From the NCBI GenBank assembly GCA_016124905.1, contig WGMV01000018.1, positions 1-49,991 of the forward strand: a stretch of DNA of 49,991 nt, written 5' to 3'. Under the pieces are notes generated by a model. That model saw nothing but the letters and a program-made list of their open reading frames with translations. It was not told the origin of the DNA and made no database searches. Below are positions 1-49,991 of this stretch, piece by piece. The DNA is from a bacterium. GTDB lineage: Bacteria; Pseudomonadota; Alphaproteobacteria; Rickettsiales; RI-342. The translations under genes were made by a program, and so were the position numbers. Position 1 is the stretch's first letter, and every line of letters begins with the position of its first letter.

Positions 1-66
1 GAACAGGCCAAACACATGGCTGTTGGGCATGGGGTAGGGGTGATCAAGGGACGAACGGTTCTGCAT
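1..66 (-). CDS. Possible 5' end of an unidentified gene running off the window edge
   Basis: An open frame starts with ATG at 66 on the minus strand and stays open for 22 codons to the edge (begins MQNRSSLDHPYPMPNSHVFG). It has the same direction as the large SPOR gene upstream, from which it is separated by about 280 bases of repeats. No good ribosome-binding site precedes the ATG, and 22 residues are too few to assign a family. It may be non-coding. Confidence 0.3.
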   Translation of the reverse strand, partial: MQNRSSLDHPYPMPNSHVFGLF

Positions 67-115
67 GAAAGCACTCTAGCAACAGATGCTTGCCAACGCC
101 TTAATAATGGGGCGT

Positions 116-335
116 CGGAGCGAAGCGACTGGACGCGACCGCGTCCCGCGCCTTATTGGCGCGTATAGCGAGCGGAGCGAGCCGACAAAAGCCGGAGCGA
201 AGCGACTGGACGCGACCGCGTCCCGCGCCTTATTGGCGCGTATAGTGAGCGGAGCGAGCCAACCAAACCCGCCGCGAAGCGACTGGACGCGACCGCGCCC
301 CGCGTCTTATTGGCGCGTATAGCGAGCGAAGCGAG
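116..335. repeat. Three tandem copies of a palindromic element (about 77-bp period)
   Basis: Copies begin near 116, 193 and 271; the third has lost a few bases at its left edge. In copy 1 the parts are: a lead CGGAGCGAAGCGACTGG, a perfect hairpin GGACGC-GACC-GCGTCC (131-146), a second hairpin CGCGCC-TTATT-GGCGCG (147-163), and a tail GCGAGCGGAGCGAGCC. The array fills the space between the SPOR gene stop and the left-edge frame. An open frame crosses it (86-322, plus) but is only translated repeat. Related single copies lie at 12879-12947 and 21064-21114. Confidence 0.85.
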
Positions 336-347
336 CCAATAAAGCTC

Positions 348-3300
348 CTAAGTGCCAAGCAAACTCAGGCAGCGGATATTGCGGTAACGCAATTGCCCGC
401 ACAGTTCCAGCGCGTCCTTTTGCTGGTAAAACGGCCCAAGCCGCAGGCGCAGCACCGGGTCCTTGCTGCTGGAATAGCGCGGCGGCATCGCATAGGCCGT
501 ATAGCTGCCCAGCACGTCCTGCGCCTGGTTCAGCACACCACCCCAATGCTGCTCGGCATCCTGTTTGGAACTGAAACTACCGAGCTGCACCCAGTAAGCG
601 GGCGGCTCCTTGTCGCTGGCCGGGGGCAGCATCACCACTGGGTGCGTGCCGCCGGTCATGCCCAGCTTGGCATCCGTGGCGCGCGGGGTGGCATCCCCGC
701 GTTTATTGGTCGATGCCATGGAAAGCCCGAGATCCTCGCGCATTTTGCATTCAAGCTCGTTATCCACCGCATATTCGCACAGTTTATCCGCCGTTTCCTG
801 CTGCGCCACGGGCCCTACCTCTGCCCAGGCGGAAACCTTGCCCGAACGCTGGTTGAACGGTTCCGTCACGCGGAAACGCAGCCCCGAAATCAGCTTGGTC
901 TGTTCCTTAGCCGCTTTGTTCCAGAATTCCTTGGCCTTATCGCTGCTTTCAAACGGTCCCATGCGTAGCCATTCTGTCACCTGCTTGCTGCTGCGGCTTG
1001 GCAGCAGATTGGGGGCGATGGGGGTGGCTTCCGCCATGGTGGCGGGGGCGGTTTCTTCCAGCGGCACACGCACCGCCTCGCCGACAGAGAAACCCTCTTT
1101 CGGTTTGCCGTCTTCCGTCATCGGCGTGGCGGCGGCATAGGGTTCCGCGTCATTCGGGGCCACGTCGCTGGAAAAGGTGGAATCAGGCGGAAGATCGGCC
1201 AATTCCATCGGTTTTCCGGCCTGCTTGGGCTCGGTGTCCACGGGCGCGGCAGCCGGTGCGGGTTTTTCGGCCTCGCTCCAGGTCGTCATGGCGGGCCCTG
1301 GGTGAGGAAAGGAAGGTGTATCCTGTTTGGGAATGGCCACCACCTTTGGCGAGGAAGGTGCAAAACGGTCCGACACCGGCGTCAGGTCTTTTTTCGCCGG
1401 TTTGCTTTTTTCCGCGCTGGCGGGTTCATCCAGGTTTTCGGGCAGGGGGGTGAAGCGGTCGGCTTTCACTTCCGCCACACTGGGCAGCTTCGGCGCGGTG
1501 GATTCATCCAACCGGGTGATGGCCGCATTGTCGGACGGCTCGGCGCCCTTGGCGGCCAGCTCCATTGGCTTCGCTTCGTCCTTATCGGGCTTCGCCTCGG
1601 AGAACATGCGGGTGACTTTGGGCTTGTTGGCGGCGAGCTCCTCACTGCTGGCGAAGGTGGCCTTGTTCGTTTGCGGGTCGCTATCCAGCGCCTTGTCAAG
1701 GGCGGCTTTATCGCCCGTACTACCTTTGCCGCCGGTCAGGTTGGCGACAACAGGCTTATCTTCAGGCGGAAAATCCAGCTTCTTGGCGGCATCTTCCACC
1801 GGCCGCGCAGGCGCGTCCGAATCCGCCCCGGCATTGGCCATGGGGATGCCGCTCACATCACGGGCGGAAACTTCCACCACGAAACAATCCATATTATGCG
1901 CCGAAAGCTTGTCGCACAATTTCTCGGCATCGGTCTTCTTGTCGAAATACCCGGCCTGCGTGCGGTACACGTCGCGCTGTTCGGCGCGCAGCGTCACCTG
2001 CGACATCACCGGTGTCAGCCTGCCGAGCTCGTCGGGATATTCTTTCTTGATGCGGTTCCAGTATCGCGCGGCATCGGTGGCGCTGTCCGTGGTGCCGAGC
2101 TGCACCAGATATTGCAGCTTACCCTCGGCGGGCTTAACGGCCGCGGCAGGGGCCTTGTCGCTGGTTGCCGGCGCATCCAGAAAGCCGCTGCTGCTCGCAA
2201 GTTCCGGCTTTGCCTTGGCATCTTTTTTGGACTTCTTGTCCTTCTCGGGCGTGCTCTCGCCGCCCTTGATGGGGGCCTGGCCGAAATTCAGCATGCCGCC
2301 GCCCACCTTGTCGCCGCCATCATCCAGCGAGGCGGGCATGGATGCTCCGGATGCCCCGGCGGTGGATGCCTTGGACATCTTCAGCGCGGGTACATCCGAT
2401 GCATTCTTCAGCGAGGGGTTTTCATCGTCGAACAACCCGCTGGTTTTGGGCGTGCTGCCCTTGTCGCTGTCCAGGTCGGTCCAGGGCTTGCGTGTTTCTT
2501 CACCGCCAAGGTCGACCGGCTTTTTCATGCCCGGCGCATCGGCCGAGCCGCTATCGAAAATCCCGCTCACATCCTTCTGCAGGCTGGTCTGGCCAACGCC
2601 CACGGCGTTGGTGCCCGCGTCCGGATCATCCAGTTTCGTGCGTATATCGCCGGATGCGCTGCCATTGGCGCCGATGCCCACCGCATTGGTGCCGCTGTCG
2701 CGGTCATCCAGCTTGGCGCGTATGTCGCCGCCATTGCCATTATTCATGGCATCGATGCCGCGCGCGTTCGTGCCGTTATCGGTCGCGCGTGGTTTGCTCA
2801 CCCCGTTCTCCGCCGCTTTCACCGGCGCATCCTGCAAGGTGCCGTGCGTGCTCTGGTCGGCAAGCGCTTCCTGCACGCCCGTGTATCCGCGCTGAAAGGC
2901 GATCTCGGCGGCCGTCAGGCCGTTGCTGTCGGTCATGCCTTTTTGGGCGCCATTTTGCACCAGGATTTTGGTGATCTCGGCATTACCGGTAAAGGCGGCC
3001 ATCATCAGCGCCGTTTCGCTTTGCGTGTTGGCGGCGTTCACATTCGCTCCGCCTTTCACCAGCAGTTCCACCACCTTGGTGTGGCCCTGCAGCGCGGCGC
3101 GCATCAGCGGCGTCCAGCCTTCATGGTCTGTCTGGTTGGTGTTGGCCCCGGCGGCGAGCAGCTGCTTCACCACCTCGTCATTGCCGCGCCGTGCGGCCAT
3201 GTGCAGTGCCGTGGCGCCGCCCACGTCACGCGCGTTGATATTGGCGCCGACGGAAATCAGGTATTTGACGATATCGCCATGGCCTTTGAACGAGGCCCGC

Positions 3301-3572
3301 ATCAGCGGCGTGGCGTCAAAGCGCCCCTTGCTGTCCACCGCCTTGCCGGAAGAGACCATGCTCTTCACCGCGCTTGCATTGCCCTGGTCGGCCGCATCCA
3401 CCAGCGTGTCGCCGAAATTGAAGCTGGTCAGCCCAACGGCCTTCTTCTCAGAGGGGAGTTCCGCGGGTTTCTTCTCGGCCGCCTGAACCAGCGCGCCATG
3501 ACTCACCGCTGCCAGCAGCGCACACAACAATGCGCCGCGACGCCAGTTTTTCACCACTCCCCACTCACCCAC
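348..3572 (-). CDS. Exported ankyrin-repeat protein with three SPOR domains
   Basis: A 1074-residue protein. It opens with an N-terminal signal peptide (hydrophobic ALLCALLAAVSHGALVQA), so it is probably periplasmic or membrane-anchored. Ankyrin repeats cover about residues 55-240, with typical helical-hairpin sequence such as GATALHMAARRGNDEVVKQL. A long low-complexity linker rich in Lys, Asp, Ala and Pro follows and includes a short repeat (TNARGI, TNAVGI, TNAVGV). Three SPOR-like domains lie at about 486-566, 865-942 and 992-1074, the last ending at the stop codon. SPOR domains bind denuded septal peptidoglycan, so a division or cell-wall role is inferred; ankyrin repeats suggest protein partners. 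Frames continue upstream to a TTG at 3605. GTG at 3572 was chosen because AGGA lies 9 bases before it, but GTG at 3557 or 3554 is also possible. A small ORF at the left edge may follow it. Confidence 0.85.
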   Translation of the reverse strand: MGEWGVVKNWRRGALLCALLAAVSHGALVQAAEKKPAELPSEKKAVGLTSFNFGDTLVDAADQGNASAVKSMVSSGKAVDSKGRFDATPLMRASFKGHGDIVKYLISVGANINARDVGGATALHMAARRGNDEVVKQLLAAGANTNQTDHEGWTPLMRAALQGHTKVVELLVKGGANVNAANTQSETALMMAAFTGNAEITKILVQNGAQKGMTDSNGLTAAEIAFQRGYTGVQEALADQSTHGTLQDAPVKAAENGVSKPRATDNGTNARGIDAMNNGNGGDIRAKLDDRDSGTNAVGIGANGSASGDIRTKLDDPDAGTNAVGVGQTSLQKDVSGIFDSGSADAPGMKKPVDLGGEETRKPWTDLDSDKGSTPKTSGLFDDENPSLKNASDVPALKMSKASTAGASGASMPASLDDGGDKVGGGMLNFGQAPIKGGESTPEKDKKSKKDAKAKPELASSSGFLDAPATSDKAPAAAVKPAEGKLQYLVQLGTTDSATDAARYWNRIKKEYPDELGRLTPVMSQVTLRAEQRDVYRTQAGYFDKKTDAEKLCDKLSAHNMDCFVVEVSARDVSGIPMANAGADSDAPARPVEDAAKKLDFPPEDKPVVANLTGGKGSTGDKAALDKALDSDPQTNKATFASSEELAANKPKVTRMFSEAKPDKDEAKPMELAAKGAEPSDNAAITRLDESTAPKLPSVAEVKADRFTPLPENLDEPASAEKSKPAKKDLTPVSDRFAPSSPKVVAIPKQDTPSFPHPGPAMTTWSEAEKPAPAAAPVDTEPKQAGKPMELADLPPDSTFSSDVAPNDAEPYAAATPMTEDGKPKEGFSVGEAVRVPLEETAPATMAEATPIAPNLLPSRSSKQVTEWLRMGPFESSDKAKEFWNKAAKEQTKLISGLRFRVTEPFNQRSGKVSAWAEVGPVAQQETADKLCEYAVDNELECKMREDLGLSMASTNKRGDATPRATDAKLGMTGGTHPVVMLPPASDKEPPAYWVQLGSFSSKQDAEQHWGGVLNQAQDVLGSYTAYAMPPRYSSSKDPVLRLRLGPFYQQKDALELCGQLRYRNIRCLSLLGT

Positions 3573-3739
3573 AATATATTGTCCTAAATATCGGTTGGGC
3601 CACAATATACCCTCTTACTTCAGCTTGCGGCAAATGACAACCACCATGGTAAACAAAAGATGAATGCGGCCCTCTATCCGGCTTGACCGCTGACATCGCT
3701 GTGGCTATAGCAGATGTCCCTTCGCTGAAAGCGCACTCA

Positions 3740-3813
3740 GGCCGAGTAGCAAAGTGGTAATGCACGGGACTGCAAATCCCTGATCGGCGGTTCGATTCCG
3801 CCCTCGGCCTCCA
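3740..3813 (+). tRNA. tRNA-Cys (anticodon GCA)
   Basis: A 74-nt cloverleaf. The acceptor stem GGCCGAG pairs with CTCGGCC (3803-3809), followed by discriminator T and an encoded CCA. The anticodon loop reads CTGCAAA, giving GCA, and the T-arm contains GGTTCGATTCC. It stands alone between the SPOR gene and the small membrane-protein gene. Confidence 0.96.
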
Positions 3814-3895
3814 GCGGGTTCATACCTACTTGTTATCGGGAATGTAAACCCGCCAGTTCGCAATCATGTTCTTGTATGTCCTTCCATTGCGCGTA

Positions 3896-4156
3896 TTAAG
3901 CTTCATTCTTGGCTTGAAGGAAGGCCGCAGTAACCAATCCGGCTTGCACGCATTTATCCATTTTATTGCCATTACGGCTGGCAATTCCATATTGAGTTAC
4001 GGCATCCTCGGCGACTTGGTTTTGTATGTCCAGTAAGGTGTTATTCGCTTGATGTTCTAATCCGCCTCCAAAAAACCAATAAGCCAAAGCTCCCATGCCA
4101 ACGAGAGTAACCAATGCGGATGTAGTGGATTGTTTCACTTCTTTTTTATCGCTCAT
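3896..4156 (-). CDS. Small single-pass membrane protein, function unknown
   Basis: An 86-residue protein. A charged N-terminus (MSDKKEVKQS) is followed by one hydrophobic segment at about residues 13-30 (ALVTLVGMGALAYWFF), then a soluble part with one Cys (KMDKCVQAG) that ends in a helical Ala-rich stretch. It starts 7 bases after the ubiG stop on the same strand, so the two are probably co-transcribed. The ribosome-binding site GAGGTAGAG lies just upstream of the ATG. No family was recognised. The base composition is somewhat more AT-rich than its neighbours. Confidence 0.7.
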   Translation of the reverse strand: MSDKKEVKQSTTSALVTLVGMGALAYWFFGGGLEHQANNTLLDIQNQVAEDAVTQYGIASRNGNKMDKCVQAGLVTAAFLQAKNEA

Positions 4157-4163
4157 CTCTACC

Positions 4164-4916
4164 TCACAGATATTTAATAACTGAACTTACCGTCATCATG
4201 TAATTCACGGCAACATCCGTTGGATGCAGCGACCATTCCCCGTTAAGCGGGTTGAATGTCACCCCCGCCGTGTGCCGTGCCTTCATACCATGTTGCGCCA
4301 CCATCGCCGCCATTTCTCCGGGCGTGAGGAATTTCTTCCAGTCATGCGTGCCGCGTGGCAGCCAGCGCAAAATATACTCCGCCCCCACAATTGCCAGCGC
4401 GAAGGATTTGGCCGTGCGGTTGATGGTGGAAAGGAACAGCAGCCCACCCGGTTTCACCAGGCCGCACACATGTTGCATGAATAATTCGGGCGAGGCCACA
4501 TGCTCGATGATCTCCAGCGCCATCACCACGTCATACTGCTTTTTGGATGCCGCCAGCTCCTCCGCCGTTGTGGCGCGGTAATCAATGTTCAGTCCTTGCT
4601 GTTCGGCATGCAGCCCGGCCATGGCGATGTTCTTTTCGGATGCATCAATACCCGTCACCGCCGCTCCCAGCCGCGCCATCGGCTCGCACATCAACCCACC
4701 GCCACAACCGATATCCAGCAATGCCAGCCCTTCAATTCCACCAAAATGCTTCTCGATCTGGGCCTTCACATACCCGATCCGCGCGGGCCCGAGCTTGTGC
4801 AGCGGGGCGAATTTCCCCTTCGGGTCCCACCATTCATCGGCGATGGCGGAGAATTTGGCGACTTCCTCCGGGTCCACCGTGCTGGTGGCGGGCAGGGTGC
4901 GTGCGGCTGCGGACAT
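4164..4916 (-). CDS. ubiG: Ubiquinone biosynthesis O-methyltransferase UbiG
   Basis: A 250-residue class I SAM methyltransferase that performs both O-methylations in ubiquinone synthesis (2-polyprenyl-6-hydroxyphenol and 3-demethylubiquinol). The N-terminal region with FSAIADEWWDPKGKFAPLHK is characteristic of UbiG, as is LLDIGCGGGLMCEPMA (SAM motif I, from about residue 65). Later come ALEIIEHV and the post-motif STINRTAKSF. Length fits the family. The ATG at 4916 was chosen because AAGGA stands 7 bases before it and the protein then begins MSAAART. A longer frame from 4955 would enter the divergent promoter region shared with the TPR-methyltransferase gene. Confidence 0.95.
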   Translation of the reverse strand: MSAAARTLPATSTVDPEEVAKFSAIADEWWDPKGKFAPLHKLGPARIGYVKAQIEKHFGGIEGLALLDIGCGGGLMCEPMARLGAAVTGIDASEKNIAMAGLHAEQQGLNIDYRATTAEELAASKKQYDVVMALEIIEHVASPELFMQHVCGLVKPGGLLFLSTINRTAKSFALAIVGAEYILRWLPRGTHDWKKFLTPGEMAAMVAQHGMKARHTAGVTFNPLNGEWSLHPTDVAVNYMMTVSSVIKYL

Positions 4917-4983
4917 ACATATTTCCTTTACAATCGGCCCATAAATGTACGACATTCAGGTCCATACATCAAACGGTCATCCC

Positions 4984-6075
4984 ATGGCACTACTGCGACG
5001 CAAAAAACGACGTCCTTATCTGGACCGCCAGCAATATCGCAAGGATATCGACCAGCTTTTTATTGATTTCTGGCAATGGCTCAAAAGCCTCCCCACAAAA
5101 TGGGAAGATGCCAAGGCCAAGTTTCACGATCTTCCCGGCACCAATTTTCGCCTGGGTGAGGAATATTACTTCAAGGGCGATTTCTCCAACGCCCTCATCC
5201 GCTACCGCCTCACCGTGTGGCTGGCGCCAGCTTATGCCCCGGCGCATTACCGCCTGGCGCGCTGTTTCCAGATCCTCGGCAGCCCTAAAAAGGCCGTCAC
5301 CCATTATCAGCTTGCGCTGAAACTCCGCCCCAATTTCCCCGAGGCCGCCTTTATGCTTTCCATCATGAAGCACGGCAAGGCCCCCGGCGCGCGCCTGCCA
5401 AAATCCCTCGTGCTGGAACAGTTCGACCGTCTGGCCCCCTATTACCGTCCCTTTTATGTGGACCGTACCGGCTATACGGGCCACATGGCCGCTGAAAAAG
5501 GCATCAGCGACTGGGTGGGCGAGCAGCTTACCAAGTTGAAGGACCGCGTCATCCAGCGTTACGAGGTGGTAGAGCTCGGCTGCGGCTGCGGCATCACCGG
5601 CGAGCGTCTTCGCCCCTATGCGCGCATGATGACGGGGGTGGACATGTCCAAACCCATGCTGGAACAAATTCCCGAGCCGCCGGAAGGCATGGCTCCGCTC
5701 TACGACCGCCTGCTGCATGAGGAGTTGCACGAATACCTTGCCCGCCAGCCGGGTTCCACGGCCGATATTGTCGCCGCCGTCGGGGTGTTTAACTATGTGG
5801 GCGATATAACGGAGGCGGCCACCCATTCCGCCAGCCTGCTGCGCCCCGGCGGGCTTTTCGCCTTCACCGTGGAGCGCGTGCAGGTGCCCGAGGCCAACAT
5901 GCCCGTGCAAACCGCGCCTTTCGAGTGGCAGCCCGAGCGCGGCACCTTCGCCCATGCGCTGCCCTATATCAAGGAAATCTGCCAGCATGCGGGCCTGAAG
6001 CTTTACCGTGTGGACGATATCATGCTCTATGCGGGTGCGCCGGGTTATTTCTGCATGTTCACCAAACCCGCCTGA
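4984..6075 (+). CDS. TPR-containing SAM-dependent methyltransferase
   Basis: A 363-residue protein. The first part (about residues 45-130) is helical with TPR-like repeats (GDFSNALIRYRLTVWLAPAY, then YRLARCFQILGSPKKAVTHY). The second part is a class I methyltransferase with motif I VVELGCGCGITGERL near residue 195, and MTGVDMSKPML and LLRPGGLFAFTVE further on. This matches the TPR plus methyltransferase proteins common in alphaproteobacteria, whose substrate is unknown. The start MALLRRKKRRPYLD was preferred over an ATG 39 bases upstream because the latter overlaps the ubiG leader. The gene is divergent from ubiG and lies 3 bases before rimI, so the pair may be one operon. Confidence 0.85.
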   Translation: MALLRRKKRRPYLDRQQYRKDIDQLFIDFWQWLKSLPTKWEDAKAKFHDLPGTNFRLGEEYYFKGDFSNALIRYRLTVWLAPAYAPAHYRLARCFQILGSPKKAVTHYQLALKLRPNFPEAAFMLSIMKHGKAPGARLPKSLVLEQFDRLAPYYRPFYVDRTGYTGHMAAEKGISDWVGEQLTKLKDRVIQRYEVVELGCGCGITGERLRPYARMMTGVDMSKPMLEQIPEPPEGMAPLYDRLLHEELHEYLARQPGSTADIVAAVGVFNYVGDITEAATHSASLLRPGGLFAFTVERVQVPEANMPVQTAPFEWQPERGTFAHALPYIKEICQHAGLKLYRVDDIMLYAGAPGYFCMFTKPA

Positions 6076-6078
6076 TCC

Positions 6079-6522
6079 ATGCGGCCCGTCCAGCCTGAGG
6101 ATTCGCCCCTGCTGGCGGAGCTGCACGAAGCCAGCTTCGATACCTCCTGGAAAGCGGATGAATTCACCCGCATGCTCGCCCAGCCCGGCATGCTGGGCTA
6201 TGTCCATATCGAAGGCGAGCAGGCGCTTGGCATGGCATTCGCCCATGCCGTGCTGGACCAGGCCGACATCATCACCATCGCCGTGCATCCGTCCATGCGC
6301 GGGCAGGGCATGGGCCGTGCGCTGATGGAAACGCTTGAAAAAGGCCTGGCCGCCATGGGCGTGCATCACGTCTTCCTGGAAGTCCGCGCCAGCAACCGCA
6401 TCGCCATTTCCCTCTACGAATCGCTTGGTTACCTGCACCAGGCCAGGCGCCCGAAATATTATGACGGCATCGAAGACGGCCTGCTGATGAAAAAATCCCT
6501 CCCCACCATGAGAATGTCATAA
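6079..6522 (+). CDS. rimI: Ribosomal protein S18-alanine N-acetyltransferase-like GNAT enzyme
   Basis: A 147-residue GNAT-fold acetyltransferase. The acetyl-CoA loop is visible as MRGQGMGRALM (about residues 74-84). The RimI hallmark FLEVRASNRIAISLYESLGY follows, then the Tyr-rich end RPKYYDGIEDGLLMKK. RimI acetylates the N-terminal alanine of ribosomal protein S18, although alphaproteobacterial members can have wider targets. The gene begins 3 bases after the TPR-methyltransferase stop, so translation is probably coupled. The frame starts with ATG at 6079 and no better alternative was seen. Confidence 0.88.
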   Translation: MRPVQPEDSPLLAELHEASFDTSWKADEFTRMLAQPGMLGYVHIEGEQALGMAFAHAVLDQADIITIAVHPSMRGQGMGRALMETLEKGLAAMGVHHVFLEVRASNRIAISLYESLGYLHQARRPKYYDGIEDGLLMKKSLPTMRMS

Positions 6523-6566
6523 TAATACAACCTATTTCCCTGAAAATGCCTTTGAATGGAGGCATG

Positions 6567-7124
6567 ATGCACGGATCAAACAAATTTCGCGGCGGCCATG
6601 AATATAGCCGTCAGGCCAATGCGCTCATGAAGCAGGATGGTTGGGTTCTAAGCGAATTGAACCATCTGGATGAGGCCGGTGAATATGGCAATATTCTCCT
6701 GAACGTGGACATTCATGCCGTCATCAGATGGCAAGGTGCGCCCGAGGCCGAACCCCTGGAAATCAACGTGCGCAAAGCACTTGAATGGGTGTTGGGGCAA
6801 AGCACGACTGACCCCGATCTTCTGCAGCACGTCTTGAAAACGGACACGCCCCGTGACGGCCAGACGGTATTGCTGGGCAACAGCGCCCGCATACCCGTGG
6901 ATTTAAGCCGCTTTTTCGAAGCAATATATGAAAGTGGCCTGAGCCTGCATCTGGAGAGTGAATATTATCAGGCCCATGATCTGGCCCGTCCGTTCACGAC
7001 CAATGGCGCAACCGATCACATCGAATCCGTAACGGATCTGATCGCCCAGGCCAGGCATACAGAGCCGGATTTGATCGCGGCGGCCTTTGCCGAGGCCAAT
7101 ACCCAGTCCGTACGCATCCGCTAA
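6567..7124 (+). CDS. Hypothetical protein, unrecognised family
   Basis: A soluble, acidic protein of 185 residues (MHGSNKFRGGHEYSRQANAL at the N-terminus) without signal peptide or membrane segment. It contains an alternating hydrophobic stretch (YGNILLNVDIHAVIRW) that could be a beta-sheet core, and a helical C-terminus rich in Ala and Glu. GGAGG at 6558-6562 stands 4 bases from ATG 6567. The ATG at 6564 is too close, and the one at 6546 has no ribosome-binding site, so the start is uncertain. It lies between rimI and lysC in the same direction. No function can be given. Confidence 0.65.
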   Translation: MHGSNKFRGGHEYSRQANALMKQDGWVLSELNHLDEAGEYGNILLNVDIHAVIRWQGAPEAEPLEINVRKALEWVLGQSTTDPDLLQHVLKTDTPRDGQTVLLGNSARIPVDLSRFFEAIYESGLSLHLESEYYQAHDLARPFTTNGATDHIESVTDLIAQARHTEPDLIAAAFAEANTQSVRIR

Positions 7125-7152
7125 GAAAAATTCACGGCTGTGCAACAAGCCG

Positions 7153-7181
7153 TTTCACTTTGCAAACAAATTGATTATAGG
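7153..7181 (+). promoter_or_regulatory. Candidate sigma-70-type promoter for lysC
   Basis: TTTCAC (7153-7158) and TATAGG (7176-7181) are separated by 17 bases, in an AT-rich island 36 bases before the lysC start. A small hairpin GTCTA-GCTTTT-TAGAC follows at 7185-7200. The boxes match the consensus only in part, and there is no experimental support. Confidence 0.35.
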
Positions 7182-7216
7182 AAGCGTCTAGCTTTTTAGA
7201 CGGCATTCCATAGCAA

Positions 7217-8458
7217 ATGGCCCTTATCGTACAGAAATTTGGCGGCACGTCCGTTGCGAACATCGAACGGATCCGTCATTGCGCCACCCTCGTCAAACGC
7301 GAGGTGGACCAGGGCAACCAGGTAGCCGTGGTGGTCTCCGCCATGTCCGGCGTCACCAACCAGCTGGTCGGCTGGGTGAACGAGCTTTCCAACCTCATGG
7401 CGGATGAAGCATGGATGGAATATGATTCCGTCGTTGCCTCCGGCGAGCAGGTCACTTCCGGCCTTCTTGCGCTGGCCCTGCAATCCATGGGCATCCCCGC
7501 GCGCTCCTGGCTCGGCTGGCAGATTCCGCTTCAGACCGATAACGACCACGGCAAGGCCCGCATCGAAGGCATCGAGAACGAGGCCTTCAAAAGCAGCCTG
7601 AAAAACCAGGTCGCCGTCGTTGCCGGGTTTCAGGGCATCGCGCCCGATGGCCGCATCACCACGCTTGGCCGTGGCGGGTCGGATACTTCCGCCGTGGCGC
7701 TGGCCGCGGGTCTGGATGCCGACCGCTGCGATATTTTCACCGATGTCGACGGCGTCTACACCGCCGACCCGCGCATCGTGCAGCGCGCGCGCAAATTGAA
7801 GAAGGTCGCCTACGAGGAAATGCTCGAGATGGCATCCCTCGGCGCCAAGGTGCTGCAAACACGCTCCGTTGAGTTTGCAATGAAATACAATGTACGCGTC
7901 CGCGTATTGTCCAGTTTTGAAGATGTACCCGGCACGGAAGTGGTCGGAGAGGAGGAAGTCATGGAACGCCGCATCATCACAGGCATCACCTACAACCGCG
8001 ACGAAGCCCGCGTCACGCTGTTCAAGGTCCCCAACGTTCCCGGCATGGCCGCGGGCATCTTCGGCCCCCTGGCCGATGCCGCCATCAACGTGGACATGAT
8101 CATCCAGAACATCTGCGAAGACGGCAAGGACACCGCCATGACCTTCACCGTCGGCAAGACCGACCTGGAGCGCGCCAAGGACATCCTCAACGCCATCAAG
8201 GACAAGATCGGCTTCACCGAAATGGTGACCGACAAGAACGTCACCAAGCTTTCGGTCGTTGGGGTGGGCATGAAGAGCCACGCGGGCGTAGCAGGCAAGA
8301 TGTTTGCCACCCTGCATGAAAAGGGCGTGAATATTCTTGCTATTTCCACCTCGGAAATCAAAATCAGTGTATTGATTGAATCAGAATACACCGAGTTGGC
8401 CCTGCGCGCGCTGCATAGTGCGCACGGGCTGGACGCCAAGGAAGAGGTGATGGGCTAG
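7217..8458 (+). CDS. lysC: Aspartate kinase (lysine/threonine/methionine pathway)
   Basis: A 413-residue monofunctional aspartokinase, which phosphorylates L-aspartate in the first step of the aspartate family and diaminopimelate pathway. Visible motifs are KFGGTSVANIERI at the N-terminus, SGEQVTSGLLA, GRGGSDTSAVALAAGL, and TDVDGVYTADPRIV. Two ACT regulatory domains occupy about residues 265-330 and 345-410 (FKVPNVPGMAAGIFGPLADA; GVGMKSHAGVAGKMFATL), indicating feedback inhibition by Lys and/or Thr. Length fits the family. The next gene starts on the last base of its stop codon, so the two are translationally coupled. dapB, from the same pathway, is far away at 35.2-36.0 kb. Confidence 0.96.
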   Translation: MALIVQKFGGTSVANIERIRHCATLVKREVDQGNQVAVVVSAMSGVTNQLVGWVNELSNLMADEAWMEYDSVVASGEQVTSGLLALALQSMGIPARSWLGWQIPLQTDNDHGKARIEGIENEAFKSSLKNQVAVVAGFQGIAPDGRITTLGRGGSDTSAVALAAGLDADRCDIFTDVDGVYTADPRIVQRARKLKKVAYEEMLEMASLGAKVLQTRSVEFAMKYNVRVRVLSSFEDVPGTEVVGEEEVMERRIITGITYNRDEARVTLFKVPNVPGMAAGIFGPLADAAINVDMIIQNICEDGKDTAMTFTVGKTDLERAKDILNAIKDKIGFTEMVTDKNVTKLSVVGVGMKSHAGVAGKMFATLHEKGVNILAISTSEIKISVLIESEYTELALRALHSAHGLDAKEEVMG

Positions 8459-9522
8459 TGGCTGCATCTGCAGGGCAGGGAGAGAGCGAACAGGGAAGAA
8501 AGCGGCTGGCGGCGCTGTCGAAGCGCGGTCTAAAGTTGCTCGGCTGCGAACAGGCCATCCTCTGCGGTGCGATGACATGGGTATCCGAACGCAACCTTGT
8601 TTCCGCCATTTCCAACGCAGGTGGTTTCGGCGTGATTGCCAGCGGCTCCATGCCGCCGGAATTATTGCGCACGGAAATCCGCGAAACGCGCAAACTCACT
8701 TCCAAACCTTTCGGCGTCAACCTCATCGTCCTGCATCCCCAGCTCGATGAGCTGGTGCAGGTCTGCATCGAAGAGAAAGTCACCCATGTGGTGTTTGCCG
8801 GTGGTTTGCCGAAGAAGCCGCATATCGATCAGCTGAAGGAAGCGGGCGTCAAAAGCATCGCCTTTGCTCCCGCCCTGATCATTGCCAAGCGCCTGGTCAA
8901 AATGGGCGTGGATGCGCTGGTGATCGAAGGCTCGGAGGCGGGCGGTCATATCGGCCCGGTTTCCACCGCGGTTCTGGCGCAGGAAATTCTGCCCAACATC
9001 ACCGAGGTCCCCGTCTTTGTCGCCGGCGGCATCGGCCGTGGCGAGACCATGGCCGCTTTTCTGGAAATGGGCGCCGCCGGTGTACAAATGGGCACGCGCT
9101 TCGTCTGCGCCGAGGAATGCGTGGCGCATCCGCGCTTCAAGGAGGCCTTCATCCGTGCAAGCGCGCGCGATGCCACCGTCACCGTGCAGCTCCATCCGGA
9201 ATTTACCGTCATCCCCGTTCGCGCGCTTGAAAATGACGGCAAAAAAGAGTTCAACGAATACCAGCGCAAAACCATTGAACGCTGGCAGCATGGCGAAGTG
9301 ACGAAAGAACAGGCCCAGCTGGATATCGAGCATTTCTGGGCCGGTTCGCTCCGCCGTGCGGTGGTGGAAGGCGATGTGGAGCGTGGTTCCGTTATGGCGG
9401 GGCAAAGTGTCGGCATGGTAACGACTATTCAACCAGTTGCCGCCATTATCGCCGAGCTGGTCGGTCAGGCCACACAGTTTTTGAATAAGAGTTATGAGGT
9501 TCAACCCCTTGCTTTCGTGTGA
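8458..9522 (+). CDS. Nitronate monooxygenase / 2-nitropropane dioxygenase-like flavoprotein
   Basis: A 354-residue TIM-barrel FMN protein of the NPD/FabK superfamily. Family features are AISNAGGFGVIASGSM near the N-terminus, ALVIEGSEAGGHIGP with the family His at about residue 163, VFVAGGIGRGETMAAFLEMG, and AAGVQMGTRFVCAEEC for phosphate binding of FMN. Members oxidise nitronates, or reduce enoyl-ACP in the FabK branch; the exact substrate cannot be told from sequence. It starts with GTG overlapping the lysC TAG by one base. The first 20 residues are polar and low in complexity, so an internal start is possible, but the overlap favours this one. Confidence 0.85.
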   Translation: MAASAGQGESEQGRKRLAALSKRGLKLLGCEQAILCGAMTWVSERNLVSAISNAGGFGVIASGSMPPELLRTEIRETRKLTSKPFGVNLIVLHPQLDELVQVCIEEKVTHVVFAGGLPKKPHIDQLKEAGVKSIAFAPALIIAKRLVKMGVDALVIEGSEAGGHIGPVSTAVLAQEILPNITEVPVFVAGGIGRGETMAAFLEMGAAGVQMGTRFVCAEECVAHPRFKEAFIRASARDATVTVQLHPEFTVIPVRALENDGKKEFNEYQRKTIERWQHGEVTKEQAQLDIEHFWAGSLRRAVVEGDVERGSVMAGQSVGMVTTIQPVAAIIAELVGQATQFLNKSYEVQPLAFV

Positions 9523-9551
9523 TTGGGCTTTAGCGTGATTGGCAAACGGCA

Positions 9552-10439
9552 ATGAGCAAAAAATCGGCAAAATCGGCAAAGCATGCCCCCAAACAGACCG
9601 AGCAATCGGTCGGTACCATCTTGTGGACGTCGCGCAGCCAGCAGGGTTACGACCTTTCCGACATTGCTGCCTACCTGAAAATCCGTCTGAACTATCTCGA
9701 AGCCATTGAGAACGATCAGTTCCAGGAGCTTCCTCCCGGCGCCTTCGTGCAGGGCTACATCAAAACCTACGCGCAGTTTCTGAATCTGGATCACGATGCC
9801 ATCCTTAGCCGTTACGAGGAACAGACCGGCCGTGCCCGCAAGGCCGATGTGCGCACCACCTGCATGACGCCCCAGCCCGTGCAGCAGGAAAATCTTCCCA
9901 AATACGTCATCGTCTCTATCTCGCTGGCGCTGTTCGTGGCTTTCTACCTGGCATGGATGATGTGGCAGGGCACCCAGCAGGCGGAAGTCACTGCCAATTC
10001 CCCCGTGCCCATGCCCGATGAAATGCAGACCTATTTCGAGCAGTTCAAGCCCGCCATCGAAAACGGCCCCCTGCCGGATGAAGAAGCGGCCAGCCCCGCG
10101 CCCGCCACCACGCCGGTGAACGGCCAGGTGACGGGTGCCGGCCCCAATGCCGTGCCGGGCGCCGCCCCCGTGCTGAACACGCCAGCGGCGGCCGCGGCCG
10201 CCGCGGCTGCCGCCAATACAGCAGTTGACACAGCCCCAAAACCCGTGGATAACGCCCCTATGCAAGGGAATGCACCGGCGCAGGCGGTTCCGCCAGCCCA
10301 GCCCGCAGCGGCTCCATCCGGCACGATGGGGGCTACGCCTGCGGTGACCAATCCGGCTGTACCCCAGCAAGTTCCTGCAGCCATCCCTGAAGCCACACCG
10401 GCAAGCCCCGGTGCCGACCCAGCCGATGTGCCGGAATAA
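9552..10439 (+). CDS. RodZ-like membrane protein with N-terminal helix-turn-helix
   Basis: A 295-residue protein. Residues about 18-90 form a Cro/RodZ-type HTH (VGTILWTSRSQQGYDLSDIA; LEAIENDQFQELPPGAFVQG, the family signature). One transmembrane segment lies at about 117-138 (YVIVSISLALFVAFYLAWMM). The rest is a periplasmic Pro/Ala-rich tail with an alanine run. RodZ links MreB to the membrane in cell-shape control. The usual folded C-terminal DUF4115 domain is not evident here; only low-complexity sequence is seen, so RodZ function is inferred from the N-terminal half. It sits between the flavoprotein and hisS, each separated by short gaps. Confidence 0.82.
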   Translation: MSKKSAKSAKHAPKQTEQSVGTILWTSRSQQGYDLSDIAAYLKIRLNYLEAIENDQFQELPPGAFVQGYIKTYAQFLNLDHDAILSRYEEQTGRARKADVRTTCMTPQPVQQENLPKYVIVSISLALFVAFYLAWMMWQGTQQAEVTANSPVPMPDEMQTYFEQFKPAIENGPLPDEEAASPAPATTPVNGQVTGAGPNAVPGAAPVLNTPAAAAAAAAAANTAVDTAPKPVDNAPMQGNAPAQAVPPAQPAAAPSGTMGATPAVTNPAVPQQVPAAIPEATPASPGADPADVPE

Positions 10440-10490
10440 GAAGGCATAAGCGCCGCGAGCGCACCGCAAACCATAGATTTAGGCCTTACG

Positions 10491-11774
10491 TTGAGCCAAG
10501 CCCAGCCCTCCACGCACACACCCAAACTGCAATCCGTCCGCGGCACGCACGATGCCTGGCCCGAGCAGGCTGCATTGCGCCAGCGCATCGTCACCATCGC
10601 GCGCGAGGTGCTGGAAGCCCACGGCTTCGGCCCGGTCGATGTGCCGATTTTCGAATTCACCGAAGTCTTCGCCCGCACGCTGGGCGAAACGTCGGACATC
10701 GTCTCCAAGGAGATGTACACCTTCACCGACCGTGGTGGCGAAAGCCTGACGCTGCGGCCGGAATTCACCGCAGGCATCGCGCGTGCCTTCATCGCGGGCG
10801 GCATGGCGCACAAGCTGCCGCTGAAGCTCTATGCCTCCGGCCCCGCCTTCCGCTACGAGCGCCCGCAAAAAGGCCGCCTCCGCCAGTTCCACCAGATCGA
10901 TGCCGAATCCTTGGGCATCTGCGATCCGCTCAACGATGCCGACATCATCGCCGCCGGCTGGAACCTCCTTAGCGCCCTCGGCCTCAAAGATGCCGTGATG
11001 CTGGAGATAAACTCCCTCGGCGACCCTGCCAGCCGCGCCCAGTACCGCGAATCCCTGGTCGCCCATCTCACCAAGGTAAAGGACAAGCTTTCCGACGAAA
11101 GCAAACTCCGCCTGGAGCGCAACCCGCTGCGCATCCTCGATTCCAAGGACGAAAACGACAAGCGCCTGCTGCTGGATGCCCCGCGTCTGGAAGATTCCTA
11201 CACGCCCGAGGCCGCCGATTTCTTCAAGAAACTCCGCCACGCGCTGGACAAGCTCAACATTCCCTACAAGGTCAACAGCCGCCTTGTTCGCGGTATGGAT
11301 TACTACTGCCACAGCGTGTTCGAATTCACCACCGACAAGCTCGGCTCGCAAGGTGCGGTGCTTTCCGGCGGCCGTTACGACGGCCTCATCGGCATGATGG
11401 GCGGCCCCGAAACCCCTGCCACCGGCTGGGGCGCGGGCATTGAGCGCCTGGAAGCCCTGGTGGAGGTGATGGAAAGCCTTAAAGCGCCTTTGGCCGCCCC
11501 CGTGGTCGTTACTCCGCTCGGCGACGAACATGCCGCCGATGCCCTGGCCATCGCCGACCAGCTTCGTGGTCAACGCATCGCCACGCTCTTCGACAATCAG
11601 GGCCAGCTGAAAAAACGCTTCGCCCGTGCCGACAAGGTCGGCGCCTGGGCCATGGTCGTTATCGGCGGTGATGAAGCCGCACGTGGCGCCGCCACGGTGA
11701 AACTGATGCAAAAAAGCGAACAGCATGAAGTGCCGCTGGCACAGCTTGCCGCCAAGCTGAACGAATGGAAATAA
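10491..11774 (+). CDS. hisS: Histidyl-tRNA synthetase
   Basis: A 427-residue class II aminoacyl-tRNA synthetase that charges tRNA-His. Motif 1 surrounds VRGTHDAWPEQAALRQRI; motif 2 is RYERPQKGRLRQFHQIDAES. The histidine-specific segment is LVRGMDYYCHSVFEF, and motif 3 is in TGWGAGIERLEAL. The anticodon-binding domain follows from about residue 330. The start is TTG at 10491 (MSQAQPSTHTP); AGG lies about 9 bases upstream. The next ATG inside the frame would cut into the catalytic domain. prfA starts 3 bases after the stop, so hisS-prfA-prmC probably share a transcript. Confidence 0.95.
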   Translation: MSQAQPSTHTPKLQSVRGTHDAWPEQAALRQRIVTIAREVLEAHGFGPVDVPIFEFTEVFARTLGETSDIVSKEMYTFTDRGGESLTLRPEFTAGIARAFIAGGMAHKLPLKLYASGPAFRYERPQKGRLRQFHQIDAESLGICDPLNDADIIAAGWNLLSALGLKDAVMLEINSLGDPASRAQYRESLVAHLTKVKDKLSDESKLRLERNPLRILDSKDENDKRLLLDAPRLEDSYTPEAADFFKKLRHALDKLNIPYKVNSRLVRGMDYYCHSVFEFTTDKLGSQGAVLSGGRYDGLIGMMGGPETPATGWGAGIERLEALVEVMESLKAPLAAPVVVTPLGDEHAADALAIADQLRGQRIATLFDNQGQLKKRFARADKVGAWAMVVIGGDEAARGAATVKLMQKSEQHEVPLAQLAAKLNEWK

Positions 11775-11777
11775 CGC

Positions 11778-12854
11778 ATGTCACTTGAGAATAAACTCGC
11801 CGGTATCGTCAAGCGCCACCACCAATTGCAGCAGACGCTGATCGATTCCGCCAACATGAGCTCGCAGGATTTCGCGCAGGCCTCCAAGGAATATGCCGAT
11901 CTCACCCCCATCGTCGCCCATATCCACGCGCTGGAGGAAGCCCGCAAGCAGTTGAAGGATGCCGAAGCCCTGCTGAAGGAACCCGGCCTCGATGCCGACA
12001 TGAAAGCGATGGCCGAGGAGGAACTGGCCGAGCTGGAAAAAGAGATCCCCGCGCTCGACCACGCCGTGCGCATAGCCCTGCTGCCTAAGGACGAGGATGA
12101 TGAGCGTAACGCCATCCTCGAAATCCGCGCTGGCACCGGCGGCGACGAGGCAGCGCTCTTTGGCGGCGATCTGCTCCGCATGTATGAGCGCTATGCCGCT
12201 CTGAAAGGCTGGAAGTTCGAACTCCTCTCCCTGTCCGAAGCAGGGAAGGGCGGCTGCAAGGAGGCCTCGGCCACCATTACCGGCAAGGGCGTGTTCGCCC
12301 GCCTTAAATACGAATCCGGCGTGCACCGCGTCCAGCGCGTGCCCGAGACGGAATCCGGCGGGCGCGTCCACACCTCCGCCGCCACCGTGGCCGTATTGCC
12401 CGAGGTAGAAGAGGTCGACGTCCATATCGAGGAAAAAGACCTCCGCATTGACGTGTTCCGCGCCTCCGGCCCCGGCGGGCAGAGCGTCAACACCACCGAT
12501 TCCGCCGTGCGCGTCACCCACCTTCCCACGGGCCTGGTGGTCAGCCAGCAGGATGAGAAATCCCAGCACAAGAACAAGGCGAAAGCCCTCAAGGTCCTCC
12601 GTGCGCGCCTCTATGAGATGGAGCGCTCCAAGCGCGATGCCGAACGCGCCGCCAACCGCAAATCCCAGGTAGGCTCCGGCGACCGCTCCGAACGCATCCG
12701 CACGTACAATTTCCCACAAGGGCGCGTCACCGACCACCGCATCAACATGACTCTCTATCGCATTCAGGACGTGCTCGACGGCACCGACCTGGATGAATTC
12801 GTCGACGCCCTTACCGCCGAGGATCAGGCCAACCGCATGCAAGAGGAAGTATGA
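11778..12854 (+). CDS. prfA: Peptide chain release factor 1
   Basis: A 358-residue class I release factor reading UAA and UAG. The GGQ motif is in [17 protein letters not shown] (about residues 228-244), where Gln is the target of PrmC methylation. The codon-recognition tripeptide position reads PET in [14 protein letters not shown], within the PxT pattern of RF1 and unlike SPF of RF2. The N-terminal coiled-coil domain and the C-terminal [15 protein letters not shown] are both present. Its TGA stop overlaps the prmC ATG (ATGA), a classic coupling of the factor with its modifying enzyme. Confidence 0.96.
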
Positions 12855-13801
12855 GCTACCTGGATTGCAGGCATGAATCGGAGCGAAGCGACTGGGCCAT
12901 TGAGGCCCCGCGCGCTAATGCGCGCGTAGCCCTGCCCAAAGGGCAGGTCAGGCAAATTACTGTCGCCACGGTGCTGGATGAATTGCGTACAGCACTTGCC
13001 AGCGCCGCCATCCCCAACCCCGGCATGGAAGCCCGCCTGCTGCTGCGTGAGGCCATGGGGGTGAACGACGCCTTCATCATCGCCCACCCGCAAACCACCA
13101 TTTCGGCCGATGCCCTTGCATTGGTACAAACCTGGCTCACCCGCCGCCTCAACCACGAGCCCATAGCCTACATCACCGGCAGCCGTGAATTCTGGGGCCG
13201 TGATTTCGCCGTCTCTCCCGCTACGCTCATTCCGCGCCCGGACAGTGAAACCCTGATCGAAGCCATCCTCCATCACCGCCCCGATACACAAAAACCGTAT
13301 CAACTGCTCGATCTCGGCACCGGCACCGGCTGCCTGCTGCTGACCCTGCTGGCGGAATACCCCAATGCCAAAGGCACGGGTATCGAGGCCATCAGCGCAG
13401 CCGTCGCTCTCGCCCGCCGCAATGCCCGCGCGCACGGCCTTTCCAGCCGCGCCGCCCTCCACCATTGCCGGTGGGATTACTTCCAATTGGCCGAAGCTGC
13501 TGATATCATCATCGCCAACCCGCCTTACATCCCTGCTGCCGACATTGCCACCCTGGCATCGGACGTCAAAGACCACGAGCCGATGAGCGCCCTGATTGGC
13601 GGAGCGGACGGGCTGGATGCCTACCGCGTGATTTTCTCCCGCACCCATGCCTGGCTGGCCGGAAACGGCCTGCTCGCCGTCGAAATCGGCCAGGGGCAGG
13701 AAGCCGACATTACCGCCATCGCCGCTGCAAACGGCTTTGGCCTGCTTGAAGCCCGCCGCGACCTGGCGGGCATTACCCGAACCCTCCTATTCACTCTGTA
13801 G
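12851..13801 (+). CDS. prmC: Release factor glutamine methyltransferase PrmC with an element-encoded N-terminal insert
   Basis: A 316-residue SAM methyltransferase that N5-methylates the GGQ glutamine of release factors. SAM motif I is [16 protein letters not shown] (about residue 152) and the catalytic NPPY is in [17 protein letters not shown] (about 222). The family normally begins close to [15 protein letters not shown], which here is preceded by about 37 extra residues ([20 protein letters not shown] and on). Those extra codons come from a palindromic element at 12879-12947 lying in frame directly after the ATG. The ATGA overlap with prfA argues that this ATG is used, so the insert is probably translated. 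A GTG at 12963 (VATVLDE) could serve as a minor internal start. Confidence 0.93.
12879..12947. repeat. Palindromic element inserted in frame near the 5' end of prmC
   Basis: The lead CGGAGCGAAGCGACTGG is identical to that of the copies at 116 and 193. It is followed by three perfect hairpins: GGGCC-ATTGA-GGCCC (12894-12908), CGCGCGC-TAAT-GCGCGCG (12909-12926) and CCTGCCC-AAA-GGGCAGG (12931-12947). Stem sequences differ from the other copies but pairing is kept. No stop codon occurs in the prmC frame. Confidence 0.85.
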
Positions 13802-13814
13802 AAAGGCAATAGCC

Positions 13815-14648
13815 GTGAACATGATGCGCAACAAAAACCGCCCGATGAATTTCCAGCGCGGCAATAACAACGGCGGCGGCAAACGCCCCTTCAACAACAA
13901 TAACCGCAACCGTCACCGCCGTTTCAACAATAACGGCCAGCGCCAGGGCGCCCGCACGCACGAGGGCAAAACCAAGATGCAGGCCCTGCAGATGCGCGAG
14001 AAATTCCAGAACCTCGCGCGCGACGCGCAAATGGTGGGGGATCGGGTGCAGATGGAATATTATCTGCAATATGCCGACCACTATACCCGCATCGTGGATT
14101 TCTTTGAAGCAGAGGAACGCGAAGCGGCTGCCGCCTTCAGCGATGAATTTGAAGGCGAGGGCGCGGAAGGCGAAGGCGATGCCGAAAATGATGCCCAGAC
14201 CGAGGGCGAGGATGCGGCCGAAGGTGAGCCGGTCCGTCAGGGGCATCAGCAGCGCCAGCAAAACCGTCAGCACGGCCAGCACCAGCCGCGCCACCAGCGC
14301 CAGCATAGCCAGGCTCAGGGCGAGGGTGATGACGAGAATGGCGGCCAGCAGCCTGCTGCGGCGCCTTCCATGGGCGTTCCGGCCATGGGGCTTCCGCTCC
14401 CGCCTGCGTTCCCTTCCTTCCGCGCGCCGGAAACCCTGGGCGGTGACGCCGCCGCAGGCGAGGGCGACGACAGTGGCCCCGCTGAGGAAGAGCAGCCCCG
14501 CCAGCCACGCGGCCGTGGCCTTTATGGCCGCCGCCGCGAGGGTGCCGAGGGCGATCAGCCTCGCCAGCCCCGCGCGCCGCGCCAGCCGCGGGCCGAAACG
14601 CCAGCGGGCGACGATGCCGGTCAGCCTGGAGCTTCTTCCGACGAATAA
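13815..14648 (+). CDS. DUF4167-family protein (alphaproteobacterial, Asn/Arg-rich N-terminus)
   Basis: A 277-residue protein. A basic Asn/Arg-rich N-terminus (NFQRGNNNGGGKRPFNNNN) leads into the conserved core of the family, with MQALQMREKFQNLARDAQM and QMEYYLQYADHYTRIVDFFE (about residues 55-100). A long acidic then Gln/Pro/Arg-rich disordered tail follows. The family is nearly confined to alphaproteobacteria and often lies beside prmC; its job is unknown, and the basic N-terminus suggests nucleic-acid binding. The start is GTG at 13815 with GAAAGG 8 bases upstream; the longer frame overlapping prmC is out of phase with that gene and is rejected. A strong terminator follows. Confidence 0.88.
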   Translation: MNMMRNKNRPMNFQRGNNNGGGKRPFNNNNRNRHRRFNNNGQRQGARTHEGKTKMQALQMREKFQNLARDAQMVGDRVQMEYYLQYADHYTRIVDFFEAEEREAAAAFSDEFEGEGAEGEGDAENDAQTEGEDAAEGEPVRQGHQQRQQNRQHGQHQPRHQRQHSQAQGEGDDENGGQQPAAAPSMGVPAMGLPLPPAFPSFRAPETLGGDAAAGEGDDSGPAEEEQPRQPRGRGLYGRRREGAEGDQPRQPRAPRQPRAETPAGDDAGQPGASSDE

Positions 14649-14666
14649 GGCCCGCGAGCGCACTCA

Positions 14667-14702
14667 AAGCGGGAGAGAGGGAAACCTCTCTCCCGCTTTT
14701 TT
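14667..14702 (+). terminator. Rho-independent terminator after the hisS-prfA-prmC-DUF4167 group
   Basis: A 14-bp perfect stem AAGCGGGAGAGAGG / CCTCTCTCCCGCTT (14667-14680 with 14685-14698) closes on a GAAA tetraloop and runs into TTTTTTG. It begins 18 bases after the DUF4167 stop codon. Confidence 0.93.
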
Positions 14703-14890
14703 GTTTTTCGTGCTAAAAGCCACCCCGCTTGGCCCAAAAAACAGCCAAAAATAAGCACTTAGGACCGGCTGTGGATGGGGATGGCATCCCATTGAAGGGA
14801 CTAGATATTTCCAGTGAATAATTTTTTTTTCGTTAAGGTGAAAAAATACTGGCGTGAGGCACAATTTTTTATTACTTAAGCCGACCATTT

Positions 14891-15049
14891 ACGTTATATA
14901 ACGTTTAGAGGAAGGCGGGTTGCCCAACAACTCGTTGAACTCAGTGGGAAAACTTTAGAGAGACACGGAGACACTCTTGATGGACCAACCGCTTTTGCAC
15001 TCCTAGCCACTTAGGGAAGGCAGAAGCACCACCGCAAGGAATCGGTGAA
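14891..15049 (+). promoter_or_regulatory. Structured 5' leader of the polyamine operon (candidate speF-type cis element)
   Basis: The gene-free stretch 14703-15049 starts AT-rich and holds a perfect 14-bp palindrome ACGTTATATAACGT at 14891-14904 that could include the -10 box (TATAAC). The RNA that follows can fold. CCCA/TGGG encloses CAAC-AACTC-GTTG around 14922-14948, and CACCG/CGGTG (15030-15034 with 15043-15047) makes a hairpin whose loop holds the AAGGA ribosome-binding site of the decarboxylase. A short leader frame lies at 14980-15006. Rfam describes a speF motif upstream of alphaproteobacterial ornithine decarboxylase genes. Membership is inferred from position and structure, not checked. 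Confidence 0.6.
14980..15006 (+). CDS. Possible 8-residue leader peptide upstream of ornithine decarboxylase
   Basis: ATG GAC CAA CCG CTT TTG CAC TCC TAG encodes MDQPLLHS. GGAG at 14967-14970 lies 9 bases before the ATG, a normal distance. The frame ends 43 bases before the decarboxylase start, inside the structured leader. Leader peptides are known to sense ornithine or polyamines upstream of speF in enterobacteria; here the idea rests only on the frame, its ribosome-binding site and its position. Short frames of this size also occur by chance. Confidence 0.35.
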   Translation: MDQPLLHS

Positions 15050-16387
15050 ATGAAACATGATGTTGCAATGCCCGCTGTGGCAACGCCTACTACTACTAAC
15101 ATCGCTAACCAGGCCGTTCCATCGGAGCAATTAGCACATCAGACCTACCCGAACGTGAAAGCCATGGTGAAAGCCATTCAGCCTTCCTTTCCGGTCCACA
15201 TTTTCCGTCCCCATGCGGTGAAGCGCGTTACCAGCTGGTTTATCCAAACATTCCCCGGTAAAACCCTTTACGCTGTGAAGACCAACCCGACGCCGCACGC
15301 GCTTGCCGTGCTGTATCAGGCGGGCGTGCGCCATTTCGATGTCGCCTCCCTGCCGGAGATCCAGCAGGTGCATTCCATGTTCCCGGATGCGACCATGTAT
15401 TACATGCACCCGGTGAAAAGCCGCGAGGCGATCAGCGAGGCCTATCACCAATATGGCGTGCGTGATTTCTCGCTCGATTCCTTCGAGGAACTGCACAAAA
15501 TCCTGGAAATGACCACCACCGGTGAAGTCGATGGCACCGCGCCCGATCTGGGCCTGCACATCCGTCTGGCGCTGCCCAAAGGCTCCGCCGCGCATGATCT
15601 GTCGGGCAAATTCGGCGCCAACATGGATGAAGCCGAGGAGCTGCTGCGCCTGGCCCGCAAGGTGGGCAAGCGCGTGGGCATCTGTTTCCACGTCGGCTCC
15701 CAGTGCATGGACCCCACCGCCTACGACACGGCCATCGCCAAGGCTGCCGAACTGGTGAAGAAAAGCGGCATCAAGCTGGATGTGCTGGATGTCGGTGGCG
15801 GTTTCCCGTCCATCTATCCGGGCCTCACCCCGCCGGATCTGAGCGTCTACATCAACACCATCCGTGCCTCCGTGCATGCCCATTTCGGTGCCAATAAAAA
15901 AGGAATGGGGCAGCCGGAACTCTGGTGCGAGCCAGGCCGCGCGCTGGTCGCTGAAGGCGGCTCCGTCGTGGTGCGTGTGGAACTGCGTAAGAAAAACGCG
16001 CTCTACATTAACGACGGCACCTACGGCACGCTGTTTGATGCAGGCTCTCCCGGCATGGTGTTCCCCACGCGCCTGGTGCGCGAAGGGCACATTGATAACG
16101 AAGAAGGCGGCAGCGGCCATGCAGGCATGACCGGTTACAAATTCTTCGGCCCGACCTGCGACAGCCTGGACACGATGAACGGCCCCTTCGCCCTTCCGGA
16201 CGATGTCGTGGAAGGCGACTGGATCGAAATCGGCCAGCTCGGCGCCTATGGCTCCACGCTGCAAACCCGCTTTAATGGCTTTTATTCCGACCACACCGTG
16301 GTGCTGGAAGACGAGCCCGTGATGTCGCTCAACACCGGGCGCTTCACTCAACAAGAAAAAACCGTACTGACCAAGGAAGTTGCCTGA
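15050..16387 (+). CDS. Ornithine decarboxylase, eukaryotic-type (fold III) PLP enzyme
   Basis: A 445-residue alanine-racemase-fold decarboxylase that converts ornithine to putrescine. The PLP lysine is in LYAVKTNPTPHALA (Lys near residue 76). The glycine-rich phosphate loop is LDVGGGFPSIYPG (about 248-260), HVGSQCMD precedes it, and the active-site Cys/Asp loop is FGPTCDSLDT (about 365-374). It is somewhat longer than typical alphaproteobacterial homologues because of a 30-40 residue polar N-terminus. A related lysine/ornithine decarboxylase specificity cannot be excluded. The ATG is preceded by AAGGA 9 bases upstream. The stop overlaps the next start (TGATG), so it is co-translated with the deoxyhypusine-synthase homologue. 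Confidence 0.9.
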   Translation: MKHDVAMPAVATPTTTNIANQAVPSEQLAHQTYPNVKAMVKAIQPSFPVHIFRPHAVKRVTSWFIQTFPGKTLYAVKTNPTPHALAVLYQAGVRHFDVASLPEIQQVHSMFPDATMYYMHPVKSREAISEAYHQYGVRDFSLDSFEELHKILEMTTTGEVDGTAPDLGLHIRLALPKGSAAHDLSGKFGANMDEAEELLRLARKVGKRVGICFHVGSQCMDPTAYDTAIAKAAELVKKSGIKLDVLDVGGGFPSIYPGLTPPDLSVYINTIRASVHAHFGANKKGMGQPELWCEPGRALVAEGGSVVVRVELRKKNALYINDGTYGTLFDAGSPGMVFPTRLVREGHIDNEEGGSGHAGMTGYKFFGPTCDSLDTMNGPFALPDDVVEGDWIEIGQLGAYGSTLQTRFNGFYSDHTVVLEDEPVMSLNTGRFTQQEKTVLTKEVA

Positions 16388-17460
16388 TGACTGCTGTACA
16401 AAAAAAGAACGCCCCCCAATCAAGTAAGGTTGGCCCGGAGGCAAAACGCAAAAGCGAGCTGCTCGCTAACGTGGTGGAGCATATCGACATCAAAAGCTTT
16501 GATGCGCGCCCCATCATCGACAGCTATCGCAAAATGTCCTTCACCTCGCGTGATCTGGCCCGTGCTGCCGACATCTATAACATGATGCTGGAAGAAAAGG
16601 ATTGCACCATCTTCCTGTCCGTGGCGGGTTCCACCTCCGCCGGCGGCTGCATGGACCTTTATGCCGACCTGATCAAACACAACATGATCGACGGCATCAT
16701 CGCCACCGGTGCCACCATTGTGGACATGGACTTCTTCGAAGGCCTGGGCTTCAAGCATTATCAAGGCTCCCCGGCCATTGACGACCGCGAACTGCGTGAC
16801 CTCTACATCGACCGTATTTATGATACCTACATCGATGAGGAAGACCTGCAGGCCTGCGATGGCACGATCCTCGAAATCGCCGACAGCCTCGAGCCGCGCC
16901 CCTATTCCTCGCGCGAATTCATCCGCGAAATGGGCAAATACCTGACGCAGAAGGGCAAGAAGGAAAACTCCCTCGTCAAGCTCGCCTATGAGTATGACGT
17001 GCCCATCTTCTGCCCTGCATTCACCGATTCCAGCGCCGGTTTCGGCCTGGTGATGCACCAGGTGAAGAACCCCAAAAGCCACATGTCCATTGATTCCATC
17101 AAGGACTTTCGCGAGCTGACCGAGCTGAAGATCAAGTCCGGCGAATCCGGCCTGCTGATGATCGGCGGCGGCGTGCCCAAAAACTTCGTGCAGGACACGG
17201 TGGTGTGCGCCGAGCTGCTGGGCCATGATTCCCCCATGCACAAATACGCCATCCAGATCACGGTGGCCGACGTGCGCGACGGTGCCTGCAGCTCCTCCAC
17301 GCTGAAGGAAGCCTGCTCCTGGGGCAAGGTGGACGTGACCTATGAACAGATGGTCTATGCCGAAGCCACCAGCGTGCTGCCGCTGCTCGCCAGCGATGCC
17401 TACCATCGCGGCGCCTGGAAAAAGCGCCCGCAGCGCAAGCTCGCCAAGCTGCTGGTCTAA
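16387..17460 (+). CDS. Deoxyhypusine synthase-family protein (probable homospermidine/spermidine-dependent enzyme)
   Basis: A 357-residue NAD-dependent DHS-fold protein. Signature stretches are IFLSVAGSTSAGGCMDLYAD, DGIIATGATIVDMDFFEGLG and VPIFCPAFTDSSAGFGL. The catalytic lysine motif is in KEACSWGKVDVTYEQ (Lys near residue 313). In eukaryotes and archaea DHS modifies eIF5A; bacteria lack eIF5A. Bacterial homologues next to ornithine decarboxylase are thought to transfer the aminobutyl group to small amines, giving homospermidine. That role is inferred from context. It starts with ATG on the last base of the decarboxylase stop. Confidence 0.85.
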   Translation: MTAVQKKNAPQSSKVGPEAKRKSELLANVVEHIDIKSFDARPIIDSYRKMSFTSRDLARAADIYNMMLEEKDCTIFLSVAGSTSAGGCMDLYADLIKHNMIDGIIATGATIVDMDFFEGLGFKHYQGSPAIDDRELRDLYIDRIYDTYIDEEDLQACDGTILEIADSLEPRPYSSREFIREMGKYLTQKGKKENSLVKLAYEYDVPIFCPAFTDSSAGFGLVMHQVKNPKSHMSIDSIKDFRELTELKIKSGESGLLMIGGGVPKNFVQDTVVCAELLGHDSPMHKYAIQITVADVRDGACSSSTLKEACSWGKVDVTYEQMVYAEATSVLPLLASDAYHRGAWKKRPQRKLAKLLV

Positions 17461-17469
17461 TCCATAATA

Positions 17470-17620
17470 CCCCTCTCCACCCTACAGGGGGGAGAGGGCT
17501 GCGAAGGCTTGGCAAGCAACGCGAGCCTAGCCGTAGCTGGGTGAGGGGGATGGCTGAAATCTAAGTGCCTCTCACGCATACCAGCCCCTTACCCCAACCC
17601 TCTTCCCACAAGCGGGAGAG
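17470..17620. repeat. REP-like CCCTCTCC/GGAGAGGG elements, inverted pair
   Basis: CCCCTCTCC...GGGGGAGAGGG at 17470-17498 with GGGTGAGGGGG at 17540-17550 matches one orientation. CCCCAACCCTCTTCCCACAA with CGGGAGAG at 17592-17620 matches the reverse. The same family occurs at 32705, 33821, 35002 and 35085. The copies here are degenerate and fill the gap between the DHS-like gene and csaA. Confidence 0.7.
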
Positions 17621-17642
17621 CGGCGTAGGAAAGTCCGTTTCC

Positions 17643-17984
17643 ATGATTAACACCATTTCCTGGTCCGATTTCGAGAAGGTCGCCCTCCGCGCAGGCACGG
17701 TGGTGAAGGCCGAGCCGTTTCCGGAAGCCAAAAAGCCTGCCTACAAACTCTGGGTCGATTTCGGGCCGGAACTGGGCGTGAAATGCTCCAGCGTCCAGAT
17801 CACCCAGCTTTATGGGGTGGAAGAGCTCGTCGGCAAGCAGATCATCGGCGTGGTCAACTTCCCCCCCAAGAAGATCGGCCCCTTCACGTCGGAGTTCCTC
17901 GTCACCGGCCTCTACCGCGAAAATGGCGACGTGGTGCTGGCCGTGCCGGACAAGCCGGTTCAGAACGGTGCAAAACTGGGTTGA
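17643..17984 (+). CDS. csaA: CsaA-type tRNA-binding-domain protein
   Basis: A 113-residue OB-fold protein of the EMAP-II/tRNA-binding type. Typical sequence includes [40 protein letters not shown] and [20 protein letters not shown]. CsaA proteins act as chaperones connected with secretion in Bacillus and bind tRNA-like ligands; the role in this organism is not known. The start [12 protein letters not shown] was preferred to a frame beginning at 17565 because that extension is translated REP sequence. A palindromic repeat begins 14 bases after the stop. Confidence 0.88.
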
Positions 17985-17997
17985 ATTCTCCATCCGC

Positions 17998-18094
17998 CAT
18001 TCCAGCGAAAGCTGGAATCCAGCCGACCATGCCATTATTGCAGACACCCCGGGAAGGCCAAGCTTGTTTGGATTGCAGCTTTCGCTGGAATGAC
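17998..18094. repeat. Inverted pair of CATTCCAGC-type REP elements
   Basis: CATTCCAGCGAAAGCTGGAA (from 17998, continuing to 18022) is itself a hairpin (TTCCAGC/GCTGGAA). A slightly diverged reverse copy stands at 18070-18094, so the whole can fold into one large hairpin. The same family, also as inverted pairs, occurs at 37067-37132 and 37802-37900. Confidence 0.85.
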
Positions 18095-18129
18095 ACCAAA
18101 AACTGGTAGTTGGTCATGCCCTGTTTGAT

Positions 18130-18208
18130 GGTTCGTCATTGCGGGCGAGCAACGCGAGTGTGGCAATCCAGCTATCAGTGCACTTCGCCTCCTCACAATG
18201 ACGGGAAT
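18130..18208. repeat. Inverted pair of TCATTGCGGGCGAGC-type repeat
   Basis: GTTCGTCATTGCGGGCGAGC continues to GGCAATCCAGC near 18171, and CTCACAATGACGGGAA at 18193-18208 gives the reverse arm. This is a different REP family from the one immediately before it. No open frame or gene is attached. Confidence 0.6.
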
Positions 18209-18466
18209 CAAAAAGAGGCAAGTAAATTGACCACTACAAAACCCTGTCACAAACAAATCACAATCCTGCTGCGCGCCATGAATAAACAGCATCCGGCCCA
18301 TGTCTTTTTGTCGGGCGATCGATATAAATACCAGATATGGAAAGGCGAATGCGGCCCGACCCCTACATTATGCGGCTTGTCAACATGCTTGGACTGCCGT
18401 AATACTGCTGTCACAATGCAGCAAATATAAGGCACGCATTTGTCTAAAATTTTAACATTTATTTAA

Positions 18467-18507
18467 GCATCCGTTTGTGCTACACTCTGACTGTGTGGTA
18501 CGGATGC
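18467..18507 (+). promoter_or_regulatory. Hairpin in the carD 5' leader
   Basis: GCATCCG (18467-18473) pairs perfectly with CGGATGC (18501-18507), and inside it ACAC pairs with GTGT. An AT-rich tract (TTGTCTAAAATTTTAACATT) lies just upstream and could hold the promoter, so the hairpin may be at the start of the transcript. It could instead be an operator. No known family was recognised. Confidence 0.35.
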
Positions 18508-18604
18508 CCCTGCGCGCTACTCTCCTTTAGCTTGCATTAGCCCCCCATTTCACACCCTGGTGACTCAGGTTGCCTTGCCCCTTCCAACCAAATGGAGCGT
18601 CACG

Positions 18605-19144
18605 ATGGCTAAACCTGCCGCCGAAAAGAAAAGTCAGGACGTTACGTTCGTCGTCAATCAGTACGTCGTTTACCCGGCCCATGGCGTAGGTCGCATCACC
18701 GCCATCGAAAACCAGGAAATTGGCGGAATGAAGCTGGAAGTCTTTGTTATTTATTTCGAAAAAGACCGCATGACCCTTCGCGTGCCCGTTAATCGCGCCG
18801 CCAAAGCCGGTCTGCGCCCGCTCTCCAGTGGCAACGATATCACCAAAGCCATGACCACCCTGCAGGGCAAGGCCAAGGCTGCCAAAGGCATGTGGAGCCG
18901 CCGCGCCCAGGAGTATGAGGCAAAAATCAACTCTGGCAACATCGTCTCCATCGCCGAAGTGGTTCGCGACCTGCACAAAAACATCGAGCAGCCGGACCGT
19001 TCCTACAGCGAACGCATGATCTATGAATCCGCCCTCAACCGCCTGACCTACGAAGTCGCCGCGGCTGAGAACATGGACCACACCGCCGCCGCCGAAAAGG
19101 TGATCGGCGTGCTGAAAAAGGCCAATAACGCCGCCGTTGCGTAA
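18605..19144 (+). CDS. carD: CarD-family transcriptional regulator
   Basis: A 179-residue protein. The N-terminal CarD/TRCF-type Tudor-like domain, which binds the RNA polymerase beta subunit, is seen in VVYPAHGVGRITAIENQEIG and YFEKDRMTLRVPV. The C-terminal helical domain contacts promoter DNA near the -10 box and includes MWSRRAQEYEAKINSGN and YSERMIYESALNRL. Family members stabilise open complexes, commonly at rRNA and growth genes. ATG at 18605 has GGAG 8 bases upstream; a GTG frame at 18560 lacks one. The gene stands alone with its own leader and a terminator, consistent with a single-gene unit. Confidence 0.94.
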   Translation: MAKPAAEKKSQDVTFVVNQYVVYPAHGVGRITAIENQEIGGMKLEVFVIYFEKDRMTLRVPVNRAAKAGLRPLSSGNDITKAMTTLQGKAKAAKGMWSRRAQEYEAKINSGNIVSIAEVVRDLHKNIEQPDRSYSERMIYESALNRLTYEVAAAENMDHTAAAEKVIGVLKKANNAAVA

Positions 19145-19165
19145 GCCTTAAAGGCATAAACAGAG

Positions 19166-19194
19166 AAGGCCGCTGGAAACAGCGGCCTTTTTTG
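19166..19194 (+). terminator. Rho-independent terminator of carD
   Basis: A 10-bp perfect stem AAGGCCGCTG / CAGCGGCCTT (19166-19175 with 19180-19189) has a GAAA loop and is followed by TTTTTTG. It starts 22 bases after the carD stop. Confidence 0.93.
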
Positions 19195-19344
19195 TGCCTT
19201 CATCAAGCAAAAAACCTCTTGAATCCAACAGCCGTAAACGCTTTGCAAAGCAATGCTTAGGCAGAGTTTAACCATTCCTGCGCCATAATGTGCGAGCTTC
19301 CGGCATGGTGCCGGGGCTAACCGCCTGCAGGAAATGCCGTTTCC

Positions 19345-21057
19345 GTGAAACCCGCCGCGAATATCAGCGCCAGCAAGGAATTATCGTGGCTGCACCATGC
19401 CCTGACGGCCGCGCAAATGGCCGTATTCGAGTGGGATATCAAAACCGGTGAGCTTCACTGGTCCGAAAATGCCGCCGATGTCCTCAGCCTCCCCAACATG
19501 CTCGCCGTGCAGAAAGCCTCCCAGTTCGAGGCCATGATCGGCGATGAACGCCTTCCCGCCGTGCAGGGCAAACGCTTCGTGCCGCCCAAAACCCCAGCTA
19601 TGGGGAGGGGCAAGAAAAAGCCCTCCGCCCATTATACCTGCGAATACAGCCTCAAGCTGCCCAACGGCCGCCATGCCTATGTGCATGAAAACGGCACCCG
19701 CGTGTGCGACGGCAAAGGCAATGTCCTCAAAATCATCGCCACCCTCACGCCCCGCCTCGTGTCGGATATCGATGTTTCCTCCAGCGCCCTCATCCAAAGC
19801 GCCCTGCAGGAAGCCTACCATTACCCGCTGGTCTTCATGGAAGCACTGCAGAAGGCCCTGCAATCCAGCATGAAAACCCAAAAGGGCGCCCTATTGGTCG
19901 TCTCTATCGAGAACATGCCGATGATCATCAGCGGCTACGGTCACCTGAGCGCCGAGCAGATCGTGCTGGAACTGGAAGAGAAGATGCGCGCCGCCATCGG
20001 CAAGCATGACGAGCTTTTCCGCATCCAGCGCGACCAGTTCGCCATCATCTTCAACAAATCCGACAAGAATACGATGATCGCCAAAACGCGTGAGATCAAC
20101 CTGATGCTCAAGCGCTTTGGCATGTCCTCCAGCATTCAGCCACTGCATGTGGTGCCTGCGGTTGGCTGCGTCATGCTGGCGGAAGTCTGCGAAGGTGGCC
20201 AGGCCAGCGTGCTCGATGTCATCGATCATGCTTACATCACGCTCAAAGCCAGCCATGGCGAGGCGATGGGCTTCCCCGAGGATGCCTCCGAGAACCGCGC
20301 CGCCTCCATCAAGCAGATGGAAATGGCCACCTACGTGCACAGCGCCATCCATTCCGACCGCTTGCAACTTGCCTATCAGCCCGTGATCCATGCCAAAACG
20401 GGTAAGATCGCCCATTACGAATGCCTGCTCCGCCTGCGCGGGGAGGATGGCCGCGTCACTTCCGCCGGTGCGCTCATCCCGGTGGCGGAGCGCATGGGCA
20501 TCATCAACATCATCGACCAGCTCGTGCTGGAAATGGTGGTGGAAGACATGATGCGCGACCCGAGCGTGGTGCTGGCCTTCAACATCTCCAACCTCACCAC
20601 CAATGATTCCGAATGGCTCGACAGCTTCACCAAGGTGCTGGAAGCCTCACCTGAAATCGCCCACCGCATGATTGTGGAGATCACCGAAACCGCCGCCCAG
20701 CGCGACCTGGGCGAAACCGCCTATTTCGTCGCCGCCATTCAGGCCATGGGTTGCCGCGTGGCGCTGGATGATTTCGGCTCCGGCTACACGTCGTTCCGCC
20801 AGCTCAAGGGCCTCTCCTGCGACATGATAAAAATTGACGGCTCCTTCATCCGCGAACTTCCCGGCAACGCCGATAACCGCTTTTTCGTCAAAACCCTGCT
20901 GGATTTCACCCAGGGCTTCGGCCTCGAAGCCGTAGCGGAGATGGTCGAAAACGGCGAAACCGCCAAAATCCTCATGGATCTCGGCGTGGAATACATGCAG
21001 GGCTATTATTTCGGCATGCCGGAAAACGAACGCAACTGGATCAAATCCAGCAGCTAG
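19345..21057 (+). CDS. PAS / degenerate GGDEF / EAL c-di-GMP phosphodiesterase candidate
   Basis: A 570-residue cytoplasmic protein without membrane segments. Residues about 15-135 resemble a PAS sensor (MAVFEWDIKTGELHWSENAA). About 160-310 is a GGDEF-like fold in which the signature is replaced by RDQF, so cyclase activity is unlikely. The EAL domain (from about 330) has ECL in place of EAL in HYECLLRLRG. It keeps metal and catalytic residues: FNIS, IVEITETA, ALDDFGSGYTSF, IKIDGSFI and AEMVENGE. It probably hydrolyses c-di-GMP. The start is GTG at 19345 with AGGAA 12 bases upstream, a little far. A palindromic element and a duplicate of its last codons follow at 21014-21156. Confidence 0.88.
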   Translation: MKPAANISASKELSWLHHALTAAQMAVFEWDIKTGELHWSENAADVLSLPNMLAVQKASQFEAMIGDERLPAVQGKRFVPPKTPAMGRGKKKPSAHYTCEYSLKLPNGRHAYVHENGTRVCDGKGNVLKIIATLTPRLVSDIDVSSSALIQSALQEAYHYPLVFMEALQKALQSSMKTQKGALLVVSIENMPMIISGYGHLSAEQIVLELEEKMRAAIGKHDELFRIQRDQFAIIFNKSDKNTMIAKTREINLMLKRFGMSSSIQPLHVVPAVGCVMLAEVCEGGQASVLDVIDHAYITLKASHGEAMGFPEDASENRAASIKQMEMATYVHSAIHSDRLQLAYQPVIHAKTGKIAHYECLLRLRGEDGRVTSAGALIPVAERMGIINIIDQLVLEMVVEDMMRDPSVVLAFNISNLTTNDSEWLDSFTKVLEASPEIAHRMIVEITETAAQRDLGETAYFVAAIQAMGCRVALDDFGSGYTSFRQLKGLSCDMIKIDGSFIRELPGNADNRFFVKTLLDFTQGFGLEAVAEMVENGETAKILMDLGVEYMQGYYFGMPENERNWIKSSS

Positions 21058-21156
21058 GCATGCCGGAGCGCGCCAGCGCGTCGCGGCTTATTGCCGCGTA
21101 TCAGGCCGAAGGCCGCAACATAGTTGCATGCCGGAAAACGAACGCAACTGGATCAA
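21014..21156. repeat. 31-bp direct repeats flanking a palindromic element at the EAL gene 3' end
   Basis: The last coding bases of the EAL gene, 21014-21044, recur exactly at 21126-21156. Between them lies an element with the same plan as the copies at 116 and 12879. It has the lead CGGAGCG, a hairpin CGCG-CCAG-CGCG, the central hairpin CGCGGC-TTATT-GCCGCG (21082-21098), and GGCC-GAA-GGCC (21104-21114). The downstream copy again ends in a stop (AAG AGC TAA), giving NWIKS where the gene itself ends NWIKSSS. Confidence 0.88.
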
Positions 21157-21169
21157 GAGCTAAACATCC

Positions 21170-21196
21170 GTCATTCCCGCGAAGGCGGGAATCCAG
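21170..21196. repeat. REP element abutting the glycosyltransferase stop codon
   Basis: GTCATTCCCGCGAAGGCGGG continues into AATCCAG. The core hairpin is ATTCCCGC-GAAG-GCGGGAAT. The stop codon of the minus-strand glycosyltransferase begins at the very next base, 21197-21199. Confidence 0.85.
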
Positions 21197-22375
21197 TCAG
21201 GCCTCCGCAACAAACGCCGCAAGTTTCTTCCCAACCACATCCATCCGATACTGCTGAACATCCGCATGCGCCGCCGCCGCCAATTGCCTGCGCAGCGCTT
21301 CATCCGCCACCAGCCGTTCCAATGCATCCGCCATGGCCGTCGCATCACCAACGGGACAGAGCAGGGCGCTCTTGCCATCATGCAGAATATCCAGCGGCCC
21401 GTCACACATGGTTGCCGCTATCGGTACCCCATGCGCCATCGATTCCAGCAACACCAGCCCGAACGCCTCGTGATGCGACGGCAGACAATAGACATCCACC
21501 TGCCGGTAAAACGCGTCCCGGTCCTTCACCCATCCTACAAATTCCAGCTTCCCCGCCAGCCCAAGCCGCGCGGCCTCTGCCTCCAGCGCGTCCCTGTCCG
21601 GCCCGTCACCGCCGATGACAGCCTTGAACCCCACCCCGCGCGCCGCCAGCAGACCTAAAGCCTGCAGCAGCATGTCCACGCCTTTTTCCCCGCGTGCGCT
21701 CAACCTTGCCAGCGTACCGATAACAGGGGGCATGTTCGGCCTGTGCGCCACCAGCGGCGGCACCTCCACAATCATATTCGGCAGCACATCCACCTTCATC
21801 CCCGGCAGGGCGGCACGCAACCGCTCCGCCAGCCTGCCATTTACTGCCAGCACCCGCGTGGCCGCGCCAAACCCTTTGTCGCTCCCATGGCTCATGGCAA
21901 CCAGCGGCAAACTACCGAATAGCCGTTTCAGCAACGGCAACGCCCGCGCATTATGCGCCAGCACATGCGTAAACCCGAAGCGCTTCCATTTTCCCGCCAG
22001 CCAGCACGGCAAAAACGGCACCCGCGCCGCCCAGCGATGGCCTATCCAGCGCGAGGTGATCATATCCACCCCCGCTTCCTTCAGCACCGGCAGCATGGCC
22101 GCATCCGGCCGTGCCAGTGCCGTCACATGGATGTCCTCTGCCTTTAGCGCCACGCATGTATCGAGAAACGCCTGTTCCACCCCGCCCAGCCCGGTATTGA
22201 ACAGCACATTCAATACATGCGCCCGTAGAACCTGCCCATGCTCTCGCTGCGACGAGGCGAAAACAGGATTTCTTTGAGCATCGAAGCGGAGCGTAGCAGC
22301 GCTACGTGAGCATCGAAGCGCAGAAAGAATGCTGTTTGCAGCCCGTCGCAGTAGAGAGCATGGGCAGGTTCTCAT
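21197..22375 (-). CDS. Family 1-type (GT-B) glycosyltransferase with palindrome-encoded N-terminus
   Basis: A 392-residue protein. The C-terminal nucleotide-sugar domain is clear: GGDGPDRDALEAEAARLGL, LEFVGWVKDRDAFYRQVDVY, and HHEAFGLVLLESMAHGVPIA with the E-x7-E pattern. The N-terminal domain proper begins at LNVLFNTGLGGVEQAFLDTC, about residue 55. The acceptor is unknown; an envelope or capsule polysaccharide is likely. The first 50 residues are encoded by a large palindrome (22229-22370) and look nothing like a glycosyltransferase. ATG 22375 overlaps the stop of the upstream AEC gene (ATGA), which supports its use. TTG at 22213 or GTG at 22207 would give a conventional N-terminus, so the start is undecided. 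Confidence 0.85.
   Translation of the reverse strand: MRTCPCSLLRRAANSILSALRCSRSAATLRFDAQRNPVFASSQREHGQVLRAHVLNVLFNTGLGGVEQAFLDTCVALKAEDIHVTALARPDAAMLPVLKEAGVDMITSRWIGHRWAARVPFLPCWLAGKWKRFGFTHVLAHNARALPLLKRLFGSLPLVAMSHGSDKGFGAATRVLAVNGRLAERLRAALPGMKVDVLPNMIVEVPPLVAHRPNMPPVIGTLARLSARGEKGVDMLLQALGLLAARGVGFKAVIGGDGPDRDALEAEAARLGLAGKLEFVGWVKDRDAFYRQVDVYCLPSHHEAFGLVLLESMAHGVPIAATMCDGPLDILHDGKSALLCPVGDATAMADALERLVADEALRRQLAAAAHADVQQYRMDVVGKKLAAFVAEA
22229..22370. repeat. Large imperfect palindrome (about 70-bp arms)
   Basis: AACCTGCCCATGCTCTC at 22229-22245 is matched by its reverse complement at 22354-22370. Pairing continues inward through CTGCGACG, AAACAG, TTCTTT and GCATCGAAGC to the centre GTAGC-AGC-GCTAC near 22293-22305. 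Several mismatches interrupt it. It lies within the first codons of the glycosyltransferase frame and carries no stop in that frame. Confidence 0.85.
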
Positions 22376-23292
22376 TGGATGAACAGCCCCACCATCAACG
22401 GCACATACACCAGCGCCACAAATGTGCTGATAAGCACCGCGGTCGCCATGCGCTGCGGCTGGCAGTTAAGCAGGCTGGCAATGGCCACGCTGTTGGCCGA
22501 AAGCGGCATGAAGGAAACGAGCAGCATCGCATGATGCACCGCCTCGTCAAACAGATGCAGCACGCTGTTGTCGAGCAGGATCACCGCACTGGTCAACAGC
22601 GGCCACCCGGCGAATTTGATGAGGAACAGCAACCCCGTGAACCTCACATCCACGCGGAAATGCTCCAGCCCCGCCAGCCCAAGCCCGATCATCATCATGC
22701 CCAGCACCGTGTAGGTTCCCGTGAAATAACTGGCCGTATCCGTAATCACTCCCCACGGCTGCCAATGCAACGCACTGGCAAGGATGCCGAGGATCGCCGC
22801 ATGCAGCGAGGGCATACGCACCGTGCGCCGCAATGCCTCGCGCGCATCATGCGCCCCGCGCGCCGTCAGGTAAAATCCGAAGCTGTTCTCATAAAGCACG
22901 TTGCCGATGATGCCGAGCAGGTAAATCCCCACACCCTGCTTATCGAACAGCATCATCGCCACCGGCAGCCCGAAATAGCCGATATTCGCCGTGCCCGATG
23001 CCAGCCCGATGATATTGGCCCTGTTGTCGCCATAAATCCGCTTCGCCACCGCATACGCACCCAACCCCATCGTGCTGGCAATCGCATAGCCTACCACCGG
23101 CACCAGCATGAGCGAGGGAGACATCTCCATGCGGCTGATACCCGTGAAAAACACGAACGGCACGATCACATACATCATCAGCCGCGCGATGGAGTGGCTG
23201 TCCACCTTCAAAAACCGCCCGGCCACAAAGCCCAGACCCATAAGGATGTAGAGGGGAATGAGCTTGATGAGTAAAGTTTGAAATAAATCCAT
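22372..23292 (-). CDS. AEC-family (auxin efflux carrier-like) permease
   Basis: A 306-residue, strongly hydrophobic protein with about ten membrane segments split in two halves. Recognisable parts are LIKLIPLYILMGLGFVAGRF at the N-terminus, LASGTANIGYFGLPVAMMLF (the conserved N-x-G-x-x-x-P centre), and SFMPLSANSVAIASLLNCQP in the second half. AEC permeases export or exchange organic acids such as malate; the substrate is not predictable. The start MDLFQTLL was chosen with AAGG 5 to 6 bases upstream; the 11 extra residues of the longer frame are polar. The glycosyltransferase starts in overlap with its stop. It is divergent from the lipoprotein gene. Confidence 0.88.
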   Translation of the reverse strand: MDLFQTLLIKLIPLYILMGLGFVAGRFLKVDSHSIARLMMYVIVPFVFFTGISRMEMSPSLMLVPVVGYAIASTMGLGAYAVAKRIYGDNRANIIGLASGTANIGYFGLPVAMMLFDKQGVGIYLLGIIGNVLYENSFGFYLTARGAHDAREALRRTVRMPSLHAAILGILASALHWQPWGVITDTASYFTGTYTVLGMMMIGLGLAGLEHFRVDVRFTGLLFLIKFAGWPLLTSAVILLDNSVLHLFDEAVHHAMLLVSFMPLSANSVAIASLLNCQPQRMATAVLISTFVALVYVPLMVGLFIQ

Positions 23293-23364
23293 GAAAACCT
23301 TGGCTTGCGGCGATTTACAGCGCACGGTAAACTATGAGTCACAGATAATGCGGTGGAGCCACCC

Positions 23365-23955
23365 ATGCAAAACAAAAAGAAACACCTCGCCTTTCTTCTG
23401 CTGCCGTTCCTGCTGCCTTGCCTTCTGGGAGGCTGCGTCGGCAAATTCGCCCCGCATTACCGGGCGAAAAGCGAGGCGCACTACAACGGCCAGCTGGAAG
23501 TCATCCGTTTCGACTACACCGGCGCCCAGCGCAAGGGCCTCAGCGCCAACCAGGTGGAAGGCATTCCCATCTCCCACATCTATCTCGACATCCCCGTGCA
23601 GCAGCACATGGAGCAGGCCTTCGAGGCCGAGATGGACCGTGTCGGCATCCGCAACCAGCCGGGCGGCGCATCGGTTCGCGGTGCGGTCGCACGCCTCCTG
23701 TCCGATCAGGTTTCCCTCGGCGTAAAATGGATCCTGGAAGTGGACTATGAATTTTTCAACGGCCGCCAGCCCATCTACGGCACCCACATCCGCAGCGATA
23801 AATATTACAGCAAATTCTCCAACCCCGTGGATGCCATCAACGAACTCATCCGCGACAATTTCGATCAATTGATGGACGACCCGCAGGTGCGCAGCATCGT
23901 GGAGACCGGCCGCGCCGGCGTGCGCGTCCGCGCATTGCCGAAAGCCCGGCGGTGA
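23365..23955 (+). CDS. Putative lipoprotein, unknown family
   Basis: A 196-residue protein with a lipoprotein signal peptide: MQNKKKHLAFLLLPFLLPCL followed by the lipobox LGGC (lipidated Cys near 24). The mature part is a soluble alpha/beta domain with VIRFDYTGAQRKGLSANQVE, IYLDIPVQQHMEQAFEAEMD and a Tyr-rich stretch, DKYYSKF. The repeated strand-helix pattern recalls YajG-type lipoproteins, but this is not certain. ATG 23365 has GGTGGAG 7 bases upstream. Its stop overlaps the SDR start (GTGA), so the two are probably expressed together. Confidence 0.8.
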   Translation: MQNKKKHLAFLLLPFLLPCLLGGCVGKFAPHYRAKSEAHYNGQLEVIRFDYTGAQRKGLSANQVEGIPISHIYLDIPVQQHMEQAFEAEMDRVGIRNQPGGASVRGAVARLLSDQVSLGVKWILEVDYEFFNGRQPIYGTHIRSDKYYSKFSNPVDAINELIRDNFDQLMDDPQVRSIVETGRAGVRVRALPKARR

Positions 23956-24671
23956 AGGGCGTCATCATCACCGGCGCAGCGGGCGGCATCGGCCGCGCCA
24001 TTGCGCACTTACTCGCCCGCCAGGCATCCTGGAACCTCATCCTCTGTGATCTGGACGAGGTAGGCCTGCGCGAATCCGCATCCCTGCTGGGCGATGCCCC
24101 GCATTCCGTCTACCCGCTGGATGTGGCCGACGCCGCCCAGGTCGCCGGGCTGTTTGAAGGCCTGAAGGGCAGGGAGCTGTATGCGTTGGTCAATAACGCG
24201 GGCATCTATCCCGCCAAAAAACCGCTTGATTACACCCCAGAGGAAATCCAGCGTGTGCTGTCGGTCAACCTTGCCGGCGCCATCCATTTCAGCCAGAGAT
24301 TCTTCGCCCACATGCAAGATCAGCAGGGCGAGGCCGTCATCGTCAACATGGCCTCCGTCACCGCCTTCGGCGGAAGTTCAGATATCGTCTACGGCGCCAG
24401 CAAGGCCGGGCTGGTGGGCCTCACCAAAAGCTGCGCGCTCACCTTTGCGCCCAACATCCGTGTCAACGCCGTCGCGCCAACCCTGGTGGAAACCCGCATG
24501 CTCGCGCAGGTGCCGCCGGAGCGTATTCAACATTACCGTGAAACGGAACTCATCCAGAAACCCCTGACGGCCCAGGCCGTGGCGGAATCGGTGCTGTACT
24601 TATTGTCGCCCTCAGCGCGTCACTGCACGGGCACGGTGCTTGACATCAACAACGGGTGCTACCTTCGCTAA
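23952..24671 (+). CDS. Short-chain dehydrogenase/reductase
   Basis: A 239-residue classical SDR with a Rossmann fold. The cofactor motif is TGAAGGIG (residues 7-14), DVAD follows, and NNAG is at about 79-82. The catalytic residues are Ser in NMASVTAF and YGASK (Tyr and Lys near 145 and 149). Asp in ILCDLDEVG after strand 2 suggests preference for NAD(H). Substrate unknown; FabG-like enzymes share this layout. It starts with GTG overlapping the lipoprotein gene stop. Its last 60 bases overlap the 3' end of lpxB on the other strand, an unusually long convergent overlap. Confidence 0.9.
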   Translation: MKGVIITGAAGGIGRAIAHLLARQASWNLILCDLDEVGLRESASLLGDAPHSVYPLDVADAAQVAGLFEGLKGRELYALVNNAGIYPAKKPLDYTPEEIQRVLSVNLAGAIHFSQRFFAHMQDQQGEAVIVNMASVTAFGGSSDIVYGASKAGLVGLTKSCALTFAPNIRVNAVAPTLVETRMLAQVPPERIQHYRETELIQKPLTAQAVAESVLYLLSPSARHCTGTVLDINNGCYLR

Positions 24672-25790
24672 CACCGCATCGGCGGCGGCTTCGCTGGGCG
24701 TCGCACCTTCCGGCATCAGCATGCCGAGCGCCTGCTGCATCCCCTGCAGCTGCGCCTGCTGCGCATCTTTGTCGTTCCAGAGTGTAAGCACGGCCTGCGC
24801 CAGTGTCTCCGGCGTGGCGTCTTCCTGGATTTTTTCCGGGATGATGGATTGCTTCAGCAGAATATTCACCAGGTTCACCCAGGGCATTTTCATCATCTTG
24901 CGCATCATGCGCGCGCTGGTGCTGCTTACCTTGTAGGTCACCACCATCGGCAACCGCGCCACGGCCAGCTCCATCGTCACCGTGCCGGATTTGGCGAGTG
25001 CTACGTTGCAGGCGTCGAAGAGATCGGCCTTTTCACGGCGGCTTACCAGAATGGGCCGCACCGGCCAGTTCTTCACATCCGGCGCCATGCCCGGCGCGGC
25101 CAGCATGGCCACTGCAAGGTCGGGTATCTGCTGCTTCAGCAGCGCCACCGTTTTAGCAAACAACGGCATATGGCGCTTCAGCTCGCCCCGGCGGCTGCCT
25201 GGCAGCAGGCAGAGCAGGGGCTGCGTTTCGCCCAGCTCATGCCGGCGGCGAAAGGCCGCGCCATTGCCCTGCAATGTGTCTTCCACTACCGGGTGCCCGA
25301 CAAATTTCGTGCTCAATCCTTCCCGTTCAAAATAGTCCGGCTCAAACGGCAGCAGCGCCAGCAGCATGTCGTAAAGCCCCGCTAGCCGTTTGGCTCGCTC
25401 AGGCCGGTAAGCCCAGACGGAAGGCGCCACATAATGCAGCAGCTTCATTTTCCCCTGCCGCCGCTCGGGCTGCATGGCTTCGGCAATGCGGCGGTTGAAA
25501 CCGGGCGCATCGATGGTGATCAGCACATCCGGTTTCTTGTCACGGATATCGGCAATCGTCTGTTTCAGCCGTTTGAAAATACGCGGCAATCCGGGGATGA
25601 TTTCCACAAATCCCATCACGGCGATGTCATGGATGGGAAACAGGCTCACCAGCCCGGCCTCGTTCATGCGCTCGCCGCCCACGCCGTAAAACTGGATGCT
25701 TGGCTCTTTGCAGCGGAGCGCTTCCATCAGCCTGGCGCCCAGGATATCGCCCGAGCTTTCACCCGCAATCAGGTAACAGGTGATGCTCAC
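24612..25790 (-). CDS. lpxB: Lipid-A-disaccharide synthase
   Basis: A 392-residue GT19 glycosyltransferase that joins UDP-diacylglucosamine and lipid X to form the lipid A disaccharide at the inner membrane. The N-terminal signature YLIAGESSGDILGARL is complete, and KMKLLHYVAPSVWAYRPERA and LLCLLPGSRRGELKRHMPLF are typical. The C-terminal ALAKSGTVTMELAVARLPMV binds the donor. It is the last gene of the bamA-skp-lpxD-fabZ-lpxA-lpxI-lpxB run and overlaps lpxI by 4 bases (ATGA). Its 3' end overlaps the SDR gene on the other strand. Confidence 0.96.
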   Translation of the reverse strand: MSITCYLIAGESSGDILGARLMEALRCKEPSIQFYGVGGERMNEAGLVSLFPIHDIAVMGFVEIIPGLPRIFKRLKQTIADIRDKKPDVLITIDAPGFNRRIAEAMQPERRQGKMKLLHYVAPSVWAYRPERAKRLAGLYDMLLALLPFEPDYFEREGLSTKFVGHPVVEDTLQGNGAAFRRRHELGETQPLLCLLPGSRRGELKRHMPLFAKTVALLKQQIPDLAVAMLAAPGMAPDVKNWPVRPILVSRREKADLFDACNVALAKSGTVTMELAVARLPMVVTYKVSSTSARMMRKMMKMPWVNLVNILLKQSIIPEKIQEDATPETLAQAVLTLWNDKDAQQAQLQGMQQALGMLMPEGATPSEAAADAVLAKVAPVVDVKHRARAVTR

Positions 25791-26659
25791 GATTTAACCC
25801 CATACAAAAACAGCCCAAGCCGGTTGGCCTCGGCAATCATCGCCTCGCGGCGGATCATGATGGAGCGGCCCGCTTCCAGCGCGATGCCTCTCAGCCCCGC
25901 CTTGGCGGCATTGCGCACCGTCTCCGGTCCCACGGCGGGAAGGTCCACACGAATATCCTGGCTCGGCTTGCTGAGCTTCACCAGCACGCCGCCTGGGGTT
26001 TTATTCTGAAGCGGCGCGATGCGCGACAGCATCTGGTCCGTGCCTTCGGCGGCTTCCACCGCCAGCACGCGCGCGCCCTGAACCACCACCGCCTGGCCGA
26101 TATCATAGGGGCCCATATGCTTGGCCACCTCAATGCCCAGCGCCACATCCGCCTGCGCGCGCGCATCCGGCGCCACGCTGCCCATCACGCCCTGCGGGGC
26201 CACCACATCGGGCATCACTTCCTGCACGCCGTGCACGGTGAAGCCGCGGTCTTCCATGAAGCCGACCACCTGCGCCAATACGGCATCGTCGCCCGCGCGG
26301 CGGCTTTTCAGCAGCCGGTAAAGCAGCCGCACGGTGGAAAAATCCGGCGTCAGGCTGGTGAGTTCCGGCCGTGCGACGCGCCCGACCATCACCAGATTAC
26401 GGTAACCCTGATGCTTCAGTTCTCGGATGCCCGTGCCGAGCTTGTCCGGCGTCAGCCACACATGCGGCACGCCGATCACCGTTTCCGGGTGCGTCTCGTT
26501 CTGGAATGCCACCACCATAAAGGGCCGCTTGTCGCGCTGGAATCGCTCCACCACCATGCGCGGCAGCTCGCCGCTGCCGGCCACCACACCCACCGGAATG
26601 TCGGTGGACAGGTCAGGTGCGATGACGGCGGTGCTTGCGGATGCCATTGCCATCTCCAT
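25787..26659 (-). CDS. lpxI: UDP-2,3-diacylglucosamine pyrophosphatase LpxI (DUF1009)
   Basis: A 290-residue protein matching the LpxI family, the alphaproteobacterial replacement for LpxH. It cleaves UDP-2,3-diacylglucosamine to lipid X and UMP. Family stretches are VGVVAGSGELPRMVVERF, GYRNLVMVGRVARPELTSL and the C-terminal DLPAVGPETVRNAAKAGLRG and MIRREAMIAEANRLGLFLYG. Start ATG 26659 overlaps the lpxA stop (TGATG). A longer frame from 26686 would run into lpxA. Its place between lpxA and lpxB fits the reaction order. Confidence 0.94.
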   Translation of the reverse strand: MEMAMASASTAVIAPDLSTDIPVGVVAGSGELPRMVVERFQRDKRPFMVVAFQNETHPETVIGVPHVWLTPDKLGTGIRELKHQGYRNLVMVGRVARPELTSLTPDFSTVRLLYRLLKSRRAGDDAVLAQVVGFMEDRGFTVHGVQEVMPDVVAPQGVMGSVAPDARAQADVALGIEVAKHMGPYDIGQAVVVQGARVLAVEAAEGTDQMLSRIAPLQNKTPGGVLVKLSKPSQDIRVDLPAVGPETVRNAAKAGLRGIALEAGRSIMIRREAMIAEANRLGLFLYGVKS

Positions 26660-27450
26660 CAGGCCGCGTGGGGTTTGGGAACGCAATAGGAACGCGAGGA
26701 ATCATTCGTCATGAAGCGGATCAGTTCCATCACTTCCGGCTGGTCGGCGAATTCTTTCTGCGCGCGCTCCAGCCTGCTGCCAAGCGTGCCGTCGCTTTCA
26801 AACAGCGCCTTGTAGGCATGGCGCAGCTGGTGGATGGATTCGCGCGAAAAGCCGCGGCGCTTCAGCCCCACCAGGTTCAGCCCCGCCAGGTTGGCGCGCT
26901 CCCCCATGGCCGAGCCGTAAGGGATCACGTCATGCTCAATGCCCGACATACCGCCGATCATCGCATGCGCGCCGATGCGCACGAACTGGTGAATGGCCGA
27001 AAGCCCACCGATCACCACATGGTCGCCCACATGCACATGTCCCGCCAGCGTGGCATTGTTGGCCATGATGACGTAATTGCCCACCACGCAGTCATGCGCC
27101 ACATGCACGCCCACCATCAGCAGGCAGTGATGGCCGATTTCGGTGTGCATCTTGTCGCCCGACGTGCCGGGATGGATGGTGACATATTCGCGGATCATGC
27201 AATCCGCCCCAACGGTAAGGCTGGAGGCCTCGCCCTTATATTTCAGATCCTGCGGTGCATGGCCGATGGCCGCGAACGGGTAAATGACCGTACGCGCGCC
27301 GATATGGCTCTTGCCTTCCACCACCACATGGGATTTCAGCTCCACGCCTTCATCCAGTGTGACTTCGGGGCCGACGACACAGAACGCGCCGATACGGACA
27401 TTATCCGCAATCCTGGCCTCGGGGGCGACAACGGCAGTGGGATGGATCAT
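26659..27450 (-). CDS. lpxA: UDP-N-acetylglucosamine acyltransferase
   Basis: A 263-residue left-handed beta-helix trimeric enzyme for the first step of lipid A synthesis. Hexapeptide repeats run through the first two thirds (IHPTAVVAPEARIADNVRIG). The catalytic His is in GVHVAHDCVVGNYVIMAN. The C-terminal helical part contains NLAGLNLVGLKRRGFSRESI, typical of LpxA. The start MIHPTAVVAPEA lies 7 bases after the fabZ stop; a longer frame would overlap fabZ. It is co-transcribed with the rest of the lipid A operon. Confidence 0.96.
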   Translation of the reverse strand: MIHPTAVVAPEARIADNVRIGAFCVVGPEVTLDEGVELKSHVVVEGKSHIGARTVIYPFAAIGHAPQDLKYKGEASSLTVGADCMIREYVTIHPGTSGDKMHTEIGHHCLLMVGVHVAHDCVVGNYVIMANNATLAGHVHVGDHVVIGGLSAIHQFVRIGAHAMIGGMSGIEHDVIPYGSAMGERANLAGLNLVGLKRRGFSRESIHQLRHAYKALFESDGTLGSRLERAQKEFADQPEVMELIRFMTNDSSRSYCVPKPHAA

Positions 27451-27457
27451 GGGCACG

Positions 27458-27910
27458 TTACGCGTCTTTCTTATCAACGATCATGGCGGAGAAATCGGCC
27501 TCGGCTACCTTCTGCCCGGCCACAATGGCCTGACCGGTGCATTTCCATACCGCGCCGCGGTTCTGTACTTTGGATACATGCAGCTCCATGGAATCGCCAG
27601 GAGTCACCGGCTTACGAAACTTTGCGCTGTCGATGCTCATGAAATAGACCAGCTTGTCGTGCTTGTCGCCGAATGTCTTGCCCACCATGATGGCGCTGGC
27701 CTGGGCCATCGCTTCAATGATCATCACGCCCGGCATGATCGGGCGGCCCGGAAAATGGCCTGGGAAGAAAGGCTCGTTGAAGGTCACGTTTTTCAGCGCC
27801 ACGATGCGCTCGCCCGGTTCGATTTCCAGCACGCGGTCCACCAGCAGAAACGGGTAGCGGTGCGGCAGCAATGGCATGATCTCTTCAATGGTAATAACGC
27901 TCACGTTCAT
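27458..27910 (-). CDS. fabZ: 3-hydroxyacyl-ACP dehydratase FabZ
   Basis: A 150-residue hot-dog-fold dehydratase of fatty-acid elongation. It shows [12 protein letters not shown], the catalytic His in [15 protein letters not shown] and the Glu in [14 protein letters not shown] 27910 is annotated, but GGAG touches it directly and stands 6 bases before GTG 27904, so the protein may begin two residues later. It lies between lpxD and lpxA in the usual order, supplying and competing for 3-hydroxyacyl-ACP used by both acyltransferases. Confidence 0.95.
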
Positions 27911-27976
27911 CTCCAGCTTATTCAGTCTATCTAACCCATTTCCCGTATTTTTATAGCGAAAAACCAAGGCGGCGTG

Positions 27977-29023
27977 TCACTTCGCTTTGATGCGCCCGCC
28001 CACGAGCTTGGCAAGTGCGGCCGCCTGGCGCTGCCATTGGCGGATGGGCACGGCCGGAATGCCGCCCACCACCTGTCCGTCGCCCACATTGCCCATCACG
28101 GCACTTTTAGCGGCCACCTGCGCCTTCTGGCCAATGGTCACATGGCCGATCACACCCACCTGACCGCCCAGAATACTACCCATGCCGATTTTCGTGCTGC
28201 CCGAAATCCCCACCTGCGCCACCAGGATGCAATAGGGCTCCACCACCGCATTATGCGCGATATGGACGAGATTATCGAGCTTGCAGCCGTCACCGATCAC
28301 CGTATCGTTCAGCGAGCCGCGGTCGATGGTGCAGTTCGCCCCCACATGCACATGCTTGCCGATCAGCACGCGCCCGAGCTGCGGCACTTTGATCATGCCC
28401 GTGGGCGAGGGCGCATAGCCGAACCCGTCCTGCCCGATGCGCACACCGGGGAAAATCACCACATGGTCGTCCAGGATGGCATGCGTCACCGTGGCATGGT
28501 CGCCGATCAGGCAATGGTTGCCCACCACCGTGCCATGGCCGATCACCGTGCCATGGCCGATCACCGACCCTTCGCCGATTTCCGCATTCTCACCCACGAA
28601 GGCAAAGTCCGACACGCGAGCGCTGGGGTGAATCTTGGCGCTTTTTGCAATCCCCGGCTTGCCGACCGACGGCATCGGCGACATCAGGCTTTCGGGGTAA
28701 AACAACGCCTGCACTTTTGCATAGGCGGTATAGGGCGCATCATGCAGCAGCAGCGCCATGCCCCCATTATTTGCATTGGGCGGCGCATGTTCCGCTTCCG
28801 CCGGGTTCACCAGGCAGGCGCCCGCCTGGCTCTGACGAAACTGCTCGCGGTATTTCTTATTCTCAAAAAACCCGATATCGCGTTCACCCGCTTCATGCAG
28901 TGGCGCCACATCATAAAAAAGGCGCGAAGCATCTGCCTCGCGCCTTAATCTTGCACCTGTTTTCTCAGCGATATCGCCAAGCGCGAACGGACCGTGGTTC
29001 TTGAAAAACCGGGGGTCCGCCAC
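27977..29023 (-). CDS. lpxD: UDP-3-O-acylglucosamine N-acyltransferase
   Basis: A 348-residue left-handed beta-helix enzyme adding the second acyl chain to UDP-acyl-glucosamine. The N-terminal uridine-binding domain is followed by long hexapeptide repeats ([20 protein letters not shown]). The catalytic His is in [16 protein letters not shown], and [20 protein letters not shown] closes the helix. GTG at 29023 was chosen: it lies 4 bases after the skp stop and gives [13 protein letters not shown]. The longer frame overlaps skp. The direct repeat GATCACCGTGCCATGGCC in its helix-coding part reflects the hexapeptide periodicity. Confidence 0.94.
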
Positions 29024-29027
29024 GGGC

Positions 29028-29660
29028 TTACTTCTTCGCCGGAGCAGCAGCCGGAGCGGCGGCAGGTTTGCCACCCGTCAGTTCAGCATCGCTGATCGGC
29101 TTGATTTCCACTTTCACATCACCCAGCTTCTGGTTCAGACGCTTCAGCACCTCGTTGGTGATGTCCAGGAAGTCAGCATAAAAGATGATCTGGCTGGCGG
29201 GGAAGGTGATGGCAAAGCCGTTTTCTTTGGCCATGTCCTTCACGATGCCGGAAACCACGTCATTCACCTTGCCCAGGGCTTCACCATAAGCGCGGTCAAG
29301 CTGCACGCGCTTCTTCTGCACATCCAGCTGGACTTTCTGCAGTTCGGCCTGGAAGTTGCGGCGCTCTTTTTCAAAAGCCTCGGCAGACATGGTGCTGCGC
29401 TTCTCAGCCAGTTCCTTGTCACGCGCGCGCAGGCGCTCTTCGTCTTTAGCGATGGATTTTTTGTACTCGTCGCTCTTTTTCTCAATCTGCGAGCGGATGG
29501 ATTTCGTCGCGGTGGATTCATCCATGATTTTCTTCAGGTTCAGCACGGCCACACCTGCGCCTTGCTGGGCGGCGGCTTGAACCGGCGCGGCGGAGAAGGT
29601 GAACGCAACAGCGAGCATGAAAGCAAGCAATGCGGCCCGGGTACGTTGGAAGATGGTCAT
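29028..29660 (-). CDS. skp: Periplasmic chaperone Skp/OmpH family
   Basis: A 210-residue protein with a cleavable signal peptide ([20 protein letters not shown]). The short beta core [13 protein letters not shown] is followed by a long charged coiled coil (about residues 55-125). Return strands contain [20 protein letters not shown], and the end is an Ala/Pro/Lys-rich tail. Skp trimers hold unfolded outer-membrane proteins in their arms and hand them to BamA, encoded just upstream. A strong ribosome-binding site (AGGAAAGG) precedes the ATG. Confidence 0.92.
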
Positions 29661-29692
29661 AAAGTCCCTTTCCTGGGGTTTAAAGCGAGTGA

Positions 29693-32029
29693 TTAGAATT
29701 TCGTGCCGAAGGAGAAGCGCACCAGCTGCTCATCGTCATACGACTCTTTAATGATTGGGAAGCCAAAATCAAGACGTATCGGACCGAAGGGCGACGCCCA
29801 TGCCAGACCGGCGCCCGCTGAAAGGCGAAGCGCGTTTTCGTCCATCAGCCCGGTGCCGACTTCGTCTGAATCCCACAGGCTGCCCATATCGGTGAAGACC
29901 GCGCCGCGCAGGCCCAGGTCGTCATCCACCGGCAGCGGGAAACCGAGTTCCACCGTGCCGGAATAGTAGCTTTTGCCGCCCAGCGCATCGCGCGTGGCCA
30001 GGTCACGCGGGCCGATACCGGCATCCGCGAAACCGCGAACCTGCTGCATACCGACGAAGAAACGGTCGTTGATGCGCACATTATCGTCGCCCAGGCCGGT
30101 AATATTGCCCGCCTGGCCGGAAACCTGAAGAATCCATTGCGGCATCACGCTGTAAAACCAACCGGCCTTGCCTTCATGGCGGATATATTTCGCATCGCCG
30201 CCAAGCCCGGCGACTTCCTGCGTGAATCGCACGAAAAAGCCCTTGCTCGGGTCGAATTTGCTGTCGCGGGTGTCGTACAGCAGGCTGTGGCCCAGCATGG
30301 AGGTCGAATATTGCCCTTCCTGCGCCCAGATATAACGCGAAGCACCGGCGCGGATGTTGCTCACCTCATCCTCGCGCAATGTGTAGCTGATGCTGTGGTC
30401 AAGATTTTCCGACAGCGCGTAGCCCATGCGCAGGCGGCCACCGGTCGTACGGCGGTCGAACGACGATTGCGTGCGGAAATCCTGCGTAGTGTTGAAAATA
30501 TCCACCCCGGCAGCGATCTCACGGTCAAGGAAGTAAGGCTCGGTATAGCCGAACGTATAATCCTGGCGCTCCTGCGCGATCATCGCGCGCGCGCTCAGCT
30601 TTTTACCCGCACCGAGGAAGTTGTCTTCGCGCAGCCCGATATCGAACAAGGCACCGTCAAGCGTCGAGAAACCGGCGCCCAGCGACAATTCACCGGTGGA
30701 TTTTTCCGACACATCCACATCGATATTCGCGCGGTCCGGCGCGCTGCCCGGGGCGGTATTTACGTCAACCTTGTCGAAATAGCCAAGGTTCTTCAAACGC
30801 TGCTCGGTGCGCTTGAGCTTGCTGGTGGAGAAGGGATCGCCCTCGCTGAGGCGGAATTCGCGGCGCAGCACTTCGTCTTCCGTGCGCACGTTACCCGTCA
30901 CATTGATGCGCTCCACATAGACGCGCGGCGCTTCCAGCGCACTATAGGTCACGCTGATCGTATGGTCGTCCGTATTGCGCTCCAGCTTGGGCTCGACTTT
31001 GGCAAACGCATAGCCCTTGTCGCCCAGCATGTCGGACATTTTCTCGGTCGATTCCTCAATCTGGTTGGCGTTATATTCCTCGCCTTCCAGCGTAGTGGCC
31101 ACCGTTTTCAATTCTTCCGCGTCCACATCGCTGAAGGCGCTGGAAGCCTTGATGCCGCCAAAATTGTAATGCGGGCCTTCCTCGATATTGAAGGTGAGGT
31201 AAAAGCCGTTATCCTCGGGCGAGAATTCCGACACCACCGAGTTCACCTTGAAATCCGCATACCCGTGCGACACGTAGAAGCGGCGCAGCTTTTCCTTGTC
31301 GAAATTTACACGGTCCTGATCGTAGGCATCGTTATTGGTGAAGAATTTATACCAGTGCGTGATTTCCGATTGCAGCTGGTTGCGCAGCTGACGGTCGGAA
31401 TAAACCTGGTTGCCGACGAAATTGATGCCCTGAATCTTCGTCACCGCACCTTCGTCGATCTCAAATACCACATCCACGCGGTTTTGCTCACGCGCGATGA
31501 TCTTCGGTGTCACCACGCCCTGAAAACGGCCGGAACGGTGATAGAGGTTCGTCAGGCGCTCGGCATCCTCGTTCACCTTGTTCAGCGTGTACACGCCGCG
31601 CGGCTTCAGCTGAATTTCCTTGCGAAGCTCTTCATCCTTGAACTTGTCGTTCCCCTCGAAGGCGATCTTGTTCACCACGGGGTTTTCCTTCACTTCCACC
31701 ACCAGCGTATCGCCGCTCATATGCACGCTGGCATCGGCGAAAAGCTCGGTGGCGAACAGTTTTTTCAACGCGTCGTTCAGGTCGTTCTGCGTTACCGGTT
31801 CATTACGGCGCAGCCCGATATAGGTCTCCACCGTGGCCACTTCCACACGCTGGTTGCCATGCACCTCGATGCTTTTGAACGTACCCAGGCTTTCGCTTTC
31901 ATCCGCCATGCTGCTGGCGGCGGTTTCATCCAGCTGGGGGGATGGCATCTGGGCCGATGCATCGGTGCCAAGCCAGAAGACGGTGCTTGCCAGAACGGTG
32001 GTCGCAAACACAAAACGGGATAAAGCCAT
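29693..32029 (-). CDS. bamA: Outer-membrane protein assembly factor BamA
   Basis: A 778-residue Omp85 protein that folds beta-barrel proteins into the outer membrane. It has a signal peptide (FVFATTVLASTVFWLG...ASA) and five POTRA domains over about residues 35-420. A 16-strand barrel follows, with the conserved loop-6 motif QVRGFADAGIGPRD. It ends in Phe (RFSFGTKF), as outer-membrane barrels do. ATG 32029 is annotated; an ATG four codons earlier is equally possible. The gene leads the skp-lpxD-fabZ-lpxA-lpxI-lpxB run. The 129 bases upstream probably hold the promoter. Confidence 0.96.
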   Translation of the reverse strand: MALSRFVFATTVLASTVFWLGTDASAQMPSPQLDETAASSMADESESLGTFKSIEVHGNQRVEVATVETYIGLRRNEPVTQNDLNDALKKLFATELFADASVHMSGDTLVVEVKENPVVNKIAFEGNDKFKDEELRKEIQLKPRGVYTLNKVNEDAERLTNLYHRSGRFQGVVTPKIIAREQNRVDVVFEIDEGAVTKIQGINFVGNQVYSDRQLRNQLQSEITHWYKFFTNNDAYDQDRVNFDKEKLRRFYVSHGYADFKVNSVVSEFSPEDNGFYLTFNIEEGPHYNFGGIKASSAFSDVDAEELKTVATTLEGEEYNANQIEESTEKMSDMLGDKGYAFAKVEPKLERNTDDHTISVTYSALEAPRVYVERINVTGNVRTEDEVLRREFRLSEGDPFSTSKLKRTEQRLKNLGYFDKVDVNTAPGSAPDRANIDVDVSEKSTGELSLGAGFSTLDGALFDIGLREDNFLGAGKKLSARAMIAQERQDYTFGYTEPYFLDREIAAGVDIFNTTQDFRTQSSFDRRTTGGRLRMGYALSENLDHSISYTLREDEVSNIRAGASRYIWAQEGQYSTSMLGHSLLYDTRDSKFDPSKGFFVRFTQEVAGLGGDAKYIRHEGKAGWFYSVMPQWILQVSGQAGNITGLGDDNVRINDRFFVGMQQVRGFADAGIGPRDLATRDALGGKSYYSGTVELGFPLPVDDDLGLRGAVFTDMGSLWDSDEVGTGLMDENALRLSAGAGLAWASPFGPIRLDFGFPIIKESYDDEQLVRFSFGTKF

Positions 32030-32121
32030 GGGGTCTCTCATGTTACAAAACGGCCCTTAGTATCGTAGTGCCAATGAAATTGCCAGCAAAAACCTATGCG
32101 GACAATGCATGCGCCGCAGCA

Positions 32122-32147
32122 TAAAACCCTACCATTAATGGTGGGTT
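32122..32147 (-). terminator. Candidate terminator after the gamma-carbonic anhydrase gene
   Basis: Read on the minus strand, AACCCACCAT and ATGGTAGGGTT pair with one bulged base and are followed by four T residues in all. The hairpin starts 12 bases beyond the stop codon and lies upstream of bamA. The T run is short, so termination may be partial. Confidence 0.5.
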
Positions 32148-32158
32148 ACCGACATGGC

Positions 32159-32686
32159 CTATACCATATATTCCCTGGATAGCGCGACATAGTTAGCGGC
32201 TGAAACCGGGATAAACGCCAGCTCCTGTGGCTTGAGCGGACGGAGAAATTTCGCCGGGCTTCCCGCCCAGAGTTCACCGCTTTTCACGCGCTTGCCTTCC
32301 GTCAGCAGGCTGCCCGCGGCCAGAAACCCGTGTGTCTCCACCACCGCATGGTCCATCACCGTGGCCCCCATGCCGATGAAACATTCATCCTCCAGCGTGC
32401 ACCCGTGCAGAATGCATTTATGCCCCACCGTCACGCCATTGCCGATGACGGTTGGCGCGCCGTTGGTCAGCCCGCCATAATCGCGCGTTACATGAATGAT
32501 CGTGCCGTCCTGAATATTCGTGCGCTCGCCGATACGGACGTAATTCACATCCCCCCGCACCACGCACTGAAACCAGACATTGCTCTCCGCCCCGATCACC
32601 ACATCGCCGATCACATCCGCACTCGGCGCTATGAAGGTGGACGTCGCGATTTTCGGCAACAGGCCGTTATAGGCGGAAACAGGCAT
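32159..32686 (-). CDS. Gamma-carbonic anhydrase-like hexapeptide protein
   Basis: A 175-residue trimeric left-handed beta-helix protein of the YrdA/CaiE/gamma-carbonic anhydrase group. Residues for the metal site are visible as His in DGTIIHVTRD and two in VTVGHKCILHGCTLEDE; MGATVMDHAVVE follows. Some members hydrate CO2 with Zn or Fe, while others are inactive scaffolds, so activity is not certain. ATG 32686 has GGAGAG 5 bases upstream. It stands between argC and bamA on the same strand, with a REP element and a probable terminator on either side. Confidence 0.88.
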   Translation of the reverse strand: MPVSAYNGLLPKIATSTFIAPSADVIGDVVIGAESNVWFQCVVRGDVNYVRIGERTNIQDGTIIHVTRDYGGLTNGAPTVIGNGVTVGHKCILHGCTLEDECFIGMGATVMDHAVVETHGFLAAGSLLTEGKRVKSGELWAGSPAKFLRPLKPQELAFIPVSAANYVALSREYMV

Positions 32687-32704
32687 GATCACTCTCCATC
32701 AGTT

Positions 32705-32743
32705 CCCTCTCCCCGCTTGCGGGGAGAGGGGTAGGGTGAGGGG
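32705..32743. repeat. REP-like element at the 3' end of argC
   Basis: A hairpin CCCTCTCCCCGC-TT-GCGGGGAGAGGG is followed by GTAGGGTGAGGGG. It lies 5 bases from the argC stop (32749). A nearly identical copy in the same orientation stands at 33821-33859 on the other side of argC. Confidence 0.85.
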
Positions 32744-32748
32744 AAAGC

Positions 32749-33783
32749 CTACGGAAACAGAGCCGGCGATGCAAGCCCCGCAATCTCATCAAACCCGAAG
32801 CGGATGTTGAAATTCTGAACCGCCTGGCCGGAAGCACCCTTCAGCAGATTATCAATCGCACTCACGATAATCGCCGTGCCTTTTGTCCGTCCCGCAAACA
32901 CATTGATGGCCGCGTGGTTGCTGCCGCGCACCATATGCGTGCTCGGTGCAATCCCCTCATCCAGCACATGCACGAATGCCTCGCCCTCATACTGCTTAAC
33001 CAGCAATTGCCTGAGGGAGGAAGCCGTCTGCCCAGCCTTGGGCTTCACGTAAATAGTGGAAAGAATCCCCCGGTTCATCGGCACCAGGTGCGGCGTGAAT
33101 TCCAGCGCGGCGCTTTCTCCGCCCGCCTTCTTCACTTCCTGTTCCAGCTCGCTCACATGCCGGTGCCCGCCGATGCCATAAGCCGCAAACCCTTCGTTCA
33201 CCTCGCAAAACAGGCTGCTCTCCTTGGCCCCGCGCCCCGCGCCGGACGTGCCGGACTTGCTGTCGGCAATGATGCGGTCCACCTCAATGGCTCCCGCCTG
33301 CAGCAGTGGCAACACCGGCAGCAATACCGAGGTCGGGTAGCAACCCGGGCAGGCGATGATGCGCGTATTCCGAATCGCCTCCCGCGCCAGTTCGCTCAGT
33401 GCATACACCGCTTGCTTCTGCAGTTCCGGCGCCCGGTGCGCATGGCCATACCAGGTCGCGTAGCTTCCCACATCGTTCAAACGGAAATCCGCCGAAAGGT
33501 CGATCACCACCACATGCTCAGGAATGGCCGCAATCACCTCCTGCGAGGCGCCGTGGGGCAGGGCGCAGAAAGCCACCTCCACCTGGCTCCAGTCCACCTG
33601 CTCCACCGTAATCAGCTCCGGAAGCTTCAGCCAAGCCAGGTGCGGAAACACCGCGCCCATGCTCTGCCCAGCCTTGCGGTCGGCGCACAGTGTGGTGAGG
33701 GTGACGTTGGGATGGCCGGAAAGCAAACGCACCAGCTCCGCACCTGTATAACCGCTCGCCCCGATAATGGCTGCTTTAACCAT
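32749..33783 (-). CDS. argC: N-acetyl-gamma-glutamyl-phosphate reductase
   Basis: A 344-residue NADPH-dependent enzyme of arginine synthesis (third step, semialdehyde formation). The cofactor motif IGASGYTGAELVRLL is at the N-terminus, and the active-site Cys is in RIIACPGCYPTSVLLP (about residue 155). DSKSGTSGAGRGAKESSLF and GGHRHVSELEQE are family-specific. The start MVKAAIIGASG has AGGGGG 6 bases upstream. The 32 additional codons of the longer frame are translated REP sequence and are rejected. It follows rpsI on the same strand, an arrangement common in alphaproteobacteria. Confidence 0.95.
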   Translation of the reverse strand: MVKAAIIGASGYTGAELVRLLSGHPNVTLTTLCADRKAGQSMGAVFPHLAWLKLPELITVEQVDWSQVEVAFCALPHGASQEVIAAIPEHVVVIDLSADFRLNDVGSYATWYGHAHRAPELQKQAVYALSELAREAIRNTRIIACPGCYPTSVLLPVLPLLQAGAIEVDRIIADSKSGTSGAGRGAKESSLFCEVNEGFAAYGIGGHRHVSELEQEVKKAGGESAALEFTPHLVPMNRGILSTIYVKPKAGQTASSLRQLLVKQYEGEAFVHVLDEGIAPSTHMVRGSNHAAINVFAGRTKGTAIIVSAIDNLLKGASGQAVQNFNIRFGFDEIAGLASPALFP

Positions 33784-33820
33784 GAATGCCCCCTGTAAAA
33801 CACCCCCTGGCCGCCAATCT

Positions 33821-33859
33821 CCCTCTCCCCGCTTGCGGGGAGAGGGTAGGGGTGAGGGG
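33821..33859. repeat. REP-like element upstream of argC
   Basis: A hairpin CCCTCTCCCCGC-TT-GCGGGGAGAGGG is followed by TAGGGGTGAGGGG. It lies between the rpsI terminator and the argC ribosome-binding site. With the copy at 32705-32743 it forms direct repeats bracketing argC. Confidence 0.85.
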
Positions 33860-33876
33860 AAGATTAAAAAAACCAA

Positions 33877-33905
33877 CAAAAAAGGGCGCTTCCGAAGAAG
33901 CGCCC
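33877..33905 (-). terminator. Rho-independent terminator of rplM-rpsI
   Basis: On the minus strand the 9-bp stem GGGCGCTTC / GAAGCGCCC has a TTCG tetraloop and is followed by TTTTTTG. It starts 25 bases past the rpsI stop, separating rpsI from argC. Confidence 0.9.
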
Positions 33906-33930
33906 CGACTTGTGTAGAATATACGTAAGC

Positions 33931-34362
33931 CTAGCGCTTCGAGAACTGGAAGCGACGACGGGCTTTCTTACGGCCGTATTTCTTACGCTCAACCGCACGG
34001 CTGTCGCGGGTCAGGAAGCCGCCCTGGCGCAGCACGACGTGGAAGGACGGGTCGAACTTGTCCAGCGCGCGGCTGATGCCGTGACGTACGGCGCCGGCCT
34101 GGCCGGACAAACCGCCACCGATCACGGTGCACATCACATCAAAGCCTTTTTCGCGGTTCACCGCGCCGAACGGCTGGCGCAGGATCATCTGCAGCACCGG
34201 ACGGGCGAAGTATTTTTCCATCGGGCGGCCATTGACGACGATCTTGCCGCTGCCGCTCTTGATCCACACGCGGGCAGATGCCTCTTTACGGCGACCGCCG
34301 GAGTAAGCACGACCCAGTTTATCCACTTCGGATTTACGCTCAGTAGCTTGCGCGATCGTCAT
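33931..34362 (-). CDS. rpsI: 30S ribosomal protein S9
   Basis: A 143-residue ribosomal protein of the small-subunit head, contacting P-site tRNA by its C-terminal tail. Diagnostic segments are [37 protein letters not shown] and the basic tail [18 protein letters not shown], complete to the terminal Lys-Arg. Its ATG overlaps the rplM stop by one base (TAATG), so the two are translationally coupled as in most bacteria. A terminator follows. Confidence 0.97.
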
Positions 34363-34829
34363 TAGGCAGCCTTTTTATTCTTCGGGTTAAGGGAGGCGAA
34401 GTCATACGCAACCGGCTTTTGTGCTTCGTGCGGATGGCTCGGGCCTGCGTAAACATGCAGCTTGGTCAGCTGGGCGCGGGCCAGAGGGCTTTCCTTCGGC
34501 ATCATGCGCTCAACGGCTTTCTGGATCACGCGCTCGGGGTATTTGCCTTCCAGCACCTTGCGGGCGGTCGTGTCCTTGATACCACCCGGGTGGCCCGTGT
34601 GGTGATAATAGATTTTCTCTTCGCGTTTTTTGCCGGTCAAAACGACTTTCTCGGCATTCACGATGATCACATTGTCACCGGTATCGATGAACGGGGTGAA
34701 AATCCCTTTGTTTTTACCGCGCAGGATGTTGGCCACGTGCGAGGCAAGGCGACCCAGCACCAGACCTTCGGCATCGATAACAAGCCATTTTTTCTCAACC
34801 TCGGCGGGTTTTGCAATGAAGCTACGCAT
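34362..34829 (-). CDS. rplM: 50S ribosomal protein L13
   Basis: A 155-residue large-subunit protein important for early 50S assembly. Typical sequence includes [40 protein letters not shown] and [20 protein letters not shown]. The start [12 protein letters not shown] was preferred over one three codons upstream, since the family begins at this Met. Upstream (34830-35191) there is no gene; it holds the expected promoter and an inverted REP pair before dapB. Confidence 0.96.
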
Positions 34830-35191
34830 GGGTACCACAATAGTTATTGTTGTATTTTAGGCGCATAACCTGCCAGCTCGGGCGGCTCTGCACGAAAAAA
34901 GGAGTGTCTGCTTAACGCAAACACCCCGCACCGTCAAGCGATAAACGAATAGTTTTTTAACAAATTCCCCGCCCCCGCAAACGCTCCTGATTTCCGCTCC
35001 ACCCCTCACCCCAACCCTCTCCCGCAAGGGGAGAGGGGGCAGGCCGGCTTGCTTAATCTGCGGAGCCACACGCCGCCTGTAACTCCCTCTCCCCTTGCGG
35101 GAGAGGGTTGGGGTGAGGGGGTATCTTAATAATAGCGGGTGAGGGGGCCTCACAATAATAGAGGCAAATCCTGCGCACCAACCCTGCCAGT
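34830..35191. other. Gene-free stretch between rplM and dapB with an inverted REP pair
   Basis: The part next to rplM (34830-35000) is AT-rich in places and presumably holds the rplM promoter. CTCCTGATTTCCGCTCC leads into the repeat pair at 35002-35120. Beyond it no frame with coding character was seen before the dapB stop at 35192. No terminator was recognised for dapB other than the repeat. Confidence 0.6.
35002..35120. repeat. Perfect 36-bp inverted repeat of the CCCTCTCC REP family
   Basis: Arm one is 35002-35037, beginning CCCCTCACCCCAACCCTCTC. Arm two, 35085-35120, is its exact reverse complement, and 47 bases lie between. Each arm also contains its own hairpin CCCTCTCCC...GGGAGAGGG. 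The layout resembles a bacterial interspersed mosaic element. Confidence 0.92.
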
Positions 35192-36007
35192 CTACTTTTG
35201 CCCCAAACTACCCACCATATCCTTCATATGCCACAGCTTCCCGGCCTTCTGTCCCGCCAGCCACCGCGCCGCCGCCAACGCCCCGTGGGCGAACACATCC
35301 CGCTTGCTGGCCTTATGGGTCAGCTCCAGCCTTTCGCCCTCAGCGGCGAACATCACCGTATGGTCGCCCACCACGTCGCCCCCGCGCAGCACGGCCATGC
35401 CGATGCTCCCTGGCCTGCGCTCCCCGGTGAAGCCGTGGCGGCTATGCACCATCTCATCCTTCAGGCTCACATTGCGCCCGCGCGCCGCCGCCTCTGCCAG
35501 CGCCATCGCCGTGCCGGAAGGCGCATCCGCCTTATGCCGATGGTGCATCTCCACCAGCTCAATATCATATTCCGGCCCCAGCAGCCGCGCCGTCTGCTCC
35601 ACCAGCGCCACCAGCACATTCACGCCCAGACTCATATTAGGTGACCATAACAGCCGCGCCTCTTTAGCCAGCTGGTTCAGCGTCGCGAACTGCGAATCAT
35701 CCAGCCCCGTCGTGCCGCACACCATTGCCTTCCCATGCTTCGCCGCCAGCGTCGCATAATAAACAGAAGGCTGCGGCCGCGTAAAATCCACGATCACATC
35801 CGAAGCCGCCACAAACGCCTCCGCATCATCCCCAATCAACACCCCGGCATCCGCCACCCCCGCCAGACGCCCCGCATCCAACCCCAGCGCCGCATCCCCC
35901 TTATTCGTAATCGCCGCCCCTAGCCGCATATCCCGCTGTCCAGAAAGCGCCGCCACCAACGCCTTGCCCATACGCCCCGTGGCGCCTGTAATGCCAATCT
36001 TCAACAT
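35192..36007 (-). CDS. dapB: 4-hydroxy-tetrahydrodipicolinate reductase
   Basis: A 271-residue NAD(P)H-dependent enzyme of the diaminopimelate/lysine pathway. The cofactor motif is IGITGATGRMGKALVAAL at the N-terminus, VDFTRPQPSVYY follows, and CGTTGLDD precedes the catalytic ELVEMHHRHKADAPSGTA (His pair and Lys near residues 155-160). The starting ATG is preceded by no strong ribosome-binding site. It stands apart from lysC, the first enzyme of the same route. To the left an inverted REP pair follows; to the right lies an AT-rich spacer. Confidence 0.95.
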   Translation of the reverse strand: MLKIGITGATGRMGKALVAALSGQRDMRLGAAITNKGDAALGLDAGRLAGVADAGVLIGDDAEAFVAASDVIVDFTRPQPSVYYATLAAKHGKAMVCGTTGLDDSQFATLNQLAKEARLLWSPNMSLGVNVLVALVEQTARLLGPEYDIELVEMHHRHKADAPSGTAMALAEAAARGRNVSLKDEMVHSRHGFTGERRPGSIGMAVLRGGDVVGDHTVMFAAEGERLELTHKASKRDVFAHGALAAARWLAGQKAGKLWHMKDMVGSLGQK

Positions 36008-36172
36008 ACTGTATCTAATGCCTATATTATAATGCTAAATTGTAATGTGGATGCCCAGACTTATGACAAAATAATGTGGATAGCCAGCAGAAGGATAGTC
36101 TTACCTAGTAAATAAGGTTGGATTTGATTCTGGTAGAGCAGGGTGGTTTTTTAGCGATATGCAAAATCCATA

Positions 36173-36181
36173 TGCTATAGT
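36173..36181 (+). promoter_or_regulatory. Extended -10 promoter very close to the ankyrin lipoprotein start
   Basis: TGCTATAGT is a good extended -10 box. Only 6 bases separate it from the ATG at 36188, so the transcript would begin at or next to the start codon. No ribosome-binding site is seen before the ATG, which fits leaderless translation. No convincing -35 box is present. Confidence 0.4.
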
Positions 36182-36187
36182 GCTAGC

Positions 36188-36868
36188 ATGAAAATAGCGC
36201 ACATCATGTTAGCGTTTAGTCTTCTTCTTATTAGCGCGTGCAGTATCAAGCCTGCCGTTACGTCTGCCACTAAGGATGAATATCCAATTCGCGAGCCAAC
36301 CCTTTCTACAACAAGAAGAACATATCAGTCAGTTGACGGTATGCAGCTTGCACAAGCTTTGGCAAAAAAAGACAATGCAACCGCCTCAAGATTGCTGGAA
36401 GAGTCAGGTAATAAATTGGCGAATACTAAGTATCGATCCAAAGGTTGTTTTCATCATAAAGAAGAAGGGGTTATTTTTTTGACCCTCAAAAATCCAGAAA
36501 TGCTTGCGATGCTTTTAGATTATGGTGCTGACATTGAATCGCGCAATCGAGACGGTCAGACTCCTTTGTTGAATGCAACGTCTTACGCATTGCCGCAAAC
36601 GGTTGCTTTATTAATTAAAAAAGGTGCTAATCCCAATGCCGTTCTCACCATTGAAGCAACGCGCACATGCGATTGGAATGGCAAACAGCATATATGCAAA
36701 GATATGCCAGAACAAAAATTGACCGCTTTGGATATCGCACGTCATAATCTCAAAGCTTATACGAAATCTAAAATTCTTGCAGAACAAGAGCAAAAAATAC
36801 ACGACTACAACCATATTATAAAAATACTGGAGCCAATAACAGAACAGTCCAAATCTCAAACTAGATGA
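36188..36868 (+). CDS. Ankyrin-repeat lipoprotein, AT-rich (probably acquired)
   Basis: A 226-residue protein with a lipoprotein signal peptide (MKIAHIMLAFSLLLIS) and lipobox LISAC, Cys near residue 18. Ankyrin-like repeats cover about residues 50-200: MQLAQALAKKDNATASRLLE, LAMLLDYGADIESRNRDGQT and VALLIKKGANPNAVL. A charged helical tail follows. Codons and base composition are clearly more AT-rich than the surroundings, and the gene lies next to tRNA-Val, which suggests recent acquisition. Two Cys in a loop (TCDWNGKQHICKD) may form a disulfide. The function is unknown. It is a single-gene unit with its own promoter. Confidence 0.82.
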   Translation: MKIAHIMLAFSLLLISACSIKPAVTSATKDEYPIREPTLSTTRRTYQSVDGMQLAQALAKKDNATASRLLEESGNKLANTKYRSKGCFHHKEEGVIFLTLKNPEMLAMLLDYGADIESRNRDGQTPLLNATSYALPQTVALLIKKGANPNAVLTIEATRTCDWNGKQHICKDMPEQKLTALDIARHNLKAYTKSKILAEQEQKIHDYNHIIKILEPITEQSKSQTR

Positions 36869-36931
36869 TTGCCGGTTTATGATTACCGCATATTGGCCAT
36901 ATGTGCAGCGTGTGAATTTTGTATAAAACTA

Positions 36932-37008
36932 TGGTGGGCGATAATGGACTCGAACCATCGACCTCTACGATGTCAACGTAGCGCTCTAACCAGCTGAGCT
37001 AATCGCCC
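36932..37008 (-). tRNA. tRNA-Val (anticodon GAC)
   Basis: A 77-nt cloverleaf on the minus strand. The acceptor stem GGGCGAT pairs with ATCGCCC, followed by discriminator A and an encoded CCA. The anticodon stem CTACG encloses TTGACAT, giving GAC. The T-arm contains GGTTCGAGTCC. It lies 63 bases beyond the convergent AT-rich ankyrin gene. Confidence 0.96.
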
Positions 37009-37066
37009 GCGCATCTGGTAGGGCACGCCTATAGCCAGTTTGTTGCGTCCGTTCAACCTTATTTCT

Positions 37067-37132
37067 GTCATTCCAGCGAAAGCTGGAATCCAGCCTTTCC
37101 GCCCTCTGGATTCCAGCTTTCGCTGGAATGAC
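37067..37132. repeat. Inverted pair of CATTCCAGC-type REP elements
   Basis: GTCATTCCAGCGAAAGCTGG continues to AATCCAG at 37093; the reverse copy runs 37107-37132. A 13-base spacer separates them, so a long hairpin can form. The lipB stop codon follows within 2 bases (37135). Confidence 0.9.
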
Positions 37133-37134
37133 GG

Positions 37135-37788
37135 TTATGTGCCCATGAGCGTGGCGTCAAACACCTTCGCAAAAGCCCGCTTCAGGCTCTCATCCACCTC
37201 CGCCATGCTGGCCGTGATGCCGAGCGCCTGCAGCGAGGTCACGCCGAATTCCTTGATGCCACAGGGCACGATACCGCCGAAATGAGACAGCTCCGGCTGC
37301 ACATTCAGCGCAATGCCGTGAAAGCTCACCCATTTCCGCACCCGCACGCCGAGGGCAGCAATCTTAGCTTCGCCGGTAGGCGTCTCCACCCACACCCCCA
37401 CGCGCCCCTCGCGCACATTCCCCTCAATGCCGAAATCCTTCAGCGCCAGGATGATCCATTGCTCCAGGTCCCGCACATAGCAACGGATATCCTTGCCCTT
37501 GCACCCCGGCCTGTCCGCCAGCGGCATCATCACATAGCCCACCCGCTGCCCCGGCCCGTGATAAGTATATTCCCCCCCGCGCCCCGCGCGATAGACCGGA
37601 AACCCGCCCGCATCCAGCAAATCCCCCTCCTTGGCGGATGTACCCGCCGTATAAAGGGGAGGGTGCTCCAGAAACCACAGCAGCGGCGGCTTTTCACCCG
37701 CCGCAATCGCTTCCACCCGCGCTTCCATCGCGGCCAGCGCTTCTTCATAAGGAACAAGGCCGTTACTGAACCTGTATTCTACCTGCAT
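37135..37788 (-). CDS. lipB: Octanoyl-[ACP]:protein N-octanoyltransferase LipB
   Basis: A 217-residue enzyme that transfers octanoate from ACP to lipoyl domains, the first step of lipoate assembly. Signature stretches are [20 protein letters not shown], the catalytic Lys in [20 protein letters not shown] and the catalytic Cys in [18 protein letters not shown]. Length fits the family. The start [18 protein letters not shown] lies close to a second REP pair. Both its ends are therefore bordered by the same type of element. Confidence 0.95.
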
Positions 37789-37801
37789 GGCACCCCACCA
37801 C

Positions 37802-37900
37802 CGTCATTCCAGCGAAAGCTGGAATCCAACAGGCGTAGAGCCCCCACAGCCCATGCCGGTTGCCCGGCCAGCCTGGATTCCAGCTTTCGCTGGAATGACG
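37802..37900. repeat. Inverted pair of CATTCCAGC-type REP elements upstream of lipB
   Basis: CGTCATTCCAGCGAAAGCTG runs from 37802 to about 37828, and its reverse copy spans 37873-37900. The stem-forming core matches that of the pairs at 17998 and 37067. Together with the latter it brackets lipB. Confidence 0.9.
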
Positions 37901-37986
37901 GACAGGTTGATTGCAACATGCATATTAATCTGGGTTGCTTCGCCATAAACACTGTGATAGAGCCCACCTCCTATCTGTCAAGGCGT

Positions 37987-38071
37987 GCGGTCATGGCGGA
38001 ATTGGTAGACGCGCAGCGTTGAGGTCGCTGTGGGGCAACCCGTGGAAGTTCGAGTCTTCTTGACCGCACCA
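37987..38071 (+). tRNA. tRNA-Leu (anticodon GAG)
   Basis: An 85-nt class II tRNA with a long variable arm. The acceptor stem GCGGTCA pairs with TGACCGC, followed by A and an encoded CCA. The anticodon stem-loop CAGCG-TTGAGGT-CGCTG gives GAG. The variable arm TGGGGCAACCCG is clear. mgtE starts 63 bases downstream. Confidence 0.96.
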
Positions 38072-38134
38072 TATGTGGAATGAAACTGGGTAAATGATTA
38101 TCGGTTAATGTTGATGTAAAAAAGGGGCTGGTAA

Positions 38135-39703
38135 ATGACCAAAAAACCAGAAAAAAAACCTGCTCCCATCAAAGCCGCCACCCTTGCCGCTAAAAAGAAA
38201 ATCAAGGTCACCCCCGCGCAAAAAACCGCGCTGAAGGCCGCCCCGTCCAAAAAGCTTGCCAGCAAAAAACCCATCGAGCCGGAATTGATCGAGCTGGAAA
38301 TCGCCGGTTCTTATGCGCTGGAGGCCGAATCCAACCACAGCACCGAATTCTCCGAGAACCTTATCGCCGACGAAAGCTTCGTCCGCAACCTTTCCAGCCT
38401 GCTGATCGAAGGCCACGACGCCCAGGTGCGCGAGCAGATCAGCGGCCTCCACCCGGCCGATATCGCCTATGTGCTGGACATGCTTTCCGCCGAATCCCGC
38501 CATCACATGATGGTGCTGCTGGGCGATGACTTCGACCCCGCCACGCTGGAAAACCTGGAGCATGACGTCGCCTGCGACGTGCTGGCCTTCTTCGGCCCCG
38601 AGCGCGCCGGCAAGCTCGTGGCCGAACTCGAGCCCGACGAGGCCGTCTGGGTGCTGGAGGACATGGAGGACGACCTGCAGCGCGCCATCCTCGACGCGCT
38701 GCCCGCCGAAAAACGCCAGAAGGTCGAAGAAGGTCTCAGCTACCCGGATTCGAGCGTGGGCCGTCTGATGCAGAAACGCATCGTGCTGGTGCCGGAATTC
38801 TGGACCGTGGGCAACACCATCGACTACATGCGCAGCCAGCCCAACCTGCCGGATGAGTTCTACTCCGTCTTCGTGGTGGATGCCCGCAACCGCCCCGTCG
38901 GCACGCTGCTGGTCAGCAAGGTGCTGCGCGCCAAACGGCACGAGAAGATACGCAGCCTCATGAACACCGAGCTGCGCGTCATCCCCGCCAGCATGGACCA
39001 GGAGGAAGCCGCGCTGCTCTTCCAGAAATACAATCTCGTTTCCGCCCCCGTGGTGCACCCCAACGGGCGTATCCTGGGCATGATCACCATTGAAGACATC
39101 ATCGACGTGATCGAGGAAGAGGCCGACGAGGATCTGCTCAGCATGGGCGGCATCAGCGCCGGGCAGGACATCAACACCGGCGCGTCCGAAACGGTGAAAC
39201 GCCGCTTCCCCTGGCTCTTCGTCAACATGATCACCGCCGTGATGTCCGTTACCGTCATCACCCATTTCCAGGGCGCCATTCAGCATCTGGTGGCCTTGGC
39301 CGCGCTCATGCCCGTGGTGGCCTCCCTCGGTGGCAACGCGGGCACCCAAACCATGACCGTGACCGTCCGCGCCCTTGCCAACCGGGAGCTGACAGGCGTC
39401 AACATCTGGCGCGTGGTGTTCAAGGAGCTCGCCGTATCCATGATGCACGGCGCCATGTTCGCCGCGCTCGCCATGTCCGCCGTCATGGTCTGGCAGCGCG
39501 ACTGGTATCTCGGCATGGTGCTCGGCATCGCCATCATGGGCAATCTGCTTTGCGCCGGGCTGGCGGGCGTGTCCATTCCCTACCTCCTCAGCCGCATGCG
39601 GGCGGACCCGGCCATTTCATCTGGGGTCTTCCTAACGGCGATAACCGATGCTATGGGGTTCTTTGCCTTTCTCGGCCTCGCAACCATCTTTCTCCTCAGC
39701 TAG
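38135..39703 (+). CDS. mgtE: Magnesium transporter MgtE
   Basis: A 522-residue Mg2+ channel. A Lys/Ala-rich N-terminal extension of about 45 residues, not usual in the family, precedes the N domain (HPADIAYVLDMLSAESRHHM). Two CBS domains follow, with SVFVVDARNRPVGTLLVSKV and HPNGRILGMITIEDIIDVIE. The membrane part from about residue 360 has the signature LMPVVASLGGNAGTQTMTV. The last helices include AISSGVFLTAITDAMGFFAF with the conserved pore Asp. The cytosolic domains close the pore at high Mg2+. A good ribosome-binding site precedes the ATG. tdh follows after 8 bases. Confidence 0.95.
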   Translation: MTKKPEKKPAPIKAATLAAKKKIKVTPAQKTALKAAPSKKLASKKPIEPELIELEIAGSYALEAESNHSTEFSENLIADESFVRNLSSLLIEGHDAQVREQISGLHPADIAYVLDMLSAESRHHMMVLLGDDFDPATLENLEHDVACDVLAFFGPERAGKLVAELEPDEAVWVLEDMEDDLQRAILDALPAEKRQKVEEGLSYPDSSVGRLMQKRIVLVPEFWTVGNTIDYMRSQPNLPDEFYSVFVVDARNRPVGTLLVSKVLRAKRHEKIRSLMNTELRVIPASMDQEEAALLFQKYNLVSAPVVHPNGRILGMITIEDIIDVIEEEADEDLLSMGGISAGQDINTGASETVKRRFPWLFVNMITAVMSVTVITHFQGAIQHLVALAALMPVVASLGGNAGTQTMTVTVRALANRELTGVNIWRVVFKELAVSMMHGAMFAALAMSAVMVWQRDWYLGMVLGIAIMGNLLCAGLAGVSIPYLLSRMRADPAISSGVFLTAITDAMGFFAFLGLATIFLLS

Positions 39704-39711
39704 GATAAAAA

Positions 39712-40743
39712 ATGAAAGCACTCGTCAAAGCCAAAAACGAACCCGGCCTCTGGCTGCAGGATGTTCCTGTACCCGAAATCGGCCCCGGCGATGTGCTCAT
39801 CCGCGTGCAGAAAACCGGTATCTGCGGCACCGATCTCCACATCTATCTGTGGGATGAATGGGCGCAGAAAACCATCCCCACCCCCATGGTGGTCGGGCAT
39901 GAATTTGTCGGCATCGTCGATAAGGTCGGCGAAATGGTCACCGCCGTCAAACCGGGGGACCGCGTCTCCGCCGAAGGCCACGTGGTATGCGGTCGTTGCC
40001 GCAACTGCATGGCGGGCAGCCGCCATCTGTGCGCTTTCACCAAGGGCATTGGCGTCAACCGCCCCGGCAGCTTCGCGGAATATGTCTCCGTGCCGGAAAG
40101 CAATGTCTGGAAATGCCACCCCGACATCCCCGACGACCTCTACGCGATTTTCGACCCCCTTGGCAACGCCACCCACACCGCGCTTTCCTACGATCTGGTG
40201 GGTGAGGATGTGCTCATCACCGGCGCGGGCCCCATCGGTGCCATGGCCGCCGCCGTTGCCCGCAAAGCCGGCGCCCGCCACGTCGTCATCACCGATGTGA
40301 ACCCCTACCGCCTTGAACTGGCCAAAAAACTCGGCGCCACCGCCACCGTCAACGTCACCAGCGAGAAGCTGGAGGATGTGCAGGCCAAACTCGGCATGAC
40401 CGAAGGCTTCGACGTGGGCCTTGAAATGTCCGGCCACCCGTCCGGCATTCAGACCATGGTTGCCAACATGCGCCACGGCGGTAGCATCGCGCTGCTCGGC
40501 ATCCTGCCGTCCGGCACCGGGCTGGACTGGGACAAGGTGATCTTCAAGGGCCTCAAGCTCAAAGGCATCTACGGCCGCGAGATGTACGAGACCTGGTACA
40601 AAATGACCGCCCTGCTGCAAAACGGCATGGATATCGACCCCATCATCACCCACCGCCTGCCGTATCATGAGTTCGAAAAAGGCTTCACCGCCATGAAAGC
40701 CGGACAGTCCGGCAAAGTCGTCCTCGACTGGAGCGTCATCTAA
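39712..40743 (+). CDS. tdh: L-threonine 3-dehydrogenase
   Basis: A 343-residue zinc-dependent medium-chain dehydrogenase converting L-threonine to 2-amino-3-ketobutyrate. Catalytic zinc ligands are in [11 protein letters not shown] and VVGHEFVG. The four structural-zinc cysteines are in [15 protein letters not shown]. The cofactor loop is [20 protein letters not shown]. The C-terminal [13 protein letters not shown] is characteristic of Tdh. Kbl, which takes the product, lies 334 bases downstream, separated by a small ORF. Expression together with kbl, and perhaps mgtE, is likely. Confidence 0.95.
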
Positions 40744-40768
40744 CGGCAATATCAGGCTGTTATCGGTA

Positions 40769-41014
40769 ATGTTTGAGCTTCTCACCGGGGATGTGACGCA
40801 GCTGGGCGATAGCCTGCGCGACCTGGTCGCCAATCAGGCGGGAATGGTCGCCGCCATGGTGTTATACGCCGCTGGCGCGGGGGTCGAGGCGCTTTGGAGC
40901 CGGATGACGCATGCCGACCTAAACCTGCTGGAAAGCCCCGAAGCCAAATCCGCCGTGGAGGAGGACCTGATGGCGGTCATTCGCCAGGCGGGTGAACAGA
41001 GCCGCAATCTCTAG
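40769..41014 (+). CDS. Small hypothetical protein between tdh and kbl
   Basis: An 81-residue frame (MFELLTGDVTQLGDSLRDLV). It has one hydrophobic stretch at about 25-43 (GMVAAMVLYAAGAGVEAL), then an acidic helical end (EDLMAVIRQAGEQSRNL). The composition is compatible with a real protein, but the ribosome-binding site is weak and no family was recognised. It starts 25 bases after tdh and ends 63 bases before kbl, in the same direction, so co-transcription is expected if it is real. Confidence 0.5.
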   Translation: MFELLTGDVTQLGDSLRDLVANQAGMVAAMVLYAAGAGVEALWSRMTHADLNLLESPEAKSAVEEDLMAVIRQAGEQSRNL

Positions 41015-41077
41015 GCGGCTTGCGCCTTGCCACAATTGCTGTAATTTGCCGTGATTCATTTTTCTCAGGTAATCCAC

Positions 41078-42292
41078 ATGACCGCACAGCCCAAACCCCG
41101 CGCCACGCAAACCGCCATGGACAGCCAGCTTTCCGCTGAGCTGGAAAAAATGAAACAAGGCGGCACCTTCAAAGCCGTGCGCACGCTCCAGGCCCCCATG
41201 CAGCCGCACACGGTCATGGAAGGCAAGGGCGAGGTGCTGGTGCTTTCCGCCAACAACTACCTCGGCCTGGCCAACCACCCGGATGTGGTGAAAGCGGGCC
41301 ACAAGGCGCTGGATACCTATGGCGCGGGCACGGCATCCGTGCGTTTCATCTGCGGCACTTTTTCCATCCATCATGAACTGGAAGCCGAACTCGCCAGGCT
41401 GCATCGCACGCCATCCGCGCTCACCTACCCATCCTGCTGGCAGGCCAACACCGGCTCCATCCCCGCCATCACGGGGGAGGGCGACGCCATCATCGCCGAT
41501 GCGCTGAACCATGCCTCCCTCATTGACGGCTGCCGCATGAGCAAGGCTAAACGCGCCATCTACAAACATTCCGACATGGCGGATTTGAAAGAGAAGCTCG
41601 AAGCCGCCAGGGACGCCCGCCGCATTCTGGTGGTGACGGACGGTGTCTTCTCCATGGAAGGCGACATCGCCCCCTTGCCGGATGTCATCGAGCTCTGCCG
41701 TAAATACGGCGCCACCCTCTTCATGGATGACTGCCACGGCGTCGGCGTGATGGGCAAGCACGGTCGCGGCACCGCCGAGCATTTTGGCGTGGAAGGCGAG
41801 GTGGACATCATCAGCGGCACGCTCGGTAAAGCGCTTGGCGGCGCAGCGGGCGGCTATATCGCCGCAAGCAAGGAAGTAACGGACTATCTCTACCAGGTTT
41901 CCCGCCCGCAGATATTCTCCAACGCCTTGCCCGCCACGGTGGCCGCCAGCTCGCTGGAAGCCATCCGCGTGATGGAGCGTGAGCCAGAGCGCGTGGAACG
42001 CCTGCACAAGCTGGTGGAAAAAATGCGCCAGGGCCTGAAAGCCCGCGGCTTCAAACCGCTGGACGGCGAAGCCGCCATCGTTCCGTTGATCGTCGGCGAA
42101 ACCGCCGCCGCCATCCGCATGAGCGAGGAGATGCTGAAAGAGGGGATTTTCATCACCGGCTTCGGCTACCCCGTGGTGCCGGAAGGCACGGCACGCCTGC
42201 GCATCCAGATCTGTGCGGACCTGACCGATGCCGACATGGAGCGCGCTTTCGCCGCATTCGAGAAAGTCGGCAAGAAACTCGGCGTGATTTAA
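41078..42292 (+). CDS. kbl: 2-amino-3-ketobutyrate coenzyme A ligase (glycine C-acetyltransferase)
   Basis: A 404-residue PLP enzyme of the alpha-oxoamine synthase group that splits aminoketobutyrate with CoA to glycine and acetyl-CoA. Seen are VLSANNYLGLANHPDVVKAG, GTASVRFICGTFSIHHELEA, MDDCHGVGVMGKHGRGTAEH and the PLP lysine in GTLGKALGGAAGGY. These match Kbl better than 5-aminolevulinate synthase. Start ATG 41078 has AGG 8 bases upstream; an earlier GTG at 41051 lacks one. It completes threonine breakdown with tdh. Confidence 0.94.
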   Translation: MTAQPKPRATQTAMDSQLSAELEKMKQGGTFKAVRTLQAPMQPHTVMEGKGEVLVLSANNYLGLANHPDVVKAGHKALDTYGAGTASVRFICGTFSIHHELEAELARLHRTPSALTYPSCWQANTGSIPAITGEGDAIIADALNHASLIDGCRMSKAKRAIYKHSDMADLKEKLEAARDARRILVVTDGVFSMEGDIAPLPDVIELCRKYGATLFMDDCHGVGVMGKHGRGTAEHFGVEGEVDIISGTLGKALGGAAGGYIAASKEVTDYLYQVSRPQIFSNALPATVAASSLEAIRVMEREPERVERLHKLVEKMRQGLKARGFKPLDGEAAIVPLIVGETAAAIRMSEEMLKEGIFITGFGYPVVPEGTARLRIQICADLTDADMERAFAAFEKVGKKLGVI

Positions 42293-42350
42293 TTGCTCCA
42301 ACCGAGTTGATAATAACCAATTATTAAGCGTTGGCCGCTACCCATTCATC

Positions 42351-43817
42351 ATGGGTAACATGTCCAATCATCGCATCGCACTGGCTCTCTCTCTCGCGGG
42401 GGCTGTCATGCTTCCATGCATGGCCGGGGCGCAGCAATACCTGCCGCCCGCCAAACCAAAATCTGTCACCACGGATAACATACCCGATGTGCGTGACCCC
42501 GCGCCCATGCCGACAGCCGTCCCGGAATCATCATCCGAGCAGCCTGAGGCATCCCGCACGGCGGACCCGGAAGTGGATGATGCGTCCCTTTCCCGCCTTC
42601 GCAATGAATCCCGCCTGCATCCGCGCAACCTGGATGTGTGGTATGACTATGCTCGCGTATCGCTGGCGCTCGGCAGGCAGGACGAAGCCGAAGCCGCCTA
42701 CCGCCACATGCTTTCCGTCAACAACGACCTGCCGCGTGTGAAATTGGACCTTGCCATGCTCCAACTGCAGCGGCATCAATACGAAGAGGCCAAATCCATG
42801 CTGGAGCAAGTGAAGGCCAGCAATCCGCCTCCTGCCGTTGCGGCCAATATCGATGGCATGATCCGCCGTATCGACGATGAAAAAAGCCCGCACAAAATCA
42901 GCGGCGCGCTTATCGCGGGCTTGAATTTCGACACCAACGCCAATGCCTCCCCCGCAGGCGGGCAGATCCAGCTGAATGCAGGCGGCACCAACGTCAACAT
43001 TCCGCTCGATGGCAGCACCAGCGCCCAGCATGATGTGCAAACCGTCACGGCTGCCAACCTGAATTACGATTACCGCGCCTGGAGTTCGGATGACGGTAGC
43101 AGCAAGCTGCTCTGGAAAAATTCCGGCATTGCCTACATGGCCGAACAGCGCGACGTGGATGCGCTGGATTTGAGACTATATGGGTTCAATTCCGGCCTGG
43201 AATGGCAGAAGCTGAACCTCGGCCTCATTCTTGGGGCGGATGTGGGGTATAACTACATCACCCTGGCCGACCACCCCTACATGCGCGTGGCCAGCCTCAA
43301 CGGCCACGCCAAATACATGCTCACCCCCACCCTGCAGGCCACGGCCGATGCCACGGTGGAAAACCGCAATTTCCAGAACACCGAAACCACCACCATCTAT
43401 GACCTGCGCGACGGCAATGCCCAGCAGATGAAATTCGGCATCAACTGGGCCGGGAGCGAAAACGACATCGTCACCGCCGACGTAACCCTGCGTAACGAAG
43501 GCGCCCGCGTGGATTATTATGAGAACACGCAAATCGGCTACAGCCTGGGCTACACGCGCATCATCACGCCGGAATGGTCGGGCAATCTGGCCTTCGGCTA
43601 CCGCGAATATAATTACGAAGCGCCCGAACTCACCATCGACCCCATCAAAAGCCGTCAGGATGTGGAAAAAACCTTCGGCGCCACCCTGGCCCGCCAGTTT
43701 CCTGACTGGAACCTGCTCTGGACCCTCAGCTACCAGTACCGCATGGTGGATTCCAACATCATCAATTACGAATACCAGAACCACCGTATCGGCAGCACCG
43801 TTGCCTATATGTTCTGA
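42351..43817 (+). CDS. TPR-beta-barrel outer-membrane protein (Slam/DUF560-like)
   Basis: A 488-residue protein with signal peptide (ALALSLAGAVMLPCMAGAQQ). A TPR-like periplasmic domain lies at about 75-175 (YDYARVSLALGRQDEAEAAY, AMLQLQRHQYEEAKSMLEQV). A C-terminal barrel follows from about 185, with alternating strands such as SGLEWQKLNLGLILGADVGY and ending in Phe (STVAYMF). The TPR plus 14-strand-barrel layout is that of Slam proteins, which carry lipoproteins to the cell surface. The match was judged by architecture only, so the function is tentative. ATG 42351 is used; ATG 42360 is equally plausible. It stands alone. Confidence 0.75.
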   Translation: MGNMSNHRIALALSLAGAVMLPCMAGAQQYLPPAKPKSVTTDNIPDVRDPAPMPTAVPESSSEQPEASRTADPEVDDASLSRLRNESRLHPRNLDVWYDYARVSLALGRQDEAEAAYRHMLSVNNDLPRVKLDLAMLQLQRHQYEEAKSMLEQVKASNPPPAVAANIDGMIRRIDDEKSPHKISGALIAGLNFDTNANASPAGGQIQLNAGGTNVNIPLDGSTSAQHDVQTVTAANLNYDYRAWSSDDGSSKLLWKNSGIAYMAEQRDVDALDLRLYGFNSGLEWQKLNLGLILGADVGYNYITLADHPYMRVASLNGHAKYMLTPTLQATADATVENRNFQNTETTTIYDLRDGNAQQMKFGINWAGSENDIVTADVTLRNEGARVDYYENTQIGYSLGYTRIITPEWSGNLAFGYREYNYEAPELTIDPIKSRQDVEKTFGATLARQFPDWNLLWTLSYQYRMVDSNIINYEYQNHRIGSTVAYMF

Positions 43818-43855
43818 CACAAGCGTACCGAGCTAGCCAAGAGTGCCAAAACTTC

Positions 43856-43885
43856 TGGACAAGCTGTGGATAAAAGCGCTATAGC
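43856..43885 (+). promoter_or_regulatory. Candidate sigma-70-type promoter for infA
   Basis: TGGACA (43856-43861) and TATAGC (43880-43885) stand 18 bases apart, 34 bases before the infA ATG. A short palindrome AGCGCTATAGCGCT overlaps the -10 box (43875-43888). Match is partial and not tested. Confidence 0.4.
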
Positions 43886-43918
43886 GCTGCATCAATATCA
43901 CCACCTCTCAGGAATCCC

Positions 43919-44167
43919 ATGGCTAAAGAAGAACTGCTCGAATTTACCGGCACCGTGATGGAACAGCTGCCTAACGCCATGTTCCGTGTAAAGCTCGAGA
44001 ATGGACATGAGATTCTGGCGCATACCTCCGGCAAAATGCGCAAAAACCGCATCCGCGTTCTGGCGGGCGACAAGGTGACCATCGAAATGTCCCCGTACGA
44101 CCTGACCAAGGGCCGCGTGATGTTCCGCCATGTGGAAAAGCCGGGCCAGCAGACTCAGACCCAGTAA
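43919..44167 (+). CDS. infA: Translation initiation factor IF-1
   Basis: An 82-residue OB-fold protein that binds the ribosomal A site during initiation. Typical sequence: [40 protein letters not shown] and [20 protein letters not shown]. It has about ten more C-terminal residues (PGQQTQTQ) than the shortest family members, which is usual in alphaproteobacteria. AGGA lies 8 bases before the ATG. maf begins 2 bases after the stop, a conserved alphaproteobacterial pairing. Confidence 0.97.
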
Positions 44168-44168
44168 C

Positions 44169-44741
44169 ATGCTGCCGCCTCTTGCAGGCAGTCTCATCCT
44201 CGCATCCGCATCTCCCCGGCGGCTTGAGCTGTTGAAGCAGCTCGGCATCGTGCCTGCCGCCGTCATGCCGGCCGATATTGACGAAACCCCGAAAAAAGAT
44301 GAACTGCCCGTGCCTTACGCCGTACGTGTGGCGCGTGAAAAATGCGAGGCCATCGCCACCCGAAGGCCCGATGCCGTCATCCTTTCAGCCGATACCGTCG
44401 TCCATATGGGCCGCCGCATTCTGCCCAAGGCCGAGACCGAAGCCGATGCCCGCCTGTGCCTGGAACTCATGTCCGGCCGACGCCACCGTGTCACCACCGC
44501 CATGTGCGTGCAATGGCCCGGCCGGAAGCTCCGCCAGCGTACCGTCACCAGCATCGTGAGCTTCAAACGTCTGACAAAACAGGAAATCGAAGCCTACATC
44601 GCCACCGGTGAATGGCAGGGAAAAGCAGGCGGTTATGCCCTTCAGGGCGCGGCAGGGGCGTTTATCCGCAGCATGTCAGGCTCGCCAAGCGCCATCATCG
44701 GCCTGCCGCTGCATGAGGCCTATCAGCTTCTGCATGCCTGA
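44169..44741 (+). CDS. maf: Maf-like nucleoside triphosphate pyrophosphatase
   Basis: A 190-residue Maf/HAM1-type enzyme that hydrolyses non-canonical or modified nucleotides and can influence septation. The N-terminal ILASASPRRLELLKQLGI is diagnostic. VILSADTVVHMGRRILPK holds the catalytic Asp, and GKAGGYALQGAAGAFIRSMS and GSPSAIIGLPLHEAYQLL close the fold. Start MLPPLAGSLILASASPRR was chosen just after infA; a longer frame overlaps infA out of phase and is not used. Confidence 0.93.
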   Translation: MLPPLAGSLILASASPRRLELLKQLGIVPAAVMPADIDETPKKDELPVPYAVRVAREKCEAIATRRPDAVILSADTVVHMGRRILPKAETEADARLCLELMSGRRHRVTTAMCVQWPGRKLRQRTVTSIVSFKRLTKQEIEAYIATGEWQGKAGGYALQGAAGAFIRSMSGSPSAIIGLPLHEAYQLLHA

Positions 44742-44814
44742 AGCCCAGGGAAGCGCCGATATTCACAGAGCTGTCATTATCTGCTAATATGCTGCTTTCC
44801 TGAGGAGAAGCCCC

Positions 44815-45486
44815 ATGTTGCAGCAGTTCCAGCAGGCTATCGGCAATATCATCCAGAAGCCCCACCCCCAGCAAAAGATGCTGCAGGCCATCGGCGACTT
44901 TCTCGATACCCAGCCCGAAGGCGCGGCCAAGGCGTTCCTCACCATCCTGCTGGCGATGGAAATGAAGCAGAATATCAAGGAAGGCGACGGCCTTTTGGCA
45001 TTCGTCGAGCGTTCGCAGAACAAGCGCCCCGATGGCCAGCTGTTGTTTTTACCAAGCGAGCAGGAAATCATCTGGCGCTATATCGCCGGTGTTTTTGCCG
45101 AAGCGGATAAGGAGCGCCTGAACGCCAACCGCGACGAACCCTTCCTCAAGCGCAACATGGACAATGCCGCCGATGCCATTGGCGAGCATCCCGGCGTGGC
45201 TGCCAAGGCATTCGGCTTCTCGGTGCTGATGAACATCATCCCCATTTTCGGCCCGGCCATGACGGCCACGCTGATCGCCACCGGCGAGGCACGGCGCGTG
45301 CTGGCCGAGGGCAACAGAAAATTCGCGGGCGACATGTGGCAGGCCAGCGAAACCGCCTGCGGCGACATCGCCTCCATGGCCGATGCGCTGAGCCAGTTTA
45401 TTCAGCAGTATAAATCGCTTAACCATCCCGATGTGGTCACTTCGGCGATGCCCGAGCAGCAAGTACATTTACAGCAGCGCACTTAG
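44815..45486 (+). CDS. Hypothetical protein with one internal hydrophobic segment
   Basis: A 223-residue, mainly helical protein. The N-terminal half is soluble (QQFQQAIGNIIQKPHPQQKM), and a hydrophobic segment at about 130-155 (AFGFSVLMNIIPIFGPAMTA) may cross or dip into the membrane. The C-terminus is again soluble and Gln-rich. A strong ribosome-binding site (GAGGAGA) precedes the ATG. It lies between maf and the sulfate transporter genes, with its own gap on each side. No family was recognised. Confidence 0.7.
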   Translation: MLQQFQQAIGNIIQKPHPQQKMLQAIGDFLDTQPEGAAKAFLTILLAMEMKQNIKEGDGLLAFVERSQNKRPDGQLLFLPSEQEIIWRYIAGVFAEADKERLNANRDEPFLKRNMDNAADAIGEHPGVAAKAFGFSVLMNIIPIFGPAMTATLIATGEARRVLAEGNRKFAGDMWQASETACGDIASMADALSQFIQQYKSLNHPDVVTSAMPEQQVHLQQRT

Positions 45487-45537
45487 CCCCTAAACATACC
45501 TTGGTCACACGCAAGCCACGCGCCGCAAGGGGATGTT

Positions 45538-46545
45538 ATGCGCCATATACGGGGAGTTTTTTCGGCATTCTGCCTTGGGTTTATCGCCCTTTGCGCGCAT
45601 GCCGCGTCTGCCGCGGAAAAAGCGGAGCTGATGAACGTCTCCTACGACCCCACGCGTGAGCTCTATAACGACTACAACAGGCTTTTCACCAAAAAGTGGG
45701 AAGCGGCCCATCCGGGCGGCAAGCTTGATATCCGTCAGTCGCATGGCGGTTCGGGCAAACAGGCCCGCTCGGTGATCGATGGCCTCTCCGCCGACGTGGT
45801 TACGCTCGCCCTGGCATACGATATCGACGCCATCGCCGAAAAATCACAGGCCCTGCCGGCGGACTGGCAGGCCAAACTGCCCAATAACAGCTGCCCCTAT
45901 ACCTCCACCATCGTGTTCCTGGTGCGCAAGGGCAACCCCAAATCCATCAAGGACTGGAACGACCTCATCCGTCCGGATGTCAAGGTCATCACCCCCAACC
46001 CCAAAACCTCCGGCGGCGCGCGCTGGAACTATCTGGCCGCCTGGGGCTATGCCTTGAAGCAGAATAACAACGACGAAGCCAAGGCCCGCGTATTCATCAC
46101 CAAACTCTATAAAAACGTCCCCGTGCTGGATACCGGCGCGCGCGGCGCCACCACCAGCTTCGTGCAGCGCGGCATGGGCGATGTGCTCATTTCCTGGGAG
46201 AACGAGGCCTACCTCGCACAGGACCAGATGGGCAAGGACAAGTTCGACATCGTGAGCCCCTCCATCAGCATCAAGGCGGAGCCGCCCGTGGCCGTGGTGG
46301 AAAAAAACGCCGCGAAAAAGGGCACCACCGAGCTGGCCCAAACCTACCTGAAGGGCCTGTATGAAAAAGATGCCCAGCTCCTCATCGCCAAACACCATTA
46401 CCGCCCCAGCCTGCCGGAAGCCGAGGATAAATCCATGCCCGCCATTCCCATGATGAGCATCGCCGATTTTGGCGGGTGGAAGGCAGCCCACCAGAAACAC
46501 TTCGCCGATGGCGGGGTGTTTGATCAGATCTATGGCGCCCAGTGA
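45538..46545 (+). CDS. sbp: Periplasmic sulfate-binding protein
   Basis: A 335-residue solute-binding protein with signal peptide ([20 protein letters not shown]). The sulfate-binding family is recognised by [58 protein letters not shown] and [20 protein letters not shown]. Thiosulfate may also be bound. It has a good ribosome-binding site (AAGGGG). Its stop overlaps the cysT start (GTGA), making it the first gene of a compact sbp-cysT-cysW-cysA operon for sulfate uptake. Confidence 0.95.
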
Positions 46546-47399
46546 CCAGCCTAGCCCTCTCACCCAAAGCCGCGCTCAAACGCAGCCCGAATGTCCTTCC
46601 CGGTTTCGGCCTTACCCTGGGCTTCACGCTTTTTTACCTGCTGCTGATCGTTCTGGTTCCCCTGGCCGGGCTCTTCATCAAAACCGCCTCGCTTAACTGG
46701 GCGGAATTCTGGCATGCCGTAGCCTCGCCCCGCGTGCTGCATGCTTACAAGGTCAGCTTCGGCACCGCGCTGCTGGCGGCCATGGTGGATGCTTTTTTTG
46801 GCCTGATTCTGGCCTGGGTGCTGGTGCGCTACCGCTTTCCCGGCAAGCAGCTGCTGGATGCGATGGTGGATATTCCCTTTGCGCTGCCCACCGCCGTGGC
46901 GGGCATTGCGCTCACCACGCTTTATGCGCCTGGTGGGTGGATTGGGCAGTATCTGGATCCGCTGGGCATCAAGGTTGCCTTCACGCCGCTTGGCATCACG
47001 ATTGCGCTGATGTTTATCGGTCTGCCTTTCGTCGTGCGCACGCTTCAGCCTGTATTGGCGGATATGGACCGCGAGGTGGAAGAAGCCGCCAGCTCCCTCG
47101 GCGCATCCCGCCTGCGCGTGTTTTTTCAGATTCTGCTGCCCAACATGGCTCCCGCGCTGGTCACCGGCTTTGCCATGGCATTTGCCCGCGGCCTGGGGGA
47201 ATATGGCTCGGTCGTTTTCATTTCCGGCAACATGCCCGGCGTGTCGGAAATCGTCCCGCTCGTCATCATCATCAAGCTTGAGCAATATGACTATGCGGGC
47301 GCCACCGCCGTAGCCTGCGTCATGCTGGTGGCGTCTTTCATCATGCTGATGCTTATCAACTGGCTTCAACGCCGCAACCAGTTGCGCAAGGACGCCTGA
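46542..47399 (+). CDS. cysT: Sulfate ABC transporter permease CysT (CysU)
   Basis: A 285-residue inner-membrane permease with about six membrane segments, beginning [20 protein letters not shown]. The ATPase-coupling loop is [16 protein letters not shown] (about residue 182), and [18 protein letters not shown] is typical of sulfate permeases. It starts at GTG 46542, overlapping the sbp stop by 4 bases. CysT pairs with CysW to form the channel; sulfate is handed over by Sbp and energy comes from CysA. Confidence 0.94.
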
Positions 47400-47402
47400 T
47401 CC

Positions 47403-48242
47403 ATGTTGAATGTCAGCCGCGTAACCGAGGAAGCATGGTGGGTGAAAACCCTGTTGATTCTGGTATCGGCGAGTTTTGTGCTTCTGCTCATCGGCGTGCC
47501 GCTGGCGGCCGTTTTTCTGGAGGCCTTCAGCAAAGGCTGGAACACGTATATCGATAGCCTGGCGGACCCCGATGCCCTTGCCGCCATCCGCCTCACGCTG
47601 CTGGTCGCCGCCATCGCGGTGCCCATGAACCTGGTCTTCGGCCTGGCCGCCAGCTGGTCCATCGCCAAGTTCGAGTTTCGCGGCAAAAGCTTTCTCATCA
47701 CGCTCATTGACCTGCCTTTCTCTGTTTCCCCCGTTATCTCGGGCATGATCTACCTGCTGCTCTTCGGCAGCCACGCCATGCTCGGCCGCTGGCTGATCGA
47801 CCACGATATACAGGTCATGTTCGCCGTGCCCGGCATCGTGATCGCCACCATCTTCGTCACCTTTCCCTTCATCGCGCGGGAGCTCATTCCCCTCATGCAG
47901 GAGCAGGGCAGGGAGGAGGAAGAGGCCGCGATCCTCCTCGGCGCATCCGGCTGGCAGTGCTTCACCCGTGTCACGCTGCCCAACATCAAATGGGGCTTGC
48001 TCTACGGCGTGCTGCTCTGCAATGCCCGTGCGATGGGTGAGTTCGGCGCCGTCTCGGTCGTCTCCGGCCACATCAAGGGAGAGACCAACACCATCCCGCT
48101 TCATGTGGAAATTTTGTACAACGAGTATAATTTCGTCGCGGCATTCGCGGTGGCATCGGTATTGACCATGCTGGCGCTGGTGACGCTGCTGCTCAAATGC
48201 CTGCTCGAGGCGCGCATGAACCGCCGCGGGCGCGGACATTAA
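47403..48242 (+). CDS. cysW: Sulfate ABC transporter permease CysW
   Basis: A 279-residue permease with about six membrane segments. The coupling loop is [16 protein letters not shown] and the conserved [20 protein letters not shown] is diagnostic of CysW, as are [13 protein letters not shown]-like residues ([20 protein letters not shown]). It starts 3 bases after the cysT stop. Length and position agree with the usual cysTWA order. Confidence 0.94.
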
Positions 48243-48255
48243 AGGGGAACAAAAC

Positions 48256-49446
48256 ATGGGCATTCAGGTACAGAACGTCAAAAAAAGCTACCGGGATTTC
48301 CACGCCCTGCGCGGGGTTGATCTGGAAATCGCCTCCGGCGAGCTGGTGGCCCTGCTTGGCCCCTCCGGCTCCGGCAAAACAACGCTTCTTCGCATCATTG
48401 CAGGTCTTGATCAGGCCGATAGCGGTACGGTGATCATCGACGGCGTCAACGCCGGCACGGTGGAAGCCCGCAAGCGCAATGTCGGCTTTGTCTTTCAGCA
48501 TTACGCGCTCTTCAAGCACATGACCGTGTTTGAAAATGTGGCCTTCGGCCTTCGCGTCCGCCCCCAGGAAACACGCCCGTCCGATGCCGCCATCCATGCC
48601 CGCGTCATGGAGCTGCTCAAGCTGGTGCATCTGGAAAGCTTCTTCGACCGCTACCCCGCCCAGCTTTCCGGCGGCCAGCGCCAGCGCGTCGCGCTCGCCC
48701 GTGCCCTGGCCGTGGAACCCAAGGTACTGCTGCTCGACGAGCCCTTCGGCGCGCTGGATGCCAAAGTGCGTAAAGAGCTTCGCCGCTGGATGCGTCGCCT
48801 GCATGACGAGATCCACATCACCTCCGTCTTCGTCACGCATGACCAGGAGGAGGCGATGGAAGTGGCCGACCGCGTGGTGGTGATGGGGCAGGGCCGTATC
48901 GAGCAGGTCGGCTCCCCGGGCGAAGTCTACGGCAAGCCCGCCAACGCCTTTGTTTATGATTTTCTCGGCAACTACAATGAGTTCGAGGGATGGAAGGACG
49001 AAAAAGGGGCCCTCCATCTCACCGAATACGACATGCACAAAATCGAGGAGCGCCCCGAGGAAACCCCCGCCGGCCTTCTGGCCCGTTATCCGGAAATCGG
49101 CAGCATTGTTCGCCGCATCATGCCCGCCCGCCAGCCGGAATTTCCGCCCGTAGGTCCGCAGGTCACCTTCAAGCGCCGCCCCATGCGCGGCAAGGGCACG
49201 CCGGTGACGCTATTCGCCCGCCCGCATGAAATGGAAGTCACCAAAACCCCCGAAGCCGGGCAGGAATACATCGCCGCCCGCATCATTCACTTAAACCCTG
49301 CCGGGCCGATGGTGAAAATCGAGCTGGAACGTAAGAACGGCAACCTCCTGCAGGCGGAAATTCCTCAATCAGAGGCCGAAACCCTCAGCCCTGAAAAGGG
49401 GGAGGAAGTGCTGGTGCGCCCCAAGACCATGAAGGTCTTCGGCTAG
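48256..49446 (+). CDS. cysA: Sulfate ABC transporter ATPase CysA
   Basis: A 396-residue ABC ATPase that powers sulfate import. Walker A is [17 protein letters not shown], the Q-loop [14 protein letters not shown], the signature [16 protein letters not shown], and Walker [16 protein letters not shown]; the switch His is in [17 protein letters not shown]. After about residue 235 a TOBE-like regulatory region follows, longer than the roughly 355-365 residues common for CysA. The extra part contains [27 protein letters not shown] is a good ribosome-binding site. Its TAG ends one base before the next gene, so the AEC permease is probably in the same operon. Confidence 0.95.
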
Positions 49447-49447
49447 G

Positions 49448-49991
49448 ATGCAGGCGATACTCTCGGCGCTGCTGCCCGTTATCTCCATCGTTGCGCTCGG
49501 GGCTTATTTCAAGCGTATCGATTTTCCCGGCGGCCAGTTCTGGGAACGATCGGAAAAGCTGACCTACTACATCCTGCTGCCAAGCCTGTTTTTCTACAGC
49601 ATTGCCGATGCCGATTTTACCGATGTCGCCATGGTCATGCATCTGGTGGCCGCACTTGGTTTGGCTATGCTCCTGCTGGGGGGCGTCGCCTTTGCCCTGC
49701 GCCCGTTGCTTGAGCTCGACGGCCCAAGCTTCGCCAGCTTTTTTCAAGGCTCCATCCGCTTCAACAATTACGTGGGCCTGCCCATCATCATGTCCATGTT
49801 CGATACCAGGGGCGTGGCGACCTATGCCATCATGATCGCGCTGGCCATCCCGCTTTCCAACATGCTCACCGTCATCGTCATGGCGCGTTATTCCGCCAGA
49901 ACCCCCCTGAGTGCGCTAAAGGTGGCCAGGGCGGTAGCGGGCAACCCGCTCATCTTTTCCGCCGTCCTGGGCATCGGCTTCAACCTGCTCC
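49448..49991 (+). CDS. AEC-family permease, 5' part only
   Basis: 181 codons are visible before the window edge. The N-terminus is hydrophobic (QAILSALLPVISIVALGAYF), KLTYYILLPSLFFYSIADAD follows, and the family motif is in SIRFNNYVGLPIIMSMFD. It belongs to the same permease family as the gene at 22372-23292, although the two differ in sequence. ATG 49448 comes one base after the cysA stop. This tight placement suggests co-expression with sulfate uptake; export of a sulfur compound or organic acid is only a guess. Confidence 0.85.
   Translation, partial: MQAILSALLPVISIVALGAYFKRIDFPGGQFWERSEKLTYYILLPSLFFYSIADADFTDVAMVMHLVAALGLAMLLLGGVAFALRPLLELDGPSFASFFQGSIRFNNYVGLPIIMSMFDTRGVATYAIMIALAIPLSNMLTVIVMARYSARTPLSALKVARAVAGNPLIFSAVLGIGFNLL

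Follow-up and report, generated by a model that had tools for sequence, protein, structure and literature searches.

Leader of a polyamine operon in a Rickettsiales-type bacterium, with short open reading frames, and conserved predicted leader peptides before the orthologous decarboxylase gene in relatives

Control of an ornithine decarboxylase gene by a peptide encoded in its leader has been described for Salmonella, where orf34 exerts Rho-dependent, ornithine-induced control of speF (PMC6386406). In E. coli, the corresponding SpeFL peptide has 34 residues, is annotated in MG1655 and is separated from speF by a gap of 257 nt. A second point of reference is TnaC of E. coli, whose Pro24 occupies the P site while the stop codon stands in the A site (PMC8429421). 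In Alphaproteobacteria, the speF element (Rfam RF00518) is presented as an RNA that was reported to bind neither ornithine nor putrescine nor spermidine, and the passages located in the original report mention no leader peptide for it (Corbino et al. 2005, PMC1273637). A search of the open literature returned no report of a leader peptide for an alphaproteobacterial ornithine decarboxylase, and neither the Caulobacter nor the Sinorhizobium ribosome-profiling papers mention ornithine in their main text. The supposition of the first-pass annotation that such a peptide would be new thus agrees with the open papers searched, and its appeal to leader-peptide control of enterobacterial speF is borne out by the E. 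coli and Salmonella precedent.

The window, by which we mean the whole stretch of DNA analysed (49,991 nucleotides, to which all coordinates refer), contains a two-gene polyamine operon of a Rickettsiales-type bacterium, and positions from about 14880 to 15049 are its structured 5' leader (Table 1). The first gene encodes a decarboxylase whose nearest solved structures are lysine/ornithine decarboxylases; we use "ODC" as a short label for it, the substrate being putative and based on sequence. Its start codon is supported by the N-terminus MKHDVAMP, which is like the MKN-T-EPPGR start of relatives. For the second gene, the best NCBIfam model, above its cut-off, is 1,9-bis(guanidino)-5-aza-nonane synthase, which makes homospermidine uncertain as the product. 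The order of decarboxylase followed by a deoxyhypusine-synthase-family gene recurs in many relatives. Upstream, an intrinsic terminator sets the operon apart from a DUF4167 gene (PF13763 match), and the stretch between this terminator and the ODC leader is AT-rich. The operon would have a promoter of its own, for which the layout of related leaders points to a candidate -10 box; a promoter scan of the window leader found no sigma-70 consensus site.

Table 1. Positions of the terminator, leader elements and genes in the window, with one example of a leader peptide from a relative.
Feature	Position	Strand	Remarks
Intrinsic terminator of upstream DUF4167 gene	14666..14699	+	15-bp stem, then T run
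Candidate -10 box TATTAC	14870..14875	+	by analogy with f23 leader promoter layout only
14-bp palindrome ACGTTATATAACGT, 5' hairpin of leader	14891..14904	+	
Hairpin GGCGGGUUG/CAACUCGUU, covers TTG of frame 1	14914..14936	+	predicted by folding
Short frame 1, TTG start, (M)PNNSLNSVGKL	14920..14958	+	AGAGGAAGG at 14907-14915
Short frame 2, MDQPLLHS, ATG GAC CAA CCG CTT TTG CAC TCC TAG	14980..15006	+	Shine-Dalgarno (SD) GGAG at 14967-14970
Strong hairpin GCUUUUGC...GCAGAAGC, overlaps end and stop of frame 2	14991..15027	+	
Hairpin CACCG-CAAGGAAT-CGGTG	15030..15047	+	decarboxylase SD AAGGA (15036-15040) in loop
PLP decarboxylase, ornithine/lysine/arginine type ("ODC")	15050..16387	+	PF02784 and PF00278
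Deoxyhypusine-synthase-family gene, second in operon	16387..17460	+	PF01916; NF002699
f23 leader peptide, sequence example			MILFMKEQTFSRRFVGFLINEP

The elements on which the first-pass annotation had built its case (the palindrome, the GGAG, the MDQPLLHS frame and the CACCG/CGGTG hairpin) are all present at the positions it gave for them, and the RNA is foldable as proposed: the predicted folding energy of 14885-15060 is -49.3 kcal/mol (z = -2.4), a stability reached by 5 of 200 dinucleotide shuffles, and that of 14985-15030 is -16.3 kcal/mol. Frame 1, a second frame equipped with a Shine-Dalgarno sequence, had gone unmentioned. A TTG at 14977, one codon 5' of the ATG of frame 2, may extend that peptide to MMDQPLLHS. 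We also observed an open frame of 44 codons, lacking any ATG, GTG or TTG start, that runs through the leader on the forward strand (14880-15014, ...RRVAQQLVELSGKTLERHGDTLDGPTAFALLAT); its similarity to other leader peptides was not significant.

The proposal that this leader belongs to the speF RNA motif did not hold. The Rfam covariance-model search that had been suggested gave no match for the window at the gathering score; RF00518 was absent among the permissive E-value matches for 14640-15100, and nothing rose above the cut-off across the window's whole genome. The element itself was present in 3 of 115 genomes of a class-wide sample and, within one order, in 7 of 10. At nine RF00518 loci the adjoining decarboxylase shares about 30% identity with that of the window, whose own subfamily, at 49-60% identity, is found in its order and in Rhodospirillales-type and Pelagibacterales genomes. 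The missing match and the different decarboxylase subfamily together rule out the speF motif. A peptide encoded within RF00518 was also considered and dropped, frames at the nine loci having been judged by eye with nothing convincing seen.

Relatives of the window leader were sought among genomes of the order, of which 93 of 344 contain ODC. The nearest decarboxylase among the genomes searched is 62% identical to that of the window, the only other examined genome of the window's family has no ODC ortholog at this level, and the window protein searched alone against genome contigs found no close relatives. Local blastn of the window leader against all fetched leaders returned a single 13-base match (E = 0.88), and none of the relatives' leaders compared could be aligned with it. 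A large blastp clustering of leader frames yielded mostly frames overlapping neighbouring genes.

Two families of related leaders, f23 and f16, gave a clearer picture. All 14 f23 genomes with a readable leader (L041, L040, L039, L015, L014, L011, L038, L043, L044, L048, L049, L010, L012 and L042) carry a frame whose start codon, GTG or ATG, follows TTAACAACnnATnnGnnTTTT or a sequence very similar to it. This frame is 22 codons long, or 20 in two of the genomes, its end lies 29-36 nt 5' of ODC, and the peptide consensus is MIxxxKxQxFxKRFVGFLxxEP-stop. Across codons 10-22, the C-terminal part, pN/pS is 0.44, compared with 0.90 +/- 0.22 in column shuffles, none of 300 being as low; the two other reading frames give about 1.2 and 1.5. 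All three stop codons (TAA, TAG and TGA) and all four proline codons occur, and Glu-Pro-stop is kept in 13 of the 14 leaders. Conservation extends to a hairpin that spans the last ten codons, with some paired changes and 90% of cells paired; its covariation score is 0.449 against 0.347 in shuffles, a kind of count that the kinship of the sequences inflates. Both the RNA pairing and the peptide thus appear to be constrained. Codon-level conservation of this kind firmly indicates a translated leader peptide before ODC in f23, a stronger case than that for the window frame.

The three f16 genomes (L013, L017 and L018) have shorter predicted peptides of 8-10 codons, MFFRAKIP, MFFRSHIP or MFIFFRCKIP, each ending in IP before the stop. 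All three leaders match R1, the covariance model built from the f23 leaders, with E values of 1e-6 to 6e-5, and by this measure the two leaders are homologous. With three sequences, the evidence is weaker than for f23, and a conserved leader peptide is probably present in f16 as well. The motif TTAACAACnnATnGGnnTTTTRTG before the frame occurs in 2 of 385 genomes of the class, both f23/f16. As far as we have found, a leader peptide of the f23/f16 kind has no earlier report. The broader suggestion of the first-pass annotation, that ribosomes translate a leader peptide ahead of an alphaproteobacterial ODC, therefore stands as a general idea, in relatives of the same order, with peptide and leader sequences that differ from those of the window; its interpretation as a whole is partly supported.

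Could the window leader be a diverged member of this family? The orthologous decarboxylase lies downstream in both, the f23 leaders likewise open with a small 5' hairpin (of a different sequence from the window palindrome), the distance from that hairpin to frame 1 (TTG at 14920) is similar, and the second window frame, like the frame of f23, has a hairpin across its end. Against this, the window genome has no match to TTAACAACnnATnGGnnTTTTRTG, the window has no TTAACAAC motif, and R1 finds no match in it up to E = 1. The f23/f16 frames (for example in L015, L040, L041 and L018) have 20-22 or 8-10 codons, an EP or IP end and a preceding TTAACAACnnATnnGnnTTTT, whereas frame 2 ends in Ser rather than Pro and lies 43 nt from the gene, as opposed to 29-36 nt in f23/f16. 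Peptide similarity is not significant either. These comparisons place the window leader outside the f23/f16 family, and descent from it, already disfavoured, is highly improbable.

Further conserved leaders precede ODC elsewhere. In four Rhodospirillales-type genomes (L125, L085, L126 and L067), a conserved frame, WDGHDLVVLSRFDV..., lies 5' of ODC and has the C-terminus R-(H/N)-I-A-W-D-G-H-D-L-V-V-x-x-R-x-D-V-(L/I)-R-(D/V)-stop; it is probably another leader peptide. L168, L169 and L170 share a leader block, GATCGACCCAGGTGCG...GTAAGCAAGGAGATCCGCGGTTCGTAAAC, upstream of ODC, for which Rfam gave no match. A block ...CAACGACGTAACGCGTCCTTTTTGG... is conserved far upstream of ODC in L066, L194, L199 and others (Azospirillum-like, Rhodospirillales-type) and in some genomes adjoins a frame ending HVPMALRGYATT-stop; it may be RNA or peptide.

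A different arrangement is seen in family f29 (L021, L022, L026, L045, L047, L135, L136, L144 and L146), where a conserved RNA occupies the last 150 nt 5' of ODC. In it, GUCAUAAAUCC can pair with GG(A/G)UUUAUGAC directly 5' of the ODC start codon; the members scanned have no Rfam match, and the element looks like a ribosome-binding-site switch. A MACRDP frame considered here as a leader peptide was dropped, its conservation fitting RNA pairing with the ribosome-binding site. The occurrence of such an unannotated RNA in the same order raises the possibility that the window leader, too, is a structured, peptide-free element that hides or exposes the ribosome-binding site. Its stable hairpins at 14914-14936, 14991-15027 and 15030-15047 would suit control by RNA alone; no Rfam family, however, matches the window, none of the leaders compared could be aligned with it to show covariation, and the decarboxylase Shine-Dalgarno sequence stays in an open loop. 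We consider this explanation unlikely.

How much weight the window frames can bear was judged from shuffled sequences, counting frames of at least 4 codons with GGAG, GAGG or AGGA at a suitable distance. Such a frame with an ATG start arises in 5.4% of dinucleotide-shuffled leaders; when any start codon is allowed the share rises to 27%, and 4.6% of shuffles contain at least two. A hairpin with AAGGA in its loop arises in 2.1% of shuffled flanks. Frames so equipped are not enriched in the 87 ODC leaders of the order (5 seen, 3.2 expected from shuffles) or in 113 leaders from other orders of the class (6 seen, 5.9 expected). The features of the window are thus real and its short frame is weakly above chance, and, given these rates and the lack of enrichment, the frame is not strong evidence alone. 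There is a substantial possibility, somewhat short of even, that this is an ordinary 5' untranslated leader in which short frames occur by chance and the Shine-Dalgarno hairpin merely tunes translation. The 27% chance rate, the absence of enrichment over 200 ODC leaders, the lack of conservation support for the window frame and the decarboxylase Shine-Dalgarno sequence, predicted to be unpaired in all states, agree with it. The low frequency in shuffles of both the ATG frame and the loop hairpin, the stability of the leader relative to shuffles and the translated leader peptides predicted before the same gene in relatives argue the other way.

Folding with a model ribosome on either window frame predicted no change at the decarboxylase Shine-Dalgarno sequence (for frame 2, unpaired probability 0.98 free and 0.97 occupied), and the same procedure on 17 f23/f16 leaders gave no consistent change. 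A simple model in which the ribosome-binding site is unmasked was therefore dropped, and we propose no particular switch with confidence.

We suggest, tentatively and with a probability somewhat below even, close to that of the ordinary untranslated leader, that the window leader would most likely work as a lineage-specific translated leader that sets the level of the decarboxylase. Ribosomes would enter the short frame at 14980-15006, possibly after or instead of that at 14920-14958, and would melt the hairpin at 14991-15027 that overlaps the frame end; their pausing or finishing on the frame would then set the amount of decarboxylase made. This reading is favoured because the Shine-Dalgarno sequence and the other features are present and the leader folds better than shuffles, because the hairpin overlaps the frame end as the conserved one does in f23, and because the orthologous gene is preceded by a leader peptide in 14 genomes of f23 and three of f16, one f16 peptide (MFFRAKIP) also having 8 codons. 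The further conserved Rhodospirillales-type frame and the speF precedent of E. coli and Salmonella (PMC6386406) count in the same direction. It is disfavoured because the window frame has none of the features of the supported relatives, frames with a Shine-Dalgarno sequence are unenriched, folding at that of the decarboxylase does not change and no significant peptide similarity was found. On balance, the chance that the frame is translated appears roughly even and that it is regulatory somewhat less, in our judgement rather than by calculation; a putative ligand would be ornithine, lysine or a polyamine. A broader and more doubtful possibility is that alphaproteobacterial ODC genes repeatedly gained leader peptides, such as the f23/f16 Pro-stop and Rhodospirillales WDGHDLVV types, and that MDQPLLHS is one more of them, specific to its lineage, which would sense ornithine or a polyamine while being translated.

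In comparison with the described systems, the window leader shares with SpeFL and orf34 (PMC6386406) a short frame within an ODC leader, and differs from their 34-residue, Rho-dependent, ornithine-sensing arrangement with its 257-nt gap; the sequences are dissimilar. MDQPLLHS has no similarity to SpeFL, 8 of 300 shuffles score at least as well against SpeFL as frame 1 does, which is not significant given the many comparisons, and nothing significant was found between the window peptides and SpeFL, the f23 peptides or the Rhodospirillales peptide. Like the conserved RF00518 leader, it precedes an ODC gene in the same class, but the two match in neither sequence nor structure and a decarboxylase of another subfamily lies downstream. 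The window frame lacks the Pro-stop of TnaC (PMC8429421), whose gene and ligand also differ. The f23/f16 peptides do place a proline before the stop, which makes them natural candidates for termination arrest; by this precedent they would arrest the ribosome at Pro-stop in response to a ligand. As ligand-sensing ODC leader peptides are known from enterobacteria, a codon-conserved Glu-Pro-stop peptide before a Rickettsiales decarboxylase would, if true, represent a separate origin of such control.
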